Of a DNA stretch of 64,000 bases, positions 1 to 64,000 are shown one piece after another (position 1 is the stretch's first letter; the number at the start of each line of letters is the position of its first letter). Position numbers and translations under genes: made by a program. The DNA is from Paenibacillus sp. FSL R5-0766 (lineage in GTDB: Bacteria; Bacillota; Bacilli; Paenibacillales; Paenibacillaceae). The notes below the pieces were generated by a model. That model ran no database searches and had not been told where the DNA came from. It saw only the letters and a program-made list of their open reading frames with translations. The stretch covers positions 6,758,001 through 6,822,000 of the forward strand of contig NZ_CP150227.1 in assembly GCF_037971845.1 (NCBI RefSeq), read 5' to 3'.

Positions 1-3000
1 CACCAAGCTCAATGCGGAACCCGCGGATTTTCACCTGCTGGTCGGCTCGTCCCAGATAATCAAGCGAACCATCGTGCAGGCGCTTTGCCAAGTCTCCCGT
101 ACGGTACATACGTGTACCCGGTGCACCATATGGATCGGCGACGAATCGCTCTGCCGTGAGATCTGGCCTTCCCCAATAGCCACGAGCCAGACCCGCTCCC
201 GCCACATACATCTCTCCAGTTACACCTGTTGGCACAGGCTTCAGATGATCATCCAGCACATAGACGCGCAAATCTGGAATAGCGCATCCAATCCAGCTGC
301 TTGCGCCCTCCGCAGCGCTGCCTGCGTGAAGTTCTTTGTAGCTGACATGGACCGTTGTTTCCGTAATACCATACATATTGATGAGCCTTGGAGCGTCATC
401 CACATGGCGTTCATACCAGTCGTCCAACCGTCCCAGCTCCAGTGCCTCGCCTCCAAAGACCACATAGCGGAGTGCAAGCTGCTGTCCGAAGACCGGATTT
501 TCCCTGTCAGCCTGCATCAGTTGGTAGAACGCAGATGGCGTCTGGTTCAAAACGGTTACTTTTTGCTCGGCGAGAAGTCGCAGGAATGCTCCAGGTGATC
601 GGCTAATCTCATGGGGAACAATAACCAAGCTTCCTCCATACAGCAGGGGGCCCCAGATCTCCCACACGGAGAAGTCAAACGCATAGGAATGGAACAACGT
701 CCACACATCGCTCTCGTCAAAATGGAACCAATGCTGCGTTGCATCCAATAACCGGATGACATTTGCGTGCGGAATCACGACACCTTTGGGTTTCCCTGTT
801 GAACCCGAGGTATAGATCATATAAGCCGGACGTAGCGGAGTTACCCGTCCATTCCGTTCATGGTCTGCCGGGTTACGCTCATTCATGAGTTCCAATCGCC
901 GCAAGGTATGCAGATCGTCCATGTTAATACATTCAATGTTCGCCATTTGCGGCAGCAGGGCATATACCTCTGTACTTGTAATCATCACTTTCGGTGATGC
1001 GTCCGTCAGCATATGTGTTAAACGGTCTGCCGGATAGTTCGGGTCCAGTGGCAGATAGGCGGCACCCGTTTTGAGCACGGCAAGAATGGCTACGACCATC
1101 TCTACCGAACGAGGTAAGGCTAGGGCCACCATCTGTTCCGGCCCAGCACCTCCTGCGATCAATAGTCTCGCCAGTCGATTAGCCCGTGCATTCAGCTCCC
1201 TGTAAGTCACACGGATATCCTCGCAATGGAGGGCTACCGAACTGGCGTGAGCGGCTGCCTGTACTTCAAAACGCTCGGCTATGGTCAACTGTGGACCTTC
1301 ATCTTGTGTAGCAGTCCACTCCTTTTCAAACTGAGCATGTTCTAATGGTGTAACCAGGTCAAATCTGCTGATGCGTTCATCCATCTGCTGTACAGCATCC
1401 TCAAGCACCTGCATCAACCGAACGACCAGTTCTCCGGCGGTCGATTCACGGTAGAGGTCTGCACTATACTCCAGTACACCTTCAATTCCGGCTGGAAGTC
1501 CGTTCTGCTCCCGTTTCTCCGTCAGTTCAAGCGTAAGGTCGAATTTGGATGAACCCACACCGTGAATGCAAGTCTCTGCTTCAACACCCGGCAGCTCAAG
1601 ACGAATATCCGGCGTATTTTGCAGCACCAGCATCACCTGAAAGAGCGGATGTTTAGAACGAGATCGGGGCGGATTCAGCACTTCGACCAGCCGTTCAAAC
1701 GGTAAATCCTGATGTTCATAAGCAGCAAGATCGGCTTCCCGCACGCGGGCCAACAGCTCTCGGAAGGTCGGATCGCCCGAAGTGTCCGTACGCAGGACCA
1801 GCGTATTGATGAACATCCCCACGACATCATCCAGCGCATCGTCACTCCGTCCGGCAATCGGTGTACCTATCGCAATATCCATGCCTGCACCCATTCGAGT
1901 AAGCAGCACAGATAACGCCGAATGCAGAAGCATAAACAGACTTACTTTATGCTCACGGGCGACTGTCGCAAGCTGCTCATGCAGACGTTGACTGATCGCA
2001 AATGGCACCGTCCCTCCTCGGTAACTGGACACCACTGGTCGGGTATAGTCTGCCGGGAACGTGACTTGTTCTGGCAAGCCTGCTAGCTGGTCAGTCCAGA
2101 ACGCTAACTGCCTCGCGATCAGACTGTCGTGCCGCTTCTCATCCCCAAGCAGGCTCTCCTGCCACACCGCATAATCAGCATACTGAATGCGTAGCGGCTC
2201 CCAAGCCGGAGCAGATCCACGCAGACGAGCAGTATAAGCCTCCGACAAGTCCCGGATAAGCCGTGATAAGGACCAACCATCCCCTGCAATGTGGTGAATC
2301 AGCACCAGCAATGTATGTTCGTCCGCATCCGTATGGAACAATCCCGCACGTATGCCGGGTTCGGTACTAAGTTCGAAGCTGTAACGCGACGCTTCTGCCA
2401 GCAGCTCGGGCAGCTTCTCAGCCGAAGCCCGGGTGAGTTTCACATTCACTGTTACATCTGCTGCATGGAGGATATGCTGGCTCGCCGAACCCAGATCTGG
2501 CGGATACAATGTGCGAAGTGTCTCGTGACGGGCAACAATATCCTGCAGGGCGTTTCGGAGAGCGTCCACATCCAGCTTCCCGGTCAACCGGGCAACCAAC
2601 GGAATATTATAGGTGGGATTAGCCCCCTCCAGGCAATAGAGGAACCATAACCGTCGCTGGGCAAAGGAAAGCGGAATCTCACCCACACGCCGCACAGGCT
2701 GAATAACGGGTCTGACGGACTTCGCCTGATCCAGCTTTCTGGCAAGCCCTGCCGCTGTCGGTGATTCAAACACACTGCCGATGTTCAGTTCTGCCCCGAA
2801 TACATCACGTACTCTGGCTATAATTCGCCCAGCCAGCAGGGAATGTCCACCCAGTTCGAAGAAATCATCATCAATGCCTACCCGAGCTACACCCAGGATC
2901 TCGGCAAACAGGCTGCAAAGGATCTCCTCCTGGGGTGTACGTGCCTCCCTCCCGTTTGCATTAGATGTCAATGCAGGCACAGGAAGACGTTTGCGATCGA

Positions 3001-5881
3001 TTTTTTTGTTCGGTGTCAGCGGCATCTCTGGAAGCAGCATGAAGGCAGAGGGCACCATGTAATCCGGTAACGCATCAGCTAAATGTGCTCTGATATCAGC
3101 CAGATCGATGTCAGCTTGATGATCTTCCGCATCAGCCACGATATATGCCGCTAACCGTTGGTTCCCAGGTTGGTCTTCACGTGCCATGACCGTAACCTGT
3201 GTTACACCCGGATATCTGGAGATTACCGACTCAATCTCCCCCAGTTCAATCCGGAAGCCCCTGATTTTGATCTGATGATCTGCCCGTCCCAAATAATCGA
3301 TGGAACCGTCCGGCAACCATTTGGCCAGGTCTCCTGTCCGGTACATTCGACTGCCCGGCTGTCCGAAAGGACTCGCGACAAAACGTTCTGCGGTCAGATC
3401 GGGTCTGCCCAAATATCCCCGTGCAAGTCCCTCTCCTGCGATATACAATTCCCCTGCTACACCTGGAGGTACAGGCTGCATACTCTGATCCAGCACATAG
3501 AGCTGTGTGTTACGTACCGGACCACCAATGGATGGTTTGCCTGAATGTTCTTTCCCCAGCGATGCAGCTGTAGAATAGATGGTTGTCTCCGTGGGCCCGT
3601 ACTGATTATTGACCTGACAGCCCAACGCCTCCAGCGAAAGCTTCAGTTCCTCGGATAAAGCCTCTCCTCCGGTAATCACCGTTAGCCCATCGAATCTTCC
3701 CGGGCAGCTCGTCACCAGAGACTGCCATAACGTTGGCGTAGCCTGCATGATCGTCGTCTCTTGTTCTCTCATCTTCCCGGCCAGTGCTACCGGATCAAGA
3801 ATCGTTTCCTTTTGCGCGATATCCAGTCTGGCCCCAGTCGTCAGTGGCAGGAAGATTTCCAGTACGGAGATGTCAAAAGCAATCGTGGTCACCGACAGCC
3901 AGCGATCCTGCGGACCAACCTGTAGTCTCGTCTTCATATCTTCAAGCAAATTGGTTAATCCCAGATGAGTTACAGCTACACCCTTGGGCTTACCGGTAGA
4001 ACCGGAAGTATAGATCAGATACGCAGGGTTGAGCAGAGAAGCTATACCTGGCAGATCATCACCTTCGGGATTGCTTCCCGACTGGCAACTCACTGCCTGT
4101 ATCATGTCCGGTTCATCCATAACCAGAATCGGTACACTGGACATTTGCGGAATGTGTGAGAAGTTGTTCATTACCGTCACCACACAAGCAGGCTTGGCAT
4201 CCTCCAGCATATAGATCAGGCGCTCTTCGGGATAATCCGGGTCAAGTGGCAGATAGGCTGCTCCTGTTTTGTGAACAGCTACAATCGCGATAACCACTTC
4301 CAGTGAACGAGGCATCGCTATGCCAACCACCTGCTCCGGTCCTGCTCCGTAAGTCTGTATCAGTTCATGTGCCAGTTGATTCGCAAGTTCGTTCAGCTCT
4401 GCGTAGGTCAGCGATGTCCCTTCGAATGTCACTGCCGTTGCAAGAGGTGTGCGCGGAACCTGCTGTTCAAATAGTGCTGCTGAATTCCACTCAGCGATGG
4501 CATGATGCGTCTGATTCCATCCTTCCAGCACTTGTTCGCGTTCGGGAGGGAGCAGGATGTTCATCTGTCCAACCGATATGTCTTCTGTCCCTTCTGACAT
4601 CAGGGATTGCAGGATTTGTACATAGCGAAGCTGATGATCACGCAATTCCGAGTCCACATAGATTGAAGGGTTGGCATCAAAAGCTATACTCATTCCATGA
4701 CCATGACCCTGGTCCACAATATGAATTGACAGATCATCCACTGGACCCGTGGACAGATTATGGATCATGCCACGTGAGCCAGCAAAATTCAACTCGTGAT
4801 GGAAAGGCATCACATTGATCATCGGTCCAAACAGACGCCGATTCTCTCCCAAGAGCTTGAGATCACGCCTTAGATCCTGATGCCGATATCGCTGGTGTTT
4901 GCGTACGGCCCGAATCTCCTTCACAATCTGTCCCATCAAATCAGACAGATTCATCTGCGAGTCCAGGTACAGGCGGAGCGGAAGCACATTCATGACCATG
5001 CCTGGAACACGCAGCGATGCTGAACCCAATCGGCACATCACGGGCAAGGCCAGAACAACATCAGTTGACCCTGTCATTCGGTGTACATAGATAGCTGTTG
5101 CTGCAACACAGAGATCCGGCCAAGTCGCACCGAACCTTCCCGCTGCTGCTTGCATTTGCTCCCGCTGTGACGGTGTGAGCACCATACTCTGCCGCAGGAA
5201 CTCGGTTGATGTACGCGGAGCACGTTCACCCAGACTGACCACATCCGGAGCATCCGCGAATCGGTCGACCCAGAACTGTTGATCCTGCTCTCGGTAGGTG
5301 GAGGATGAATAGGCTTCATCTTCTTCGAGAACGGAAGTCAGTGATCCAAAGGCTGCCGTACCCTGTGCCTGTGCTGCGCCCTCTCCCTGAAGGCTTGCAG
5401 AGTACAAGCTGGCAATCCTGCGTGTGATCAGGGATACGCCGTACCCATCAATCGCAATATGGTGAATGCGTTGGTACCAGTAATACCGATCCTCACTCAC
5501 CCGGAAGAGAGCTTCTGTAAATAGTGGACCAATTGCCAGATCAACAGGCCGTGCCAGTTCCTGCTTCATCCAGTCGAGCGCAGCCGTATGAGGATCAGCC
5601 TGATCACGCACATCCATGACATGGAATGTCCAATCATTCATGTTGGTGCGCAGAGATTGCCACGGGCCTTGCTCATTTTCGCCATATACCATATTCAGCG
5701 ATTCGGCCTCCATCACGGTCTGGCGTACACTTTCTTCAAATCGTCCCGTATGGATCTGACCGTCAATAACCACATACTCGGCCGTGTTGTACATCGGGTT
5801 GTCCGGATTCAACTGTTGAGCATACCAGATGCCGGACTGTGCAGAAGATAAAGGCCAAGCTGTGTTCCAACTATGCGACAT
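1..5881 (-). CDS. dhbF: Dimodular NRPS of catecholate siderophore synthesis, DhbF-like (3' end outside window)
   Basis: The protein starts at the ATG at 5881, 14 bases after dhbB, with a G-rich ribosome site overlapping the dhbB end. Domains read in order are condensation (HHIAIDGYG near 5441-5464), adenylation (YTSGSTGKPKG near 3985-4018), carrier (LGGHSLLAG near 2834-2860), a second condensation (IHHIAGDGWS near 2262-2292) and a second adenylation domain that is cut by the window edge after its RIELG core. The N-terminus is very close to Bacillus subtilis DhbF, which joins 2,3-dihydroxybenzoyl, glycine and threonine and cyclises three units. By alignment, the second adenylation pocket reads like the threonine code (D-F-W-N-x-G-M-V-H). 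The first reads about D-I-L-Q-I-G-Q-I-Y, which is not identical to the glycine code. The second carrier and the thioesterase would lie beyond position 1. The role is secure; the amino acid of module 1 is not. Confidence 0.95.
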   Translation of the reverse strand, partial: MSHSWNTAWPLSSAQSGIWYAQQLNPDNPMYNTAEYVVIDGQIHTGRFEESVRQTVMEAESLNMVYGENEQGPWQSLRTNMNDWTFHVMDVRDQADPHTAALDWMKQELARPVDLAIGPLFTEALFRVSEDRYYWYQRIHHIAIDGYGVSLITRRIASLYSASLQGEGAAQAQGTAAFGSLTSVLEEDEAYSSSTYREQDQQFWVDRFADAPDVVSLGERAPRTSTEFLRQSMVLTPSQREQMQAAAGRFGATWPDLCVAATAIYVHRMTGSTDVVLALPVMCRLGSASLRVPGMVMNVLPLRLYLDSQMNLSDLMGQIVKEIRAVRKHQRYRHQDLRRDLKLLGENRRLFGPMINVMPFHHELNFAGSRGMIHNLSTGPVDDLSIHIVDQGHGHGMSIAFDANPSIYVDSELRDHQLRYVQILQSLMSEGTEDISVGQMNILLPPEREQVLEGWNQTHHAIAEWNSAALFEQQVPRTPLATAVTFEGTSLTYAELNELANQLAHELIQTYGAGPEQVVGIAMPRSLEVVIAIVAVHKTGAAYLPLDPDYPEERLIYMLEDAKPACVVTVMNNFSHIPQMSSVPILVMDEPDMIQAVSCQSGSNPEGDDLPGIASLLNPAYLIYTSGSTGKPKGVAVTHLGLTNLLEDMKTRLQVGPQDRWLSVTTIAFDISVLEIFLPLTTGARLDIAQKETILDPVALAGKMREQETTIMQATPTLWQSLVTSCPGRFDGLTVITGGEALSEELKLSLEALGCQVNNQYGPTETTIYSTAASLGKEHSGKPSIGGPVRNTQLYVLDQSMQPVPPGVAGELYIAGEGLARGYLGRPDLTAERFVASPFGQPGSRMYRTGDLAKWLPDGSIDYLGRADHQIKIRGFRIELGEIESVISRYPGVTQVTVMAREDQPGNQRLAAYIVADAEDHQADIDLADIRAHLADALPDYMVPSAFMLLPEMPLTPNKKIDRKRLPVPALTSNANGREARTPQEEILCSLFAEILGVARVGIDDDFFELGGHSLLAGRIIARVRDVFGAELNIGSVFESPTAAGLARKLDQAKSVRPVIQPVRRVGEIPLSFAQRRLWFLYCLEGANPTYNIPLVARLTGKLDVDALRNALQDIVARHETLRTLYPPDLGSASQHILHAADVTVNVKLTRASAEKLPELLAEASRYSFELSTEPGIRAGLFHTDADEHTLLVLIHHIAGDGWSLSRLIRDLSEAYTARLRGSAPAWEPLRIQYADYAVWQESLLGDEKRHDSLIARQLAFWTDQLAGLPEQVTFPADYTRPVVSSYRGGTVPFAISQRLHEQLATVAREHKVSLFMLLHSALSVLLTRMGAGMDIAIGTPIAGRSDDALDDVVGMFINTLVLRTDTSGDPTFRELLARVREADLAAYEHQDLPFERLVEVLNPPRSRSKHPLFQVMLVLQNTPDIRLELPGVEAETCIHGVGSSKFDLTLELTEKREQNGLPAGIEGVLEYSADLYRESTAGELVVRLMQVLEDAVQQMDERISRFDLVTPLEHAQFEKEWTATQDEGPQLTIAERFEVQAAAHASSVALHCEDIRVTYRELNARANRLARLLIAGGAGPEQMVALALPRSVEMVVAILAVLKTGAAYLPLDPNYPADRLTHMLTDASPKVMITSTEVYALLPQMANIECINMDDLHTLRRLELMNERNPADHERNGRVTPLRPAYMIYTSGSTGKPKGVVIPHANVIRLLDATQHWFHFDESDVWTLFHSYAFDFSVWEIWGPLLYGGSLVIVPHEISRSPGAFLRLLAEQKVTVLNQTPSAFYQLMQADRENPVFGQQLALRYVVFGGEALELGRLDDWYERHVDDAPRLINMYGITETTVHVSYKELHAGSAAEGASSWIGCAIPDLRVYVLDDHLKPVPTGVTGEMYVAGAGLARGYWGRPDLTAERFVADPYGAPGTRMYRTGDLAKRLHDGSLDYLGRADQQVKIRGFRIELG

Positions 5882-5895
5882 CTGTACCGCCCCGC

Positions 5896-6894
5896 TCAAA
5901 AGTAGTCTCCGTTCGGCAGTACTTTCGTTTGAGCATTATCCAGGAGCCCTGCCCATGCTGCCAATGTAGGCTGTTCCGCCAGATCAACAAAGGTAACCTC
6001 TGTGCCTTCCGCGCGAAAACGCTCCGCCAGACTCATCATGCGAATGGAATCCATTCCCCAGTTCTGAATCAGATCATCATGCTCCCCAATTGAATCGGGC
6101 TGCTCCTGCAACAGTTCGGCAATCTGAGCCCGCAATGCTGCCATCCTTGCATGATCAACGTCTTCTCGTTCTTCCACGACATGCCCAATCTCCGCGGTGG
6201 ATGCCGTTTGTAGCTGCACCTCGGATGTAACTGTACCTCCAGTTCTGGTTGTGGCTGACGCATTCAGCAACGCAATCGAACGTGCGGTCGTGAGTGTTAC
6301 CGCACACCGTTCTGCCGCGTACGTCAGCGCCATGCGATGTTTTTCCTCCGAAAAATCAGCAACCGCATCGGCAACCAGAAACGCCTGAATGTCTCGCATA
6401 AATGCCTCACTTGACGTCATCAGACATCCGATATGCGCATATATGCCGCAGACAATCAATTGATCCCGGCCCTGCCGCTCCATGAGTTCAAGCAGTTCCG
6501 TCTTCTGGAAGGCGCTGTAGCGCCATTTGGTCATGAAGATGTCCTGTGGAGCGGGTGCGAGCGATTCAACAATTTCTTTTTGCACAGGCCCGCCATCGAT
6601 CCCCGCTCCCCAGAAGTCCAGCTGTAACCCGCGCTGCTCCGGTGTCTGTCCACCCGGTTGTGCCGAGTAGACCACGGGAATCCCAAGCTCATGACACGTT
6701 GAACGAAGTTGTGCAATATGATCAATCAGTTCGACCACCGGGGATGCTCCCGCCGTAAATGCATTCATAAAATAGTTCTGCATATCGTGGATTAAGAGTA
6801 CTGCACGCTTCGCATCCGGTGTCCAGGCTACCTTGTTGACCGGAAGCTCCGACGCTACAGGCATTGCATATGGTTGAATCACTGGAAGTGCCAT
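5896..6894 (-). CDS. dhbB: Isochorismatase with C-terminal aryl carrier domain
   Basis: This 332-residue protein matches DhbB/EntB in length and layout. The N-terminal isochorismatase domain shows the early Asp in LIHDMQNYF, the Lys in MTKWRYSAF and the VCGIYAHIGCLMT segment with the catalytic Cys. It hydrolyses isochorismate to 2,3-dihydro-2,3-dihydroxybenzoate and pyruvate. The C-terminal 80 residues form the aryl carrier, with the phosphopantetheine Ser in WGMDSIRMM, which holds the activated dihydroxybenzoate for the NRPS. The ATG follows an AAAGAGGG ribosome site. It lies between dhbE and dhbF in the dhbA-C-E-B-F order known from B. subtilis. Confidence 0.96.
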   Translation of the reverse strand: MALPVIQPYAMPVASELPVNKVAWTPDAKRAVLLIHDMQNYFMNAFTAGASPVVELIDHIAQLRSTCHELGIPVVYSAQPGGQTPEQRGLQLDFWGAGIDGGPVQKEIVESLAPAPQDIFMTKWRYSAFQKTELLELMERQGRDQLIVCGIYAHIGCLMTSSEAFMRDIQAFLVADAVADFSEEKHRMALTYAAERCAVTLTTARSIALLNASATTRTGGTVTSEVQLQTASTAEIGHVVEEREDVDHARMAALRAQIAELLQEQPDSIGEHDDLIQNWGMDSIRMMSLAERFRAEGTEVTFVDLAEQPTLAAWAGLLDNAQTKVLPNGDYF

Positions 6895-6931
6895 GAATAT
6901 CCCTCTTTTCAGCTATATTTATCGAAAATTC

Positions 6932-8548
6932 TTATTTAGATACAGGTTGCTCGGTGGTCAACATCTCCCGTAGTGCTTTTTTGCTGACCTTGCCCACTTG
7001 TGTCTTCGGAAAAGCATCCACCAACTCAATCCGGTCCGGGATTTTATAACTGGCCAGGCCCCGATTGCGTAGAAAAGACTTAATCTCGGCCACCACCAGA
7101 GCTTCGCTGCTTGGCACGATAAAGGCGCAAGAGCGCTCGCCCAGATAATCATCGGGCATGGAAACCAAGGCTGCATCATACACACCTGGATGGGCCAGCA
7201 GATGATTTTCCACTTCCTCGGCAGCCACCTTATCCCCGCCACGGTTAATCTGATCCTTCGCCCGCCCCTCGACAACGAGATATCCGTCAGCCGTCAGACT
7301 CGCAATATCGCCTGTGCGATAGAAACCATCCGTAGTAAACGATCTGGCGTTATGCTCCTCGGCTTTGTAATAACCACGAATGGTATAAGGCCCGCGTGTC
7401 AGCAGGTGTCCGGCTTGTCCCTGCTCCACCTCAACATCTTCGTCATCCACAATCCGCACCTCGTCATAGGGAGACATTGGTTTCCCTTGTGTATGGGTAA
7501 TGACATGCTCCGAATCGTCGAGACGTGTGTAGTTCACCAGCCCTTCGGCCATGCCAAAAACCTGCTGTAATGTACAGCCAAGAACCGGTTTGACACGTGC
7601 CGCCACCTCTGCACTGAATTTGGCGCCTCCCACTTGAAGCACCTGGAGCGACGGAAGCTTGGTTCCTCGGGCAGCTGCTGCATTAAGCCAGACAAGAGCC
7701 AGCGGCGGCACCAAAGCCGTGATCGTTACCTGATGGCGCATAATCAGTGGAAAGGCTTCATCCGGGCTTGATCCCCGTGACAACACAATTGTGCCACCTG
7801 CGTACAACGTGCCCAGAATGCCGGGTGAGCTCATTGGATAGTTATGTGCTACAGGTAGTGCAGCCAGATAGACACTTTCGGGGCTGAGACCACATACCTC
7901 AACGCTTCTTCGCAAGCTGTAAATGTAGTCATCATGAGTACGTGGGATCATCTTGGACAACCCGGTACTTCCGCCCGACAACTGTAGAAAAGCAACATCT
8001 GAAGACGTCGGTTCATTCGGTAGCGTGATAGGTTCTGCATAGACATCTTCTAACGCTGTAAAGGGCCCGGCTTCTCCCGCCACAAAAACATGCCGAAGTC
8101 CCGGCATCTCTGCCTGTACCTCCTCTGCTAACGTGCGGTAGTCAAATCCTCCATCCTGATCCGGGATCAGGTATGCTACGGCCTCGGAAAAACGAGCGAA
8201 ATATGTGATTTCACTCTTTCGATGCAAAGGAAGAGCAAATACAGGCAACGCACCGATGCGGAACAGAGCAAAACACGCTTCAACAAACGCCGTAATATTG
8301 GGCAGCTGAATAATAACCCGGTCATGCTGCCGTATGCCTTTGGCATATAAACCGGAAGCCAATCGATCCACCCGGTCATCCAGTTCTGCATAAGTGAATT
8401 GATCTTCACCACTAATAACGGCTACCCGATTGCCATATAGATCAGCACGCTGGCGAAGCATTTCTCCAAACGTAATCCCTTCCCAGCAACCCTCCTGCCG
8501 ATAACGCTCTGCAACTTCCTCAGGCCAAGCCTGATATCCTGACAACAT
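6932..8548 (-). CDS. dhbE: 2,3-dihydroxybenzoate-AMP ligase
   Basis: A 538-residue stand-alone adenylation enzyme of the ANL superfamily, the usual length for DhbE/EntE. It shows the P-loop-like [15 protein letters not shown], the YRTGDI hinge segment and the C-terminal [11 protein letters not shown] motif with the A10 lysine near the end ([11 protein letters not shown]). It activates 2,3-dihydroxybenzoate with ATP and loads it on the DhbB carrier. The ATG at 8548 has GGAGG eight bases upstream, lying across the end of dhbC; the intergenic gap is only three bases, so the two are translationally close. Confidence 0.96.
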
Positions 8549-8551
8549 TAC

Positions 8552-9895
8552 TCATTCCTCCTTCCGACTGGACACGGTTGAATCCAAACCCATCGCAAGC
8601 AGCATCGTTCTGAACTTGGCAGCAGTCTCTGCCAGCTCAGCTTCTGCCGTAGAACCTGCTACAATGCCTGCTCCCGCGAACAGTTTCACAGCTGTGCCTT
8701 CCACTTCAGCACATCGGATCGTTACGGCCCACTCGCCGTCGCCCTCCCTGTCGCACCAGCCCACCATTCCCGTAAATAATCCCCGGTTGAACGGCTCCTG
8801 TTGTTTAATCGCTGCCCGCGCAGCCTGTACAGGTGTTCCACAGATGGCGGGTGTGGGATGAAGAGCCAAAGCCAGCTCCAGTGACGTTGTGGCCGCGTCC
8901 ACTAGCTCCCCGTGGATTTCAGTGGATAAATGCCACATTGTGCGCGTCTGAATCAGCGAAGGTTCTGCTGGAACGGATAGTTGGCGGCATAATGGGCGCA
9001 GTGCCTCCGCAACTGCCTCAATGACTACGGCATGTTCATGCCGATCCTTGGCTGAAGCCAGCAGTGCCTCTGCACGGCGGCGATCTTCCGCTGGATCTTC
9101 ACTCCGGGCAGCAGAGCCTGCCAGTGGGTTAGCGCGTACTTTTAACCCTTTGCGTGTAACTAATAGTTCCGGGCTTGCCCCGATGAAGGTGCGACTCGTT
9201 TTATTTTCAAATTGTTTATCTATTTTTGAATGTTGTTTGTTCGTTGTTAGAGTACTTTTAGGCTGATTTATGTTCCTCATTGGTACAGCAAATGTATATC
9301 CATGCGTGTTGTCCCTGAACAGATTACGCAGCAATTGATGCGTATCTACGATGGCCTGTGAAGTCACCTCAAGCGTACGGGATAACACGACTTTGTGGAG
9401 ATCACCCTGGTTCAGATCAACCAATACGTTGTCTACACTTTGCTCATATACTGTCCCTGCTGGTGCCTCAACGACCTCACAACCTACGGCTGCTGGCAGC
9501 TTCTGAATTAATGCTCGTGATTCCGAGGGTAGCGGTTCAGCCCACTGCACCGTCTCTGGTACATATAACTCAGCAGCAGTGTCCAGCGGATCAAACGGGA
9601 TGGCGCCAACCACCATCGGATTCGATTGCCCAGCTTGTTGGGCCTTGTCCATAAGCTGCTGAATACCATGTATGAAAAGATGTATCTCTTCCTTACGTTT
9701 ATGTTCAATCACATCAGCAGAATCGCTGGAATCTGATTGAATTGCGTGCTCCGCATGTAGCGGAGACCAACGAATCCGTTCTCCTTGCGCGAGCAAGGTA
9801 TGTTGCGGTGAAGACCAGAAAAAGGACGTCCCCTCCCGATATTGTTCCAGGAGGTGTATGGCGGAAGTTGCAGTAACCGTACCCGCTTTTGACAT
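8552..9895 (-). CDS. dhbC: Isochorismate synthase with an AT-rich insertion
   Basis: This 447-residue protein is a chorismate-utilising enzyme that makes isochorismate from chorismate, the first committed step to 2,3-dihydroxybenzoate. Family motifs include [41 protein letters not shown] and [10 protein letters not shown] near the end. It is some 50 residues longer than I recall for B. subtilis DhbC. About 28 of these (residues 207-234, roughly 9194-9277) form a Lys/Asn/Thr/Gln-rich insertion between YTFAVPM and the FIGASPELL strand, in DNA clearly more AT-rich than its surroundings. The ATG follows AAGGAG. The insertion probably is a surface loop, but this is inference. Confidence 0.94.
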
Positions 9896-9921
9896 GATTC
9901 ATCATCTCCTTATCTCTTGAT

Positions 9922-10707
9922 TCAGGCACCAAGCGTGGTGCCTCCATCCACACACAGATCATGCATTGTTATATGTCTGGCTTGATCCGATACCAGGTAG
10001 ACCACCGCGTCCGCGATGTCCTCTGGCAATGCCATTCTCTTCAGCGGTATGCCCAGGCGGAAGGTTTGCTGTGAGCCTGCAATGACTGCCTCTGCGCCCT
10101 GCTCATCTTGCCACATGGCTCGCTGCATTGGCGTATCTGTTGAGCCTGGAGAGACAATGTTGCAACGAATATGCCGATCCGCGTATTCCAGAGCTAGACA
10201 TTTAGTGAAGATGGTCGAGGCTGCTTTGGAAGCCGCGTAAGCAGACATGTGCATTCGCGGAACACCCGCAGCATTTGAACCAACGGTAACCACCGCACCC
10301 GTTTGACGTTCAGCCATATTTCTCACTACCGCACGCGACATGTAAAATACACCGTGTGTATTCACGTCAAACGTCCTCGTCCATTCTTCATCTGTCAGCT
10401 CACTAACTGCCCCTGTGTGCAGTACACCAGCGGCATTCACAAGAATGCCAATGGGGCCAACGGTTTCTTCGATCCTTTGAACGGTATCCTCAACCGCTTG
10501 ACGATCGGATATATCAGCAACGTGGGCTGTTGCCTGATGGCCCTGACTGCGCAGATCGGTGACCAGCTGATTCAGCGCATCTTCCTGTCGATCCACCAGA
10601 GCAATGATAGCGCCATTGTGTGCAAGCAATCTCGCCACCGCTTCACCGATCCCTTGCGCAGCACCGGTGACCACGGCCACTTTTCCATCGATTCCTGTGT
10701 AACTCAC
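9922..10707 (-). CDS. dhbA: 2,3-dihydro-2,3-dihydroxybenzoate dehydrogenase
   Basis: A 261-residue short-chain dehydrogenase with the cofactor motif [13 protein letters not shown], the NAAG segment and the catalytic YAASKAA. It oxidises the product of DhbB to 2,3-dihydroxybenzoate with NAD+. The start is a GTG at 10707, preceded at eight bases by GGGAGG. It is the first gene of the dhbA-C-E-B-F run, as in B. subtilis. The 187 bases upstream, up to besA, contain no Fur box that I can see, so besA may lead the transcription unit. Confidence 0.95.
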
Positions 10708-10894
10708 CTCGTGTACCTCCCTTACTGCCTTATAGCTGTGTTCTCCCCTGTTGGAGCGATGTGTTAGCTTGGTTCTATCCAGTTGAGTGTGATCATCCGT
10801 AAATCCGAAACATAGCTGTACCTTGGCTCCTACCGCTCACTGATCCCTGATTCATATGACTGTCACCTGCAAAACGTCCCTCATTTCATACCTT

Positions 10895-11755
10895 CTATGA
10901 CTCCGGACTACAGGCAAAACGCATCGTGCGACTAATCAGAAAAGGCAATACCGAGACATGGTTCTCTTCTTCGAACTCGGTATAGGTGATGTCCAGCCCT
11001 AGCTGCTTTAATGCGGACAAACGTTCCGTCAGACTTGATGCTTTATCATTGTTACGAGCCGGGTGGGTCTTCTCCTGTTCTCCCATACCCATCCACACCT
11101 TGACGTTCACTGGATGCTGCTCCAGCCTTGCGACGAATTCCTGTTCCTCCGCCTGCATGACCTTCTGGTTCCAGTGCAATGAGGGACTTCCCGCAATGTA
11201 ATATCGAAAAGCTTCCGGCTTCGTGAACAACGCATGGATCACGAATAACCCACCGAGCGAGTGACCAAATATACCCTGTCTGGCCCGATCAATCCGAAAT
11301 TGCTGCTCTATATCCGGCTTCAGTTCTTCTTCAATAAATCGCAAGAACTCATCGGCACCTCCTTGTTCTGGCAAAGGTGTACCGTCGGATTTTGCAGTAT
11401 ATTCCGTTGTGGCCTTTGGAGTAAAGTCATAGTAACGATGAGGGGAAAAGGGGCCCGCGATCGGGTACCCAATGCCTACGACAATGGCCGGGACTGCTCC
11501 TGTCTTCTCCGGTCTGCGTCCCTGCACACGAACAGCTTCCACCATCGTGCCGAATACCGAATTGGCATCCAGCAGGTAAATCACCGGGTAACCGGACGGG
11601 GGCGGAGGTTCAGCAGGCTTGAATACCATGATCTGATAATCATGATGGCCTGAACGTGATTTCATGGTCCATTGTTCGGCATGTGGAACTTGAACGGTAC
11701 TGCGTGCGATATGCTCAAGGTTGCCAGGAGCGGTTGGGTTGGGCTGAAACGTCAT
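10895..11755 (-). CDS. besA: Alpha/beta-hydrolase, probable siderophore trilactone esterase (BesA/IroE-like)
   Basis: A 286-residue esterase of the putative-esterase (Fes/IroE/BesA) family, with the nucleophile elbow GIFGHSLGGLF and a conserved pattern of YLLDANSVFGT and VGIGYP. In B. subtilis, BesA hydrolyses ferric bacillibactin in the cytoplasm to release iron, and its gene lies next to dhb. I chose the ATG at 11755 because GAGGAGGA (11766-11773) sits ten bases upstream; a start 19 codons earlier would fall in the adjoining repeat. No signal peptide is visible, consistent with cytoplasmic action. Its leader contains repeat copy A and a Fur-box-like site further upstream. Confidence 0.85.
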   Translation of the reverse strand: MTFQPNPTAPGNLEHIARSTVQVPHAEQWTMKSRSGHHDYQIMVFKPAEPPPPSGYPVIYLLDANSVFGTMVEAVRVQGRRPEKTGAVPAIVVGIGYPIAGPFSPHRYYDFTPKATTEYTAKSDGTPLPEQGGADEFLRFIEEELKPDIEQQFRIDRARQGIFGHSLGGLFVIHALFTKPEAFRYYIAGSPSLHWNQKVMQAEEQEFVARLEQHPVNVKVWMGMGEQEKTHPARNNDKASSLTERLSALKQLGLDITYTEFEEENHVSVLPFLISRTMRFACSPES

Positions 11756-11785
11756 TACGGATGGGTCCTCCTCGTTATTCTGCTT

Positions 11786-11971
11786 ATATAAGTTGAATAC
11801 TGAACTACACATACACTACGCCGTCAGAATAACCTTTCGATCGCTGTTATCTCCAGATTTCCTTTATCCCCCTTTACAAGGGAGAAATCCGGAGATAAAG
11901 GCGCACGCTTCGCTTCTTCAGGTTTTTTCTGACTTCTCCGTTTCTGTGTAGTTCATAAACTCAACTTATAT
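11786..11971. repeat. MITE-like repeat, copy A, 186 bp with terminal inverted repeats
   Basis: The ends are an 11-bp perfect inverted repeat, ATATAAGTTGA (11786-11796) and TCAACTTATAT (11961-11971). Inside these lies a second matching block, TGAACTACAC (11801-11810) and GTGTAGTTCA (11946-11955). The centre holds a strong hairpin: TTATCTCC-A-GATTTC (11847-11861) pairs with GAAATC-C-GGAGATAA (11884-11898). The same element occurs in the opposite orientation at 46264-46494 and as a short derivative at 56273-56365. It has no coding capacity. It lies between the besA ribosome site and the upstream Fur-box promoter. Confidence 0.8.
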
Positions 11972-12005
11972 TGGTTATGGTTAATTAAATATATTGATCT
12001 GTATA

Positions 12006-12042
12006 TGAGATTGATTCTCATTACCAATTATAAAAGAGTCAA
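12006..12042 (-). promoter_or_regulatory. Fur-box-like site over a candidate besA promoter
   Basis: TGAGA-TTGAT-TCTCA (12006-12020) is a dyad in the 7-1-7 style of Fur operators. On the minus strand it overlaps a possible -10 (GAGAAT, 12014-12019) placed 17 bases from a -35 TTGACT (12037-12042). This would put besA, and perhaps the following dhb genes, under iron repression. The -10 is a weak match, so the exact promoter is uncertain. Confidence 0.55.
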
Positions 12043-12131
12043 TCCGGCTGTCCCATGGACGATATCCAGAAATCATTTTGATTATCTCCATATTTCCATA
12101 TTTATGTCATATAATGTTCACGTTTCTATCG

Positions 12132-12202
12132 TAAAAAAAGCTCCCTCACGGTGTCCGGAAACGCTGGACTAACATCCGGTTCCCGGCACTCCATAGGGAG
12201 CT
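12132..12202 (-). terminator. Rho-independent terminator after the feuA-like gene
   Basis: AGCTCCCT (12139-12146) and AGGGAGCT (12195-12202) close a long hairpin whose inner part also pairs (TCCGG/CCGGT). On the minus strand it is followed by a run of seven T. It lies 13 bases beyond the stop of the binding-protein gene. Confidence 0.85.
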
Positions 12203-12214
12203 GCACTATTCCAA

Positions 12215-13264
12215 TTATTGTGTTAACGCTTTGAGCGTATCATCAATGACATGACCGTATGCGATCAGTCCACCACCCAACCACGGAGCTGGCTCGACAG
12301 CGTACACATGCCCTGCTTTCACCGCCGGCATACTGTTCCATACGTTGGTTGCCGTCATTTCCTTCATGCTGCCTGGACCCTGTTCCACGGTGAAAATAAA
12401 GTCAGCATCAATCTCGGGTAATACCTCGGTGGATACAATGGCGCTGTTCTCCGACTCGACCAATTTAGGCTTACCTAGTCCCAGTTGTTCATATACGACG
12501 TAACCGCTGAAATAGTTACCACCCATCATACTAATGCCACGTGGAGCAAAACGGATAATGGCTGCTTTTTTGCCTTCGGCTACTTTCGCCAATTCCGCTT
12601 TGGCTGACTCAACCTTAGCATGGTAGGTTTCAATGGCTTTTTCGGCTTCAGCCGTTTTGCCCAACAGATCACCAATGATCTGCAAGGACTTCTCTACATC
12701 ACCCGAAGCGTTCGTAAATACGTAAGTCGGTGCGATCTTGGAATAACTCTCGTATACCCCATTCTCGGCATATTGGGCCGTATGCAAAATAATAAAATCA
12801 GGATTATACGACATCAACGCTTCCGGCGAAGGCAAACCACTGGAGAAATCAAGTGTAGGCACATCATTGAGCTGATCCTGGAGATAGACATGTCCTTTTG
12901 TACCACTTGCCCATTGGGCTACCGGCTTTACACCAAGGGTTAACAGGGAGTCTTCCAGATATGGTGCAAACACCCGCTCTGTCTTGGCTGGAATAATTAC
13001 ATCATGTCCCAAGTCATCTTTTACGGTACGTTCACCCGTCGTTTCTTCCGCTTGCTCTTCCTGCACAGCCGTCTCGGTTGAAGCCGGGGTTGAAGTTTCA
13101 GTTGCGGGTTGCTCCTCCTGGGCTGCTCCTGTATTCTCGGATGCTGCACCACAGGCAGACAACAGCCCTGTAATTAACATCAGCAGGATCAGGGCTAAGA
13201 GCCGTGCACTGTGGAATTTGCTACCAACGGAACGTTGTCCGATGTTTTTGATATAGTGAAACAT
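12215..13264 (-). CDS. Ferric-siderophore ABC transporter substrate-binding lipoprotein (FeuA-like)
   Basis: A 349-residue lipoprotein with a charged N-terminus, hydrophobic segment and lipobox LLSACG, followed by a Glu/Thr-rich linker and a cluster-type iron-siderophore binding fold (VKDDLGHDVIIPAKTERVFAP; DFIILH; TPAVKAGHVY). It would bind the ferric trilactone on the cell surface. The ATG follows AAGGGGGAT. Position next to the Btr-like regulator and besA/dhb supports a bacillibactin-type ligand. No permease or ATPase genes adjoin it, unlike feuABC of B. subtilis, so the membrane part must be encoded elsewhere. A Fur-box-like site lies just upstream. Confidence 0.87.
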   Translation of the reverse strand: MFHYIKNIGQRSVGSKFHSARLLALILLMLITGLLSACGAASENTGAAQEEQPATETSTPASTETAVQEEQAEETTGERTVKDDLGHDVIIPAKTERVFAPYLEDSLLTLGVKPVAQWASGTKGHVYLQDQLNDVPTLDFSSGLPSPEALMSYNPDFIILHTAQYAENGVYESYSKIAPTYVFTNASGDVEKSLQIIGDLLGKTAEAEKAIETYHAKVESAKAELAKVAEGKKAAIIRFAPRGISMMGGNYFSGYVVYEQLGLGKPKLVESENSAIVSTEVLPEIDADFIFTVEQGPGSMKEMTATNVWNSMPAVKAGHVYAVEPAPWLGGGLIAYGHVIDDTLKALTQ

Positions 13265-13279
13265 GTGTGAGATCCCCCT

Positions 13280-13294
13280 TGATAAACATTCTCA
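13280..13294 (-). promoter_or_regulatory. Fur-box-like site before the feuA-like gene
   Basis: In the 51 bases between the AraC regulator and the binding protein, the minus strand reads TGAGAAT-G-TTTATCA, which differs from the 7-1-7 Fur core TGATAAT-N-ATTATCA by one base in each half. It suggests separate iron control of the lipoprotein gene. Confidence 0.6.
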
Positions 13295-13315
13295 TTTAGA
13301 TACAAGGATTATATG

Positions 13316-14530
13316 TCACGTCGCCTGGGAATCACCATGGACGTTATCCAGATATATATTTGGACAATATCCCGTGAAGATCAGTAGAGCTTCATCCAGC
13401 ATACGCATCACGCCTACAGCCGAATAATCAAACCAAGGGTCACCTGTGATCAGATGGACCTGGTACTGACGAATGGCCTTGAGCTGACGCCATGTAACGG
13501 AATGCTGCAAGCTCAGCCAATACGCCCGTGAAGCTGCTTCGGGACACACCATAACGAGAATGCGATCAGGGTTCATTTCAGCGAGCTGCTCCAGCGTTAA
13601 CGGATTATTGGCACTAAGATCAGAGAATGTGTCCAGTTGCAGCGCTCCATACAGCACTTCTTCAATACCCGGATTGCTATAAAGGTAGAGATTCTGCCCG
13701 TAGATCCGCACAACGATCACTTTCTCCCGGCCCACTTCCCGTTGTACCGATTCCCGTGCCTTCTCTGCTCGCTGGTTGTACATGTGTATCCATTGCTCCG
13801 CCTGTTCCTCCCGCTCCAGGAATGATCCAATCATGCGTAGCTGTGTTCGCCAATCTGAATGATGTTTGGGGACAAAACAACAAGGTGCAATCTCGGCCAA
13901 TTGGGCCTGATCCTGTTCACTAATCTGATCTGTACCTACGATGGCATCAGGGCGAATATGAACCAATCGTTCCACATTAGCCTCAAACCGCCAGCTCGTG
14001 TACGGGTCCGTTAATTTCAGATGGGACTGAATCTCTGTACGATGTGCATTATAATAATACGCGGTCCATTTGGGATCGATAGGTGCAGCCACGGGGATGA
14101 CATTGAGTGCCAGAAGTTGTCCAATCACACTGGAGGAGCAGCTGGCTATCCGTTTTCTGGCATTTTTCGCATAATCCGAAGGAGATACGCCAACTTCCTT
14201 TTTAAATTTGCGGCTAAAATAGTACTCGTCACTATACCCCACTCTCAGGGCAATATCGCGAAGTTTGTATCTGGATTCCTTCAGGTATCGCTTGGCGCGG
14301 TTAATGCGCAGATCCGTCAGATACTCCATTGCACTCTGTCCGTACGTTTTCTTGAACAGATCTACGAAATATTTTGGACTGATCCCCGCTTCCGAGGCGA
14401 GGTCTGCAATCGATAGAGGCTGATCGTAATGTTTGTCCATGTATGTTTTAACGTTGGCAAGATCCGTCTTGGGACTGCGGCCGGTAACGGGCTGGTGCGC
14501 AGCAATCTGCGAATCATTTTCCAGTAACAT
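13316..14530 (-). CDS. AraC-family regulator with siderophore-binding-protein domain (Btr-like)
   Basis: This 404-residue protein has an AraC double HTH at residues about 25-125 (LSIADLASEAGISPKYFVDL; LRDIALRVGYSDEYYFSRKF). It is followed by a periplasmic-binding-protein-like domain (about 135-390; ERLVHIRPDAIVGTD, LEQLAEMNPDRILVMV) of the same fold as FeuA. B. subtilis Btr has this combination and switches on feuABC when it binds ferric bacillibactin. Relative to Btr, an N-terminal domain of about 120 residues seems absent. The ATG follows AAAGGAG. A near-perfect Fur box lies upstream, so it should be made only in iron shortage and then activate uptake genes in response to ligand. Confidence 0.88.
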   Translation of the reverse strand: MLLENDSQIAAHQPVTGRSPKTDLANVKTYMDKHYDQPLSIADLASEAGISPKYFVDLFKKTYGQSAMEYLTDLRINRAKRYLKESRYKLRDIALRVGYSDEYYFSRKFKKEVGVSPSDYAKNARKRIASCSSSVIGQLLALNVIPVAAPIDPKWTAYYYNAHRTEIQSHLKLTDPYTSWRFEANVERLVHIRPDAIVGTDQISEQDQAQLAEIAPCCFVPKHHSDWRTQLRMIGSFLEREEQAEQWIHMYNQRAEKARESVQREVGREKVIVVRIYGQNLYLYSNPGIEEVLYGALQLDTFSDLSANNPLTLEQLAEMNPDRILVMVCPEAASRAYWLSLQHSVTWRQLKAIRQYQVHLITGDPWFDYSAVGVMRMLDEALLIFTGYCPNIYLDNVHGDSQAT

Positions 14531-14617
14531 GAGGCCACTCCTTTCGATCTGCTTGATCGGTTTAATATGTAGCTACAGGTAAAGAGAACTATCCGGAAAC
14601 TTATGCAATTTTTAAAC

Positions 14618-14669
14618 GAAAATGATAATCATTATCAATAAAATACCATAACCATTTCCAGACCGTCAA
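14618..14669 (-). promoter_or_regulatory. Fur box and promoter of the Btr-like regulator
   Basis: GAAAATGATAATCATTATC (14618-14636) matches the 19-base Fur consensus at 18 positions. On the minus strand it lies directly downstream of a -10 TATTTT (14640-14645) that is 18 bases from a -35 TTGACG (14664-14669), a placement suited to repression by iron-loaded Fur. Confidence 0.85.
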
Positions 14670-14763
14670 TTCAAATATGGTAAAATGTACACACCTCAAG
14701 CCTCGATATTCCCTCTACTACTGTTCACAAAGTTGCTTATAAACTACCTCCATATATACCAAA

Positions 14764-14797
14764 AAAGCCAACGACGTGAGTATCACGCGTTAGCTTT
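14764..14797 (-). terminator. Terminator of the BI-1 gene
   Basis: AAAGCCAACG (14764-14773) pairs with CGTTAGCTTT (14788-14797) with one G-T pair. The minus strand continues with six T, and the hairpin lies 40 bases beyond the stop of the gene at 14837. Confidence 0.8.
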
Positions 14798-14836
14798 AAT
14801 GAAGTTCATATTCTGATTATGACGTTAAAAGCAGGA

Positions 14837-15583
14837 CTAATCCCGGCTCCGCAATTTTCCAAGCAGACGGATGATCTCAATGTACAACCATACCAGTGTA
14901 ACCATCAATCCAAATGCACCGTACCACTCCATGTACTTGGGTGCACCACGTTCAGCGCCACCTTCGATGAAGTCGAAATCAAGGCCCAGATTGAGTGCAG
15001 CCACAATGACGATAACCACTGAAATACCAATGCCGATCAAGCTGTTATCATGCAGATAAGGAATTGAAACTCCGAAGAAACTAAGTACAAAACTCAGCAG
15101 ATACATGATCATGATGCCGCCAGTTGCAGCCACGACCCCAAGCTTGAAGTTCTCCGTAGCTTTGATCAATCTGGTTTTGTATGCCACCAGCAGAGCGATG
15201 AATACAGCCATGGTCAACAGAGCCGCCTGCAAGGTAATTCCGTTATACAGGGACTCATAGGTTGCAGAAAGTGCTCCCAGGAACAGTCCTTCTGCCACGG
15301 CATAGACAGGTACGAGATAAGGTGCCGCTACTGGTTTGAACGAAATGACAAGCGCCAGAATGAAACCAACGATTAACCCGCCATAAGCAAGCGGCATCAC
15401 TTGTTGTCCGTTAAAGAACATCATCCATGTTGCAAACGCACTGCCCAGCAGGATCACAAGCGTAATAAATGCTTTGTTCACCGTGCCGTTGATTGTCATG
15501 TAATTCTGATACCGATCTTCTCCATATCCTCTGTTTTCAAACGTGCTGTCTTTAAGTGTAGGGTTACCGCTACGACCGATCAA
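14837..15583 (-). CDS. Bax inhibitor-1/YccA-like multi-span membrane protein
   Basis: I read about seven hydrophobic segments (FITLVILLGSAFATWMMFF; VMPLAYGGLIVGFILALV; YLVPVYAVAEGLFLGAL; AALLTMAVFIALLVAY; GIMIMYLLSFVLSFFG; GIGISVVIVIVAALNLG; FGLMVTLVWLYIEII), with the EGLFLGALS segment and the late acidic DFIEGGAERGAP found in the long BI-1-like bacterial family. Family members may act as proton- or calcium-linked channels, but no function is proven for this one. I place the start at TTG 15583, giving MIGRSGNPTLKDS, since AAGAGGTGA stands just upstream. The longer reading from another TTG at 15649 has a poor ribosome site. Confidence 0.82.
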   Translation of the reverse strand: MIGRSGNPTLKDSTFENRGYGEDRYQNYMTINGTVNKAFITLVILLGSAFATWMMFFNGQQVMPLAYGGLIVGFILALVISFKPVAAPYLVPVYAVAEGLFLGALSATYESLYNGITLQAALLTMAVFIALLVAYKTRLIKATENFKLGVVAATGGIMIMYLLSFVLSFFGVSIPYLHDNSLIGIGISVVIVIVAALNLGLDFDFIEGGAERGAPKYMEWYGAFGLMVTLVWLYIEIIRLLGKLRSRD

Positions 15584-15659
15584 CACAATCACCTCTTCAT
15601 ATGTATTTGGTATATCTGTGATACTAAGCTTTGGCTTACTACGTTTCAAATTCTACAAG

Positions 15660-15752
15660 CTACTCCCTCGAAAAGATCGGGATGGCACCAGAAGGAATCG
15701 GATGCAATCCTTCGATTACATCTTTACCCCTGGCGCCACACTTAGGACATAT
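15660..15752 (-). pseudogene. Possible remnant of a small zinc-ribbon protein
   Basis: One minus-strand frame reads about 30 residues with CPKCGARGKD followed by VIEGLHPIPSGAIPIFSRE and a stop. It has a zinc-knuckle-like CxxC and a plausible protein-like composition. There is no ATG, GTG or TTG in frame upstream before a stop, so it is either a frame-shifted relic or a gene with an unusual start. This is a weak call. Confidence 0.25.
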
Positions 15753-15790
15753 GTCCCAGACATTGCATGTTCATGTGCTTTTTAAGCGTC

Positions 15791-16147
15791 TTATTTGTAC
15801 AACACTTTATCTACATTGTATTTCGCACGCATCGTGTTGATGATATACGTCTCGTAAATTTCACGATCTACTGGATCTTCAACCAGGCATACTTCAATCT
15901 TCGTTACTTCCTCGCGGTGATTCTTGATTGGTGATACGGTGTCTTCAAAATGCTTTTTGATGCGGGGTCTTAATTTTCGTGCTTTACCGACAAATAACAA
16001 CTCTCCAGCGGCATTGTAAAACATGAAAATCCCGCCTAGTTCCCGGGTAATCAGGTGAAAATCAGTAAATCCATAAATGTGGCTAAGCTGTGGATCAACC
16101 TGCTTTGTGATGGTTACATCCGGTGTTGGCACAGTAATATTAATCAA
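15791..16147 (-). CDS. GIY-YIG-domain protein, UvrC-N-terminal-like
   Basis: A 118-residue protein with a single GIY-YIG fold: GGIFMFYNAAGELLFVGKA (first strand and the GK-A turn), RPRIKKHF, and the late Glu in DREIYETYIINTM followed by AKYNVDKV. It resembles the nuclease half of UvrC but has no other repair domain. These stand-alone proteins are annotated as excision-repair endonucleases without proof. I place the start at TTG 16147 (MINITVPTPDV) because AGGAAGTGAG lies just upstream; an upstream GTG at 16189 has no ribosome site. It is transcribed away from the next feature. Confidence 0.8.
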   Translation of the reverse strand: MINITVPTPDVTITKQVDPQLSHIYGFTDFHLITRELGGIFMFYNAAGELLFVGKARKLRPRIKKHFEDTVSPIKNHREEVTKIEVCLVEDPVDREIYETYIINTMRAKYNVDKVLYK

Positions 16148-16309
16148 TAGGCTCACTTCCTCATTATCTATAGGTTTAGATCTTATCACATATTATAAAG
16201 GGACACCATTTCATTCTATATGAAGTACAATTCACGCAATTTTCGCTATTACGACAAATATTTCAAAAAAAAGGTTAACTTCCCTGATTCAAAGTGGTAC
16301 TATAGGGGT

Positions 16310-16715
16310 ATGAGGAAGAAATTGGGCACTGAGACATACGTCTTTATATCTACCTCCGTCTATTGTACCCTATGATTGAATATCTTTTTCATGCTGAATT
16401 CTGTTATGTGATCACGACAAGAGTACAGTTAGCAAGAACCCTAGCTTATAGATTGTAGATTCATCATCTAATCGACCCTTGCAGCAAGCAAACCTAGAAA
16501 GACCTAGATTCATGATTCACTGTAGATTTTAAGTATCACCTAGACAGCCTGCAATTATAGTCGTACTGAAGTTAATAGACACACGTAGAAGGTCAGATAG
16601 CTATCGATCCTAGAGAGACTAGTCATGCAATGCAACTGTAGAAATTATAGCAGCAGTACTATAGAAAATGGATCAAGTTTCACCACCAGGCCCGGCATAC
16701 TGCCAGGGCTTTTTT
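16310..16715 (+). ncRNA. Candidate non-coding RNA, TAG/CTAG-rich, ending in a terminator
   Basis: No convincing gene occupies the 670 bases between the GIY-YIG start and the MocR gene. A possible promoter (TTAACT 16275-16280, 17 bases, TACTAT 16298-16303) would start RNA near 16310. A hairpin GCCCGGCA-TAC-TGCCAGGGC followed by six T (16690-16715) would end it. The hairpin lies upstream of the likely MocR promoter, so it seems to serve a separate transcript. The segment 16441-16622 contains six CTAG tetramers, and about sixteen TAG triplets fall between 16440 and 16680, with variants of TAGATT repeated. I recognise no known RNA family in it. Confidence 0.4.
16690..16715 (+). terminator. Intergenic terminator upstream of the MocR promoter
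   Basis: GCCC-GGCA and TGCC-A-GGGC form an eight-pair stem with a three-base loop and one bulged A, followed by TTTTTT. No protein gene precedes it on this strand. Confidence 0.7.
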
Positions 16716-16782
16716 GCGTTTGTGCGAACAACCAACCACGCTCTCAGGGAAACAGAGGTATCGTGGTTCTTTCTGCTGGGTT

Positions 16783-16788
16783 TATAAT
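16783..16788 (+). promoter_or_regulatory. -10 box of the MocR-ddl operon
   Basis: A perfect TATAAT lies 31 bases before the ATG of the MocR gene. No good -35 stands 17 bases upstream, a sign of an activator-dependent or autoregulated promoter. ACCACG and CGTGGT (16735-16768 region) form an inverted repeat just upstream that could be an operator. Confidence 0.5.
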
Positions 16789-16819
16789 ATGGCAAGATAC
16801 CAGTAGAGGGAGTGATGGG

Positions 16820-18271
16820 ATGTATTCCGATCTGCAACTGACGGAGGACCGCCCTGTATATATACAAGTCAAAGATTATATGAAGCGATTGATGCTCAAA
16901 GGCGGCCTGCAAGCCAAACAAAAACTGCCCTCGACCCGTGAACTCAGTACACTCATGAAGGTTAGTCGCAGCACGGTCCTGCTCGCTTATGCCGAGCTTG
17001 AAGATGAAGGCCTGATCTATGCAGTCAAAGGCAAGGGCAATTACGTCAGTGCCTCCATCGAAACACCTGAGGCAGCGGCAAGCTGGGAACTGGACTGGAC
17101 GACAGAGGTAAGCGAGTATGCAATTCAGGCAGAGCAGTACGATCTGATGAAGCATGGCTCCGGAGCAGAGCGCGGCGAGATATCGTTTACCAGCATAGCG
17201 CCGGATGAAAAGCTGTTTGATCTGCACAACGTGAAACGGGCTTTTCTGGATCGCATGTCACTTGAAGGCGAAGTACTGCTGAATTACGGATATGCGCAAG
17301 GATACAGACCGCTGATGAACTATTTACTACGCTATATGGAGAACAAAGGTGTTGACCTCCGTGGCAAGGACATCCTGATCACCAACGGATTCACGGAAGG
17401 TTTCGATCTGGTGCTTGGGGCGTTGCGCAAAAAAAGCAGAAAAGCGCTCTGCGAGAATCCAACGCACCACACGGCGATAAAAAATCTAAAATTGCACCAG
17501 TTTCAACTGAGCGGTGTGAATATGGAGCCAGATGGCCTGGACTTGAAGCAACTGGAACATGAACTTGAGGCAAGTCCATATGATCTGGCGTATCTCGTGC
17601 CCTCCTATCACAATCCAACCGGGATTGTGACGTCCCCTGCGAAACGGGTAGAGATCATCCGGTTGATGAACAAGTATCAAGTACCCATCATTGAGGATGG
17701 ATTCAACGAAGAATTGCGCTATTCCGGTTCGCATGTCTCTCCCCTGATCGCCAGCATGGGCAAAGGCAATGGACTGGTGTATCTGGGCAGCTTCTCCAAA
17801 GTCCTGTTCCCAGGTCTGCGGGTAGGTTGGATTATTGCGGATGCGGCGCTGATTGATTATCTGGAGAGTATGAAACGGGCACGCAGCATCCATACCTCCA
17901 CGCTGGACCAATCATTATTGTATCAATATCTGAGCAACGGTAATTTTGAGAAATATTTGAAGCGAGCCCGCACGGAGTATAAGCGCAAATATGAATTGGT
18001 TGTGCGTTGCCTGAAGCAGCATCTGCCCATGTGTCGGATTTCCGGTGCGGGTGGTCTGCATCTGTTCGTGCAGTTCCCGTCCGAATACAGAACCCGTGAA
18101 TTGCTGGCGGCCTGTAAAGTGAAAGGTGTGACGTTCACACCAGGGGATACCTTTTATCTGGAACCCGGTCAGGGTGTAAACACGATGCGTCTGGGTTTCT
18201 CCAGAGTCAGCGATGAGAATATACGTAAAGGCATTCGCATCATTGGCGAGACAGCAGCTCAAATGAGATGA
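16820..18271 (+). CDS. MocR/GabR-type regulator (GntR HTH plus aminotransferase domain), probable DdlR
   Basis: The 483-residue protein has a GntR winged helix at residues 10-75 (LPSTRELSTLMKVSRSTVLLAYAELEDEGLIY). A class-I aminotransferase-like domain follows, with VPSYHNPTG, an EDGFNEELRY segment and the PLP-lysine region YLGSFSKVLFPGLRVGW. Such regulators bind PLP without being true enzymes. I start it at ATG 16820, with AGGGAGTG upstream; a longer reading would run through the terminator hairpin. It lies 12 bases before ddl. A MocR protein named DdlR is known from Brevibacillus brevis to control ddl, with D-Ala-D-Ala affecting it (recalled, not checked). The same role is inferred here from the operon. 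Confidence 0.88.
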   Translation: MYSDLQLTEDRPVYIQVKDYMKRLMLKGGLQAKQKLPSTRELSTLMKVSRSTVLLAYAELEDEGLIYAVKGKGNYVSASIETPEAAASWELDWTTEVSEYAIQAEQYDLMKHGSGAERGEISFTSIAPDEKLFDLHNVKRAFLDRMSLEGEVLLNYGYAQGYRPLMNYLLRYMENKGVDLRGKDILITNGFTEGFDLVLGALRKKSRKALCENPTHHTAIKNLKLHQFQLSGVNMEPDGLDLKQLEHELEASPYDLAYLVPSYHNPTGIVTSPAKRVEIIRLMNKYQVPIIEDGFNEELRYSGSHVSPLIASMGKGNGLVYLGSFSKVLFPGLRVGWIIADAALIDYLESMKRARSIHTSTLDQSLLYQYLSNGNFEKYLKRARTEYKRKYELVVRCLKQHLPMCRISGAGGLHLFVQFPSEYRTRELLAACKVKGVTFTPGDTFYLEPGQGVNTMRLGFSRVSDENIRKGIRIIGETAAQMR

Positions 18272-18283
18272 GGAGGATTTCAC

Positions 18284-19204
18284 ATGAAAGTTGGCGTGAT
18301 TATGGGCGGTACATCTTCAGAGCGGGATATTTCCCTGCTCACCGGACAGGAGATGATTGCAAACCTGAATAGAGACAAATACGAGGTTGTGCCCATTGAG
18401 CTGAATACCAAGCGCGATCTAATCGACAAGTCAGCGGGGATCGATGTGGCACTGCTTGCCCTGCATGGCAAATACGGCGAAGACGGTACGGTCCAAGGCA
18501 CGTTGGAATCTCTGGGTATTCCCTACACAGGTTGTGGTGTCCTGGCAAGCAGTGTATGCATGGATAAAGACATGTCCAAACAACTCATGCAGCATGCAGG
18601 TGTGCTTACCGGAGAATGGCTACGAGTAGGTCATATCGAGGAACTGTCCTCTATTGCTGTTCAACAACTAACGTACCCTGTGGTGGTCAAACCCAATTCA
18701 GGCGGTTCCAGCATCGGTACCCAAGTGGTGAAGGAAGCTTCCGCCTTGCCCGCTGCTGTAGAGGCTGCCCTCGCCTGGGATGATACGGTTATGATTGAAC
18801 AGTATATCGAAGGTGAGGAGATTACCTGTGCCATTCTGGATGGTAAGATGCTGCCGGTGATCTCCATTCGTTCGAACGCCGAGTTTTTCGATTATTCTTC
18901 TAAATATGATGACCACGGAGCAGATGAGCAGGTTGTGCAATTGCCTGCGGATCTTCACCATCGTGTGGAAGCCGCGGCCTTGGCCTGTTATCAGGTGCTC
19001 AAATGCAGCGTCTACGCGCGCGTGGATATGATGATTCGGGAAGGCATGCCGTATGTGCTTGAAGTGAACACGCTGCCGGGTCTTACCCGTAACAGTCTCC
19101 TGCCCAAAAGCGCAGCCGCTGCAGGCATTTCTTTTGCAGAGCTACTGGATACCATTATTGAACTTTCATTGAAGGAAAGACCCAAGGAGGATACAACATT
19201 ATGA
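18284..19204 (+). CDS. ddl: D-alanine--D-alanine ligase
   Basis: A 306-residue ATP-grasp enzyme, typical length for DdlB-type ligases. It joins two D-alanines for peptidoglycan precursors. Motifs are GGTSSERDISLLTG at the N-terminus, ALHGKYGEDGT, VVKPNSGGSSIGT and the C-terminal VLEVNTLPGLTRNSLLPKSA, which holds the metal ligands. The start follows GAGGAGG. It sits between a MocR regulator and an overlapping acetyltransferase, which suggests a co-regulated three-gene operon. Confidence 0.95.
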   Translation: MKVGVIMGGTSSERDISLLTGQEMIANLNRDKYEVVPIELNTKRDLIDKSAGIDVALLALHGKYGEDGTVQGTLESLGIPYTGCGVLASSVCMDKDMSKQLMQHAGVLTGEWLRVGHIEELSSIAVQQLTYPVVVKPNSGGSSIGTQVVKEASALPAAVEAALAWDDTVMIEQYIEGEEITCAILDGKMLPVISIRSNAEFFDYSSKYDDHGADEQVVQLPADLHHRVEAAALACYQVLKCSVYARVDMMIREGMPYVLEVNTLPGLTRNSLLPKSAAAAGISFAELLDTIIELSLKERPKEDTTL

Positions 19205-19659
19205 GCCTGGATGTGACGATTAGACATAGCTCCACTACCGATCTGCAAGATATGCTCATTCTAATGGACCAACTCGGTTACCCAACCACATACGCGGAGA
19301 TGGAGGAGCGTTATGCCCATATCTCTGCGGACCCAAACTTTACCACACTGGTTGCTGAAGCACGCGGACGTGTAGTTGGACTAATCGGATTACAGACGTC
19401 TTATCTGTATGAAAAGAACGGAAGACACTGCCGTATCATGGCATTGGTTGTACACGACCAGTTCAGGGGCTCAGGCATCGGCCGTCAGCTCATTCTTGAA
19501 GCCGAACAATGGGCAGCCACGCATAACGTGGATTCCTTGTCTCTGAACAGTGGCAATCGCCCAGAACGTGAAGCTGCACATGAATTCTATCGTCAGATGG
19601 GCTTTACAGCCGGGAGTACCGGGTTTAGCAAAAAGCCGCAGATTCTTCAGCACAATTAA
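19201..19659 (+). CDS. GNAT family N-acetyltransferase
   Basis: A 152-residue protein overlapping ddl by four bases (ATGA). It shows the acetyl-CoA binding pattern VVHDQFRGSGIGRQLILEAEQWA and the C-terminal HEFYRQMGF of single-domain GNAT enzymes. The substrate is unknown. Coupling to ddl hints at a role in amino-acid or wall metabolism, but this is inference only. A terminator follows at 19693. Confidence 0.88.
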   Translation: MSLDVTIRHSSTTDLQDMLILMDQLGYPTTYAEMEERYAHISADPNFTTLVAEARGRVVGLIGLQTSYLYEKNGRHCRIMALVVHDQFRGSGIGRQLILEAEQWAATHNVDSLSLNSGNRPEREAAHEFYRQMGFTAGSTGFSKKPQILQHN

Positions 19660-19692
19660 CCTGCGGATGATACGTTATCTCGATTACATGAA

Positions 19693-19734
19693 AAAGAACG
19701 CCCCCGGCAAAATGGCCAGAAAAGGGCGTTCTTT
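19693..19734. terminator. Bidirectional terminator between the GNAT gene and the stalk-domain lipoprotein
   Basis: AAAGAACGCCC (19693-19703) pairs perfectly with GGGCGTTCTTT (19724-19734). A and T tracts on both sides would serve the convergent genes. Confidence 0.88.
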
Positions 19735-19781
19735 GATATATCTATGTCGGGTCATTGTACTTTACTTGTTACTTCAAGCAA

Positions 19782-21317
19782 TTAAGGACGGTCAATGTAA
19801 ATCCAACCTGTTTCTTGTTCCTTATCTACAGTAGCTCCAAGGGATTCAGCCACAAAGCGCAGCGGCACATACGTCTTGCCGTCCTTGCCAACATAGGCGG
19901 ATTCCACCATAGTTACTTCTTTACCAGCAACGGTTGCCTTCTTGGAACCTACAGTCAGGACAATCTCATCACCAGTGATGTCATCAATGACAACGATTTG
20001 GTTTGAGCCTTTGGTCCATTTCACTTCCGCATCCAATTCCTCAGACACGTAGCGAAGCGGAACAAATGTTGTATTCTTAACGGTGATCGCTCCAGCGTAT
20101 TCATCATCCGGGAAGAGCACTACACTTTTACTCGTGATCCCAGCTTCATCTTTCAGCAATTGATATGCCAGTGAACTGGAATCAAAATTGCGCAGCATCT
20201 GACCAGGCGTAATATCATCCTTCATCAGATCCATAACGCCGCCGGATACATCCACTTCATCAACTGCAACTGTGCCACCGATATTCCACTGTTCACTGTC
20301 TCCACTTACGGTTACGGAGTTCAGCGGCAGATCTTCGGAAGCAGGCAGCGCCACTTTCAGTTCAAAGTTTTGCTTGCGAATATCCAGCTTGCTGTCGAGA
20401 TAAAAGTCCAATTTCAGTTTGGTTTCTGTGCCAAATACCGTTTTGAATTCAGGAGTCTCATTCAACAGGTTGTTCAGCTCCTGATCATAATTGACCAGCA
20501 TACTGTCCAGTCCTACTTTGATGATTGCGTACAGTGACGCAACGGCTTCATCTTTCGATTCAGGAACGATCGAATTCAGCGTGTCGTCTCCCCCACCTTC
20601 TACCTCATTCACTGCTTCCAGTACAGGGTAGAACACATCGTACAGATCTCCAATCAGGTCTTTCAGTCCTTGCTCATCCTTCGAAATACTCGTCAGGAAC
20701 GGTTTAACCATAGCAAGCATCTCTTCACCACTAACTTCCAGATGCAGCTTGGAGAGGCTAAGTGCTTCGCCATTCACGGATTCCTGTACCGGTGTTACGG
20801 AGATGTTCTTCGGATTGGACAGATGCTTCAGGACAAAAGAGAACAGTTTCGGGGAAAGTTCCTCGAGTTGTTTCTCCAGAGCCTTCGTATCTACCATCGG
20901 AAGCGCCTGTGCATCTTGGAACGTATCCAGAGACATGTACAGCGGTTTCTGGGCTCCGTCCAGATCAATGACCAATTGGGACTCATTCATGGACAGGTGG
21001 AAAGGTAACTTCGTTCCCTCCATGCTCAGTGTACCTTTGATCGATGCTGTCTTCGCATCTTTCATTTTGGCTTGATCAATATCCAGGGATATGGAGTTAA
21101 TAAGTTCGATCATTTCAAGGTCTTTCTCTGTAGCAAATTCCTTAGCCGGTTCTATGTTTATATTCATGGATTGTCTGGATTCACCGGACTTGATACTCGC
21201 GCCATTGGCCATTGCTTTGCCAACGTCTACTCCACCCACAGCCTGACATCCTGTAAGAACAACCATTAAAAGTACTAGTGGCACTGCCATCCATTGGACT
21301 AACTTCCGATTCTTAAT
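19782..21317 (-). CDS. Lipoprotein with C-terminal copper-amine-oxidase-like stalk domain; likely ATT start
   Basis: The protein ends in a stalk domain of the copper amine oxidase N-terminal type (repeated VPLRYVSEEL and VPLRFVAESLGA motifs, about the last 100 residues), common in Paenibacillus surface proteins. The middle part is a long helical or beta region without a family I recognise. A lipobox VLTGC follows a hydrophobic stretch. The first ATG (21290) gives a signal peptide with no positive charge and stands over 30 bases from AAGGAGGAG (21323-21331). An ATT at 21315-21317, seven bases from the core of this site, gives MKNRKLVQWMAVPL, a textbook lipoprotein leader. I therefore favour ATT initiation (511 residues). 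Confidence 0.75.
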   Translation of the reverse strand: MKNRKLVQWMAVPLVLLMVVLTGCQAVGGVDVGKAMANGASIKSGESRQSMNINIEPAKEFATEKDLEMIELINSISLDIDQAKMKDAKTASIKGTLSMEGTKLPFHLSMNESQLVIDLDGAQKPLYMSLDTFQDAQALPMVDTKALEKQLEELSPKLFSFVLKHLSNPKNISVTPVQESVNGEALSLSKLHLEVSGEEMLAMVKPFLTSISKDEQGLKDLIGDLYDVFYPVLEAVNEVEGGGDDTLNSIVPESKDEAVASLYAIIKVGLDSMLVNYDQELNNLLNETPEFKTVFGTETKLKLDFYLDSKLDIRKQNFELKVALPASEDLPLNSVTVSGDSEQWNIGGTVAVDEVDVSGGVMDLMKDDITPGQMLRNFDSSSLAYQLLKDEAGITSKSVVLFPDDEYAGAITVKNTTFVPLRYVSEELDAEVKWTKGSNQIVVIDDITGDEIVLTVGSKKATVAGKEVTMVESAYVGKDGKTYVPLRFVAESLGATVDKEQETGWIYIDRP

Positions 21318-21390
21318 ATGAACTCCTCCTTAGAAAAATATGGTTCATTTCTATTATGAAGGTATAGGTAATTCTTGTAAACGGATACGC

Positions 21391-21426
21391 AAAAAAATAA
21401 ACCAAAAGGCCGGAGCATGTCCGACC
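21391..21426 (-). terminator. Terminator after the 42-residue acidic protein gene
   Basis: On the minus strand GGTCGGA pairs with TCCGGCC (21408-21426, one G-T pair), followed by TTTTGG and seven T. It supports a short transcription unit. Confidence 0.75.
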
Positions 21427-21498
21427 TCTGGTCTATCTATATTTCAGCATATCGTATGTTTCGATAAAACATCCTGCTTCATTGTGCAATGCTGGGAG

Positions 21499-21627
21499 TT
21501 ATTCTTGCTCCTGATCTTCTGCGAGTTTCTCATCCGTTTCTTCATCTTCCGCAGTTGCGGGAGTCTCGAATTGATCCGGCTCGTCCTCTTGAATCGCTTT
21601 GTTCTCTTCGTTCTGATCCTGTGTCAT
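21499..21627 (-). CDS. Small acidic hypothetical protein, 42 residues
   Basis: The reading frame starts at ATG 21627 behind GAGAGGGA and ends with TAA; a terminator follows within about 70 bases. The product starts MTQDQNEENK and ends LAEDQEQE. Nearly half of its residues are Glu or Asp, with only two Lys and one aromatic residue, so it should be disordered. I recognise no family. The independent ribosome site and terminator argue that it is real rather than a chance frame. Confidence 0.65.
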   Translation of the reverse strand: MTQDQNEENKAIQEDEPDQFETPATAEDEETDEKLAEDQEQE

Positions 21628-21763
21628 ATCGCATTCCCTCTCTTCTACCGGATTGTCATGTCATCAAGGCCTGAGCCTTGTGTCTATCAATAACCCGAAT
21701 AGGAGCAGTTCAAACCTGTCTCAACGTCGGCCAACCATTTTCCATCATAATTTCAGTGCTCAT

Positions 21764-22231
21764 TTAGAAAACATAAAAGATGATCCCATTTCCACTTGCA
21801 GCCGTTGCCTGAAATAAGGCCTGGATATCATCCACGGTCTGAACGATCTCCTGAAATGTCTCTTCCGCATCCCAATCTTCCATAACAGGGTAGACGCCTT
21901 CAGCGATCATCCGGTCCAGACTATACCGTTGCTTCAATTCCTCCGGTGTGAGCTGCTCCAATGCCATGTAGGCTTCCAGCACCTGCTCGTTACTAAGCAA
22001 AAACAGATCCATGTCCGAATAGTTTCCCAAGTATTGCTCACCTGCGAGAGGTACCACATATCCCAGGGGCGGCTCCCCTTCTAACAAGTTACCGTTCAGC
22101 GTGAATTGGATCATCTGCCACGTTTTATCAATATCCAGATCCACTGCACAATCATGCACACTGATCTCACCTGACTTGATGGATTCAACTAGCTCCTTTG
22201 TTACCACAAGATATCTGCCGGACATTCCCAT
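21764..22231 (-). CDS. DUF1877 (YfbM-like) protein
   Basis: A 155-residue protein starting MGMSGRYLVVT, with LDIDKTWQMIQFTL, a long acidic middle part and the TPEELKQRYSLDRM...GVYP block that I associate with the DUF1877/YfbM family. The function of this family is unknown. The ATG at 22231 has AGGAGGGG upstream; readings from further upstream lack support. It is divergent from the next gene, the two starts being 97 bases apart. Confidence 0.78.
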   Translation of the reverse strand: MGMSGRYLVVTKELVESIKSGEISVHDCAVDLDIDKTWQMIQFTLNGNLLEGEPPLGYVVPLAGEQYLGNYSDMDLFLLSNEQVLEAYMALEQLTPEELKQRYSLDRMIAEGVYPVMEDWDAEETFQEIVQTVDDIQALFQATAASGNGIIFYVF

Positions 22232-22327
22232 ACCGCTACCCCTCCTGTGTAATTGGTTCTGTTGTTCCCCATTAACCGTGCTTGTTGGTTCAGAATCGGG
22301 GTAATCCCTATCAAGGAGGGTGTATAC

Positions 22328-22792
22328 ATGAAAAAATTTGATTATAGTCTCAATTATGATGAGTTGGATCTGCGCAAACATCCTGAGCTGTACACCGTAA
22401 GCCGGGGTGAGCAGGGTGTTCTCATGGTTGAGCCATATAAAGGCGAGATTCTGCCACACTGGCGATTCAAAACACCCGAGATTGCAAAAGAGTCATCGGA
22501 GAAGATCTATGAGTTATTTTTGGAGTATAAGAAAAAGGGTGATTTCGTGGGTATGGATATGGCTCGTAAATTTCTCCAGATGGGTTATACACGGGCCAGA
22601 CGGTATACAAATCACAAAGGAGGACGCAAATACTCGAAGGAGGATGGCTCGATCCTGCCCTATCAGAATGATAAGGTGAAGGCAGAAGCCGCCGCTATAT
22701 TCAAAGCGAAATGGGAGGTTGCGAAGACGGATCCAGACTATGTAAAGATGAAGAAGGAGCATCGGGAAAAGTACGAGTCTGATGAAGCGTAG
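22328..22792 (+). CDS. DUF4385 family protein
   Basis: A 154-residue basic protein beginning MKKFDYSLNYDELDLRKHPELY, with LPHWRFKTPEIA, DMARKFLQMGYTRARRYTN and the GGRKY segment typical of the DUF4385 family. No function is known. The ATG lies nine bases after AAGGAGGG. Confidence 0.8.
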   Translation: MKKFDYSLNYDELDLRKHPELYTVSRGEQGVLMVEPYKGEILPHWRFKTPEIAKESSEKIYELFLEYKKKGDFVGMDMARKFLQMGYTRARRYTNHKGGRKYSKEDGSILPYQNDKVKAEAAAIFKAKWEVAKTDPDYVKMKKEHREKYESDEA

Positions 22793-22896
22793 GATCAATG
22801 GTGAAAAGATTGACTTATGGAAACATTTGTCTCAGAATCGATCTTGTTACTGTACATTTTCAACCATTATATTGGAGAAGAGAGGCGCATCCGATT

Positions 22897-24204
22897 ATGA
22901 CAGATTCGTTCATCCACTTAAACACAGGCCAGAATATCAGTATCAACGAATGTGCTCAACTTCAGGTAACCATTCAATGTACATCATCTCCTTCTCCCTT
23001 GGATGTTAGCTGCTTTATGGTGAACGAAGAGGGAAAGGTCCCATCTGACGACTATTTTGTATTTTATAATCAGAAGGCCGATCCCCATCAAAGTGTGCTT
23101 CTGCAACAGGCAGAGGAACTGAAATCCTCTTTTGTACTGGATACGAATCAATTACGGCAGGCCCCTGTGGAAAAATGTGTGTTTACGGCTACCCTGGATG
23201 CGGGAGGGACTTTCGCCGATGTTCAGGCATGTCAGGCGATTGTACAAGCTGGTTCCCAGCAGATCACCTATGAGATCACGCAGGTCACTGCGGAAACAGC
23301 TCTTATTTTTATTGAAATCTATAAGTATCGTGACGGGTTCAAAGTTCGTGCGATTGGACGAGGTTTCTTTGGTGGATTGCAGCCGCTGGCAGAGTCATTT
23401 GGTGTTGAAATTGAGAGTAACGACACCTCGGAAGCCGAACAGGTTCTTCTCACGGCACAAGCTGAAGTGGCAGCCGCCTCTCCAGAAGTCTTGGTACCTG
23501 ATGCTGCACCAAACACGAATCATGCGCCGCTTAACCTGACCAAGATCGATCTCCTCAAGCGTAAAGTAACCCTGTCTCTGCAAAAGAAAAAGATCGAACC
23601 TATACAGGCACGTGTTGCCGTTGTATTTGATGCATCAGGCTCCATGTACCATCTGTATCGCAAAGGCATCGTGCAAGAAGCCTTCGAGCGTATTCTGGCG
23701 ATTGCATCCGCTTTTGATGATAACGGAGAGTTGGACGTCTGGTTCTTCGCCAAAGACTTCTTGCGTGCACCTAGCGTCACCGCCAGGGATTTCGAGAATT
23801 ATATTGAACGCACATATACGTTGGGTAGCAAAGGCGGTACCAACAATGAACCTCCTGTGATGCAGGATGTCATTCGCAAATATACGATCGAGGAACCCGA
23901 TGTGAAGATTCCAACGTATATTATCTTTTTTAGCGATGGTGGAGTCAGTCAAAAAGGGAAAATCATGCGGCTTATTACCGAAAGCTCAACCAAAAACCTG
24001 TTCTGGCAATTCGTTGGCCTGGGACAAGCCAATTACGGTATTCTGGAGAAACTCGATGACATGACTGGACGTTTCATCGATAATGCTGACTTTTTTGCTC
24101 TCGACGATATCTCCAAGATCAGCGATGAAGAATTGTACGATCGTCTCCTCACTGAATTTCCAGGCTGGATAAAGGAAGCTCGGGCCAAAGGCATTTTGGC
24201 CTAA
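22897..24204 (+). CDS. TerD-like plus von Willebrand A domain protein
   Basis: The 435-residue protein has an N-terminal TerD-like beta-sandwich (residues about 1-180; VEKCVFTATLDAGGTFADV, then ALIFIEIYKYRDGFKVRAIGRGF). A variable linker leads to a C-terminal VWA/TerY-like domain (about 225-420) with the MIDAS start FDASGSM, then GGTN and FFSDGG. Both modules occur in tellurite/phage-stress ter systems, here joined in one chain. I use the ATG at 22897, since the TerD domain begins there; an ATG at 22798 has no ribosome site. No other ter genes adjoin. The role is unknown, possibly calcium- or metal-linked stress. Confidence 0.82.
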   Translation: MTDSFIHLNTGQNISINECAQLQVTIQCTSSPSPLDVSCFMVNEEGKVPSDDYFVFYNQKADPHQSVLLQQAEELKSSFVLDTNQLRQAPVEKCVFTATLDAGGTFADVQACQAIVQAGSQQITYEITQVTAETALIFIEIYKYRDGFKVRAIGRGFFGGLQPLAESFGVEIESNDTSEAEQVLLTAQAEVAAASPEVLVPDAAPNTNHAPLNLTKIDLLKRKVTLSLQKKKIEPIQARVAVVFDASGSMYHLYRKGIVQEAFERILAIASAFDDNGELDVWFFAKDFLRAPSVTARDFENYIERTYTLGSKGGTNNEPPVMQDVIRKYTIEEPDVKIPTYIIFFSDGGVSQKGKIMRLITESSTKNLFWQFVGLGQANYGILEKLDDMTGRFIDNADFFALDDISKISDEELYDRLLTEFPGWIKEARAKGILA

Positions 24205-24226
24205 AGCTTTTACCCTATACCATTAA

Positions 24227-25042
24227 TCAGGCTTGTACTTTTTCTGGTTTACCACCCTTGGATCGTGGACGGAGCATACTTCCTACAATTCGCAACATCA
24301 ATTTGCGTGGTACGAGTCGGGTGAACTGCGCTGTCCAGTAATTACCGGCCCCCGGCACAGCATAAGGTTTGCCTGACTCCAGCGCTCTCATGGCCACCGC
24401 CACGACATGCTCAGGGGTATCACGTTTACCCACCGAGGCTTCTTCAGCGCCCACTACATCAAAGAACGAAGTCTCGGTTGAACCTGGGCATAGTGCCAAA
24501 AACTGAACGCCACGCTTTCTGTTTTCTTCGTATAATGCCTCTGTAAAAGAAAGTACAAATGCCTTCGTTGCTCCATACACAGCCATATACGGATCAGGTT
24601 GAAAGGCAGCCGTCGACGACACATTAATGACAGCACCATTTCGCTTCTGTAACATGCCTGGCAAGAAAAGATGCGTCATGTTTGTCAAAGCGAGCACGTT
24701 CAACATAATCTCCTCCTGCTGGCGGGAACCATCCACCTGTTCAAATAATCCATGAGTAGCAAATCCCGCATTGTTGATCAGCATATCGATGTGTATTCCC
24801 CGATTCTGACATTCCTCATATACCCTCTGAGGTGCCTCAACTTCGGAAAGATCCGATACGATTACCTCAGCCCTTACTTGATATGTACGTTCTATGCGTT
24901 CTGCCAGTTGATTCAGTTTGGATTCTGTTCTGGCCACCAGCACAATATTTTTACCCTTGGAAGCCATTTCGAGTGCAAAAACTTCCCCAATACCTGAAGA
25001 AGCACCTGTAATAAGTACCCATTGACGCTGTTCCTTTATCAT
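24227..25042 (-). CDS. Short-chain dehydrogenase/reductase
   Basis: A 271-residue SDR with ITGASSGIGEVFALEMA, NNAG and the catalytic YGATKAF triad part, and a basic C-terminus (VPRKLMLRIVGSMLRPRSKGGK) as in the DltE/YqjQ type. The substrate is unknown. It is convergent with the TerD-VWA gene and divergent from a TetR gene. Its promoter (TTGACA 25136-25141, 17 bases, TACGAT 25113-25118) is followed by a palindrome that also occurs in the tetR promoter, so it is probably the target of that repressor. Confidence 0.88.
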   Translation of the reverse strand: MIKEQRQWVLITGASSGIGEVFALEMASKGKNIVLVARTESKLNQLAERIERTYQVRAEVIVSDLSEVEAPQRVYEECQNRGIHIDMLINNAGFATHGLFEQVDGSRQQEEIMLNVLALTNMTHLFLPGMLQKRNGAVINVSSTAAFQPDPYMAVYGATKAFVLSFTEALYEENRKRGVQFLALCPGSTETSFFDVVGAEEASVGKRDTPEHVVAVAMRALESGKPYAVPGAGNYWTAQFTRLVPRKLMLRIVGSMLRPRSKGGKPEKVQA

Positions 25043-25086
25043 CTCTCATCCATCCTCTATGCATATTTTGAACCTTTGTTTTCACT

Positions 25087-25103
25087 AGGAAACATTGTTT
25101 CTT
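25087..25103 (-). promoter_or_regulatory. TetR operator copy 1, at the SDR promoter
   Basis: AGGAAAC-ATT-GTTTCTT contains the dyad GAAAC-N3-GTTTC just downstream of the -10 of the SDR gene. The same dyad appears at 25242-25258. Confidence 0.7.
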
Positions 25104-25199
25104 TATAGAATCATCGTAACCAAAATCCATGACGCTGTCAAATACATTTGTTAAATTTGAATCTAGAACGTGGTGCTTACTTATTAAATTCGGATTAAA

Positions 25200-25229
25200 T
25201 TGACGTCATCCGGCGTAAAACAGTAGAAT
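25200..25229 (+). promoter_or_regulatory. Promoter of the tetR gene
   Basis: TTGACG (25200-25205), an 18-base spacer and TAGAAT (25224-25229) form a good housekeeping promoter; the operator copy lies 12 bases after the -10. Confidence 0.7.
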
Positions 25230-25241
25230 GACCATAAGAAA

Positions 25242-25258
25242 AGGAAACGTAGTTTCTG
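25242..25258 (+). promoter_or_regulatory. TetR operator copy 2, at the tetR promoter
   Basis: AGGAAAC-GTA-GTTTCTG repeats the dyad GAAAC-N3-GTTTC around the expected transcription start of tetR, consistent with autorepression. Confidence 0.7.
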
Positions 25259-25291
25259 TTCAACAACAATACGGTTACGAGGATGAAATCA

Positions 25292-25951
25292 ATGAAGGAT
25301 CTTAATTCGGGTTCCACAGAATCTGCACATACGGTAACAACCTTTCAGGAAGCCAGACTCCAGCACTCGGATAATCTGCGGCAAAATATTGTGCATGCTG
25401 CTGCTGCTTTACTGCAAGAACATGGACCAGAAGCTGTCACGGTACGCCGTGTAGCTGAACGCATGGAGTGCTCCACCAAAATCATATATAATCTCTTCGG
25501 CAAAAAAGAAGGATTAGCCAAACATCTGTATCTAGAGGGATGCTCCCTCATGGCCCAGCGTTTTGAAGCTATGCCCCGGCAGACATCGTTCGAACAATAT
25601 TTCCGTGATCTGGCCCACGTCTATTGGGACTTCGGCATTTCTCAATCCAGCTTCTATCAGCTGATGTTTGGAGGATCTTTTTCCGAATTCAAACCAGATG
25701 GAGAGACCTTACAGGGAACAGCAACTGCACTGAAACAAGTGTCTGCCTTGGTTGAGGTAGCGATTGAACAGGGAATGCTTCAGGTGCAAGATCCCCTGCT
25801 TGCGGTTCGGATGATCTGGGCTCCCTTACACGGTGTTATTCATCTGTATTTGGGAGGCCATATTGAGAGCGAAGAAGCTGCCAAAACCCTCTATGATCAT
25901 ACGTTGTCGATGGTGATACACTCCCTCGTGAGTACATCTGCGAATGGATAA
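25292..25951 (+). CDS. TetR/AcrR-family repressor
   Basis: A protein of 219 residues with an N-terminal TetR HTH (AAALLQEHGPEAVTVRRVAERMECSTKIIYNLFGKKEGL; residues about 25-75) and a helical ligand-binding domain with the TetR_C pattern seen in WHG-type regulators. The ATG at 25292 is nine bases from GAGG; the ATG at 25283 is too close to it. It likely represses itself and the divergent SDR gene through two identical-arm palindromes. Confidence 0.88.
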   Translation: MKDLNSGSTESAHTVTTFQEARLQHSDNLRQNIVHAAAALLQEHGPEAVTVRRVAERMECSTKIIYNLFGKKEGLAKHLYLEGCSLMAQRFEAMPRQTSFEQYFRDLAHVYWDFGISQSSFYQLMFGGSFSEFKPDGETLQGTATALKQVSALVEVAIEQGMLQVQDPLLAVRMIWAPLHGVIHLYLGGHIESEEAAKTLYDHTLSMVIHSLVSTSANG

Positions 25952-25995
25952 GCATTAAATCTGTGGTGATTTAGATACTTTTAGAAGATAAACGA

Positions 25996-26043
25996 AAAAG
26001 GAGCAGCCCCATTGGCGTAATACGCCTAGGGCATGCTCCTTTA
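25996..26043. terminator. Bidirectional terminator between tetR and the LLM gene
   Basis: AAAGGAGCA pairs with TGCTCCTTT, and the loop contains a second hairpin (GGCGTA/TACGCC). It lies between convergent genes. Confidence 0.85.
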
Positions 26044-26082
26044 TTTGGTTGACTCATCTAGTTCCGTAACGGTTTCAGTCGA

Positions 26083-27144
26083 TTAACGTGCCTCTTCGTT
26101 CTCAGCTTCCCAACGTGCAATTTCTTTACGCACGATAGGAGCGACTTCTTTACCAAGCAGTTCGATCGCTCTCATGACCTCGTTGTGCGGCATGGTGCCG
26201 AGGGGAGTGTGTAACATGAAGCGTGTAATCCCAACTTCTTTGCGTAGGTAAATAATTTTCTGAGCTACGGTATCCACATCACCTACATACAATGCACCTT
26301 CCAGGCTGCGCGCCGCATCAAATGTCGCACGGCTGTAGTGTCCCCATCCACGTTCACGGCCCAGTATGTTCATGACCGCTTGTGCTGGCGGGAAGAATTT
26401 CTCCACGGCTTCGTCTGTTGTATCGGCAATGAAGCCGTGAGAGTGAGAAGCAACCGTCAGCTTGGAAGCATCATGTCCCGCATGTGCAGCTGCTTTCTTG
26501 TACAGTTCCACCAGTGGTGCGAATTGTACCGGACGACCACCGATAATGGCAAGCACCAATGGCAAACCGAGCAATCCTGCACGAACTACGGATTCCTGAT
26601 TACCACCACTGCCAATCCATACCGGAAGCTTTTCCTGTACAGGGCGCGGGTAAATGCCCAGATTGTTAAAGGAAGGGCGGTGTTTGCCTTCCCAAGTTAC
26701 TTTTTCCGAATCACGCAGTTTGAGAAGCAAATCCAGTTTCTCGTCGAATAACTCATCGTAGTCGTTCAGATCATAGCCGAACAGTGGGAACGATTCGATA
26801 AATGATCCCCGCCCTGCCATAATCTCTGCACGCCCGTTCGAAATGCCGTCCAGTGTAGCAAAATCCTGATATACCCGTACCGGATCATGCGATGACAGCA
26901 CCGTTACGGCACTCGTCAGGCGAATATTCTTCGTCTGTGAAGCTGCGGCTGCCAGAATGACAGCTGGTGATGAAGCCGCATAGTCAGCACGATGATGTTC
27001 TCCCACGCCATATACATCCAGACCCACCTGATCTGCCAAAACAATCTCTTCAACAACATCGCGAATGCGCTGCGCATGACTGATAAGTTCTCCTGTTTTT
27101 ACATCCGGGTTCGTCTCCACAAATGTACTAATTCCGATTTCCAT
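26083..27144 (-). CDS. LLM-class flavin-dependent oxidoreductase
   Basis: A 353-residue luciferase-like monooxygenase fold protein, with GVGEHHRADYAASSPAV, RIRLTSAV-type strand (NIRLTSAVTVLSSHDPVRV), GRAEIMAGRGSF and PVWIGSGGNQES. These enzymes use reduced FMN; the substrate here is unknown. I start it at ATG 27144 (MEIGISTFVET), seven bases after GGAGGA; a longer reading adds 13 residues without support. Confidence 0.9.
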   Translation of the reverse strand: MEIGISTFVETNPDVKTGELISHAQRIRDVVEEIVLADQVGLDVYGVGEHHRADYAASSPAVILAAAASQTKNIRLTSAVTVLSSHDPVRVYQDFATLDGISNGRAEIMAGRGSFIESFPLFGYDLNDYDELFDEKLDLLLKLRDSEKVTWEGKHRPSFNNLGIYPRPVQEKLPVWIGSGGNQESVVRAGLLGLPLVLAIIGGRPVQFAPLVELYKKAAAHAGHDASKLTVASHSHGFIADTTDEAVEKFFPPAQAVMNILGRERGWGHYSRATFDAARSLEGALYVGDVDTVAQKIIYLRKEVGITRFMLHTPLGTMPHNEVMRAIELLGKEVAPIVRKEIARWEAENEEAR

Positions 27145-27252
27145 TGTCTGTTCCTCCCTGGTATGAAGCGATCCGTTGTCCATCTAACCTATTGTAAGTA
27201 GATCACCTTTTGTTATGTATCTTAATATTGAACTATTTTGGTGAAAAACACA

Positions 27253-27279
27253 AGTACCCTCTGTTTCCAGAGGGCACTT
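27253..27279 (-). terminator. Terminator after the retropepsin-like operon
   Basis: AGTACCCTCTG and CAGAGGGCACTT form a ten-pair stem with a short loop; the minus strand then shows TTGTGTTTTT. It lies 20 bases after the stop at 27300. Confidence 0.7.
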
Positions 27280-27299
27280 TTATGATTATTTTCTATAAA

Positions 27300-27686
27300 T
27301 TATGGCTTATCTATACTTAGTTCCATCAGGTTGGCATTAATTACAACACCAGTCTGTTTCATAAAATTGAATCCCAGAATTCCGTCAATCTCTAAACCAT
27401 AATCCATATTTCCTATTTCAATCTGAAAATTATTAATCGTTGTTCCATCTACAGTGATAGAATCGAGTGACTTGGTATAAACATACTCTATACCGCCTAC
27501 ACCTCTTATAATATCAACGAGATCATCCTCTTCAGGAACCATTCCTACTTCCCGAACTGCATCCGCATTCAACAATGTACTAGCTGATCCGGTATCCAAA
27601 AGGACTTTTTCTAATTGTAGTACTTCTCCTCTAAATTCAAGTTTTATGCTTATGAAGGGTAGACCATAAACCTCTGAAATTTTCAT
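27300..27686 (-). CDS. Retropepsin-like aspartyl protease family protein
   Basis: A 128-residue single-domain protein with the active-site triad region KVLLDTGSASTLLNA and the late hydrophobic-hydrophobic-Gly motif IDGILGFNFMKQTG, the hallmarks of retroviral-type proteases that act as dimers. There is no signal peptide, so it would be cytosolic. Its start overlaps the end of the upstream small gene by four bases (ATGA) with AGAGGT as ribosome site. The substrate is unknown. Confidence 0.82.
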   Translation of the reverse strand: MKISEVYGLPFISIKLEFRGEVLQLEKVLLDTGSASTLLNADAVREVGMVPEEDDLVDIIRGVGGIEYVYTKSLDSITVDGTTINNFQIEIGNMDYGLEIDGILGFNFMKQTGVVINANLMELSIDKP

Positions 27687-27940
27687 CGAGGACCTCTCAT
27701 GCCAACATATCGTTCTCTTGCCACAACTTCTGGACGTGAAGTGTGAAAAAAGCAGTATTCCCGTTTGGGATCTTCCTGATGCAATTCACCATAACGTTTT
27801 AGTGCCTTTGTAGAATCATCAAATGAATCAATCACTGCCATCTCTTCGATATAACGCTGGCCTTCTCTAGAATGCGCCTTGGTTGCCTCAAAAACGACCC
27901 ACTCATTAGGGAATCGCTCCTGAACTTCCTTCCATTGCAT
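27683..27940 (-). CDS. Hypothetical protein coupled to the retropepsin-like gene
   Basis: An 85-residue soluble protein starting MQWKEVQERFPNEWVVFEA, with AVIDSFDDSTKALKRYGELH and REYCFFHTSRPE. The ATG follows GGAGGT by six bases. It overlaps the protease gene by four bases. I have seen this pair as neighbours in Bacillales but recall no function; it could be the substrate, an inhibitor or an adaptor of the protease. Confidence 0.75.
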   Translation of the reverse strand: MQWKEVQERFPNEWVVFEATKAHSREGQRYIEEMAVIDSFDDSTKALKRYGELHQEDPKREYCFFHTSRPEVVARERYVGMRGPR

Positions 27941-28049
27941 AGTGACACCTCCAGACCATTAGATAGAGATATTATATCATGTGGAAACAGTATTCCACGG
28001 GCTGACATTCTAAAATACATAGATTTTTAGAGCATTGCCTGTAAGTCTA

Positions 28050-28862
28050 TTATTTCTTCCTCCCAATGTACAGCAGATGCGACGAGATTCCCAATATGGA
28101 AGGGTCTTTGGCGGCTTCAATCATATATTGCATGAGTTCATCATACTCGCCACGCTCTTTCCAGTATTGCTGCTGCCCGTCCGTGAGCATCGCTCTAAGG
28201 CTGGATGAACCAATCAAATCCACGGTTTCAAATCCATGTTGCTCCATGAAGGGTGTAACGCCCTGAATATTAAAATAGTATGCTCCCGTAAATCGTCCTT
28301 GATCCTGATGATCGAATATACCCTTTTCCACAAAAGAACGGATGGCTGCCATATTATCATTCGGTTTCCAATGCTGCGGGGATTGCAGCGAATTGATACT
28401 CATGCGCATTCGGCTCTGCATGGCTACAAACACCACGCCCCCTCGCTTGGTCACACGGTACAACTCCCGTACAGCAGCCGTGCGCTCTTCGTCTGTCTGC
28501 AGATGATATAACGGCCCCAGCATGAGGGACGCATCGTACGTCTCATCAGCCATACCGGAGAGTGAAGTCGCATCGAGAACATGGAACCCATCGAATTGCT
28601 GTGATAAACCAAACTCCTCAGCCTTTTGCCTCGCAGTATCCACGGAGGAAGGTGTCAGATCCGATAAAGTGACCTGGTACCCCAGCTTCGCAAGCTCCAT
28701 GGCATACTTTCCTGGTCCTGCGCCATTATCCAGAATACAACCAGCAGTGGGGAGATGTTCCCTGATGTAATGCATGTTAATGATGAATTCAATTGGTTCC
28801 CGCTCCAGTCTGCCCCACTCATCAAACCCAGAATAATATTCAATAATATGATCTCTCTTCAT
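28050..28862 (-). CDS. Class I SAM-dependent methyltransferase
   Basis: A 270-residue protein with motif I ILDNGAGPGKYAMELAKLG, the acidic end of strand 2 (VTLSDLTP), and the post-III region LMLGPLYHLQTDEERTAAVRELYRVTKRGGVVFVAM. The family is that of small-molecule methyltransferases of unknown substrate. I prefer ATG 28862 with AGGTG eight bases upstream over the adjacent GTG. Confidence 0.87.
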   Translation of the reverse strand: MKRDHIIEYYSGFDEWGRLEREPIEFIINMHYIREHLPTAGCILDNGAGPGKYAMELAKLGYQVTLSDLTPSSVDTARQKAEEFGLSQQFDGFHVLDATSLSGMADETYDASLMLGPLYHLQTDEERTAAVRELYRVTKRGGVVFVAMQSRMRMSINSLQSPQHWKPNDNMAAIRSFVEKGIFDHQDQGRFTGAYYFNIQGVTPFMEQHGFETVDLIGSSSLRAMLTDGQQQYWKERGEYDELMQYMIEAAKDPSILGISSHLLYIGRKK

Positions 28863-28963
28863 CACTCTGACACCTGCCTTTTCTTATATATAGACCACCT
28901 AACCATGTTCAAAATTAAATTCCAACCAGTATATATCTACTAAATATTTCCTGTCAAACAAAA

Positions 28964-29000
28964 AACGTTCAATTCCCGTTGATGCGGAACTGAACGTTTC
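28964..29000 (-). terminator. Terminator after the PhnA-like gene
   Basis: AAACGTTCAATTCC and GGAACTGAACGTTT form a long stem; the minus strand continues with T residues. It lies seven bases after the stop at 29007. Confidence 0.8.
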
Positions 29001-29006
29001 TCGAAC

Positions 29007-29348
29007 TTATATCTTTTTCACAAACTCAGACTTCAACTTCATCGCACCCAAGCTGTCGATCTTGCAATCAATATCATGATCCCCATCAATTAGGCGGATA
29101 TTCTTCACTTTCGTGCCTTGTTTGACCACGAGTGAGCTACCTTTTACCTTCAGATCTTTAATGACGGTAACAGTATCGCCATCACTTAGCACATTTCCGT
29201 TGGCATCACGGATTACTTTTGTATCCTCTGCATTCTCATTGTCTGCTTCCAAAGACCATTCATGCGCACATTCCGGGCAAACCAACAGGTTACCATCCTC
29301 GTACGTGTACTCAGAATTACATTTCGGGCAGTTGGGCAAATTAGACAT
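29007..29348 (-). CDS. PhnA/YjdM-family zinc-ribbon protein
   Basis: A 113-residue protein, the standard size of the family. The N-terminal zinc ribbon has CPKC and CPEC pairs ([28 protein letters not shown]). The C-terminal beta domain carries [31 protein letters not shown]. Despite the old phosphonate name, no enzymatic role is established. The start at 29348 (MSNLPNC) matches family length and has GGAGAG upstream. Confidence 0.9.
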
Positions 29349-29583
29349 ATGTATTAAACTCTCCATTCTACGATTGGCTTTCCCGCAAGTATACGGGATT
29401 TCGAAGGTATATTCCATACGCTTGCTCACTGCATGGATGAATTTAAACCAAATTTAAGGTTCATGCATCCCTCACTTTAAGGGTAACTACTTATGATGTA
29501 ACTAATAGATACACACTACACATACATGAATTTTAATGTCTCTATGAATGTTATTATATTTAATACCAAAGGAGTTCGTGCTT

Positions 29584-30735
29584 ATGTCCTCATATGTTTT
29601 CCCTGTGCAAACGGCTTTTTTTATCTTTGTCGTTGCAGCCATGTTCTTGCTGGTGCCATGGTTGATCTATGGTTATCGTAAAGACGGTTTCTTCAGCTGG
29701 TCACGGTTTGGCATCAGCTTTTCGTTTATCTTTTATATTCTGGCCGCCTATTGCCTCGTCATTCTTCCGTTTCCGACTACGCGAGATACCTGTGCGCAGC
29801 AAGCCGCTGACACGATCTACTACAATCTGGTTCCATTCACTTTTGTCAAAGACATCATGAAAGAAACACCCATTGTATGGACCCAGCCTTCCAGCTATCT
29901 CAGCATGATTCAGGGCAGAGCCTTTCTGCAAGTTCTATTTAACGTCCTGCTTCTCATGCCGCTGGGTGTATATATCCGTTATTTTTTTCAAAAGAGATCA
30001 TTCTGGAAGTACGCCCTGCTTGGTGGATTCGGGCTTTCCTTATTCTTCGAGATCACTCAAATCACCGGATTCTACGGGTATTATAATTGTCCTTATCGCC
30101 TCTTCGATGTAGATGATCTGTTATTGAATACTTCGGGAGCGGTCATTGGATTCTTCACAGCGCCCATCCTGCTTGCTTTATTCCCATCACGTGAAAGCAT
30201 TCAGGCGAAGAGTGAACAGATCGTGGAGCAAAACCGAGTGTATACTATGCCTCAATTGCTCGCGTTAATTATTGATGGAATCATTGTTGTCTTCCTTTCG
30301 ATTCTAATATCAATCTTCACAGCATCTGATGTGATCAGTGATGCACTAAATACATCCATTGCTATGGTCATTGTGTTGTTCTTCATCCCTTGGGTACGAA
30401 ATGGGGTAACTCCTGGTTCAATGATCTTGCGATTCCGCTATGTGGATCGTCAGACCGGCACACCCACCAGTGAATCGTTATTCAAAAGATTTGCCGCAAT
30501 CTATGTTCCATGGCTGCTCGTTACGATCATTCGCTTGGTCAACAATTATGCTTTTTCAGGTCATCAGGATGTTATGCTTCAGTCTTATCAAATGTGGATC
30601 TCCTTGGGAACATTCGGCATCTATATGTTAGTCTACGCCGTACTCTTTGTTCATGTCTTGATCGTGCTCTTCTCCCGTGGAAAACGTTCCTTCTACTTCG
30701 ATGAGGTGTCCCGCACACGTGCCTCTCGTAAATAA
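29584..30735 (+). CDS. VanZ-like and RDD-domain fusion membrane protein
   Basis: A 383-residue membrane protein. The first half (to about residue 210) is VanZ-like with LVPFTFVKDIM, FLQVLFNVLLLMPLGVYIRY and FEITQITG...CPYRLFDVDDLLLNTSGAVIG. The second half (about 225-365) is an RDD-type domain (LLALIIDGIIVVFLSILIS, RNGVTPGSMILRFRYVD). VanZ proteins are linked to glycopeptide tolerance in some hosts, but this fusion has no known function. The ATG at 29584 follows AAAGGAG. Confidence 0.88.
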   Translation: MSSYVFPVQTAFFIFVVAAMFLLVPWLIYGYRKDGFFSWSRFGISFSFIFYILAAYCLVILPFPTTRDTCAQQAADTIYYNLVPFTFVKDIMKETPIVWTQPSSYLSMIQGRAFLQVLFNVLLLMPLGVYIRYFFQKRSFWKYALLGGFGLSLFFEITQITGFYGYYNCPYRLFDVDDLLLNTSGAVIGFFTAPILLALFPSRESIQAKSEQIVEQNRVYTMPQLLALIIDGIIVVFLSILISIFTASDVISDALNTSIAMVIVLFFIPWVRNGVTPGSMILRFRYVDRQTGTPTSESLFKRFAAIYVPWLLVTIIRLVNNYAFSGHQDVMLQSYQMWISLGTFGIYMLVYAVLFVHVLIVLFSRGKRSFYFDEVSRTRASRK

Positions 30736-30807
30736 TGTTGGAGTATATCAATGCATAATGTACCTCTAATTAGTGCTTGCGTTCTGCTTATTATTCAGCC
30801 GGATTAC

Positions 30808-30846
30808 AAAAAGAGGACGTTCATCTCATAATGAACGTCCTCTTTT
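30808..30846. terminator. Bidirectional terminator
   Basis: AAAAGAGGACGTTCAT and ATGAACGTCCTCTTTT form a perfect 16-pair stem with a six-base loop, between the convergent VanZ-RDD and esterase genes. Confidence 0.92.
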
Positions 30847-30898
30847 GATCGGGCTCACAGCAGTTATTCAGAGTATCCATTCAGTTAATGGGCCTGGA

Positions 30899-32356
30899 TT
30901 ATAACCCTAAAAGCTCTCGCTTGGCTGCATCCGGATCATGTACGACCTCAATCTCATGGTTGAAGATTAGTGTCGCACGATCCTGCTCATATACAGGCCA
31001 GTTCACACCTGCAACTTCAGGTTGGCCATTCTTGGCAAAGGAAATCCAGGCATCCTGTACCTTGAGGGCAAGTGCCGCCGCAGCTTCATCCGGCTCCGCA
31101 TTCATGAATTTGAGGACATGCAGTGTATTAAACACAAAGAACATTTCGATGCTGTGAATCGCTCTTTTTAACAGGGGATGTTCCGGCATCACCCAATCAA
31201 ATCGATACATCCACACCGGGGCATATTTCTGTTGTGCCGCAGCATATTGCAGCGCTGACCGCCAGAAGTACATATCCGTCATGACTTGGGCTTGTCCATC
31301 TGCCGTTTTTGGATAACTATCCGCGATGGCTACCCGGTTCTCCAGATCTGGCGTCATAAAGTCTACGCCCTGAACCATATCGATCTCTTTTGAATAAGGT
31401 ACATGTGGCTGAATGAACAGTGCACCCTCGTGTAATGTCGTACCAATCAGCACCGGAATATCCTGCGCTGAGCCTTCGCTCACTGCCTGAAGTGGCATCT
31501 GTGGTAGTGTATGCCCATCCAATACAGGTTGGAACAATAATGCCATACCTGCCCCGCTCTGCTGTTTGACCGTTTCACCGGCTGCAATAATCTGCTCTAC
31601 AGGAATTGTATTTAACTTCTGCAGGTTGTCCCGGTCCACCCCAAGAATCTTCAGCATCCCTTCCCGCAACGCTGAAGCTTGCTCTGCCGGCATGAACTGA
31701 GAAGCACCGCTCTCCATAATGACACGTTGGAACAGTCCTTTGGCCGCTGGCATCGCCATCAGTGCTGCAATGCTCATGCTGCCTGCTGATTCGCCGAACA
31801 CCGTAACTTGATCCGGGTTACCACCAAAAGCAGAGATATTATCCTTCACCCATTGTAATGCCGCAACCTGATCCAGCAGACCTGCATTGGATACATATGC
31901 ATCACCTAATGGAGCCATATGCAGGAAACCCAAAGGTCCTAATCGGTAGTTAATCGTCACAACGATGACATCCCCCCGCACCGCTAACTGTGTACCATCA
32001 TACATCGACTGGCTACCCGAACCTGTTACAAAGGAGCCTCCGTGAATCCATAGCATGACCGGCAGTGGTGTTGCTCCTTTTTCCTTAGGTGCCCAGATGT
32101 TCAGATATAAACTATCTTCTGACTCATTCGGAATTTCTGTCAGGCCTTCTGGTTGATGATGTCGTGGTTGTATATTCTCAGGTCCAAATTGAGTGGCCTG
32201 TCTGATTCCATCCCATGACTCGGGCTGTACCGGAGCTTTAAAACGCAGCTCACCTACCGGAGGTTTCGCATAGGGAATGCCTTTCCATACACTTGCATCA
32301 TGCAAAAGTTCGCCTTGAACGGTACCATATGTCGTTTGAACCTGAAGTTCTCTCAT
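30899..32356 (-). CDS. Type-B carboxylesterase (para-nitrobenzyl-esterase-like)
   Basis: A 485-residue alpha/beta hydrolase, usual length for PnbA-type esterases. It shows the oxyanion-hole HGGSF, the nucleophile motif VTVFGESAGSMSIAALM and the early GIPYAKPPVGELRFK. It lacks a signal peptide, so it is cytosolic. The ATG at 32356 has GAGAGGAAG ten bases upstream; an earlier ATG would add 31 residues without family support. The natural substrate is unknown. Confidence 0.92.
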   Translation of the reverse strand: MRELQVQTTYGTVQGELLHDASVWKGIPYAKPPVGELRFKAPVQPESWDGIRQATQFGPENIQPRHHQPEGLTEIPNESEDSLYLNIWAPKEKGATPLPVMLWIHGGSFVTGSGSQSMYDGTQLAVRGDVIVVTINYRLGPLGFLHMAPLGDAYVSNAGLLDQVAALQWVKDNISAFGGNPDQVTVFGESAGSMSIAALMAMPAAKGLFQRVIMESGASQFMPAEQASALREGMLKILGVDRDNLQKLNTIPVEQIIAAGETVKQQSGAGMALLFQPVLDGHTLPQMPLQAVSEGSAQDIPVLIGTTLHEGALFIQPHVPYSKEIDMVQGVDFMTPDLENRVAIADSYPKTADGQAQVMTDMYFWRSALQYAAAQQKYAPVWMYRFDWVMPEHPLLKRAIHSIEMFFVFNTLHVLKFMNAEPDEAAAALALKVQDAWISFAKNGQPEVAGVNWPVYEQDRATLIFNHEIEVVHDPDAAKRELLGL

Positions 32357-32483
32357 GCCACTTCTACTTCCTCTCCATAAATAGGTTAAATTAACGAGTA
32401 TGTGCATATTATGTGTACTTATTTGAGTATAGTTTGTAGTCATACCCATTTACAACTTTACCCAACTCTAGCCTCCCCTGCTA

Positions 32484-32499
32484 CGTTTCACGTGGAACT
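32484..32499. other. parS-like palindrome
   Basis: CGTTTCACGTGGAACT has the core GTTTCACGTGGAAC, matching 13 of 16 bases of the Bacillus ParB site TGTTTCACGTGAAACA and nearly self-complementary. It lies in the non-coding gap between the esterase start and the phosphoesterase end, where a chance palindrome of this form is unlikely but not excluded. Confidence 0.5.
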
Positions 32500-32636
32500 T
32501 TATGGGGTGGATGATCTAATACATACCTTTAAGATGGACACCAAAAAGGCCACCCTTTGAGCAATATCATCAAGTCTAACTTATCTTAATGACATCGATC
32601 CTTAGCATGACCCTTTCCTTTTCACCACCCAAACAA

Positions 32637-33734
32637 CTACCCTTTTACAGGATAACGCACCGTAAACTCGGCACCCTCAATCCATTTGCTCGTAACAAAG
32701 TTCCGCCCCTTTACAACCACTCGATCCTTATAAATCTCCACATGAAGCCCTTCGCTGCCCTCCAGATGTTCATCCTGATCCGTCCATAAATAACCTACAG
32801 ACGACGCATTGAACATGGTTGGCATGTGGCCTGCACCATCGTACATCGTATGCTGTGCCTCCAGTTGCCAATGGGTGTGACCCGAGAAGAGGATCGCTTG
32901 CGGGTATTTGGTCAGAACGGCCTTGAGTTCCTTATCCTGATTCACACCATACCAGCCTTGTTCTTTCAGCGATCCTGCTACCGTATCCATAAGTGGCTGG
33001 TGCAAGAACAGGAAGATGGGATGATCTGGCGTCGCATGCTCAGACAATTTCGCATCCAGCCACTCCAATTGTTCAGCCGACATATCACAATCCTTCGGAT
33101 GAGGTTGCTCGGTGCCCAGGAATATATAATGATACCCATCAATCCAGTGATCGTGGTATGCGCCCTTCATACCTGTTGTCCCTTCAAAATCACTTAATCG
33201 ACGCTGCCATATCCCTGCGACTGTAATGGGGTCCACTCCTGAAGAGATCCGTCCCCCATCCTGACCCTCCTGCTCCGAAGGTGCAGCAGACAACGTATAG
33301 GTTCCGCCGGATAGTTTCTCAATTAGTGCAGCTGATTCAGCAGCGGTTTGTTTAGTGACCAGCTCCATATCTGCTTCCTGCTCCAACAACTCTGCTACTT
33401 CATCCTCTTTCATCTCAAGCAAAACGATCGGCGGATCTTGCCATACCACGGCTCCAATATCATGGTTACCTACCGTGTACCGGATGTCCGGCAAACTCTC
33501 CGCATGCTGCTTCCATATGCGTTGCAACTCACGATATTCGCTCGGCAGCCCCCGATCCGTCACATCGCCCACATGCATAATCCCGCTGCTCCCCTGACTG
33601 AATGTAGCTATGTCGGCTAACGCTTGCTCCAGATGCCGGTTATGAATATGGTCTGCCTCATCCCGCACATGTGTGTCTGTAATGACCTGAAAGCTGGCAA
33701 AAGGTTGCTCAGAGGTATGTTTATTTTCCATCAA
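32637..33734 (-). CDS. Calcineurin-like metallophosphoesterase
   Basis: A 365-residue protein with the metal-ligand blocks ITDTHV, HVGDVTDRG, YTVGNHDIG and LFLHQP, and FSGHTHWQ near the C-terminus. It is soluble without signal peptide. It overlaps the SMR gene by four bases and is the last gene of a three-gene operon (HAD phosphatase, SMR exporter, phosphoesterase). The substrate is unknown. Confidence 0.9.
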   Translation of the reverse strand: MMENKHTSEQPFASFQVITDTHVRDEADHIHNRHLEQALADIATFSQGSSGIMHVGDVTDRGLPSEYRELQRIWKQHAESLPDIRYTVGNHDIGAVVWQDPPIVLLEMKEDEVAELLEQEADMELVTKQTAAESAALIEKLSGGTYTLSAAPSEQEGQDGGRISSGVDPITVAGIWQRRLSDFEGTTGMKGAYHDHWIDGYHYIFLGTEQPHPKDCDMSAEQLEWLDAKLSEHATPDHPIFLFLHQPLMDTVAGSLKEQGWYGVNQDKELKAVLTKYPQAILFSGHTHWQLEAQHTMYDGAGHMPTMFNASSVGYLWTDQDEHLEGSEGLHVEIYKDRVVVKGRNFVTSKWIEGAEFTVRYPVKG

Positions 33735-34069
33735 GAATCACTCCATTTCAGTCCAATAATGCCAATCAGAATAAAACCGATCCATACCATCGACGTGAGC
33801 CGCAGACGTTCACCGAAATAGTAATGCCCTACGACGCCAATGAGGGTAATGCCCACGCCAGACCAGATCGCATAAGCTACAGCCAGCGGCATATACTTCA
33901 CTGCAAAGTTGAGAAAGGTAAAGCTTGCGCCATAACAGACAAACATCAACACCGAAGGCCATAACCGCGAGAATCCATCCGATACTTTCAGCAAAATGGT
34001 AGCGCTCAGCTCCAGCCCAATGGCCAGTGCCAGTAGTACCCAGCCCAAGTAGGCGTGACTGTTCGTCAT
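33731..34069 (-). CDS. Small multidrug resistance (SMR) family exporter
   Basis: A 112-residue protein with four predicted membrane segments and the SMR signature: the key membrane Glu in GLELSATILLK, then PLAVAYAIWSGVG and GERL. It would act as a dimer driven by protons, exporting cations such as quaternary amines or guanidinium. It overlaps both neighbours by four bases. Confidence 0.92.
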   Translation of the reverse strand: MTNSHAYLGWVLLALAIGLELSATILLKVSDGFSRLWPSVLMFVCYGASFTFLNFAVKYMPLAVAYAIWSGVGITLIGVVGHYYFGERLRLTSMVWIGFILIGIIGLKWSDS

Positions 34070-34836
34070 CGATTCAGCCCACCATTCAGCAATTCATGGA
34101 AGGATTGAATCGTTCTATCCGCCAAGCGGATTTTCCCCGGTTCTCCAATCCCAATCCTATACCCCGCACCAGCGGTTCGTGCCATCTCCATGTCTCCGTC
34201 CGTATCTCCAATAACCACAGTATGCTGCACGGATACACCCAACCGTTCACAGGCAAGTAGAAGCATATCGGGAAAAGGCTTGCCCCGCTCCACCAGATCC
34301 GTACCAATCACCACGTCAAAAAAGGAATCTAATCCCATCCACTGCAAATGTTTAATTGCACTTGGTGTATCATCTGCCGTCACTACACCCATAACCACGC
34401 CTTCGCTACGGCACTGTTCAAGGAATTCACGAACGCCCGGTAACGGATGTGCTGGACGATGCTGCTCCATCTCTTCCTCCGCCCGCGCCAAACACTCCCG
34501 AACCATGATCTTAGCTTCCGCCCAGCTGAGACCCGCACGATATCCATGCCATGTTAACACGGCATACACTTCATCCATCGTGCCCATCGCAAGTGGCCCT
34601 CGCACGTCATACCCATTCATCCGGCCTTGGTCATCGTGGAATGTACCCCAGATCTGTGGGAATTCATCTGTGTCGATATGGAGTCCTCTAGTCGCCAACT
34701 GATCTCTGAAGTCGTTCAAAACATAATCGGTCCAGAATCCCCACATGCCCGTAAAATCAAGTAATGTTCCGTCCTTGTCGAACAAAACGGCTTCAATCGG
34801 ATTTGGTAATCTGTCCACATATATTTCATCTTGCAT
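34066..34836 (-). CDS. HAD-superfamily hydrolase, phosphoglycolate-phosphatase-like
   Basis: A 256-residue protein with HAD motif I VLFDKDGTLLDF, motif II VTADDTPS, and the late VVIGDTDGDMEMARTAGAG with the metal-binding acids. It has an inserted helical cap. It leads the operon and follows AAGGAG. The physiological phosphoester is unknown. Confidence 0.9.
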   Translation of the reverse strand: MQDEIYVDRLPNPIEAVLFDKDGTLLDFTGMWGFWTDYVLNDFRDQLATRGLHIDTDEFPQIWGTFHDDQGRMNGYDVRGPLAMGTMDEVYAVLTWHGYRAGLSWAEAKIMVRECLARAEEEMEQHRPAHPLPGVREFLEQCRSEGVVMGVVTADDTPSAIKHLQWMGLDSFFDVVIGTDLVERGKPFPDMLLLACERLGVSVQHTVVIGDTDGDMEMARTAGAGYRIGIGEPGKIRLADRTIQSFHELLNGGLNR

Positions 34837-34872
34837 TGGTTAAACTCCTTGTCTGCGATCTTGTATAAACGG

Positions 34873-34900
34873 AAAGGACGGTACAGCATGTACCGCCCTT
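34873..34900 (-). terminator. Probable terminator after the CUT1 transporter operon
   Basis: AAGGACGGTACA and TGTACCGCCCTT form a near-perfect hairpin around a three-base loop. The T tract on the minus strand is weak, so its strength is doubtful. Confidence 0.5.
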
Positions 34901-34931
34901 ATCGCGTGAGTCAATTGCCTGTATACGTTTC

Positions 34932-36305
34932 TTATTTCGTTACACGATCTAATTCCTTCTGCGCCTTCTCTTTCGCTTCCTTCAGCGCTTGTTCCGCTGG
35001 CATATTATTGATCTGCACCTGATCAGCTGCATCTTTCAATGCATCATTGATCTTGCCACCCGTTGGATCCTGGAATGGAGCCGAAGCGTGAGCTGCCTGT
35101 TGCAGTGGTACGGTGATCTGTGGATTTTCCTCACTGAATTTCATGAACTCTGGATCTTGTTGTGCAGATTGACGAACTGCAATATATCCGGTGTTCATGG
35201 ACCATGAAGCTGTGTTCGAAGTTTCAGAGAAATACGTAAGCCATTTGTATGCTGCCTGTTGTTGTTCAGGCGTTGCAGCTGACGGAATACCTGCCGAAAT
35301 GGCACTTGCTACCGGTTTTCCTTCACCAATACCTTCCCAACCTGGTTGTTGCATCGCAGCGACTACGCTAAAGTCCAAGTCACCTTGGTCACCACTAGAT
35401 CCCGTGTAACCCGCTGCTTTATTCTTCATGACATCATCAATCGTTTTGTACCAGTACTCCCAGCCCTGACCCCCATAATGAATGCCCATAATCTTGTCTT
35501 CGTTGATCCATTTACGGAACAAGTCCCATGTCTCGATCCATTCCGGGGAGTCGATCATGACGGTTTTGCCATCGTCGCTAAGAATCTGTCCGCCCTTACC
35601 CAGCACGGCATCAATCATATTGTCTCTACCCCACATCGGTTCCCAACCGTAGAAGGTAGTCTTGCCATTCTCTTGCTTGCTCATCTTCGCTGCTGCATCA
35701 GCCATCTTCTCCCATGTCGTCAGACTCGCTGGGTCGATTCCGTTCTCCTTGAACGTATCCATGCGGTAATACATGATCTGAGTTGTACCGTACATTGGCA
35801 AAAAGTATTGTTTTCCATCCACCTGTCCCTGGTTCAGGAATGTCTGAATGAAATCGTCTTTCTTAAAATTCGGATCAGCGGCAATCATCTCATCCATGGG
35901 CGCATAATATCCTTTACGTGCCCAGTCTATATTGGAGCTGAGTACAGCGGCTGGAACCTTCTTGGAAGCAATTGCTGCTTGCAGCTTCTGTTCCGTTTCC
36001 GTGTAATCTGCTTGTACAATTCCTTTTACAACGACTTCGTTCTGGGAGGCGTTGAACGCATCAATCGTCTTTTTCATGTTATCGCCCAGATTACCACCCA
36101 GACCATACCAGAATTCAATCTCCACCGGATCTTTCGCCTGAACTTCGGTTCCACTGGCGGCAGCCGTCGTGCCTGATTCTGCGGGTGCTTGTGTTCCGCA
36201 AGCGGTCAGCAGTGCAAAGCTGGTCGCAAGTACCAGCGACATGCCACCCTTCCAGTTCAACCTCAATCTCTTTTTCCATGTCATGCTTGCCTGACTCCAA
36301 TTCAT
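34932..36305 (-). CDS. CUT1-type ABC transporter substrate-binding lipoprotein
   Basis: A 457-residue lipoprotein with signal peptide and lipobox LLTACG, a charged Ser/Ala linker, and the family-1 solute-binding pattern (IEFWYGLGGNLGDNMKKTIDAFNAS; KVPAAVLSSNIDWARKGYYAPM; YMNTGYIAVR-like stretch near the end). It would capture a sugar, an oligosaccharide or sugar-phosphate-like solute. The ATG at 36305 follows GGGAGGA. It is the last of three genes with two permeases; no ATPase gene is present, as is usual in Bacilli that share one MsmX-type ATPase. A GbsR-type regulator is divergent. Confidence 0.9.
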   Translation of the reverse strand: MNWSQASMTWKKRLRLNWKGGMSLVLATSFALLTACGTQAPAESGTTAAASGTEVQAKDPVEIEFWYGLGGNLGDNMKKTIDAFNASQNEVVVKGIVQADYTETEQKLQAAIASKKVPAAVLSSNIDWARKGYYAPMDEMIAADPNFKKDDFIQTFLNQGQVDGKQYFLPMYGTTQIMYYRMDTFKENGIDPASLTTWEKMADAAAKMSKQENGKTTFYGWEPMWGRDNMIDAVLGKGGQILSDDGKTVMIDSPEWIETWDLFRKWINEDKIMGIHYGGQGWEYWYKTIDDVMKNKAAGYTGSSGDQGDLDFSVVAAMQQPGWEGIGEGKPVASAISAGIPSAATPEQQQAAYKWLTYFSETSNTASWSMNTGYIAVRQSAQQDPEFMKFSEENPQITVPLQQAAHASAPFQDPTGGKINDALKDAADQVQINNMPAEQALKEAKEKAQKELDRVTK

Positions 36306-36342
36306 TGTTGTTCCTCCCGTTTTAGGTGAATGGTAGTGCATA

Positions 36343-37248
36343 TCAGTTCTTGTTCACACCAGCCGTAATATTCACGCTCTGCATGATCGTCTTCTGGGTG
36401 AACAGGAAGAGAATAAGTAGAGGTGCGATGGTGAAGGCACTCGCAGCCATAATCTGTGGCCAGGCCAGGCCATATGCTCCGCCTTCTACAAAGAAGCTGC
36501 GCAGACCCGCCGATACCAGCTGTAAATCAGGGTCTTTGGTGATGAGCATAGGCCAGAAATAGTTGTTGTATTGTTCAATGAACGTAATCAGCACCATCAC
36601 GGCGAAGCTTGAGCGAACAAGCGGTGTGATAATCGTCCAGAGAATCCGGAAATGAGAGGCACCGTCCAGCTGTCCGGCTTCCACCAATTCATGAGATACC
36701 TGCATGAACGCCTGCCGGATCAGGAAGATCGAGAACACGCTGACACAGTTGGATACAATCAAGCCGGTGTAGGAATCCAGCAGGTTAAGTTCGCTAAGTA
36801 CCAGGTAACTAGGCAGATACACGGCCGTACTCGGTATCATATAACCCACCAGAATCAGGGATGTCAGCACACCTTTGAGACGGAATTTCATATGTGTCAG
36901 GGCGTACGCCATCATACTGGAGTTGACGATCTGAAATAGACAGATGGCTAACGCCACCCCGGTACTGTTCAGAATGTAACGGGCAAATGGTGCCGCATTC
37001 CAGGCATCCACATAGTTGCTCCACAGGAACGTCTCCGGCCAGAAGGTCGGCGGAAACTGCCAGATCTCATCATTGGTTTTGAATCCGCTAATGACCATCC
37101 AATAGAAGGGAAAGGCTGTACCCAGTGCGATAATGGCTAACAGAAGGTAGCGGATTAATTTACTTATTTTAAAATTCGGCTGTGACACGTTCTGCAACTC
37201 CTTGCGCTTCATCCGTTTAGACTTTTTGTTGGGCAATGTCATTGTCAT
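36343..37248 (-). CDS. ABC transporter permease, MalG-type
   Basis: A 301-residue inner membrane component with six predicted spans and the EAA loop ELVEAGQLDGASHFRILWTIITPLVRS. It ends VNITAGVNKN. Its ATG shares one base with the stop of the upstream permease gene (TAATG), a translational coupling. It pairs with the MalF-type subunit at 37248. Confidence 0.92.
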   Translation of the reverse strand: MTMTLPNKKSKRMKRKELQNVSQPNFKISKLIRYLLLAIIALGTAFPFYWMVISGFKTNDEIWQFPPTFWPETFLWSNYVDAWNAAPFARYILNSTGVALAICLFQIVNSSMMAYALTHMKFRLKGVLTSLILVGYMIPSTAVYLPSYLVLSELNLLDSYTGLIVSNCVSVFSIFLIRQAFMQVSHELVEAGQLDGASHFRILWTIITPLVRSSFAVMVLITFIEQYNNYFWPMLITKDPDLQLVSAGLRSFFVEGGAYGLAWPQIMAASAFTIAPLLILFLFTQKTIMQSVNITAGVNKN

Positions 37249-38123
37249 TAGTAGTGCACCAGACGTCTGCCAAGCAGGAAAGATACTCCCGACAGCAACA
37301 CGCAGATCAGAATAATCACAACGGCGATGGACGAAGCTTCACCTACATTAAAGGATTCGAATGCAGACTGGTAATACATGTACAGCAACGTTCTCGTTGA
37401 TCCCGCCGGTCCACCCTGCGTCATGACGTTGATCTGGTCATAGGCTTGCAAGGACTGGATTGTAAGAATAATCGAGAGAAAAAATGTCGTTGGTGAGATC
37501 AGCGGCAATGTGATACTTCTGAACTTGTCCCAACCGTTGGCTCCATCGATTGAAGCTGCTTCGAGCAGATCGGAAGGCAGATTTCGTAGCGCAACGAGAT
37601 AAAATACCATCGCCCACCCAATCGACTTCCAGAGCGTGACGATCAGAACAGCAACCAATGCCCAGTCCGCGTCACGCAACCAGCCGATCGGAGATACGCC
37701 TACCCAGCCCAGCATCAGATTAGCGAGTCCCACTTCGGGCTCAAAGATCCAGGACCACGCAATGGACACCGCAACTGTCGGGGTGACCCAAGGTGAGAAC
37801 AGTAATGTCCGGAAGATGCCGGATGATTTGATTTTGCTATTCATGAGCATCGCAAGTGCCAATCCGCCCACAATGGTTGGGATTACACTGCCCAGTCCGA
37901 ATAACAAGGTTACTTTCAGTGATCGATAGAATTCAGAGTTTGTCAGCAGATAACTGTAATTGTCCAAACCAACAAACAACTTGTCCGGGCTCATAAAGTC
38001 CCAATCGGTGAAACTGAGATAAACGATATATCCCAGAGGTCCCAGCCAGAAGATCAGCAATGGGATTAGAGCTGGCAGCGTGAATAGTACCGCCTCAGAC
38101 TCCCTCCATAGTTTTAAACGCAA
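37248..38123 (-). CDS. ABC transporter permease, MalF-type
   Basis: A membrane protein of about 291 residues with six spans and the EAA loop DLLEAASIDGANGWDKFRSITLPLISPT. I take TTG 38123 as the start, with GGAG eight bases upstream; a GTG at 38132 overlaps the ribosome site itself. It is first in the transporter operon, and its upstream region holds a TGTACAA dyad shared with the gbsR-like gene. Confidence 0.9.
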   Translation of the reverse strand: MRLKLWRESEAVLFTLPALIPLLIFWLGPLGYIVYLSFTDWDFMSPDKLFVGLDNYSYLLTNSEFYRSLKVTLLFGLGSVIPTIVGGLALAMLMNSKIKSSGIFRTLLFSPWVTPTVAVSIAWSWIFEPEVGLANLMLGWVGVSPIGWLRDADWALVAVLIVTLWKSIGWAMVFYLVALRNLPSDLLEAASIDGANGWDKFRSITLPLISPTTFFLSIILTIQSLQAYDQINVMTQGGPAGSTRTLLYMYYQSAFESFNVGEASSIAVVIILICVLLSGVSFLLGRRLVHY

Positions 38124-38173
38124 ATCCCCCACTCCTTAATGTCCAATTTTTCTTTAATGATTGGGAATTTTTG

Positions 38174-38218
38174 AGTATAATCAGCTTTATATTTATTCTG
38201 TACAAAATTGATTGTACA
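38174..38218 (-). promoter_or_regulatory. Operator and promoter of the CUT1 operon
   Basis: TGTACAA-AATTGA-TTGTACA (38199-38218) is a perfect 7-bp inverted repeat in the 198-base gap between the divergent transporter and GbsR-like genes. A -10 TATACT (38174-38179, minus strand) places the palindrome over the -35 region of the transporter promoter, so binding would block it. Confidence 0.65.
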
Positions 38219-38321
38219 CTCGTATTGAAAATTCTAATTCCGGCTTATGTTAAAATTGGAGCAAGTCATGTAAAATATGAGGCAGCTAGTGGGAACGCTA
38301 TCATAAACCAGAGGTGACATT

Positions 38322-38894
38322 GTGGGAAAAGAAACCGCCGGGAACCCGAATCATTCTTCGTTACCTGATCGGCATGCGCTGAGGGAGAGAGTTATTGAGG
38401 CCATCGCCAATACGATGGATCTATATGGGGTTAATCACACGTTTGGCAAATTGTACGGCATCATGTATTTTGAGGATCGTCCGATGACACTTGAAGAGAT
38501 GAAGAATTCAATGAATATGAGTAAAAGCAACATGAGCTATGCGGTTCGTTCGCTTACAGAATCACAGATGATCTATAAACTGGAGGAAAAGAAGGAGCGC
38601 CAGGATCAATATCTGGCTGAGACCGACTTCTATCGTACGTTCCAGAATTTCTTCGGGGCCAAGCTCCAACGGGAAGTAGATGTCATGTTAGAAGGCATTC
38701 GTGAGGTCATTCCTGACCTGTCGGCAATGATCCTTTCGGAACATACCTCTTCCAAAGACCGAGATGATGCACTGCGTGATCTGCACAAACTCCAACATGC
38801 GGAGCAATACTACGTCTGGTTACAAGGATTTGTGGATCAGTTGCGGGATGGTAAGTTTTACGAGAATGCTGCACACACGCCCGATAAAGAGTAG
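38322..38894 (+). CDS. GbsR/MarR-type transcriptional regulator
   Basis: A 190-residue protein of the GbsR family, with MDLYGVNHTFGKLYGIMYFEDRPMT, the HTH region LEEMKNSMNMSKSNMSYAVRSL and the conserved W-x-x-x-V-D near the end (WLQGFVDQL). GbsR/OpcR members control choline and glycine betaine genes in Bacillus. The start is a GTG at 38322 with AGAGGTGA upstream. Its divergent partner is a CUT1 sugar-type importer, an unusual association. Confidence 0.85.
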   Translation: MGKETAGNPNHSSLPDRHALRERVIEAIANTMDLYGVNHTFGKLYGIMYFEDRPMTLEEMKNSMNMSKSNMSYAVRSLTESQMIYKLEEKKERQDQYLAETDFYRTFQNFFGAKLQREVDVMLEGIREVIPDLSAMILSEHTSSKDRDDALRDLHKLQHAEQYYVWLQGFVDQLRDGKFYENAAHTPDKE

Positions 38895-38992
38895 TACAAC
38901 TGCGTAACAGAATAACTAATGGGTAACCCAAAGCGCTAACAAACCTAGACGATTTGACGTACCAATGTTAAGTCACACTAAAGCGCAAAAAG

Positions 38993-39038
38993 GAGCTGTT
39001 CCTAGCCAATGTATGGCTTTTGGAACAGCTCTTTTTTT
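38993..39038 (+). terminator. Terminator between the GbsR-like and SLH genes
   Basis: GAGCTGTTCC (38993-39002) pairs with GGAACAGCTC (39022-39031), with an inner AGCCA/TGGCT pairing, followed by seven T on the plus strand. Confidence 0.9.
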
Positions 39039-39133
39039 ATTCTATCTATTGTATCGTCATATCCTATCCGTCATTAGGGGTTCTCTTTTCCATATGCTAC
39101 TGCGTTAATGACCCCTTTTTTCTTTTAAACATA

Positions 39134-42100
39134 TTACTTTTGCGCTGCGGCTTCGATATCTGCATATGCCCAGTGTGTTGCTGGTACATCACTGAACGTT
39201 GGCGTAGCTGCGCCAGTGAGTGGTGTGCGGTTGAACAATACATTCAACACTTTCACGGCTTCCGCACGTGTCAGCTTGCTATCCGGTTTGAATGTGCCAT
39301 CGTTGTAACCAACCATCAGGCCAGCGGATTGCACGTATGCAATCGCATCTGCTGCCCACAGGTCTGCGGATACGTCTGTGAAGGAAACTGCTGGACCATT
39401 CACGGTTGTTGCACTCGCTTGTTGCTGCATCCAGCGATACGCAATCGTTGCCATCTGTGCACGGGTAATCGAGCCTTCCGGTGCAAATTGGGTGTTACTC
39501 ATGCCGTTCATGATACCAGCGGATTGTGCTTTTTGAATCTCACTTGTTGCCCAGTGTGTCGCAGATACATCCTTGTAGCTCTCGCTATTCGCGGAACCTG
39601 CTGCCGGTTCAGTTGGAAGATTGCGAGCCAGCATAGCTGCCATCTGTGCACGTGTTACGAATGCATCTGGACGGAAATCTGCACCAAAACCTTGGATATA
39701 CGGTTGATGTGTACTTTGTGAAGCTTTCAGTCCATCCACAACAACGAGGGTGAACGTACTGAATTTTGTTACAGTAAACTCAATGCCTTCGCTGTTATCC
39801 GCCAGTTTCACCAATTTGCCTTGAATCAATTCTTTTGTGCCGTCACTATGTTCGATATAGATCGCCAGGTTGTCCAATGCTTGCTGACGAGCAGCCGGAT
39901 CGGTTGGCAGACTGTAACGCAATGGCAATGTCAACGTCACTTCGCGACTCTGCATGTTTGTATCAATTTCGACTGGACGAGCCAGTACACGCACATTCGT
40001 ATTCGGAGCAACTTGTTGAATCAACTGCTCTTTTTTCGCACGTTCTTCGACTTCTTTGCGCTCCGATTCCTTTTTCAAAGGTACAACGCGGAAGTATAAG
40101 TCTTGATCGAATCCAGAAATGGAATTCGTCGGAACGGAAATCACTACATTTTCAGTGGAGATTTCAAGCTTAAGCGAACCATCATTCAGTTCTTTTACCA
40201 CTGCTTTAGGCAGTTCAATACGTGTCTCGGACACGGCATCTTTGGTATCTGGGATGACAATGCGTGCTGTGTTCATGTTCAATTGCTTCGCTTTTTCTAC
40301 CGATTCCTTGGCAATCGCTTCGGTCATTTTCACTAGATCTTTGATCGTGCCGTTGGTTTCGGTTGTACGGGTGATCGGTGTTTTGGTCAGATTAGTGCCG
40401 TTAGTTCCGTTAACGTCAACCACGATCTGTTCTTGTTTCGTTGTTGGTGCAGGTGTAGACGTTACAGGTGAAGATCCTCCTCCACTTCCACCGCCAGTTG
40501 ATGGTGTTGGTGTTGGATTAATAATAATGACCTGATCGAAGAAACGATCAAATGCTATCTGCACTTCGCTAATACTGCTGTATCCGTTAGCAGGCTTACG
40601 GTCCAGCATCCATTTAGCCAGTTTTCCCATTCGATTCTCATCTTCTACTAGATCCTTCATAGCATTCAACTTAAGCAGGAATGGTTCGAAAGGCTCCATC
40701 ATCTCAGTAGATTGCTGGAAACTGTATAGCATCAGCATGGCTTTCTTCATCTCGCTAACGTCTATAGTTTCATTAATGTAGGAATAATTCATGACTAACA
40801 TTAATGAAGCACCGTAAACCTGTTCAATTGAAAGATCCGAACCCTGAAACAGACGTTTTGCGGTATAAGCAAGCAACTCTTTATCCACATTGGATGCATT
40901 TAAATATTTTTGACCTAACTCTTTAAACATTTCCATCCCTGGATATTCAAAGTACTCTGTTGACTCAACAAAAAGGGAATAGAACTCATTCAAATGCTGT
41001 TGGAAAAGAATCCTGTCTGTTTGTTTGATCGTTTGGATGCCTTTATATCCAATTTCCACAGCATATTCAACTTGTTTCTTAAGATTATAGGCATAGTCAC
41101 TCGGTAAAAAGGTCATTACCACATTAGCTATGGCTTTCTTCTCCTCAGGTTGGAGAGTGTCAAAGCCAGCCGGAAGATCCAACCATTCCGGTTGAGTAAT
41201 TGCTCCCAGGATAGCATCAGTATTCTTCGTAGCTCTCGCTTCGTTGATTACCTTCAAAGGATCTGCTGGATTAAAGAACTGATCAAACGTTTTTTGGATG
41301 TTTTTATAGTTTTCATAACCACCAACTGGACGCTTATCAATCATCCATTGGGCAAGTTTTCTATATGTCGCATAATCTATGCTATCCACTTTGTCCATGT
41401 TAAGCGGAAACTCTACCATATATTTGATAGTACTAGGGAGATTGTTATACTGTGTTGATTCCTTCTGTACTAAACGAAGACGTACCAAAGCATTATACAT
41501 CTTGGTTTGAGTAGTTACATCATTGATTGCATTATAAGTAGATAACGACGTAGAAAGTTGATCTCTGTTCTGATATGAAGGAATCTCATCACGCATTGAG
41601 TAAAATTTCATGCGGTATGCAAAAATTTGTTTATCTACAACAGACAAATTTTCATACATTCTCCCTACTTTATATAGTGATTGAATACTTGGGTCGAGGT
41701 TTATGCTAAAAACTTCAGGTAAATTTAATAATTTTGAAAAATAAGCATTGATATTCTCCTCAACATCAGTCAGTTCAGGTTTATTAAAGAGGTTTCGTGG
41801 TTCTACAGCCATATCAAGTACATATTGCACTTGTTCTTTACTCACATATCCTTTTGCCCCATTCATTAAAGTGACAAATACAGCTACAGATTCTTTCTCA
41901 TCGTTGCTCCAATCACTGAAATCTATAGGCAGTTCGAGTCCCAATGCGGAACCTTGGATTGCGGCAAGCACACCTTCTACATCTTCATTACTCTTAGCTA
42001 GATTCAATAGCTCAAGTGAGTCTGTTTCTATATTCTGAGTAAAGACCAAGATCTTATAGAGGCTTGCAGTATTACTTCCGTTTGCCTTAACACGAACCCA

Positions 42101-43492
42101 TACCGTTGTATTCCCTTCAAATTGGGGTGGGTTCGTGGAGCTGTAATCAAACCAATTTTCGCCATTGTTCTGAGTGTATTCCATAGTCTCATCGGCATCA
42201 ACAATGACATTTGCATTGTCATCTACACTTACTGCTGGTGCTACCGGTATTGGCTGAATTGGTGGGAATGGTGGGAATGTCGGTAGTGGTGGAATCATCG
42301 GGAAGAAGAAGTTATTGAAAGCTATTTGTATCTCACTGTAATTGGTGTAACCCCCATTTGGCTTTCTATCCAACATCCACTTTGACAACCGTTCCATTTC
42401 CGCAACATTAGAAGAAATAATCTGCATTTTATGGAAATCAAGAGGGAATATCCCTATGAGGCTCTCCTTAGGAGTTCCCTTATATTGCTCCGCTTTTTGT
42501 TGAATTTTATATAGCCCTGTTAAAGCTTCATTCATTTCGTTAGTCGTTGATGCTTTGGTAAAATAGAAACTTTGACTAAGCATCATATTGAGATTCATCA
42601 CAGACTGTTCTAGTGATAAATCATTTCCAATTCTATCTAGATTAACTGAATATGATAATATGTTTTTATCCAGATCGGGCCCCAATAGATACTGATATAG
42701 TTGTGGCTGAATCGCACTTAAATATTCTGGGCTGAAAACATTGTTCGCACTAGCTAGTTTCTCAAAATAAGAGGTTAGCTTAGCTTGCATAACAGGCAAT
42801 TGATGTTCACGCATAACTAATAGACCTTGGAATGCTAGATCAACCATAAATTGAATTTGATCCGTGTTCAGATACTTACCATCTGGTAGATGGGAATGTC
42901 CCACTAACGATATGATTGCATTCTGTTCATCAGAAGGGAGGGATTCAAATGCTGGAACCATGGTGATGAAGCTCGTATTTTGAAGTAGTTCACTTATTCT
43001 TGAGGCATCAAAATTCCCCCCAATAACATTGTTGAATTCGCTTAGCAACGTATTAGATGTAAATGTTATGGATTGCATCTGGTATGCAATTTCCATATTA
43101 TTTCTATCCTGAACGATTACATTAAAATAGTACGTTTCTCCTTCGACTAAATCCGTAATCACTTTGGTGAATGTACCTGTTTCGGAATCGCTACCACCAA
43201 CCCAATTACCATACGCGTATTGTGGAAATCCGCTGATTTCCTCCATATCTTTGATATTAGGTGCCTGGGAGACGAATACTTGATAATTCAGATCAGGTGA
43301 AGACGTTGTAACGGACTCGGCATACTCCCAACTTAGTTCAACCGAGTCATCACCAATGTTCTTTACTGTAATTAGACCATCTTTCCCCGGTACCGGATAC
43401 GATACTTCTGCGCTAACCTTTCCTACTGGTGCCAACCATGGTGCTACCAATAGCAAAATGAGCAATATCTTCACTATTTTTCTGTACTGCAT
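39134..43492 (-). CDS. Large surface protein: FN3-like domain, three long helical repeats, three SLH domains
   Basis: The 1452-residue protein has a signal peptide (KIVKILLILLLVAPWL...VSAEV) and an FN3-like domain (about 35-147). Three repeats of about 250 residues follow, at roughly 150-400, 492-742 and 747-988; each starts with a run like LPSDEQNAIISLV and ends with a KWMLDRKPNGGY...IQIAFNNFF block. An Ig-like insert lies between repeats 1 and 2 (about 420-485). A Gly/Ser/Thr-Pro linker (990-1020), a beta domain (1020-1240) and three C-terminal SLH domains follow (DVSATHWATSEIQKAQ, DVSADLWAADAIAYVQ, DVPATHWAYADIEAAAQ). SLH domains bind pyruvylated wall polymer. I use ATG 43492 after AGGGGGAT. 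I do not recognise the repeat family. Confidence 0.88.
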   Translation of the reverse strand: MQYRKIVKILLILLLVAPWLAPVGKVSAEVSYPVPGKDGLITVKNIGDDSVELSWEYAESVTTSSPDLNYQVFVSQAPNIKDMEEISGFPQYAYGNWVGGSDSETGTFTKVITDLVEGETYYFNVIVQDRNNMEIAYQMQSITFTSNTLLSEFNNVIGGNFDASRISELLQNTSFITMVPAFESLPSDEQNAIISLVGHSHLPDGKYLNTDQIQFMVDLAFQGLLVMREHQLPVMQAKLTSYFEKLASANNVFSPEYLSAIQPQLYQYLLGPDLDKNILSYSVNLDRIGNDLSLEQSVMNLNMMLSQSFYFTKASTTNEMNEALTGLYKIQQKAEQYKGTPKESLIGIFPLDFHKMQIISSNVAEMERLSKWMLDRKPNGGYTNYSEIQIAFNNFFFPMIPPLPTFPPFPPIQPIPVAPAVSVDDNANVIVDADETMEYTQNNGENWFDYSSTNPPQFEGNTTVWVRVKANGSNTASLYKILVFTQNIETDSLELLNLAKSNEDVEGVLAAIQGSALGLELPIDFSDWSNDEKESVAVFVTLMNGAKGYVSKEQVQYVLDMAVEPRNLFNKPELTDVEENINAYFSKLLNLPEVFSINLDPSIQSLYKVGRMYENLSVVDKQIFAYRMKFYSMRDEIPSYQNRDQLSTSLSTYNAINDVTTQTKMYNALVRLRLVQKESTQYNNLPSTIKYMVEFPLNMDKVDSIDYATYRKLAQWMIDKRPVGGYENYKNIQKTFDQFFNPADPLKVINEARATKNTDAILGAITQPEWLDLPAGFDTLQPEEKKAIANVVMTFLPSDYAYNLKKQVEYAVEIGYKGIQTIKQTDRILFQQHLNEFYSLFVESTEYFEYPGMEMFKELGQKYLNASNVDKELLAYTAKRLFQGSDLSIEQVYGASLMLVMNYSYINETIDVSEMKKAMLMLYSFQQSTEMMEPFEPFLLKLNAMKDLVEDENRMGKLAKWMLDRKPANGYSSISEVQIAFDRFFDQVIIINPTPTPSTGGGSGGGSSPVTSTPAPTTKQEQIVVDVNGTNGTNLTKTPITRTTETNGTIKDLVKMTEAIAKESVEKAKQLNMNTARIVIPDTKDAVSETRIELPKAVVKELNDGSLKLEISTENVVISVPTNSISGFDQDLYFRVVPLKKESERKEVEERAKKEQLIQQVAPNTNVRVLARPVEIDTNMQSREVTLTLPLRYSLPTDPAARQQALDNLAIYIEHSDGTKELIQGKLVKLADNSEGIEFTVTKFSTFTLVVVDGLKASQSTHQPYIQGFGADFRPDAFVTRAQMAAMLARNLPTEPAAGSANSESYKDVSATHWATSEIQKAQSAGIMNGMSNTQFAPEGSITRAQMATIAYRWMQQQASATTVNGPAVSFTDVSADLWAADAIAYVQSAGLMVGYNDGTFKPDSKLTRAEAVKVLNVLFNRTPLTGAATPTFSDVPATHWAYADIEAAAQK

Positions 43493-43698
43493 ATTTCTTA
43501 TCCCCCTAATCTCGCTTTCAAAAGATAGGCCTATTGTAGTACACAACTCTGAACGGATTCTGAACATTGAAGCAAATAAAAGGTCTTATTTCCATTATAT
43601 ATATTAAAAATGGGGTTTATTTCATTTTTTTCGTCATAATTCAACATTTTTTCGTTAAATATGTCATCTAAGACCTACTATCAAACTATCGCGCATGT
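43493..43698. other. AT-rich upstream region of the SLH gene
   Basis: This stretch is AT-rich, with a long T tract near 43626-43633 and TATATATA near 43595. It must contain the SLH promoter on the minus strand, but I cannot fix a -35/-10 pair with confidence. No gene is visible. Confidence 0.4.
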
Positions 43699-43866
43699 AT
43701 GCTGATCTCTCCCGATCAGCGAGTGCTCGTCCATGGAGACAAGGCCTATGTTGAACCGGATTAGATATCGCTTGGCGAACCTGCTCTTCGGGTTAGAATT
43801 GCGCTTGTCCACAGTCCAAATGGTGAAGTGATCGAATTCCTGGAAGAGGTTGATTTTGACCGATAA
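43699..43866 (+). pseudogene. Remnant of a VOC-superfamily (glyoxalase/bleomycin-resistance-like) gene
   Basis: One plus-strand frame reads a short N-terminal part (MLISPDQRVLVHGDKAYVEP), an in-frame TAG at 43762-43764, then SLGEPALRVRIALVHSPNG, continuing EVIEFLEEVDFDR and a stop. The second half matches the C-terminal strand and metal-ligand Glu of VOC proteins. Only about 55 codons remain, too few for a VOC protein, so it is probably a decayed 3' end. Confidence 0.5.
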
Positions 43867-43898
43867 TCCTCACCATCATCTATATGAAGTACACAAAT

Positions 43899-43935
43899 AG
43901 CCTGTTGCCTCGTCATCCGTGGCAGCAGGCTGTTT
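43899..43935. terminator. Hairpin after the peptidase-like gene
   Basis: AGCCTGTTGCC and GGCAGCAGGCT form an imperfect stem between the VOC remnant and the convergent gene at 43974. T tracts are short, so efficiency is uncertain. Confidence 0.55.
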
Positions 43936-43973
43936 CATGATTGGATTTGCTTGGCAAGCATCAGCACACGCGC

Positions 43974-44528
43974 CTACTCTTGCTCTGCATTCCCCAGCGT
44001 ATACTCGCTTAGCTTTCCTTCATAGACCAATTGCAATCGTTCACTCTGGCGAAAATCATCCGGTGTCACCAGCGCCGGCAGCTTATTCCACAATTTGATT
44101 CCCGAACGCTGTAGAATCTCGGCTACAAATTGGGAGCAGAAGTAGGAGTTGCTGAACTCCACAGGTTCCTTGAGTGTAATGCCAATCACGCCGAGCAGAT
44201 TGTACATATATTTCTGGCGGCTGCGGATGAAGATGTGCAGCACACGTTTCATCTTTTCCACTTCACGATCCGTCACCTGAAGCTCATAAATCACACATGT
44301 GGTATTGGGATACTTGCTGTATGTACCTGTCTGAATATCTTCCTTCACAAACCCGCCATTCAGCGGATTACTCGGATGTTTGCGGCCGAAGCTGTACAGC
44401 TCGGTTAACTCCCGGTCAAATGAGATCGATGCGTGATTATATGGCGCTCGGGTATAGCTCTGAATAACCTTGGTAAACAGCGTTCCTGTATTCGTAAGCA
44501 GGATATAGATGGAGCGTTCATCTGTCAT
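43974..44528 (-). CDS. Permuted NlpC/P60 (YiiX-like) papain-fold protein
   Basis: A 184-residue protein with a His in APYNHASISFD preceding the Cys in SYFCSQFVAEIL, the order of permuted papain-like (NlpC/P60, YiiX or LRAT-type) hydrolases. It has no signal peptide, arguing for a cytosolic lipid- or peptide-directed thioester chemistry rather than wall cleavage. The ATG at 44528 follows AAGGGGA. The substrate is unknown. It is divergent from a CdsA-like gene, which could hint at lipid metabolism. Confidence 0.75.
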   Translation of the reverse strand: MTDERSIYILLTNTGTLFTKVIQSYTRAPYNHASISFDRELTELYSFGRKHPSNPLNGGFVKEDIQTGTYSKYPNTTCVIYELQVTDREVEKMKRVLHIFIRSRQKYMYNLLGVIGITLKEPVEFSNSYFCSQFVAEILQRSGIKLWNKLPALVTPDDFRQSERLQLVYEGKLSEYTLGNAEQE

Positions 44529-44624
44529 AGCAAAATTTCCCCTTATCAAGTTGGTACTATTCCTTCATAATAACATAGGTACCCTATAATGGAATCTTAC
44601 TTTGAATAAGCAGGTGATCGGTAC

Positions 44625-45542
44625 GTGAGCAGTTCACTCTTTACACTAACATTAATCTTCACAGCTTTACTTGTGATACATATCGTATACAAAATTATTG
44701 CAAAGCTTCAGCCAAGCAAAGACTATTCAGGCATCGGCCAAAAAATCAAAACCTGGTGGGGCATGTTCGTAATCTTCTGCCTCGCAACCCTCTTCAACCC
44801 CATTGTATCGCTGATTTCCCTCATGGTGCTCGCATTCTTCTCACTCAAAGAATACTTCTCCATGATTCGCAGTACACGCAAAGCCGACCGCAGGCTGTTC
44901 CTATGGGCGTATCTGGCGATTCCGGTTCAGTTCTACTGGATCTACATTGGATGGTATGGCATGTTTATCGTGTTTATTCCACTATATGTGTTCCTGGTGC
45001 TGCCCCTGCCGCGTCTGATCAACAAAGGTACGGTCGGGTTCCTGCGCAGTGTCAGCTCCACACAATGGGGACTTATGCTGATGGTGTTCGGACTGAGCCA
45101 CCTGGCCTATTTTCCTTTTGCCACACCGGAGTATGGGTCCAAGCTGGTATTGTTCTTGGTCGTGTTAACACAGCTTAATGATGTGGTGCACTATCTGGTC
45201 TCTCTCTATCTGGGCAAACGAAAAGTGGTGCCTACCGCCAATCCTTTTGTCACCTGGGAAGGGTTCGCGTGTGCGTTTATTGTAACGACAGCAACGTCGT
45301 ATTTTATCCATCCCTACCTGACGCCATTTGATTGGAAATTCTCGCTGTTCATCGGGGTCTTGATCAGTCTGGCCGGATTCTTTGGCAGTCTGACGGTGTC
45401 TGTACTGAAGCGCGACCTATTAATTGGGGATGACAACAAGTTCGATTCGCTCAAAAAAAGCTACCTGAGCCGGGTCGACAGCTTGACCTATACCTCGCCG
45501 GTTATGTTCCACGTGGTCCGTTATTTCTTTGACTTTATGTAG
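44625..45542 (+). CDS. CdsA-like phosphatidate cytidylyltransferase family membrane protein
   Basis: A 305-residue multi-span membrane protein. Its C-terminal part FGSLTVSVLKRDLLIGDD recalls the CdsA signature S-x-x-KR-x-x-x-x-KD, but the later P-GHGG-x-x-DRxD box is degenerate (YLSRVDSLTYTSPVMFHVV). The family makes CDP-diacylglycerol; a related branch of membrane proteins keeps only part of the signature. The housekeeping cdsA is probably elsewhere. The start is a GTG with CAGGTGA upstream. Confidence 0.78.
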   Translation: MSSSLFTLTLIFTALLVIHIVYKIIAKLQPSKDYSGIGQKIKTWWGMFVIFCLATLFNPIVSLISLMVLAFFSLKEYFSMIRSTRKADRRLFLWAYLAIPVQFYWIYIGWYGMFIVFIPLYVFLVLPLPRLINKGTVGFLRSVSSTQWGLMLMVFGLSHLAYFPFATPEYGSKLVLFLVVLTQLNDVVHYLVSLYLGKRKVVPTANPFVTWEGFACAFIVTTATSYFIHPYLTPFDWKFSLFIGVLISLAGFFGSLTVSVLKRDLLIGDDNKFDSLKKSYLSRVDSLTYTSPVMFHVVRYFFDFM

Positions 45543-45587
45543 CAACAGAACGGATAGATCGGCGAGCTTGTAATTATGTATGTCAAA

Positions 45588-45612
45588 AAAAGCAGCCCAA
45601 GTGGCTGCTTTT
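45588..45612. terminator. Bidirectional terminator
   Basis: AAAAGCAGCC and GGCTGCTTTT form a perfect ten-pair stem with a five-base loop, flanked by A and T runs, between convergent genes. Confidence 0.9.
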
Positions 45613-45654
45613 CCTGTTCAACAGGCTCTAGACGGAGCCTTCATGATGTGCCTG

Positions 45655-46227
45655 CTACTTCAACGTAATTTCCTTTTCGGACATGATTTCGTTCCCCTCA
45701 TCATTTGTGAAGACAAATGTGGCTTTGCCCCGCTCGCCCTTCATCTCATCCGAATAGATAAAGCCGGAGAATTGTCCATTGCCGCTAAAGTAAAACCCCT
45801 CTTCACCATTTCCACCATGTTCAATGGCTTCCTGTAGCGAATTCACAATCGTAACCGTGTTAGACGTCCATCGCATCTCCGTTAGTGTATAGCCCTTCGG
45901 AACCTGCTTGATTCCAAAATCAAAGCTGTTACCCTCGCTCGGTTTCTCCGACTGGTCAATGACGATATCAATCTGCTCAGACGGTTCAGTGGATTCCGAT
46001 TGAGCCGTAGGCTTGCCGTCATCACCACTGGCACTGCCTTGGCTATTGTTATTCTTCGCATCCGCATTCGGAACAGAGTTTTCTCCAGCTTCCTCTACGG
46101 GTTGCTTCGATTGCGGATAAGCGTGCTCCTGAACCGATTCTCCACTAGTGCCGCAGGCACTGACAAATAGCGAAATACAGAGCACAGACATGCAAAGTGC
46201 AGATTTTTTTATATTTATTCTCATCAT
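45655..46227 (-). CDS. Hypothetical lipoprotein
   Basis: A 190-residue protein with a signal peptide and lipobox FVSACG, then a long Glu/Ser/Asn/Pro-rich linker (to about residue 90) and a compact C-terminal domain starting at FDFGIKQVPKGYTLTEMRW. I recognise no family. It follows GAAGGGAGA. Repeat copy B lies directly upstream, as copy A does for besA. Confidence 0.75.
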   Translation of the reverse strand: MMRINIKKSALCMSVLCISLFVSACGTSGESVQEHAYPQSKQPVEEAGENSVPNADAKNNNSQGSASGDDGKPTAQSESTEPSEQIDIVIDQSEKPSEGNSFDFGIKQVPKGYTLTEMRWTSNTVTIVNSLQEAIEHGGNGEEGFYFSGNGQFSGFIYSDEMKGERGKATFVFTNDEGNEIMSEKEITLK

Positions 46228-46263
46228 CTACTTCTCCCTTCATCCATCTACAGCACATATATC

Positions 46264-46494
46264 TATATCAGTTGAACTATTCATTTACACGATAACGGAG
46301 AGGACAGAAAAAACCTGAAAAAGCGAAGCGTTCGCCTACAAGCTTTCTGTAAGAAAGCTGCATCGGAAGCATACGCTATCCCCGGATTTTCCCCTTCAGA
46401 AAAGGGAATCAAAAAAATCTGGGGATAACAGCGATTGGAAGGTTAGTCTGTCATCGTAGTGTCAGTGTAAATATTCTTTAGTTCAACTTATATA
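46264..46494. repeat. MITE-like repeat, copy B, about 230 bp
   Basis: This is copy A in opposite orientation, with terminal inverted repeats TATATCAGTTGAACTA... (46264-46290) and the complement of TATATAAGTTGAACTA... (46465-46494). The central hairpin CTATCCCC-G-GATTTT (46376-46390; A on the other arm) pairs with AAAATC-T-GGGGATAA (46414-46428). A further 45-base segment holds a second hairpin, AGCTTTCTGTAAGAAAGCT (46341-46359), absent from copy A. It has no coding capacity. Confidence 0.8.
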
Positions 46495-46633
46495 GCACAC
46501 CACTTATTAATCACTACACCATATCGTCCCACATGAAGCTCCATTATATGTAAATGATTAATAAATTCAGTATGTAACTGCACCTCGATGAGTAAAAAAA
46601 GAACTCTGTTCATGACGTCATGCACTGTTTAAT

Positions 46634-47011
46634 TTATCGATCAAACCCAGGCAAGACCAACACTTGTCCAATCTGGATGGCGTTATGCTCGATTTTGTTC
46701 ACTTTCTTGATTGCTTCTATATACACACGAGTGTCCATCTGCTGAGGTTTATATGCCAATGAAATGCCCCACAGTGTATCTCCCTGAGATACCACGATCT
46801 GGTCACCCGATAATAATTGCTCATCCCCTGCAAATGCAGTGAATACAGCACTACACCCTATGATTATAATTAGAGTTATAGTGACGATCTTCATTAGCCA
46901 GGTTGGCGTCTTCACACGCTGCATGAATTGATCTTTAACATACACGGTGCGAGACTCGGACGTTTTGGTATAAACGGATTCATAAATACTTTTGTACGTA
47001 GAATATCTCAT
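46634..47011 (-). CDS. LysM-domain membrane-anchored protein (YneA-like)
   Basis: A 125-residue protein with a basic N-terminus, one membrane segment (IVTITLIIIIGCSAVFTAFA, about residues 42-61) and a C-terminal LysM domain (IVVSQGDTLWGISLAYKP...IQIGQVLVLPG) that would bind peptidoglycan. The layout equals the YneA cell-division inhibitor, which is SOS-controlled in Bacillus. However, lexA is not adjacent and I see no clear LexA site, so this is only family-level similarity. The start at 47011 has GGAGGT eight bases upstream. Confidence 0.78.
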   Translation of the reverse strand: MRYSTYKSIYESVYTKTSESRTVYVKDQFMQRVKTPTWLMKIVTITLIIIIGCSAVFTAFAGDEQLLSGDQIVVSQGDTLWGISLAYKPQQMDTRVYIEAIKKVNKIEHNAIQIGQVLVLPGFDR

Positions 47012-47316
47012 TCCAGTCGACCTCCAGACTTTCATTCCGCTAATCTTTAATTTCATGTTTACCTATGTATTTTTCCTATAACAATGAATGATCAATAATT
47101 TACTCTTTTACTGTATAGGTATCTTTGCCTAAGTATCCCTACCCTGATAGGTCTATACTACCAGTTCACTCTAAACAAATTCTGAACAACCGAATTTCAA
47201 TGTTATATCCGATTTAATCTATCCAATATTCGTGCCTGATTTTCGGCGATGCTTGCTGAAACGTTTTTCTATAATAGGTTATAGATAAAGATTCTAATGA
47301 GTAAGGACGTGCCCCC
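47012..47316. other. Intergenic region between LysM and ada
   Basis: This stretch must carry divergent promoters. A TATAAT at 47271-47276 lies about 40 bases before ada. A loose repeat of TAGGTAT/TAGGTCT motifs and GTATAG...CTATAC occurs near 47115-47160. I see no recognisable LexA site and no gene. Confidence 0.4.
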
Positions 47317-48381
47317 ATGATTTCTGCTGATCTAAAGGAACAATATTACGAGGCGCTTGTGGCCAAGGATTCGGAATACGAGGGTTTATTCTATGTTGGG
47401 GTCCGAACCACGGGTGTGTTCTGTCGTCCCACATGCCCGGCGCGAAAGCCAAAATTCGAAAACTGCGAATTTTATGAGACGGCTCAGCAGGCACTTCTGG
47501 CCTCTTATCGCCCTTGCCAGCGCTGTCGCCCGCTCTCTCACCCCAACCAAGTATCCGATGTCGTTCGCATATTAGTGGAAGCTGTGGAGAAAAATCCGGA
47601 GAAACGCTGGAAAGGACAGGATTTCAAGGCCCTCTCCATCGATGAATCCACGGCGCGCCGTCAGTTCAAGAAGCGGTTCGGCATGACCTTTGTCGAATAT
47701 GCTCGCGCCCGACGCATGGGTCTTGCCCTGAAGAATATTCGCTCCGGCCGCACCGTGATTGATAGCCAATTATCTACCGGATATGAATCAAGCAGCGGCT
47801 TCCGCGATGCCTTTTCACGGATCATGGGTGCCGCCCCTACACAAGTCGATGAAGGACATATCCTAAAAGCGTCCTGGATTGACACCCGCCTCGGCCCGAT
47901 GATGGCTATTGCTGATGAGGAGTCGCTATATTTACTGGAATTTGTGGACCGCAGAGGTCTGGAACGCGAAGTTGAGCGTCTGCGCAAACGAACCAAATCA
48001 GCTATTGTACCCGGCACTACGGCTCCCATACAGTCCATTGAGCGTGAACTAAAAGAGTACTTTCAGGGAAAAAGGACAGCATTCGACACACCGTTGTTCT
48101 GTTTAGGAACACCATTTCAAAAGCGTGTGTGGGACGAGTTGCTGGCCATTCCGGCTGGTGAAACGAGGTCATATCAGGAGATTGCAAATGCACTGGGAAA
48201 ACCGACTGCTTGCCGAGCTGTGGCACAGGCAAATGGGGCCAATCAGCTTGCGATTGTGATTCCATGCCACCGTGTAATCAATGCTAGTGGTGAGCTGGGC
48301 GGATATGGCGGGGGATTAACTCGCAAAAACTGGCTTTTGACTCACGAGAAACAGGGGCAGGAACAGGATCGCTGCGAATAA
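47317..48381 (+). CDS. ada: Bifunctional Ada: transcriptional activator and O6-alkylguanine/phosphotriester DNA alkyltransferase
   Basis: A 354-residue protein joining the Cys4 zinc and phosphotriester-repair domain (Cys36, 40, 67 and 70 in FCRPTCPARKP and YRPCQRC), an AraC-type HTH (about 90-175; RQFKKRFGMTFVEYARARRMG) and the C-terminal O6-methylguanine transferase with VIPCHRVI. B. subtilis splits these functions into AdaA and AdaB; here they are fused as in E. coli. Alkylation of the N-terminal Cys would turn it into an activator of its own gene. The ATG follows AAGGA. Confidence 0.93.
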   Translation: MISADLKEQYYEALVAKDSEYEGLFYVGVRTTGVFCRPTCPARKPKFENCEFYETAQQALLASYRPCQRCRPLSHPNQVSDVVRILVEAVEKNPEKRWKGQDFKALSIDESTARRQFKKRFGMTFVEYARARRMGLALKNIRSGRTVIDSQLSTGYESSSGFRDAFSRIMGAAPTQVDEGHILKASWIDTRLGPMMAIADEESLYLLEFVDRRGLEREVERLRKRTKSAIVPGTTAPIQSIERELKEYFQGKRTAFDTPLFCLGTPFQKRVWDELLAIPAGETRSYQEIANALGKPTACRAVAQANGANQLAIVIPCHRVINASGELGGYGGGLTRKNWLLTHEKQGQEQDRCE

Positions 48382-48454
48382 CGGAATGAAGTAATGAAGT
48401 ACGCATCAAATGTCCAAAGGAATGCATGATATAACAAAGGAGAGTCAACATAAT

Positions 48455-49228
48455 ATGAGTACCTTAGAAGAAAAAGCAGCGTTGTTCCAACAATACCATG
48501 TGAAAGGAAAACCACTTGTTCTGATCAATGTGTGGGATGCCGGAAGCGCACAAACCATCCAATCCACTGGAGCAACGGCTATTGCTACCGGAAGCTGGTC
48601 CGTTGCTGCGGCCCACGGTGAACACGATGGTGAAGCCATGCCATTCCATCTGGTGCTTGCCAATCTTGCACGGATTACAGCGAGCGTGGACCTGCCTGTA
48701 ACAATCGATATAGAGGGAGGGTATGGGAGGTCTGTGTCAGAAGTGAAGCAAAATATCCTGCAAGTCATCGATCATGGTGCTGTAGGAATCAACATTGAAG
48801 ATCAACTTCCCGCTGGCTTGGGATTGTACACTGTGGTGGAGCAATGCCCGAGATTGTCCACCGCCCGGGAAGCTGCGGAGCAGGCAGGCATCCCGTTGTT
48901 CATTAACGCCCGCACAGATATTTTTCTGCAACATGCACCTGAACACCATAACCACTCTCTCCTGGAGGAAGCACTTATACGTTCGAGCCATTATGCAGAT
49001 GCAGGAGCCAATGGTCTGTTTGTACCCGGTTTGCAGGATCACCAACTGATCCAGGAATTGTGCGAGCGTTCACCGCTGCCAATTAACGTTATGGTTACGT
49101 CTCCTGAGCCTTCACCAAAACAACTTGCCACACTGGGTGTAGCACGCGTAAGCTATGGACCTTATCCTTATCTGCAAGCTATGGAACACCTGAAAGAACT
49201 GGGGAGAAACATTTTATCGGGAAATTAA
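48455..49228 (+). CDS. Isocitrate lyase/phosphoenolpyruvate mutase superfamily enzyme
   Basis: A 257-residue TIM-barrel protein with LINVWDAGSAQTIQSTGATAI, the acidic TIDIEGGYG metal region, GVGINIEDQL-type strand (AVGINIEDQL) and FINARTD. It would cleave or form a C-C or C-P bond next to a carboxylate; the substrate is not known. The ATG at 48455 (MSTLEEKAALF) has AAGGAG upstream. Confidence 0.88.
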   Translation: MSTLEEKAALFQQYHVKGKPLVLINVWDAGSAQTIQSTGATAIATGSWSVAAAHGEHDGEAMPFHLVLANLARITASVDLPVTIDIEGGYGRSVSEVKQNILQVIDHGAVGINIEDQLPAGLGLYTVVEQCPRLSTAREAAEQAGIPLFINARTDIFLQHAPEHHNHSLLEEALIRSSHYADAGANGLFVPGLQDHQLIQELCERSPLPINVMVTSPEPSPKQLATLGVARVSYGPYPYLQAMEHLKELGRNILSGN

Positions 49229-49278
49229 CAGGAGGGCATGTTATAATCACCTCTATTGAACATTTACAGGAGGCAATT

Positions 49279-49797
49279 ATGCTTAACGTGGAACAAAAGC
49301 TAGAAGTACTACAATCGTATCCCCAACTGCAACGCAAAGATGTTTCTCTCGGTCGTGTTAATTTCCACTACGAGGAAAGCGCGTATGATAAAAAGATTGT
49401 TGCTCTCCATATTCACCCTAACGGTAACGGTTATATCTATGCAGGGCTACTGCCTAACTATGAGACCGATGCTAAAGGATTCGTCAATATTCGTGATTAC
49501 TCCGAAGCAGATCTGCGCACATTGTTAGATGAAACGATCCAAGCGATGTCTCACAATCCCAACGCAGTTGAATTTAAAGAACCAGAACAAGTAAAAGCTG
49601 CTGCTCCTGTATTGTCTGCAACCTCTACGGGTGGCGGAACGTGGATCGATGAAGATGGACATACGCTGACTTTAAAATACGAAGATGACATGTGGTATGT
49701 GTATTCCGGTGTTAATCTGGATATGGCTTTTGAAACGCGTAGCGAAGCCGGCGAGTACCTAAAAGACGAAGGATTCAAACCGCAGGCTCAGGCTTAA
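49279..49797 (+). CDS. Hypothetical protein
   Basis: A 172-residue soluble acidic protein with an N-terminal half starting MLNVEQKLEVLQSYPQLQRKDVSLGRVNFHYEESAYDKK broken by HIHPNGNGYIYAG, and a C-terminal beta-rich half (GGGTWIDEDGHTLTLKYEDDMWYVYSG). The ATG follows ACAGGAGG. I recognise no family; its two-part layout suggests two small domains. Confidence 0.75.
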   Translation: MLNVEQKLEVLQSYPQLQRKDVSLGRVNFHYEESAYDKKIVALHIHPNGNGYIYAGLLPNYETDAKGFVNIRDYSEADLRTLLDETIQAMSHNPNAVEFKEPEQVKAAAPVLSATSTGGGTWIDEDGHTLTLKYEDDMWYVYSGVNLDMAFETRSEAGEYLKDEGFKPQAQA

Positions 49798-49868
49798 GGG
49801 ATACACCTCCATTTGGAATTACACACACAGATTGTTGAATAGGTATATTCGGTGATCTAGGATGATAC

Positions 49869-49903
49869 AAAAAACACGAGGCGTGTTCGCACTCGTGTTT
49901 TTT
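49869..49903. terminator. Bidirectional terminator
   Basis: AAAAAACACGAG pairs perfectly with CTCGTGTTTTTT between the hypothetical gene and the convergent ABC operon. Confidence 0.92.
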
Positions 49904-49963
49904 GGTTTACAGGAAATTTCGCATAGATTTATTGCCCCGGTTCCTTTATATAACTGTTTCCTG

Positions 49964-50662
49964 TCAGTCTTTTTTGGATTTCATGGTAAGCGGCGCATTC
50001 TTCATCATCGGGTAGGTAGAGAGAAGTAGCGCACCACCAATGAATCCCAGAACGGTGAACAATGTCATGCGATTGATCCTAGCAATCCACAACATAAACT
50101 CACCAAGATCGCCCAATGTAATTATCAGCGTAATGACCAAGCCAACCCCGAAAAACATAATGAAGAAGTTACGCATCCCTAAGCGCATCCAACAAACCGT
50201 TGGGAAGACAGAGATTCCCAGTACGAGAAAGCCGCACATCAGATCGATCCACAGGTAGGATAAGAAATGATATTTGCTTGAATACAACATGCCTGGTTGA
50301 TAAAGGGTTACGTCAACAATTCCTTTTTCCTGAAGCAGGTGTAAGAGGAAGTACGCCACATGCAGAATGATCATGGTGCCCGCAACCATCCATACCGAAT
50401 TCATATAGAAGGATTTCATGAATTGAATTCGTGTACTGCCCATTCCAATCGCAACCGGAAACAGTGTAATCATTCCCCCGATTGCAAACGTACATATCCC
50501 TCCGTACATGGGACCAAACAGTTGCGTAGCATACGAGACATCAAATATGAAGCCAATGGCCAAATATACAACGGCGAGCATTAGAGCGATGGATGAAAAT
50601 ATGCCCAGATACAAACGCATATCATCACGAATCAGTCGGTTCGTACCTTTTACTGCGTTCAT
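49964..50662 (-). CDS. ABC transporter membrane subunit of a GntR-ABC operon
   Basis: A 232-residue protein with six predicted spans (LGIFSSIALMLAVVYLAIGF; MYGGICTFAIGGMITLFP; MVAGTMIILHVAYFLLHLL; LWIDLMCGFLVLGISVFP; FFIMFFGVGLVITLIITLG; FTVLGFIGGALLLST). It overlaps the ATPase gene by four bases and would form the channel of the transporter. The transported compound is unknown; YtrA-type systems respond to wall-active antibiotics. Confidence 0.82.
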   Translation of the reverse strand: MNAVKGTNRLIRDDMRLYLGIFSSIALMLAVVYLAIGFIFDVSYATQLFGPMYGGICTFAIGGMITLFPVAIGMGSTRIQFMKSFYMNSVWMVAGTMIILHVAYFLLHLLQEKGIVDVTLYQPGMLYSSKYHFLSYLWIDLMCGFLVLGISVFPTVCWMRLGMRNFFIMFFGVGLVITLIITLGDLGEFMLWIARINRMTLFTVLGFIGGALLLSTYPMMKNAPLTMKSKKD

Positions 50663-51534
50663 GGTTTAACCCCCTCTTGATTACGGGTCCTGTTAACCAA
50701 ATAATCTTGTAATGTCGCTTTCTCAATGGAAAGTCCCTGCGAATGAGCGATATCCTTCCACATTTTCGAGTAGGGCTCATCAATCATCACTTTCACAGTT
50801 GATCCCATCTGGGAAGACTCTATAACTTTAACACCTGCTGTAACTCGGTTAATATCATCAATTACCCCTGTTAGAAGAACTCCTTTTTCGCGCATCTCTT
50901 CCATCGGTTGATTTAACAACACCTCTCCGGCTTGCAAAACGATAAGGGACTCACATAAAGGCTGAATCTCCTCAATATGATGGCTGGATATCAGAATCAG
51001 ACGCGGGTTATCTTCATAACTTTCCAGTAGCGCATTATAGAAGAATTTACGCTTTTCAGCATCGAGCCCATTGGTGGGTTCATCCAGAATGGTTATCTTA
51101 GCATTACTGGCAAGACCTAATATAATCTGGGTGGCAGTCTTCATGCCTTTCGAAAATTTAATGATCTTTTTCTTCTCCGGTAGTTCGAACACATCGATTA
51201 AACGTTCCGCCAACTCCTGATTCCACTGCGGATGAAAATATTGCCCCATTTGAACCAGGTCACTAACCGTCCAGTTTTTGCCCAAGGGATGATTCTCCTG
51301 GATGTAGCACAGATGCTCTTGGGCAGCCAGATTATTATAGGGGTCTTGACCCATGATCTGAACGGTTCCACTGTCCGGGCGGTTATGCCCTGCAAGTAAA
51401 CTCATCAGTGTTGTTTTACCAGCTCCATTTCTTCCCCAGATTGCACTAATGATTGGCTCACTCTCATGTAGCGTAACCTGGTTCAGAACGGGCGTCTTCT
51501 GGTAGCTGTAGTTGACCTGCTCCATATGAATCAT
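50659..51534 (-). CDS. ABC transporter ATP-binding protein
   Basis: A 291-residue ATPase with Walker A GRNGAGKTTLMSLLAG, Q-loop region IQENHPLG, the signature FSKGMKTATQ, which is a variant of LSGGQ, and Walker B ITILDEPTNGLD. The His switch lies in LISSHHIEE. The ATG overlaps the GntR gene stop and follows AAGGAG. Together with the next gene it makes an exporter controlled by the GntR regulator. Confidence 0.93.
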   Translation of the reverse strand: MIHMEQVNYSYQKTPVLNQVTLHESEPIISAIWGRNGAGKTTLMSLLAGHNRPDSGTVQIMGQDPYNNLAAQEHLCYIQENHPLGKNWTVSDLVQMGQYFHPQWNQELAERLIDVFELPEKKKIIKFSKGMKTATQIILGLASNAKITILDEPTNGLDAEKRKFFYNALLESYEDNPRLILISSHHIEEIQPLCESLIVLQAGEVLLNQPMEEMREKGVLLTGVIDDINRVTAGVKVIESSQMGSTVKVMIDEPYSKMWKDIAHSQGLSIEKATLQDYLVNRTRNQEGVKP

Positions 51535-51911
51535 AACTCACTCTCCTTATCCTTCTTGCCGCGAATCAGATCAATGATCATGTCTTCATTCATGTGAATC
51601 CGTCTGGCTTCTTCAAGTAAAGGCTTGATGTATTCTTCATAAAAATCTTGCTTCCGTTCAACGAGCAATGCTTCTCTTGCTCCCTTTGCAACAAACATTC
51701 CAACACCTCGCTGTTTGTATATAATCCCCTTGTCCACGAGTTCCTGCAGTCCTTTGCGAGCTGTAGCCGGATTGATATTGTAGAAGCGTGACAGTTCATT
51801 GGTTGAGGGAACCTGTTCTTCCACCTTCAATCTACCCTCCACAATATCGTCCATAATCATTGTGGCAATCTGATGAAAAATAGGCTGAGATTCATCCAAA
51901 GTCGATTTCAT
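51531..51911 (-). CDS. GntR-family regulator of the YtrA subfamily
   Basis: A 126-residue short regulator with winged helix PSTNELSRFYNINPATARKGLQ and KGIIYKQRGVGMFV, then two helices for dimerisation, the size of the YtrA group. I prefer ATG 51911 (MKSTLDESQPIFHQIA) because the family normally starts at this block; an ATG at 51938 has no ribosome site. It is first in an overlapping three-gene operon and likely represses it through the palindrome at 51953-51974. Confidence 0.88.
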   Translation of the reverse strand: MKSTLDESQPIFHQIATMIMDDIVEGRLKVEEQVPSTNELSRFYNINPATARKGLQELVDKGIIYKQRGVGMFVAKGAREALLVERKQDFYEEYIKPLLEEARRIHMNEDMIIDLIRGKKDKESEL

Positions 51912-51952
51912 GTGCTTCCAACTTTCATACGTATTCATTAGTCAGTTAGTCG

Positions 51953-52001
51953 GTTAGTTACTCATGTAACTAACTATAGTATACAAAGACGCAAATGTAA
52001 A
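51953..52001 (-). promoter_or_regulatory. Promoter and YtrA-type operator
   Basis: The dyad GTTAGTTAC (51953-51961), four bases, GTAACTAAC (51966-51974) is perfect over nine bases. On the minus strand it overlaps the start region of a promoter with -35 TTTACA (51996-52001), 17 bases and -10 TATAGT (51973-51978). This is a good repressor site for the GntR protein. Confidence 0.8.
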
Positions 52002-52010
52002 TAGGCGAAC

Positions 52011-52181
52011 TTAATTCATTGCCTTTCCTACCTTGGCTCTGTTGTATTGATTAATAAGACCGTCCAGGACTACGGATTGCTGGATCACTTCCGGATGAAG
52101 CAGACTGCCGTATTCCATATGCATGCGATATAACAACTGTCTGGCATCTTCGATCCGTGATATCAAATCCAGCCGATCCAT
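52011..52181 (-). CDS. Spo0E-family aspartyl-phosphate phosphatase-like protein
   Basis: A 56-residue two-helix protein: MDRLDLISRIEDARQLLYR, then VIQQSVVLDGLINQYNR with the S-x-x-LD-x-LI-x-x-Y core of Spo0E-type proteins, which dephosphorylate Spo0A~P and hold back sporulation. The ATG at 52181 follows AAGGAGGG. It lies just downstream of the receptor/pro-peptide pair on the same strand but behind that unit's terminator. Confidence 0.88.
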   Translation of the reverse strand: MDRLDLISRIEDARQLLYRMHMEYGSLLHPEVIQQSVVLDGLINQYNRAKVGKAMN

Positions 52182-52272
52182 AGTATCCCTCCTTTTTGTC
52201 ATATTTTAGTGTATTATGCCAATCATAAGCGCATGTGAGATACGACATACTTATTCTTCCACTTTGATACAC

Positions 52273-52314
52273 AAAAAAGAACACCTCTGAAATAAATTCA
52301 GAAGTGTTCTTTTC
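52273..52314 (-). terminator. Terminator of the receptor/pro-peptide unit
   Basis: AAAAGAACACCTCTGAA and TTCAGAAGTGTTCTTTT form a long stem; the minus strand continues with T residues. It lies eight bases after the pro-peptide stop. Confidence 0.9.
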
Positions 52315-52321
52315 ATTTTTA

Positions 52322-52462
52322 TTACGTTCCAAATCCGTGATCAGCGGGTCTCATAATTTCGGGGTTCGGGATTTCATTGCCTGGGACAGGTTCCGTAGCA
52401 GGGACTACGATGAATACAACGATACTACAGGTAGCTATCAGCAAAGCCAACTTTCTCTTCAT
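52322..52462 (-). CDS. 46-residue secreted pro-peptide of a quorum-sensing pair (AloP-like)
   Basis: The frame starts at ATG 52462 inside the 3' end of the receptor gene (38-base overlap), with GAGGTG ten bases upstream, and ends with TAA before a terminator. The product has a basic start (MKRK), a hydrophobic segment LALLIATCSIVVFIVVPA and a short polar tail TEPVPGNEIPNPEIMRPADH followed by GFGT. This is the build of Phr, PapR, NprX and AimP precursors: exported, cut, and the C-terminal part re-imported to act on the receptor. Location directly after an HTH-TPR gene supports it. The mature peptide is not known; the C-terminal stretch from PEIMRPADH is the best guess. Confidence 0.78.
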   Translation of the reverse strand: MKRKLALLIATCSIVVFIVVPATEPVPGNEIPNPEIMRPADHGFGT

Positions 52463-53807
52463 TGAGTTTCTGCACCTCACTAATTATCATTTTGTATTGC
52501 TTTTTCGCCGTCTCAGATGCAAATTCCCGATATTGCTCAAACAGTCCGACACCTCTAAGCATACCTCGTCCACTGCTAATTTCAATAGAAAATTTTAAAC
52601 TATCCAGCACAAATTCTATACCTAAATGAAACTCGTCTTTCTTTAAATAATATGCACCCAAATCTGCTAAAAGTCGTAAATATCGATCATCCGTAACCTG
52701 TCTGCTCACTTTGCCAATTCGGTTGCTCTGTTCCTGATAAGTGAAGTACGATTCATACTGTTTGAGAACATGATCAATATCCTTATCATAACGATTAGCC
52801 GCTGTTACAATATCACACAGCGCTGGGAATATCTCATTTTCCTTCGTCGAGATATACGCCAGATAATCAGGTAACACCTCAAACTGTCCACCCATTAAAT
52901 GATATATATATCGATTCGCTTCAGCCCATTCCTGAAACTGATTCATAACAACGATTTCATCTTTATCCGGGTTCCTCACCCAGCGATTATCCGAATATAA
53001 AGAAACATAGTTAAGTGCTGCGGTGTAGTCTTTCAAATGATAACAGGCACTTCCTGCAGCTAGATCGGAGTACAGAATATAGAAGACAATTGGTCTTTTG
53101 GTCTCTTCTTGTTTCCTTCGGCCATTCATCTCATAATGGATGGACGCTTTTATTTTCAATTTTTCAGATAACTCCTGAACCTTGTTCCATCTATGCAACG
53201 CTCCAAATGCATTAATTAGTTCATTAAGCGCATCCAATTGATAGCGCTCATCCAGCCGATCCACATAGTATTCGAACCGGGCTGCAATAATCAGATTCCG
53301 CTGCTGATCATTGGTCAGTCCCAACCGGAACAGTCGATACTGACAGAGTGCAAGCCGCTCGGAATGTTGCATTTTCTCGCTTTCAGCAATGTTCTCATAT
53401 AGAAGGATGGCTGGTTTGAATTTACCCGCTTGGTAGAATTCTTCAGCCACCTCAAATAACAAAGGAATATAGGATAGATTATCCATCATTAGACGAATAA
53501 CCTCTTCAATACAGTCCAACTTGTCCAACTCGGCACAGCGATGAAGGAAGGGTCCCAGTCTTCGCCAGTCCGGGGTCGCGTGTACAAAACACTCATCTAT
53601 GTATAACTCATAGAAGTAACCTTCTTCCAGTCTCATGGCGGAAGTAATGCGATCCAACTGCTGCATGGCAATTGGCCGATTTTTATTCAAAATATTGCTG
53701 AGCGTACCCGAATTAATCCCTGACGTTTCCGAAAAATGACTAATGGACATCTGTTCACGCTTCAGATAACTTTCCAAGTGATCGCGTATCGTGGTTGTCG
53801 ACTCCAA
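52425..53807 (-). CDS. HTH-TPR peptide receptor of the RRNPP type (AloR-like)
   Basis: A 460-residue protein with an N-terminal Xre-type HTH (about 7-60; LKREQMSISHFSETSGINSG) and a long helical array with TPR-like units (AEEFYQAGKFKPAILLYENI; ACYHLKDYTAALNYV; LLADLGAYYLKKDEFHLGIE). This is the layout of AimR, NprR and PlcR, which bind short peptides in the groove of the repeats. AloR receptors of Paenibacillus polymyxa have the same layout and a pro-peptide gene downstream (recalled). I take TTG 53807 as the start, ten bases after GGAGGG; an ATG 30 bases upstream has no ribosome site. A dyad TAATTA-TATG-TAATTA (53863-53878) and two TATCGGT repeats lie in its promoter region. Confidence 0.85.
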   Translation of the reverse strand: MESTTTIRDHLESYLKREQMSISHFSETSGINSGTLSNILNKNRPIAMQQLDRITSAMRLEEGYFYELYIDECFVHATPDWRRLGPFLHRCAELDKLDCIEEVIRLMMDNLSYIPLLFEVAEEFYQAGKFKPAILLYENIAESEKMQHSERLALCQYRLFRLGLTNDQQRNLIIAARFEYYVDRLDERYQLDALNELINAFGALHRWNKVQELSEKLKIKASIHYEMNGRRKQEETKRPIVFYILYSDLAAGSACYHLKDYTAALNYVSLYSDNRWVRNPDKDEIVVMNQFQEWAEANRYIYHLMGGQFEVLPDYLAYISTKENEIFPALCDIVTAANRYDKDIDHVLKQYESYFTYQEQSNRIGKVSRQVTDDRYLRLLADLGAYYLKKDEFHLGIEFVLDSLKFSIEISSGRGMLRGVGLFEQYREFASETAKKQYKMIISEVQKLNEEKVGFADSYL

Positions 53808-53846
53808 ACGAACACCACCCTCCAAAATAAAAAACATAAACGGGAT

Positions 53847-53890
53847 TATCGGTATGCAAAAGTAATTATATGTAATTAGAAAGTATCGGT
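53847..53890 (-). promoter_or_regulatory. Candidate operator region of the receptor gene
   Basis: TATCGGT occurs at 53847-53853 and again at 53884-53890, on either side of the dyad TAATTA-TATG-TAATTA (53863-53878). The arrangement lies 40-80 bases before the receptor start and could bind the receptor itself. There is no direct evidence. Confidence 0.4.
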
Positions 53891-54006
53891 CAATATAATA
53901 ATTTCAACTAATTTGTATTAAAACCATTTTAATCCTTTTTTTAAAACGGACAATCCTATCCTTATTTTATATCGGAAAGGCGCCTGACATCAAACCTGAA
54001 AATAGA

Positions 54007-54037
54007 CAAAAAACACGAGCCATCCACGGGCTCGTGT
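54007..54037 (-). terminator. Terminator after the aldo-keto reductase
   Basis: ACACGAGCC and GGGCTCGTGT form a stem; the minus strand has six T after it. It lies 44 bases beyond the stop at 54081. Confidence 0.88.
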
Positions 54038-54080
54038 CCTCAACTGACTCAACAGTCAGTATACTCACTATAACTTGGAT

Positions 54081-54998
54081 TTAAGGCAGTATATTACCTG
54101 CCGCACGGTAAATTTCATACCACTCTGGACGAGTGAGATGAACATCTCCTGCTTTTACACAGTCTTGCAGACGTTCAATATTCATCGTGCCTGTCACGGG
54201 TTGCATCTGTGCAGGATGACGAAGCAACCATGCGATTGCAATCGTTGTATTGCTCACGTCATACTTCGCAGCAATCTCGTCGATCTTTGCATTCAATTCC
54301 GGGAACTTGTCGCTACCCAGGAATACACCTTCGAAGAATCCGTACTGGAACGGAGACCAAGGTTGAATGGTGATATCATGCAGACGACAATAATCCAGGA
54401 TACTGCCGTCACGGTTAACCGCAGCGTCGTTCTCCATGTTCACGTTGATGCCACTGTCAATCATCGTGGTATTGGTAATACTCATCTGCAACTGATTGGC
54501 TACCAGTGGCTGTTTCACATATTTTTTCAACAATTCGATCTGGTTCGGATTCTGGTTGGATACCCCGAAGTGACGCACTTTACCTTCGCGCTCCAGTTGA
54601 TCAAAGGCTTCCGCCACTTCCTCTGGCTCAACCAATGCATCTGGACGGTGCAGCAGCAGAACGTCAAGATATTCCGTTTTCAGACGTTGCAGGATGCCAT
54701 CGACTGAATTCAGGATGTGCTCTTTGGAGAAATCAAACATACCTTTACGGATACCGCATTTGGATTGAAGAATCATATTTTCACGAACTTGGGGATTCAT
54801 CTGTACCGCTTCGGCGAAGATCTCCTCACATGTTCCTGTACCATAAATGTCGGCATGGTCAAAGAAATTCGCACCAACCTCCATTGCAGAACGAACAAAA
54901 TGTTCGGCTTCCTTACCGTCTAGTGAATTAATCCGCATGCAGCCCACCGCGACTACAGGTACTTCTAGTGCACTGCTGCCCAATTTAATCGTTCTCAA
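54081..54998 (-). CDS. Aldo/keto reductase
   Basis: A 305-residue enzyme with the AKR blocks: GANFFDHADIYGTG (catalytic Asp and Tyr), MILQSKCGIRKG (catalytic Lys), LDVLLLHRPD (catalytic His) and VRHFGVSNQ. It is like the B. subtilis YcsN-type AKR. The start is a TTG at 54998 (MRTIKLGSSALEV), eight bases after GGAGGG; upstream extension has no support. The substrate is unknown. Confidence 0.9.
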   Translation of the reverse strand: MRTIKLGSSALEVPVVAVGCMRINSLDGKEAEHFVRSAMEVGANFFDHADIYGTGTCEEIFAEAVQMNPQVRENMILQSKCGIRKGMFDFSKEHILNSVDGILQRLKTEYLDVLLLHRPDALVEPEEVAEAFDQLEREGKVRHFGVSNQNPNQIELLKKYVKQPLVANQLQMSITNTTMIDSGINVNMENDAAVNRDGSILDYCRLHDITIQPWSPFQYGFFEGVFLGSDKFPELNAKIDEIAAKYDVSNTTIAIAWLLRHPAQMQPVTGTMNIERLQDCVKAGDVHLTRPEWYEIYRAAGNILP

Positions 54999-55145
54999 GA
55001 TGTTTTCCCTCCATATTCGAATGTTATCGTGTATCTTACCTTTGATTGTGACATATATCTGCAATCGGTTTCAATAGCTTTATCCTACATTCATATGGAG
55101 AAATGATAGGTTCTTCATTCCAGCCTATAGATCCAAAAGAATAAG

Positions 55146-56042
55146 TTATACTTCTTCCGGTATGATAACCTCAATATGCCTTGGCAGGACACGGATATGA
55201 ATCGGCAGGGCAGGACCTTCTTCCCCATCTACATTGGTGCGAATGGCTTCGTCTGAGCGAACATGAACTTCTTTGGCTGTAAAATAGTCCACGTCCTTAT
55301 GGTCTTTCAGACTACCAAATAACAGGGAAGTGCCCAGGGTCAGACTGTTGAACACACTGATATTACGAACAACAAAACAATGTATCAGACCATCGTCCAC
55401 CTCTGCATCCGGAGACAACTTCTCGAACCCTCCGACCGAGTTGGTCAGCGCCGCCAGAAAAAGTGGTGATTCCCCCTCCCAGATCTGTCCGTCATATTCG
55501 ATGGTTAGATGATTGGCTGGTGTATTCACCAGGTCTTTCAAACCTTCTTTGAGATATGCGAATGATCCCAACTTCGACTTCTCTTCCGAGGATACGGAGA
55601 ACAAAGCTTCTGCCAAAGAACCTGCAGCCACAACGTTGGCAAACAGGCGATCATTGATTTTCCCCAGATCCACGATATGGGTCTGATTCGAACGTAACTG
55701 CCTAATGGCTTCTTCCGGGTCAAGCGAGATATTCAGCGCACGCGCAAAATCATTCACCGTACCTAGCGGTATAACGCCTAATCGAGGACGATGATCCTGA
55801 TCCATCATGCCGTTAATCGTCTCATGCAGTGTACCGTCGCCTCCGATGGAGATGACCAGATCACAGCCGTCTTTGCAGGCGCTCAGACAGTAGTTGGTGG
55901 CATCACCTTCCCCGGCCGTCTCATTAACAACCACCTCATACTGCTGTGACTCCAGAATTTCTCTGACTTGAGACACATACTGCTCGGCCTCTTCCTTACC
56001 TGACGATGGATTACTAATGATCATGGCTTGGCGCATACTCAC
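55146..56042 (-). CDS. Diacylglycerol/lipid kinase family protein (DgkB/YegS-like)
   Basis: A 298-residue protein with the DAG-kinase catalytic pattern SIGGDGTLHETINGMM, LGVIPLGTVNDFARAL and the late DGEEGPALPIHIRVLP. It would phosphorylate a lipid such as diacylglycerol at the inner membrane face. The start is a GTG at 56042 with GGAGGGG upstream; an ATG follows two codons later. It has no membrane segment. Confidence 0.9.
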   Translation of the reverse strand: MSMRQAMIISNPSSGKEEAEQYVSQVREILESQQYEVVVNETAGEGDATNYCLSACKDGCDLVISIGGDGTLHETINGMMDQDHRPRLGVIPLGTVNDFARALNISLDPEEAIRQLRSNQTHIVDLGKINDRLFANVVAAGSLAEALFSVSSEEKSKLGSFAYLKEGLKDLVNTPANHLTIEYDGQIWEGESPLFLAALTNSVGGFEKLSPDAEVDDGLIHCFVVRNISVFNSLTLGTSLLFGSLKDHKDVDYFTAKEVHVRSDEAIRTNVDGEEGPALPIHIRVLPRHIEVIIPEEV

Positions 56043-56272
56043 ATCTTCCCCTCCAAAATGGCATCTTTACTTCATCTTTACCCGTTTCAAGGGTGGGTTG
56101 AATAGGTTCTGCGGGAGATGTTCTATTTTTTTTGATAAACATGTCTCTGAAGAGTGCAGAGCAGGGTTTGTTTCATATAGAATAGAAGTAGAGAAATACC
56201 CATTACGAAATTCCTTGTTCCTTTTTCCCGTTGACGGGTTAATAACTATAGATGTGCTTTGAGCCGAACCTG
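56043..56272. other. Intergenic region with no gene seen
   Basis: This stretch shows a T-rich run (56126-56133) and a small inverted repeat, CCCGTTGACGGG (56227-56238). No gene or certain promoter is visible; the repeat derivative starts at 56273. Confidence 0.4.
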
Positions 56273-56365
56273 TATATGTTAAACTTTTCAATTCACACTG
56301 AACACTCCCGTGGGCAGAACAACCTTCCGGTCGCTGTTATCGTGTAACTACTATACTTAACTAAC
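56273..56365. repeat. MITE-like repeat, copy C, internally deleted
   Basis: The left end TATATGTTAAACTTTTCAATTCACAC and the block AACCTTCCGGTCGCTGTTATC match copy B (reverse orientation). The sequence then jumps directly to the right-end block GTTATCGTGTAACTA. The hairpin and everything between the two GTTATC copies are missing, as expected for a deletion between short direct repeats. Confidence 0.7.
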
Positions 56366-56417
56366 TCAATCTGTTCGGATTATTTTATAATTCTAAAAAT
56401 CGGAGGGACTGCATGCA

Positions 56418-57935
56418 ATGAGAAGAATGACGCTACTATTTCTAGTATTCATCCTGAGTCTCGGGGCATCGGGGCAAGCCATGGCTTACACCACTACAGA
56501 CTTGGGCGAGGGAATCATTGAAGATCCTGCTTTGGAGGACGGACTGAAGTTAATCCTCAACAAACCTCTGGATGTGCCCTTAACTTCAACGGATCTGGAG
56601 CAGCTTGAAGTGGTGGATCTGAGCAATGCAGGTATTCACAGCCTGTCCGGTCTCGAATATGCAACCAATCTGACTCACCTCCGATTATATGGGAATGAGA
56701 TTGAGGATCTCACACCGCTGAAGCACCTAACCAAGCTTCGCGAGATCGATGTTCGCAATAATTACATTACATCCATAGACGCACTTACTGAATTGAAAGA
56801 CTTGGGACGGCTGTATATCAGCAATAATTCCATTTCTTCCATAGAGGTTGTACGTGGGTTCAACCGATTACATACGTTCCACGCCAGCGGTAACCAGATT
56901 GCCAGTCTTGCCGGCCTCTCGGATGCGGATGCACTGAAGTGGCTTGAGATTTCGAACAATACCATTAGCGATCTGACACCGCTCATGGGTAAAACCCGGC
57001 TCCAACAACTCAACATAGCAAACAACCAGGTTCAGACGCTGGACGTACTGGCTGAATTGCCAAATACACTGCGGAATCTGAATGTGGCAGGTAATCAAAT
57101 CACGGATCTGACACCACTGGAGCATATGACACGCCTTCGGACACTTGATATCTCTGGTAACCAAGTACAGCATCTCAAGGGGCTTGAGGAACTGACTGGG
57201 CTGACGGAGCTGAATGCAGAATCCAATCAGATCTATGATCTGGAACCTTTACGGCAGCTTTCCAGCCTGGACGTATTAAAATTATCCAACAACCGGGTGT
57301 GGGATCTGACACCGATTGCAGGTTTTACGTTTACCCGTGATCAGTCCGCGACAAATGTTATACAGGATATCTCGGCGTCTACCTCGTTATCCTCGGGTAT
57401 TCAGACGTCTGTCTCAGAGGTTGAGCCTGCCGGACTCACGGTGCAGAACAATTATCTGGATGTTGTGAGTGGCAGTCATACGATGCAGCTTCTGAACCGG
57501 ATGAATGTGCGGGAGCAGAAACGAACGCCGCAGGGCAGCTTCCAGCGTCTGATTGAAGGGTCTACCACCGCCTATGTTGGGGATCGTGCTTATGCACTGG
57601 ATGCTGCACCTTTTATCGATGAAGGCCGGACCTATGTGCCTCTGCGTTTTGTCTCCGAGCAGTTAAATGCCCGTGTGAACTGGAATAGCGGTACGCGGGA
57701 AGCTGTGATCACACAGCATGATAAGACCATCCGTTGGAGCGTGGGTAACAAACAAGTTGTCGTGAATGACATACTTGTGATCAATGATGCTCCTCTTCTG
57801 ATGAAAAATGGTAAAGCTTTTGTACCGGTACGCTTCATTTCGGAGCAATTCAATACGACGGTTGCATATATCGGAAGTAGCAAAACGATTCTGATTTTTG
57901 AAAATAAACAGCTTGGTGAGAGTGTACAGCCTTAA
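56418..57935 (+). CDS. Secreted leucine-rich-repeat protein with C-terminal stalk domain
   Basis: A 505-residue protein with a signal peptide (RRMTLLFLVFILSLGASGQAMA). About eleven internalin-type LRRs of 22 residues follow (LTHLRLYGNEIEDLTPLKHL, LREIDVRNNYITSIDALTEL and so on, residues about 70-310). The C-terminus is a copper-amine-oxidase-like stalk domain (about 385-495; VPLRFVSEQLNARVNWNSGT, VPVRFISEQFNTTVAY). It should be an exported binding protein, perhaps attached to the wall surface; no LPXTG or SLH anchor is present. The ATG follows GGAGGG. The ligand is unknown. Confidence 0.9.
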   Translation: MRRMTLLFLVFILSLGASGQAMAYTTTDLGEGIIEDPALEDGLKLILNKPLDVPLTSTDLEQLEVVDLSNAGIHSLSGLEYATNLTHLRLYGNEIEDLTPLKHLTKLREIDVRNNYITSIDALTELKDLGRLYISNNSISSIEVVRGFNRLHTFHASGNQIASLAGLSDADALKWLEISNNTISDLTPLMGKTRLQQLNIANNQVQTLDVLAELPNTLRNLNVAGNQITDLTPLEHMTRLRTLDISGNQVQHLKGLEELTGLTELNAESNQIYDLEPLRQLSSLDVLKLSNNRVWDLTPIAGFTFTRDQSATNVIQDISASTSLSSGIQTSVSEVEPAGLTVQNNYLDVVSGSHTMQLLNRMNVREQKRTPQGSFQRLIEGSTTAYVGDRAYALDAAPFIDEGRTYVPLRFVSEQLNARVNWNSGTREAVITQHDKTIRWSVGNKQVVVNDILVINDAPLLMKNGKAFVPVRFISEQFNTTVAYIGSSKTILIFENKQLGESVQP

Positions 57936-57949
57936 GAAAAACACAGCGA

Positions 57950-57981
57950 AAGTCCCCGTCTGAACGATAGCGGGGATTTTG
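57950..57981 (+). terminator. Terminator after the LRR gene
   Basis: AGTCCCCG and CGGGGATTTT form a stem with a 12-base loop, ending in a T run, 16 bases after the stop. Confidence 0.8.
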
Positions 57982-58206
57982 TTGTGCCATGACAGTTGTA
58001 TTATGACATTGGATAATGGTATATGGACATCGCCGATCACAAACAAATACAGCATACGATCTGTCTATGCGAATACGAACTCGTGATACTCCATCTTTGA
58101 TTAGGGTAAATTTCACACGGTTTAGCATATCTTCTTTTGCCGTGGGAGTTGTTATACTAATCGTAATATATATGACAACTGAGGTTCAAGCGAGGAGGAA
58201 ATTCAC

Positions 58207-59547
58207 ATGACATTTACGCTCACTGGTTATTCCACAACCCAAGACAACTCGTGGAGAGAGCTATCTTTTGTGCCGACTAATGAAAGCGCTAACTTAAAAC
58301 TGACGGGTGAACAGCACCAACTTGTGGAAGGGTTTGGCGGATGTTTCAACGAGCTTGGTTATATGGCTCTGTCCCATTTGAATGAGGAGCAGCGCCATGA
58401 GGTATTTCACTCCCTCTTCCATCCAGAGGGTGAGCACAAGTTTAATATCTGTCGTCTGCCCATCGGCGCAAGTGATTATGCAGAGCAGTGGTACAGCCAC
58501 AACGAGGTGGACGGTGACGTGTCCATGGAACATTTTTCGATCAATCGTGATTTCAAATACCTGATTCCTTACATCAAGGAAGCTCTGACTTATAACCCGA
58601 ACCTGCAATTCTTCGCCTCGCCATGGAGTCCACCAACGTGGATGAAGTCGCCCAAAGCCTATAACTATGGGACACTGCGCTGGGAGAAAGATATTCTGGA
58701 GGCCTACGCCCTGTATTTTGTAAAATTTGTACAGGCCTACCGTGAAGCAGGCATTACGATCCATCAGGTGCATGTGCAGAACGAAGTGATTGCAGATCAG
58801 AAATTTCCTTCTTGCATGTGGACAGGCGAGCAGCTTCGTGAGTTTATCTCTGATTATCTGGGCCCGGCTTTTGACAAACACGGTCTGGATACGGAAATCT
58901 GGCTGGGAACGATCAACGCCCCTGATCCATGGGAGGAATTGATCAAGAAAAAAACAAATGACTTCGATGAGTACGCCGGGCTTGTCCTGAGTGACCCGAA
59001 GGCCTATTCCTATATCAAAGGTGTTGGGTATCAATGGGCTGGCAAAAATGCCATTCAACGTACCTCGGCCAGTTATCCAGAGCTGCGTTATATGCAGACC
59101 GAGAACGAATGCGGCGATGGCAACAACTCATGGAACTACGCCAAATATGTATATAATCTCTACCAGCATTACTTCAGCAACGGAGTGAACGCGTACATCT
59201 ACTGGAACATGGTTCTGGAACCCAAAGGCCGCAGCACATGGGGCTGGGAACAGAATTCCATGATCACCGTAGATCCGGACAATAAGGAGGTTACTCGTAA
59301 CCCGGAGTATTATGTGATGAAACACTTCGCACATCATATTGTTCCTGGTGCTCGAAGAGTCGGCCTGTCTGGCGCATGGAGCGGTAAATCCGTCGCTTTC
59401 CGCAACCCGGATAACAGTCTCGTCATTGTCATCAACAATCCATTCCAGAACCGTCGTGACCTGTATCTAACCCTTGAAGAAGGACAGACCCTACACATGG
59501 AGCTGGAAGCCGATTCATTCAACAGCATGATTATCCAACCGCAATAA
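58207..59547 (+). CDS. Glycoside hydrolase family 30 (glucosylceramidase-like)
   Basis: A 446-residue enzyme without signal peptide, so intracellular. Family motifs include GFGGCFNELGYMALS, FFASPWSPPTWMKSP, the acid/base Glu193 in HVQNEVIADQKF and the nucleophile region QTENECGDGNN (Glu299 by my count), plus YWNMVLEPKGRSTWGW. GH30 enzymes cleave beta-linked glucosides or xylosides; the substrate here is probably an imported beta-glucoside. The start follows GAGGAGG at a good distance. Confidence 0.9.
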   Translation: MTFTLTGYSTTQDNSWRELSFVPTNESANLKLTGEQHQLVEGFGGCFNELGYMALSHLNEEQRHEVFHSLFHPEGEHKFNICRLPIGASDYAEQWYSHNEVDGDVSMEHFSINRDFKYLIPYIKEALTYNPNLQFFASPWSPPTWMKSPKAYNYGTLRWEKDILEAYALYFVKFVQAYREAGITIHQVHVQNEVIADQKFPSCMWTGEQLREFISDYLGPAFDKHGLDTEIWLGTINAPDPWEELIKKKTNDFDEYAGLVLSDPKAYSYIKGVGYQWAGKNAIQRTSASYPELRYMQTENECGDGNNSWNYAKYVYNLYQHYFSNGVNAYIYWNMVLEPKGRSTWGWEQNSMITVDPDNKEVTRNPEYYVMKHFAHHIVPGARRVGLSGAWSGKSVAFRNPDNSLVIVINNPFQNRRDLYLTLEEGQTLHMELEADSFNSMIIQPQ

Positions 59548-59579
59548 CTAATTCAACACATCGTTAAAAGTGCGGACAT

Positions 59580-59624
59580 CAATAGCGTCAGGCTCAGGAA
59601 TCCCCCGGGCTGGCGCTATTTTTC
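59580..59624 (+). terminator. Terminator after the GH30 gene
   Basis: AATAGCG(T)CAG and CTGGCGCTATT pair around a long loop with CCCGGG, followed by TTTTTC on the plus strand. Confidence 0.8.
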
Positions 59625-59714
59625 ATGGGCCATTCAATGACTATTGTCACCATGATTACTCCTGTAAAACACAAGCCGAAGACAACTTAAAGATATGACG
59701 TTTCACCTTTTATA

Positions 59715-59742
59715 TTTACAAATCTATAAATCTAGATATAAT
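59715..59742 (+). promoter_or_regulatory. Promoter of the MFS gene
   Basis: TTTACA (59715-59720), 16 bases, and TATAAT (59737-59742) form a good housekeeping promoter about 115 bases before the start. Confidence 0.7.
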
Positions 59743-59857
59743 GTAATCCAGAGAACTTACTCTCATGTCCATCACATTATTGGAGGAAAGGCAGTCCCAT
59801 TTTAGGATATTATATCTACTTTTCTGTATATTTAAATCAATTGGAGGTACGCTTTAC

Positions 59858-61018
59858 ATGAAATCACAACAGGTCAACCCGTTCCTAATCCTGATGCTGG
59901 CGCTCGGTGTATTCGGAATTATTACAACAGAAATGGGAATTGTGGGGGTACTGCCTCAGGTTGCGAATAAATTCAACATTACGGCTGCACAGGCAGGTTG
60001 GCTGGTCAGTATATTTGCGCTGGTCGTAGCCATTGCAGGCCCTTTTCTCACCTTGCTGGCTTCCGGGATAAATCGCAAAATCATCCTTTTAACCGCTGTG
60101 CTGATGTTTGCCATTTCAAACGTCGTTTATGCCTACGCCACAACATTTGATACCATGCTGATCTTCCGTATCATTCCCGCGTTATTCCATCCCGTCTTCT
60201 TTTCCGTAGCCCTGGTCACCAGTGCCCAACTTGTTCCGGCAGAGAAAAGCAGCCAAGCCGTCGCCAAAGTATTCACCGGAGTTACCGCGGGCTTTGCTTT
60301 TGGCGTGCCACTGACATCGTATCTTGCTGAACGGCTATCCCTGGAAATCGCCTTTCTGTTTGGAGCGATGGTCAGTGTGGTCGCTTTGATCGGAATTTGG
60401 ATCTGGTTACCCTCGATGCCCGTGAAGGAAAAGATGTCCTATGGTAAGCAGCTCGGTATTCTGCGCAAACCTGGATTATGGCTGAATGTTGCCGCAGTCA
60501 TTTTTATATTCGCCGCCATGTTCTCCGTGTACAGCTATTTCGCCGAGTATCTTGGACAGGTCACTCAAATGAGCGGATCATGGATCAGCGTCATGCTTAC
60601 CGTCTTTGGTGTCGTCATGATCATCGGAAATTTGGGGTTTGGACAGTTTCTGCGTAAGAGCGTGGTCCGAACCGTTCTCATGTTCCCGCTGCTGTATGTA
60701 GCCGCTTACGCACTCGTCTATTGGGCTGGTCCACACTTCATGTGGATGATTATTGTAGTCATCCTCTGGGCATCCGTGCATTCAGGAGGATTGATTGTAA
60801 GCCAAACCTGGTTAACCGCTGAAGCGCAGGACGCGCCTGAATTCGGCAACAGCTTGTATGTATCCTTTTCCAACCTTGGTATTACCTTGGGTACTGCCAT
60901 CGGCGGATGGTTCATCGCAAACCTGGGAATACATCAACTGATCTGGAGCGGAATGATATTTGCGCTGATCGCTTTTGTCTTGATTTGGATTAAAATTAAA
61001 TGTTTCCCTGCACCATAA
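59858..61018 (+). CDS. MFS transporter of the DHA1 (drug:H+ antiporter, 12-span) family
   Basis: A 386-residue protein with twelve predicted membrane segments. Near the start it has GVFGIITTEMGIVGVLPQVANKF, typical of AraJ/YdhP-type exporters, then AGWLVSIFALVVAIAGP with a motif-D-like pattern, and ASGINRKIILL. The natural substrate is unknown. The ATG at 59858 follows TTGGAGG. A reading from further upstream would add a low-quality leader. Confidence 0.9.
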   Translation: MKSQQVNPFLILMLALGVFGIITTEMGIVGVLPQVANKFNITAAQAGWLVSIFALVVAIAGPFLTLLASGINRKIILLTAVLMFAISNVVYAYATTFDTMLIFRIIPALFHPVFFSVALVTSAQLVPAEKSSQAVAKVFTGVTAGFAFGVPLTSYLAERLSLEIAFLFGAMVSVVALIGIWIWLPSMPVKEKMSYGKQLGILRKPGLWLNVAAVIFIFAAMFSVYSYFAEYLGQVTQMSGSWISVMLTVFGVVMIIGNLGFGQFLRKSVVRTVLMFPLLYVAAYALVYWAGPHFMWMIIVVILWASVHSGGLIVSQTWLTAEAQDAPEFGNSLYVSFSNLGITLGTAIGGWFIANLGIHQLIWSGMIFALIAFVLIWIKIKCFPAP

Positions 61019-61052
61019 ATTGCCGAACACTGTTGAGAGAAAGCACTAACAC

Positions 61053-61099
61053 AAATAGCGCCATATTCCCATGCTTAACATGTAGAACAGGCGCTATTT
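61053..61099. terminator. Bidirectional terminator
   Basis: AAATAGCGCC and GGCGCTATTT form a perfect ten-pair stem with a long loop between the convergent MFS and xylanase genes. Confidence 0.85.
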
Positions 61100-61155
61100 G
61101 GTGTTATATGATTACCGGATTTATAAAGGATGCTCCGACTCGTCAAAACGCACGC

Positions 61156-62118
61156 TTAAGGATTGTTCGCCAGGTAATTTCTCAGCCATTGCATAGCCGG
61201 ACGTTCTGTACCGTTGCTATTGACCAAGTGAGAGCCAGCCTGCCAGGTTTGATTCTGGTTGTAACCCCACAACGTCACACCTTTAACAGCAGAGTGTTTC
61301 CACAGCACAGGGAATTTCTGCTGATAACGTTGCAATTGTGTATTATCGTCACCTGTCATATCCAGCTCGGATACATAGATTGGTAGCCCTGTAGCCGCAA
61401 GCTTATTCAGTACCGTGTTCATTGTGTTCACAGAAACGTTGTCCATATTGAAATAATGCGCCTGGATTCCAATACCATCAACTAGACCTCTGTTTTTCAA
61501 AAGGTTGATAATCTGGATATATTGGTCCGCTTTAGCAGGATCACCGATAATACCATATTCATTAATTAACAATTTGGAGTTAGGGAAGGCTTGTCTCGCC
61601 TGTTGGAATGACCAGATAACCCAATCCCAACCCGTTGCCCCATCTCCACCAATGGCATTGCGATAGGATGGTTTCGCATGCAGAGGTTCATTCACCACAT
61701 CAACGAAGGCAGACTTCGAATACCGTTGTCCTGCGGCTTTAATCCATTGTGTCACTTCAGCCTTCTGATCTGCGGCTGAGAGACTGTTAATCCAATTTGG
61801 CTGTTGATTTCCCCATACGAGCGTATGGAACTTGAACGGAAATCCGTTGTTGTTAGCATAGTTGTAGGCCATGTCCGCCTGGCCCCAATTCATTACGTTG
61901 CGTGTGCCTTCAATAGCATCCCACTTGGTTGAGTTCTCCGGAGTTACCTGATTCCAATATGGACTAAAATTCGAAGGAACCTGGTTGGCAATAATATTGC
62001 CCAGAAATTTGCTACCTTTCGCCAGACCAGCGCTCACACTACCAACCGCAACAGAAGCAGCGAGAATCCCTACCAATGCCAGTGAGCCGACTGTTTTAAA
62101 CCACTTAGACTTAATCAA
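61156..62118 (-). CDS. Secreted endo-1,4-beta-xylanase, glycoside hydrolase family 10
   Basis: A 320-residue enzyme with a signal peptide (FKTVGSLALVGILAASVAVGSVSA) and a single GH10 catalytic domain: TPENSTKWDAIEG, FKFHTLVWGNQQPNWI, acid/base Glu144 in VDVVNEPLHA and nucleophile Glu251 in YVSELDMTG. It would cut xylan outside the cell. No carbohydrate-binding module is present. The start is a TTG eight bases after AAGGAGG. A catabolite-repression-like site lies upstream. Confidence 0.94.
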   Translation of the reverse strand: MIKSKWFKTVGSLALVGILAASVAVGSVSAGLAKGSKFLGNIIANQVPSNFSPYWNQVTPENSTKWDAIEGTRNVMNWGQADMAYNYANNNGFPFKFHTLVWGNQQPNWINSLSAADQKAEVTQWIKAAGQRYSKSAFVDVVNEPLHAKPSYRNAIGGDGATGWDWVIWSFQQARQAFPNSKLLINEYGIIGDPAKADQYIQIINLLKNRGLVDGIGIQAHYFNMDNVSVNTMNTVLNKLAATGLPIYVSELDMTGDDNTQLQRYQQKFPVLWKHSAVKGVTLWGYNQNQTWQAGSHLVNSNGTERPAMQWLRNYLANNP

Positions 62119-62147
62119 TGATTTTCCTCCTTAGTATTCATTTTTTT

Positions 62148-62162
62148 GTTAAGCGCTTACAA
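62148..62162. promoter_or_regulatory. cre-like site upstream of the xylanase
   Basis: GTTAAGCGCTTACAA contains AAGCGCTT and differs from the optimal CcpA operator TGTAAGCGCTTACA by one inserted base in one arm. It lies 30 bases before the xylanase start and fits glucose repression. Confidence 0.55.
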
Positions 62163-62289
62163 AAACCATTTTACTGGATAATTTTGGTTTTTAACACCTG
62201 TCAAATTATAGTATTTTATTGTGAAGAAAATAGAATTAAGTGCTTTTTCTGAAGCTATTTATAGATTCCCTCTCTTAGATCCAACATAA

Positions 62290-62488
62290 CTCTTACATTG
62301 GAGTTCAAAAAGTTTGGTTTTCAGTACCGAGAAGATGGAATGAAGTTAGAAATGGAGTAGCGGAGCGTAGGGAAAACTACGTGAGCAACGGACATTTCGG
62401 CTGAATTTCAACTTCGATGCTGATGATGCCGCTAGGCATGATTCGTAATCAAAAGCGGACTTTTTGAACAACCTCTTACATTGGAGTT
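62290..62488. repeat. Second repeat element, about 167 bp with inverted ends, between 16-bp direct repeats
   Basis: CTCTTACATTGGAGTT occurs exactly at 62290-62305 and 62473-62488. Between them lies a segment whose ends are a perfect inverted repeat, GTTCAAAAAGT (62303-62313) and ACTTTTTGAAC (62459-62469). The inside contains ACGTAGTTTTCC/GGAAAACTACGT-type pairing and no gene. It sits in the promoter region of the downstream nucleotidase. It looks like a small non-autonomous element or repeated intergenic unit. Confidence 0.65.
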
Positions 62489-62564
62489 TACATTCACCGC
62501 ATGTTTATCTAGTATGAAATGATACATATCTTTACACACACTAGATAACAAGGGAGATTACAAC

Positions 62565-64000
62565 ATGCGCAAAATTTCAACGAAGCGTTTCGCCGGATGG
62601 CCTTTATCTTTCCTCTTATGTGCCTCCATTTTGTTCGCCCCTTTTGCTTCCACTCCGGTTCAGGCTGCTGAGGCAGACAAGGAAACCAAGATCACGTTGC
62701 TCGGTACATCGGATATTCATGGTCGATTCATGCCGTGGGACTATGCTCTGGACGGTCCAAACCCAACCGGAAGCATGACACAGCTATACACCATTGTGAA
62801 AAAAGTCCGTGCAGAGAATCCCAATACGATTCTGCTGGACGCAGGCGACATGATTCAGGATAACTCGGCTGAGTTGTTCAATGATCAACCTCAATCTCCC
62901 ATGATGGTTGCAATGAACGAAATGAAATATGACGCATGGGTTATGGGTAACCATGAATTTAACTTTGGGCTGGACGTACTGGAGAAGATCTCTTCCCAAT
63001 TCAATGGACAGCCTCTCGTGGGTAATATTTTCAAAGAAAACGGCGACCGCTACATGCCTGCCTATACGATTATCGAGAAAGACGGAATTAAAGTGGGTGT
63101 TATCGGAATGAACACACCTATGATTACCGAGTTTGAAAAAGGGACGGATCACCTGGACGGCATCATCGTCAAAGATCCTGTGGAAGAGACCAAAAAGGCC
63201 ATTGCTGAGCTGAAAGGCAAAGTCGATGTCATGGTTGGACTCATGCATATGGGATTGGATAACGAGAACGGAAATCCGGGCACCGGAGTGACGGATATCG
63301 CCAACGCCAACCCGGAGCTGGCTGCCATTTTTGCCGGTCACATGCATACCTTGATTGAATCCCAAACGGTTAACGGTGTATTGATCTCCGAACCGAATAA
63401 ATATGGCTCACATATCTCTCGAATTGACCTTACATTTGAAAAAGACGGCGACAAAGTTATGCTGAAAAGCAAGGAAGCTCAAGCTCTCGCTGTAAAAGCA
63501 GCAGACGGAACGTATGAAGTCTCCGATCCTGCGCTGGAAGAGACTTTGCACCCGTTCCACGAGTTCGCTCGTGCCGATGCCAACATTGAAGTGGCTGAAC
63601 TGAAAGGAACAAACCTGGTCCCTGCTGATGAGATTAAGGGTATCCCTGCGGTGCAGATACAGGAAACACCTTTGTCTGATTTTTTCACCGAAGTGATGTT
63701 GCATTACAGTGATGCCGATGTGGTCGCGCACCAGATTGATAACGACAAGGCCAAGCTGGATGTAGGCCCGATCAAGAAAAAGGATATTGCTTTCAACTAC
63801 CAATACACCTTTGGTGAAGTGACCGTATATGAAGTAACCGGACGCGATCTGATGGATTATATGGAGTGGTCTGCGGGATACTTCAACTCCACTCGCCCGG
63901 GTGATGTGACCATCAGCTTTGATCCGAAACGTCGTGCTTCCAAATACAGCACCGATGATTTCTTCGGCGGCGTAACGTATGAGATTGACCTGACTAAACC
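62565..64000 (+). CDS. Secreted 5'-nucleotidase/2',3'-cyclic-nucleotide phosphodiesterase (3' end outside window)
   Basis: The visible 478 residues begin with a signal peptide (RKISTKRFAGWPLSFLLCASILFAPFASTPVQA). A calcineurin-like catalytic domain follows, with metal ligands in LGTSDIHGRF, LLDAGDMIQ, VMGNHEFNFG, GLMHMG and FAGHMHT. The start of the 5'-nucleotidase C-terminal domain (about residue 330 on; ETPLSDFFTEVMLHYSDADV, YQYTFGEVTVYEVTGRDL) is also present. It would free phosphate or nucleosides outside the cell. The ATG follows AAGGGAGA. Possible C-terminal anchors lie beyond the window. Confidence 0.9.
   Translation, partial: MRKISTKRFAGWPLSFLLCASILFAPFASTPVQAAEADKETKITLLGTSDIHGRFMPWDYALDGPNPTGSMTQLYTIVKKVRAENPNTILLDAGDMIQDNSAELFNDQPQSPMMVAMNEMKYDAWVMGNHEFNFGLDVLEKISSQFNGQPLVGNIFKENGDRYMPAYTIIEKDGIKVGVIGMNTPMITEFEKGTDHLDGIIVKDPVEETKKAIAELKGKVDVMVGLMHMGLDNENGNPGTGVTDIANANPELAAIFAGHMHTLIESQTVNGVLISEPNKYGSHISRIDLTFEKDGDKVMLKSKEAQALAVKAADGTYEVSDPALEETLHPFHEFARADANIEVAELKGTNLVPADEIKGIPAVQIQETPLSDFFTEVMLHYSDADVVAHQIDNDKAKLDVGPIKKKDIAFNYQYTFGEVTVYEVTGRDLMDYMEWSAGYFNSTRPGDVTISFDPKRRASKYSTDDFFGGVTYEIDLTK

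Follow-up and report, generated by a model that had tools for sequence, protein, structure and literature searches.

Among the signalling systems in which a bacterial receptor is paired with a short secreted peptide, the one closest to the locus described here is AloR13-AloP13-spo0E of Paenibacillus polymyxa (Voichek et al. 2020, PMC7425212), and AloR systems are recovered broadly by RRNPP_Detector according to the passages of PMC10075063 that deal with them. For the AimR-AimP-aimX system of Bacillus phages, the account of the operator in PMC6458997 describes two inverted boxes separated by an unusually long spacer of 25 bp, with binding retained when the spacer is longer. In ComR of Streptococcus suis, the comparison of two strains presented in PMC4072589 found an identical DNA-binding domain and all of the variation in the C-terminal half. 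For Rap homologs, the section of PMC5199041 on their divergence reports no evidence that it proceeded through recombination.

Here we analyse a locus on the minus strand of a 64,000-nucleotide stretch (hereafter the window) of the chromosome of the soil bacterium Paenibacillus sp. FSL R5-0766, in which a first-pass annotation had recognised a receptor and pro-peptide pair of the RRNPP or Alo type. That reading remains the best supported, by homology to the receptor adjoining AloP13, by a nearly frozen pro-peptide tail and by the coupling of tail type to the C-terminal half of the receptor. We put the probability at roughly 80% that receptor, pro-peptide and an adjoining spo0E-like gene form an Alo-type (RRNPP-like) cell-cell signalling unit, in which a hexapeptide would be exported, receptor activation of the spo0E-like gene would be shut off by that peptide, and two specificity types would recombine.

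Results

Organisation of the locus

The locus reads, on the minus strand, receptor, pro-peptide, terminator, 51-bp inverted repeat and Spo0E-like gene (Table 1). Both frames of the original description, a 460-residue receptor and an overlapping 46-codon frame, were found, their overlap being exactly 38 bp, and the GAGGTG site assigned to the small frame lies within 52470-52480, where every one of the 38 distinct pro-peptide genes compared retains it. The interval proposed for the pair, 52322..53807, encloses something real but ends before the spo0E-like gene that completes the unit; this neighbour (PF09388, E 3.8e-11, in 49 of 57 orthologous loci) had been overlooked. The sequence upstream of the receptor TTG start is GGAGGGTGG. 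Conservation in the alignment of relatives does not extend to an alternative ATG at 53837.

Table 1 Features of the locus, with positions counted from the first nucleotide of the window.
Feature	Position	Strand	Basis
aloR-type receptor, 460 aa, TTG start; HTH + all-helical superhelix	52425..53807	-	Frame, homology, predicted fold
HTH region of receptor, residues 7-57	53637..53789	-	Pfam HTH_26, PHROG, model helices
aloP-type pro-peptide gene, ATG, 46 codons, 38-bp receptor overlap	52322..52462	-	Frame, ortholog conservation
Codons of the likely mature signal DHGFGT	52325..52342	-	pN/pS 0.064; cut site by AloP13 analogy
Pro-peptide ribosome-binding site GTGAGGTGCAG	52470..52480	-	GAGGTG kept in 38/38 distinct genes
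Intrinsic terminator 3' of pro-peptide	52275..52313	-	Folding; ortholog alignment
51-bp inverted repeat TGTCGTAT-N35-ATATGACA, candidate AloR operator / spo0E-like promoter	52197..52247	-	Conservation
Spo0E-like regulatory phosphatase gene, 56 codons from conserved ATG	52011..52181	-	Pfam PF09388, conserved start
Receptor promoter TTGACC-17-TATAAT, near-consensus, kept in relatives	53865..53893	-	Alignment
Putative pherotype cassette: receptor codons 202-460 + pro-peptide	52313..53203	-	Fixed F/L-tail differences, 18 close loci

The terminator noted at first reading (52275-52313) is borne out by folding: the stem, which a simple terminator scan misses, lies in a stretch (52270-52325) that folds at -24 kcal/mol (z -7.5), and none of 200 shuffles was equally stable. 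It is also present in the ortholog alignment and, by eye, in loci that lack the spo0E-like gene. Rfam at gathering threshold gave no family within 51900-54100. The window contains 450 frames of 30-60 codons that start with ATG, and among them the pro-peptide alone combines a ribosome-site-like motif with a signal-peptide-like start, by a filter composed after the frame was already in view. A Pfam YnaL match on the pro-peptide (E 0.02) fell below the cut-off and was discarded.

Of the five neighbours scanned, one gave no hit; the others are the Spo0E-like protein, an aldo-keto reductase, an ABC ATPase and a GntR regulator. The stretch 3' of the spo0E-like gene (49967-51938, minus strand) encodes a GntR-type regulator, an ABC transporter ATPase and a protein without Pfam hit; a GntR-like frame is, by eye, likewise downstream in relatives without the spo0E-like gene. 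The flanks of the locus can be aligned at the DNA level between related genomes.

The receptor and its homologs

The annotation of the receptor as an HTH domain plus a TPR-like array is supported. The HTH is matched by Pfam HTH_26 (E 6.5e-4) with a score of 20.3, just under the curated cut-off of 22, and PHROG gives a regulator match at E 5e-7, its matches falling mostly on the HTH part. Neither Pfam nor NCBIfam finds a TPR in this protein, both returning only weak HTH-type matches, and the TPR-like assignment comes from the predicted structure, an all-helical superhelix (pLDDT 91.5) with HTH helices running from residues 7-17 to 48-57. Precomputed PF07719 or PF13424 annotations exist for four among the 120 receptor homologs listed. 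A Foldseek search against solved structures gave low TM-scores only, to generic superhelices, and sequence relatives with a solved structure are confined to HTH-type regulators and some likely chance matches; among fold matches, RRNPP receptors are interleaved with unrelated superhelical proteins. A further match is to the receptor adjoining the exact published AloP13 pro-peptide, to which our receptor is 33% identical over residues 1-459 (E 1e-79). By layout and homology, the locus belongs to the known AloR-AloP family.

The 7.0-Mb host genome encodes three further near-full-length receptor homologs, with identities of 57, 43 and 40%, and a partial homolog with 25%. Two of these paralogs are followed by pro-peptide tails and spo0E-like matches: L002 (G000:C1:6340858-6342210) by GHGTGS and a match at +299, and L003 (G000:C1 431877-433238) by SHGVGRI and a match at +1057. 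No pro-peptide is recognisable at the paralog L004 or the partial L005. Second receptor copies stand in tandem in two relatives (L085 and L086, in G055 and G060); the match to one of the G060 copies is broken in two by a stop, and this copy shows no obvious pro-peptide, while a spo0E-like gene follows the second copy. Receptor homologs also occur in 36 records of a plasmid collection, on Paenibacillus and Brevibacillus plasmids including one of P. polymyxa ATCC 842, the best three being 42-44% identical. Receptor-like proteins of Brevibacillus phage SecTim467 (KT151957.1:67468-68790; 26% identity over 95%) and phage Emery (KC595516.1; 24% over 68%), together with the predicted viral structure BFVD S5MC02 (TM 0.66-0.71), are possible phage-borne Alo-like receptors; the closest phage proteins found are 24-26% identical.

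A nearly frozen pro-peptide tail

For comparative analysis, 71 loci were assembled from a genome-contig scan (37 loci), the genomes of 119 relatives (30 best matches) and the loci of the host genome itself, the genome collections holding one genome per species. Loci with a receptor identity of at least 76% (57 of 71) were treated as orthologs, and the 14 below 76% were excluded from ortholog counts; since the two collections overlap, the 57 correspond to 43 distinct sequences (used for trees) and 38 distinct pro-peptide genes (used for pN/pS). Outside this sample stand 15 further receptor matches of 77-86% identity, some of them probably from the same genomes as in the contig scan.

The pairing of small frame and receptor proposed at first reading is upheld by conservation. 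In all 57 fetched orthologous loci the pro-peptide frame is open and ends in DHG[F/L]G[T/S], and a frame with an xHGxG tail follows the receptor in 10 of the 14 more distant loci (for example SHGLGS, SHGLGG, SHGLGT, GHGMGS, GHGTGS and SHGVGRI), with none at L004, L005, L036 and L041. The receptor frame of another distant locus, L040, is interrupted. In the group that bears AloP13, the closest receptors are followed by frames containing SHGLGGW, and Alo13 itself by SHGRGG. Across the 38 distinct orthologous genes, pN/pS is 0.064 for the last six codons, 0.27 for the last ten and 0.67 for the linker between signal sequence and tail; DHGFGT occurs in 20 of these genes, DHGLGT in 15 and DHGFGS in three. 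The last six residues, DHGFGT, are therefore likely to be the mature signal, with the cut site placed by analogy to SHGRGG of AloP13 as described in PMC7425212 for that peptide. This suggests a different mature piece from the one first proposed, which divided the tail as PEIMRPADH then GFGT, and the supposed new signal is better described as a variant of the Alo-type xHGxGx than as something unrelated. Because position 4 of xHGxGx varies most, we take it as the probable main specificity letter.

One distant locus (L039, Paenibacillus caui) carries two tandem 44-aa pro-peptides at -37 and +178 from the receptor stop, differing by three residues and ending in GHGTGS and GHGMGS. This is the same kind of intralocus signal duplication that the discussion of Rap-Phr in PMC5199041 proposes as an intermediate for specificity change.

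Two putatively exchangeable types of receptor and pro-peptide

The orthologs fall into two types with Phe or Leu at position 4 of the tail (F and L), and the difference extends well beyond the tail. Between the window locus (F) and L019 (L), identity is 93-99% over the flanks, the receptor promoter and receptor nt 1-600, and 95-99% over the terminator and spo0E, versus only 67-87% over receptor nt ~600-1383 and the pro-peptide. In 18 close loci (nine F, nine L), 86 nucleotide differences are fixed between types, all within receptor nt 605 (codon 202) to nt 1495, the block ending 9 nt past the pro-peptide stop. The 600 bp before the receptor, its first 604 nt and the ~790 nt examined downstream contain none, so that the HTH half, the promoter, spo0E and the near flanks are free of them. 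A chance origin of the block was tested by relabelling and rejected: 500 random 9/9 splits never approached 86, giving at most one fixed difference inside the block and none outside, against a background in which 393 of 2004 outside columns are variable. At the protein level, residues 1-201 are 98% identical within this close group regardless of tail, while residues 202-460 are 95-96% identical within types and 79% between them.

In trees of the 43 distinct orthologs, L-tails require nine changes on the tree of receptor nt 1-570 and 13 on that of the 700 nt downstream, and a single L clade is rejected for both (p 2.9e-44 and 3.9e-40); on the tree of receptor nt 651-1340, which leaves out the pro-peptide, two changes suffice, not one, and a single clade is not rejected (p 0.30). 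A quick tree that includes the pro-peptide puts all L sequences in one clade, a partly circular result. Judged by the front half of the receptor, 32 of 43 sequences have the tail type of their nearest neighbour; judged by the back half, 42 of 43 do. Across the 43 sequences the two types are told apart without exception by ten receptor residues (202, 203, 245, 247, 256, 259, 260, 262, 435 and 453), residues 449-460 being encoded within the pro-peptide overlap too. In L056, a mosaic, the L-type cassette contains F-like sequence at nt ~1050-1200, suggesting that codons ~350-400 are unnecessary for type. Derivation of L-type cassettes from a paralog was considered and rejected, as over the C-terminal half the identity of eight paralogs is only 50-66% with F and L types alike.

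On these alignments, tail type is genetically coupled to the C-terminal half of the receptor. The simplest reading is that F and L are pherotypes, in which the signal and the signal-reading domain would be inherited together and exchanged between species, the DNA-binding half and the output being common to both; we infer that the two types would not cross-talk.

The Spo0E-like gene and a candidate operator

The Spo0E-like gene (a 63-codon frame in the PF09388 search) is absent from eight of the 57 orthologous loci, all of one clade, in which the pair is intact. Linkage to spo0E is thus not the sole reason for retention of the pair, and other targets, perhaps a distal spo0E-like gene, would matter. 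Where the gene is present, an inverted repeat TGTCRTAY...TATGACA precedes it in 46 of 49 loci with a length of exactly 51 bp in all 46; of the exceptions, L044 and L062 are one base off and L028 more. Permuting the columns of the 19 distinct blocks gave an equally good inverted repeat in three of 2000 cases. The host genome contains a single copy of the exact dyad (spacer 32-38). As a genome scan for the 51-bp dyad with two mismatches performed at chance level, its counts being similar to those of a reversed-pattern control, only the exact dyad and the core GATTGRCANNANNNNCTAAAATATRACA with at most one mismatch were used. The core was found in all 13 genomes searched, our selection from the 68 (of 119) that have a receptor match, at 15 places in total, and the reversed-pattern control gave none.

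All five genomes tested from the clade without a linked gene have the core at a distance of 95-106 kb, where it immediately precedes a different Spo0E-like frame; the outer arms there are similar and equally spaced, with one additional change in G012. The host genome has a stand-alone spo0E-like gene (L109, G000:C1:6697039) 113 kb from the locus, with a weaker core (17/25). Its relatives L090-L092 are stand-alone spo0E-like genes ~95-113 kb from the locus that share the promoter core. Of the six spo0E-like genes of the host, four have the core at the usual distance (25, 19, 17 and 17 of 25) and two do not (12 and 12). In G001, the four examined of eight spo0E-like matches scored 25, 19, 17 and 13 of 25, and in G003 four scored 20, 16, 13 and 11. 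At the paralogous loci of the host the core recurs (19 and 17 of 25) and the outer arms do not. Nine genomes have no close receptor (none matching at 1e-40, which allows for weaker homologs); in these, none of the 22 spo0E-like genes examined, out of 23 matches, scores above 13 at the usual place, a comparison that is confounded by gene kinship and is to be read against background scores of up to 16 elsewhere within 260 nt. In the DNA upstream of the Alo13 spo0E (L072), inspected by eye, the 51-bp dyad is not shared, nor is the core clear. Taken together, these results lead us to propose the 51-bp element as a candidate operator of the receptor.

Discussion

Gene layout, conservation, tail constraint, the linkage between tail type and receptor, and a conserved operator-like element before spo0E-like genes were all computed here, and a mechanism can be proposed around them. 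The 46-residue pro-peptide would be exported and trimmed to its C-terminal hexapeptide, most likely DHGFGT, which would be re-imported and bound by the superhelical C-terminal part of the receptor. Peptide-free receptor would activate the spo0E-like gene via the 51-bp inverted repeat, the sign being taken from Alo13 by analogy; peptide binding would shut the gene off, so that Spo0A~P could rise and start sporulation-type programmes at high density. Two specificity types with Phe or Leu at peptide position 4 would share the HTH half, promoter, operator and target, with receptor codons ~202-460 and the pro-peptide travelling together by homologous recombination. In its most specific form, towards which we lean with more reserve than towards the unit as such, this would be a trans-species Alo pherotype system: a cassette of ~890 bp (codons 202-460 plus the pro-peptide, of Phe or Leu type) swapped by recombination under a fixed DNA-binding half, an 8-35-8 bp operator and a Spo0E output, and rewired in one clade to a remote spo0E-like gene behind the same promoter element.

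The 51-bp element might instead be bound by a general sporulation regulator such as Spo0A or AbrB. Its half-site TGTCGTA resembles the Spo0A box, which we take to be TGTCGAA, and spo0E-like genes are plausible Spo0A targets; such a regulator does not readily account for a core that stands at the usual place in only four of six host spo0E-like genes and that scores above 13 in none of 22 from the nine genomes without a close receptor, a contrast that gene kinship confounds. We regard this as the most serious of the alternatives, if a doubtful one. Less likely still is a genuine pair that acts mainly on some target other than the adjoining spo0E-like gene, or one in which the receptor is a repressor of that gene and the peptide lifts the repression. 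The eight of 57 loci with an intact-tailed pair and no linked spo0E would fit another target, yet all five such genomes tested have the core before another Spo0E-like gene ~100 kb away. The inverted repeat overlaps the likely -10 box (assigned by eye), which suits a repressor as well as an activator, and with only 33% identity to the tested AloR13 both sign and target could differ; against repression, Alo13 activates spo0E without peptide in the experiments on that system in PMC7425212.

The F/L dimorphism could also be functionally silent, a diverged segment having entered once and spread by recombination without effect on recognition. Homologous exchange around diverged segments is common in bacteria, and Phe to Leu at one of six positions is a mild change. 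Such a segment would hardly be expected to run from codon 202 to almost exactly the pro-peptide stop with the HTH half excluded, nor would it explain why each type turns up repeatedly, in several species groups, on the tree of the front half, why the linker drifts while the tail is nearly frozen, or why ten receptor residues (202-262, 435 and 453) split the types in 43 of 43 sequences; we consider this account improbable, marginally more so than a different target or sign. That the small frame is a membrane peptide without signalling role or a translation-coupled leader would suit its hydrophobic N-terminus and its position overlapping the receptor gene, but is very hard to reconcile with the data: outside the overlap no part is as constrained as the tail codons (pN/pS 0.064), the tail co-varies with the C-terminal half of the receptor, and the same motif follows paralogous receptors and ends AloP13, whose peptide is active in the assays of PMC7425212.

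A literature search found no report of Alo pherotypes, cassette exchange, recombination or an operator; this locus or a close one may stand in the supplementary tables of PMC7425212. What the comparison adds is strong genetic evidence that pro-peptide and receptor C-terminal half are one functional unit, a short list of residues that may read position 4 of the peptide, and candidates both for the operator and for linked and distal spo0E-like targets. If the pherotype reading is true, the loci amount to a natural domain-swap experiment from which the peptide code (position 4 of xHGxGx) and the receptor contacts could be read. If F and L types do not cross-talk, close relatives in soil would fall into separate communication groups, each with its own timing of sporulation, and a single recombination event could switch the group.

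Set beside known systems, the locus has the hallmarks of the Alo family: a receptor homologous to P. polymyxa AloR, with an N-terminal HTH and a C-terminal TPR-like domain (the latter by predicted fold), a downstream frame of 46 aa with a hydrophobic N-terminus, within the 32-50 aa range, and a spo0E-like gene directly downstream, as in a subset of Alo systems. It likewise has alternative receptor and peptide types at one locus, linked to each other and not to the flanks, as pherotypes do. Rap receptors, for their part, act on proteins and not on DNA. To the Rap-Phr systems of Bacillus, as portrayed in the sections of PMC5199041 on their diversification, the locus is similar in its TPR-like receptor, C-terminal pro-peptide, putatively diversified specificity and proposed link to Spo0A control, and different in that its receptor is mosaic. 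With the ComR-ComS pherotypes of S. suis, in the account given by PMC4072589, it shares an RRNPP-type receptor paired with different peptides as a transferable unit; there, competence is controlled within one species, whereas here the target would be of sporulation type, several species groups are involved, and the limits of exchange are mapped to the pro-peptide stop. AimR, according to the mechanistic part of PMC6458997, activates the next gene via inverted boxes and is shut off by a hexapeptide, as is proposed here; unlike that phage lysogeny switch, the present locus is on a bacterial chromosome, with a putative spo0E-like target and a candidate operator of 8-bp arms and a 35-bp spacer, a length that would fit AimR-style binding given that AimR tolerates more than 25 bp. 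The closest likeness is to Alo13, for which the description in PMC7425212 gives an HTH and TPR-like receptor, an overlapping short pro-peptide with a hydrophobic start, a C-terminal hexapeptide of the form xHGxGx (SHGRGG in Alo13) and a spo0E-like gene next in line. The present receptor is, however, only 33% identical, its signal would be DHGFGT, its 51-bp dyad is not visible at Alo13 by eye, and it has two putative recombining specificity types, a feature that the description of Alo13 in that paper does not include.
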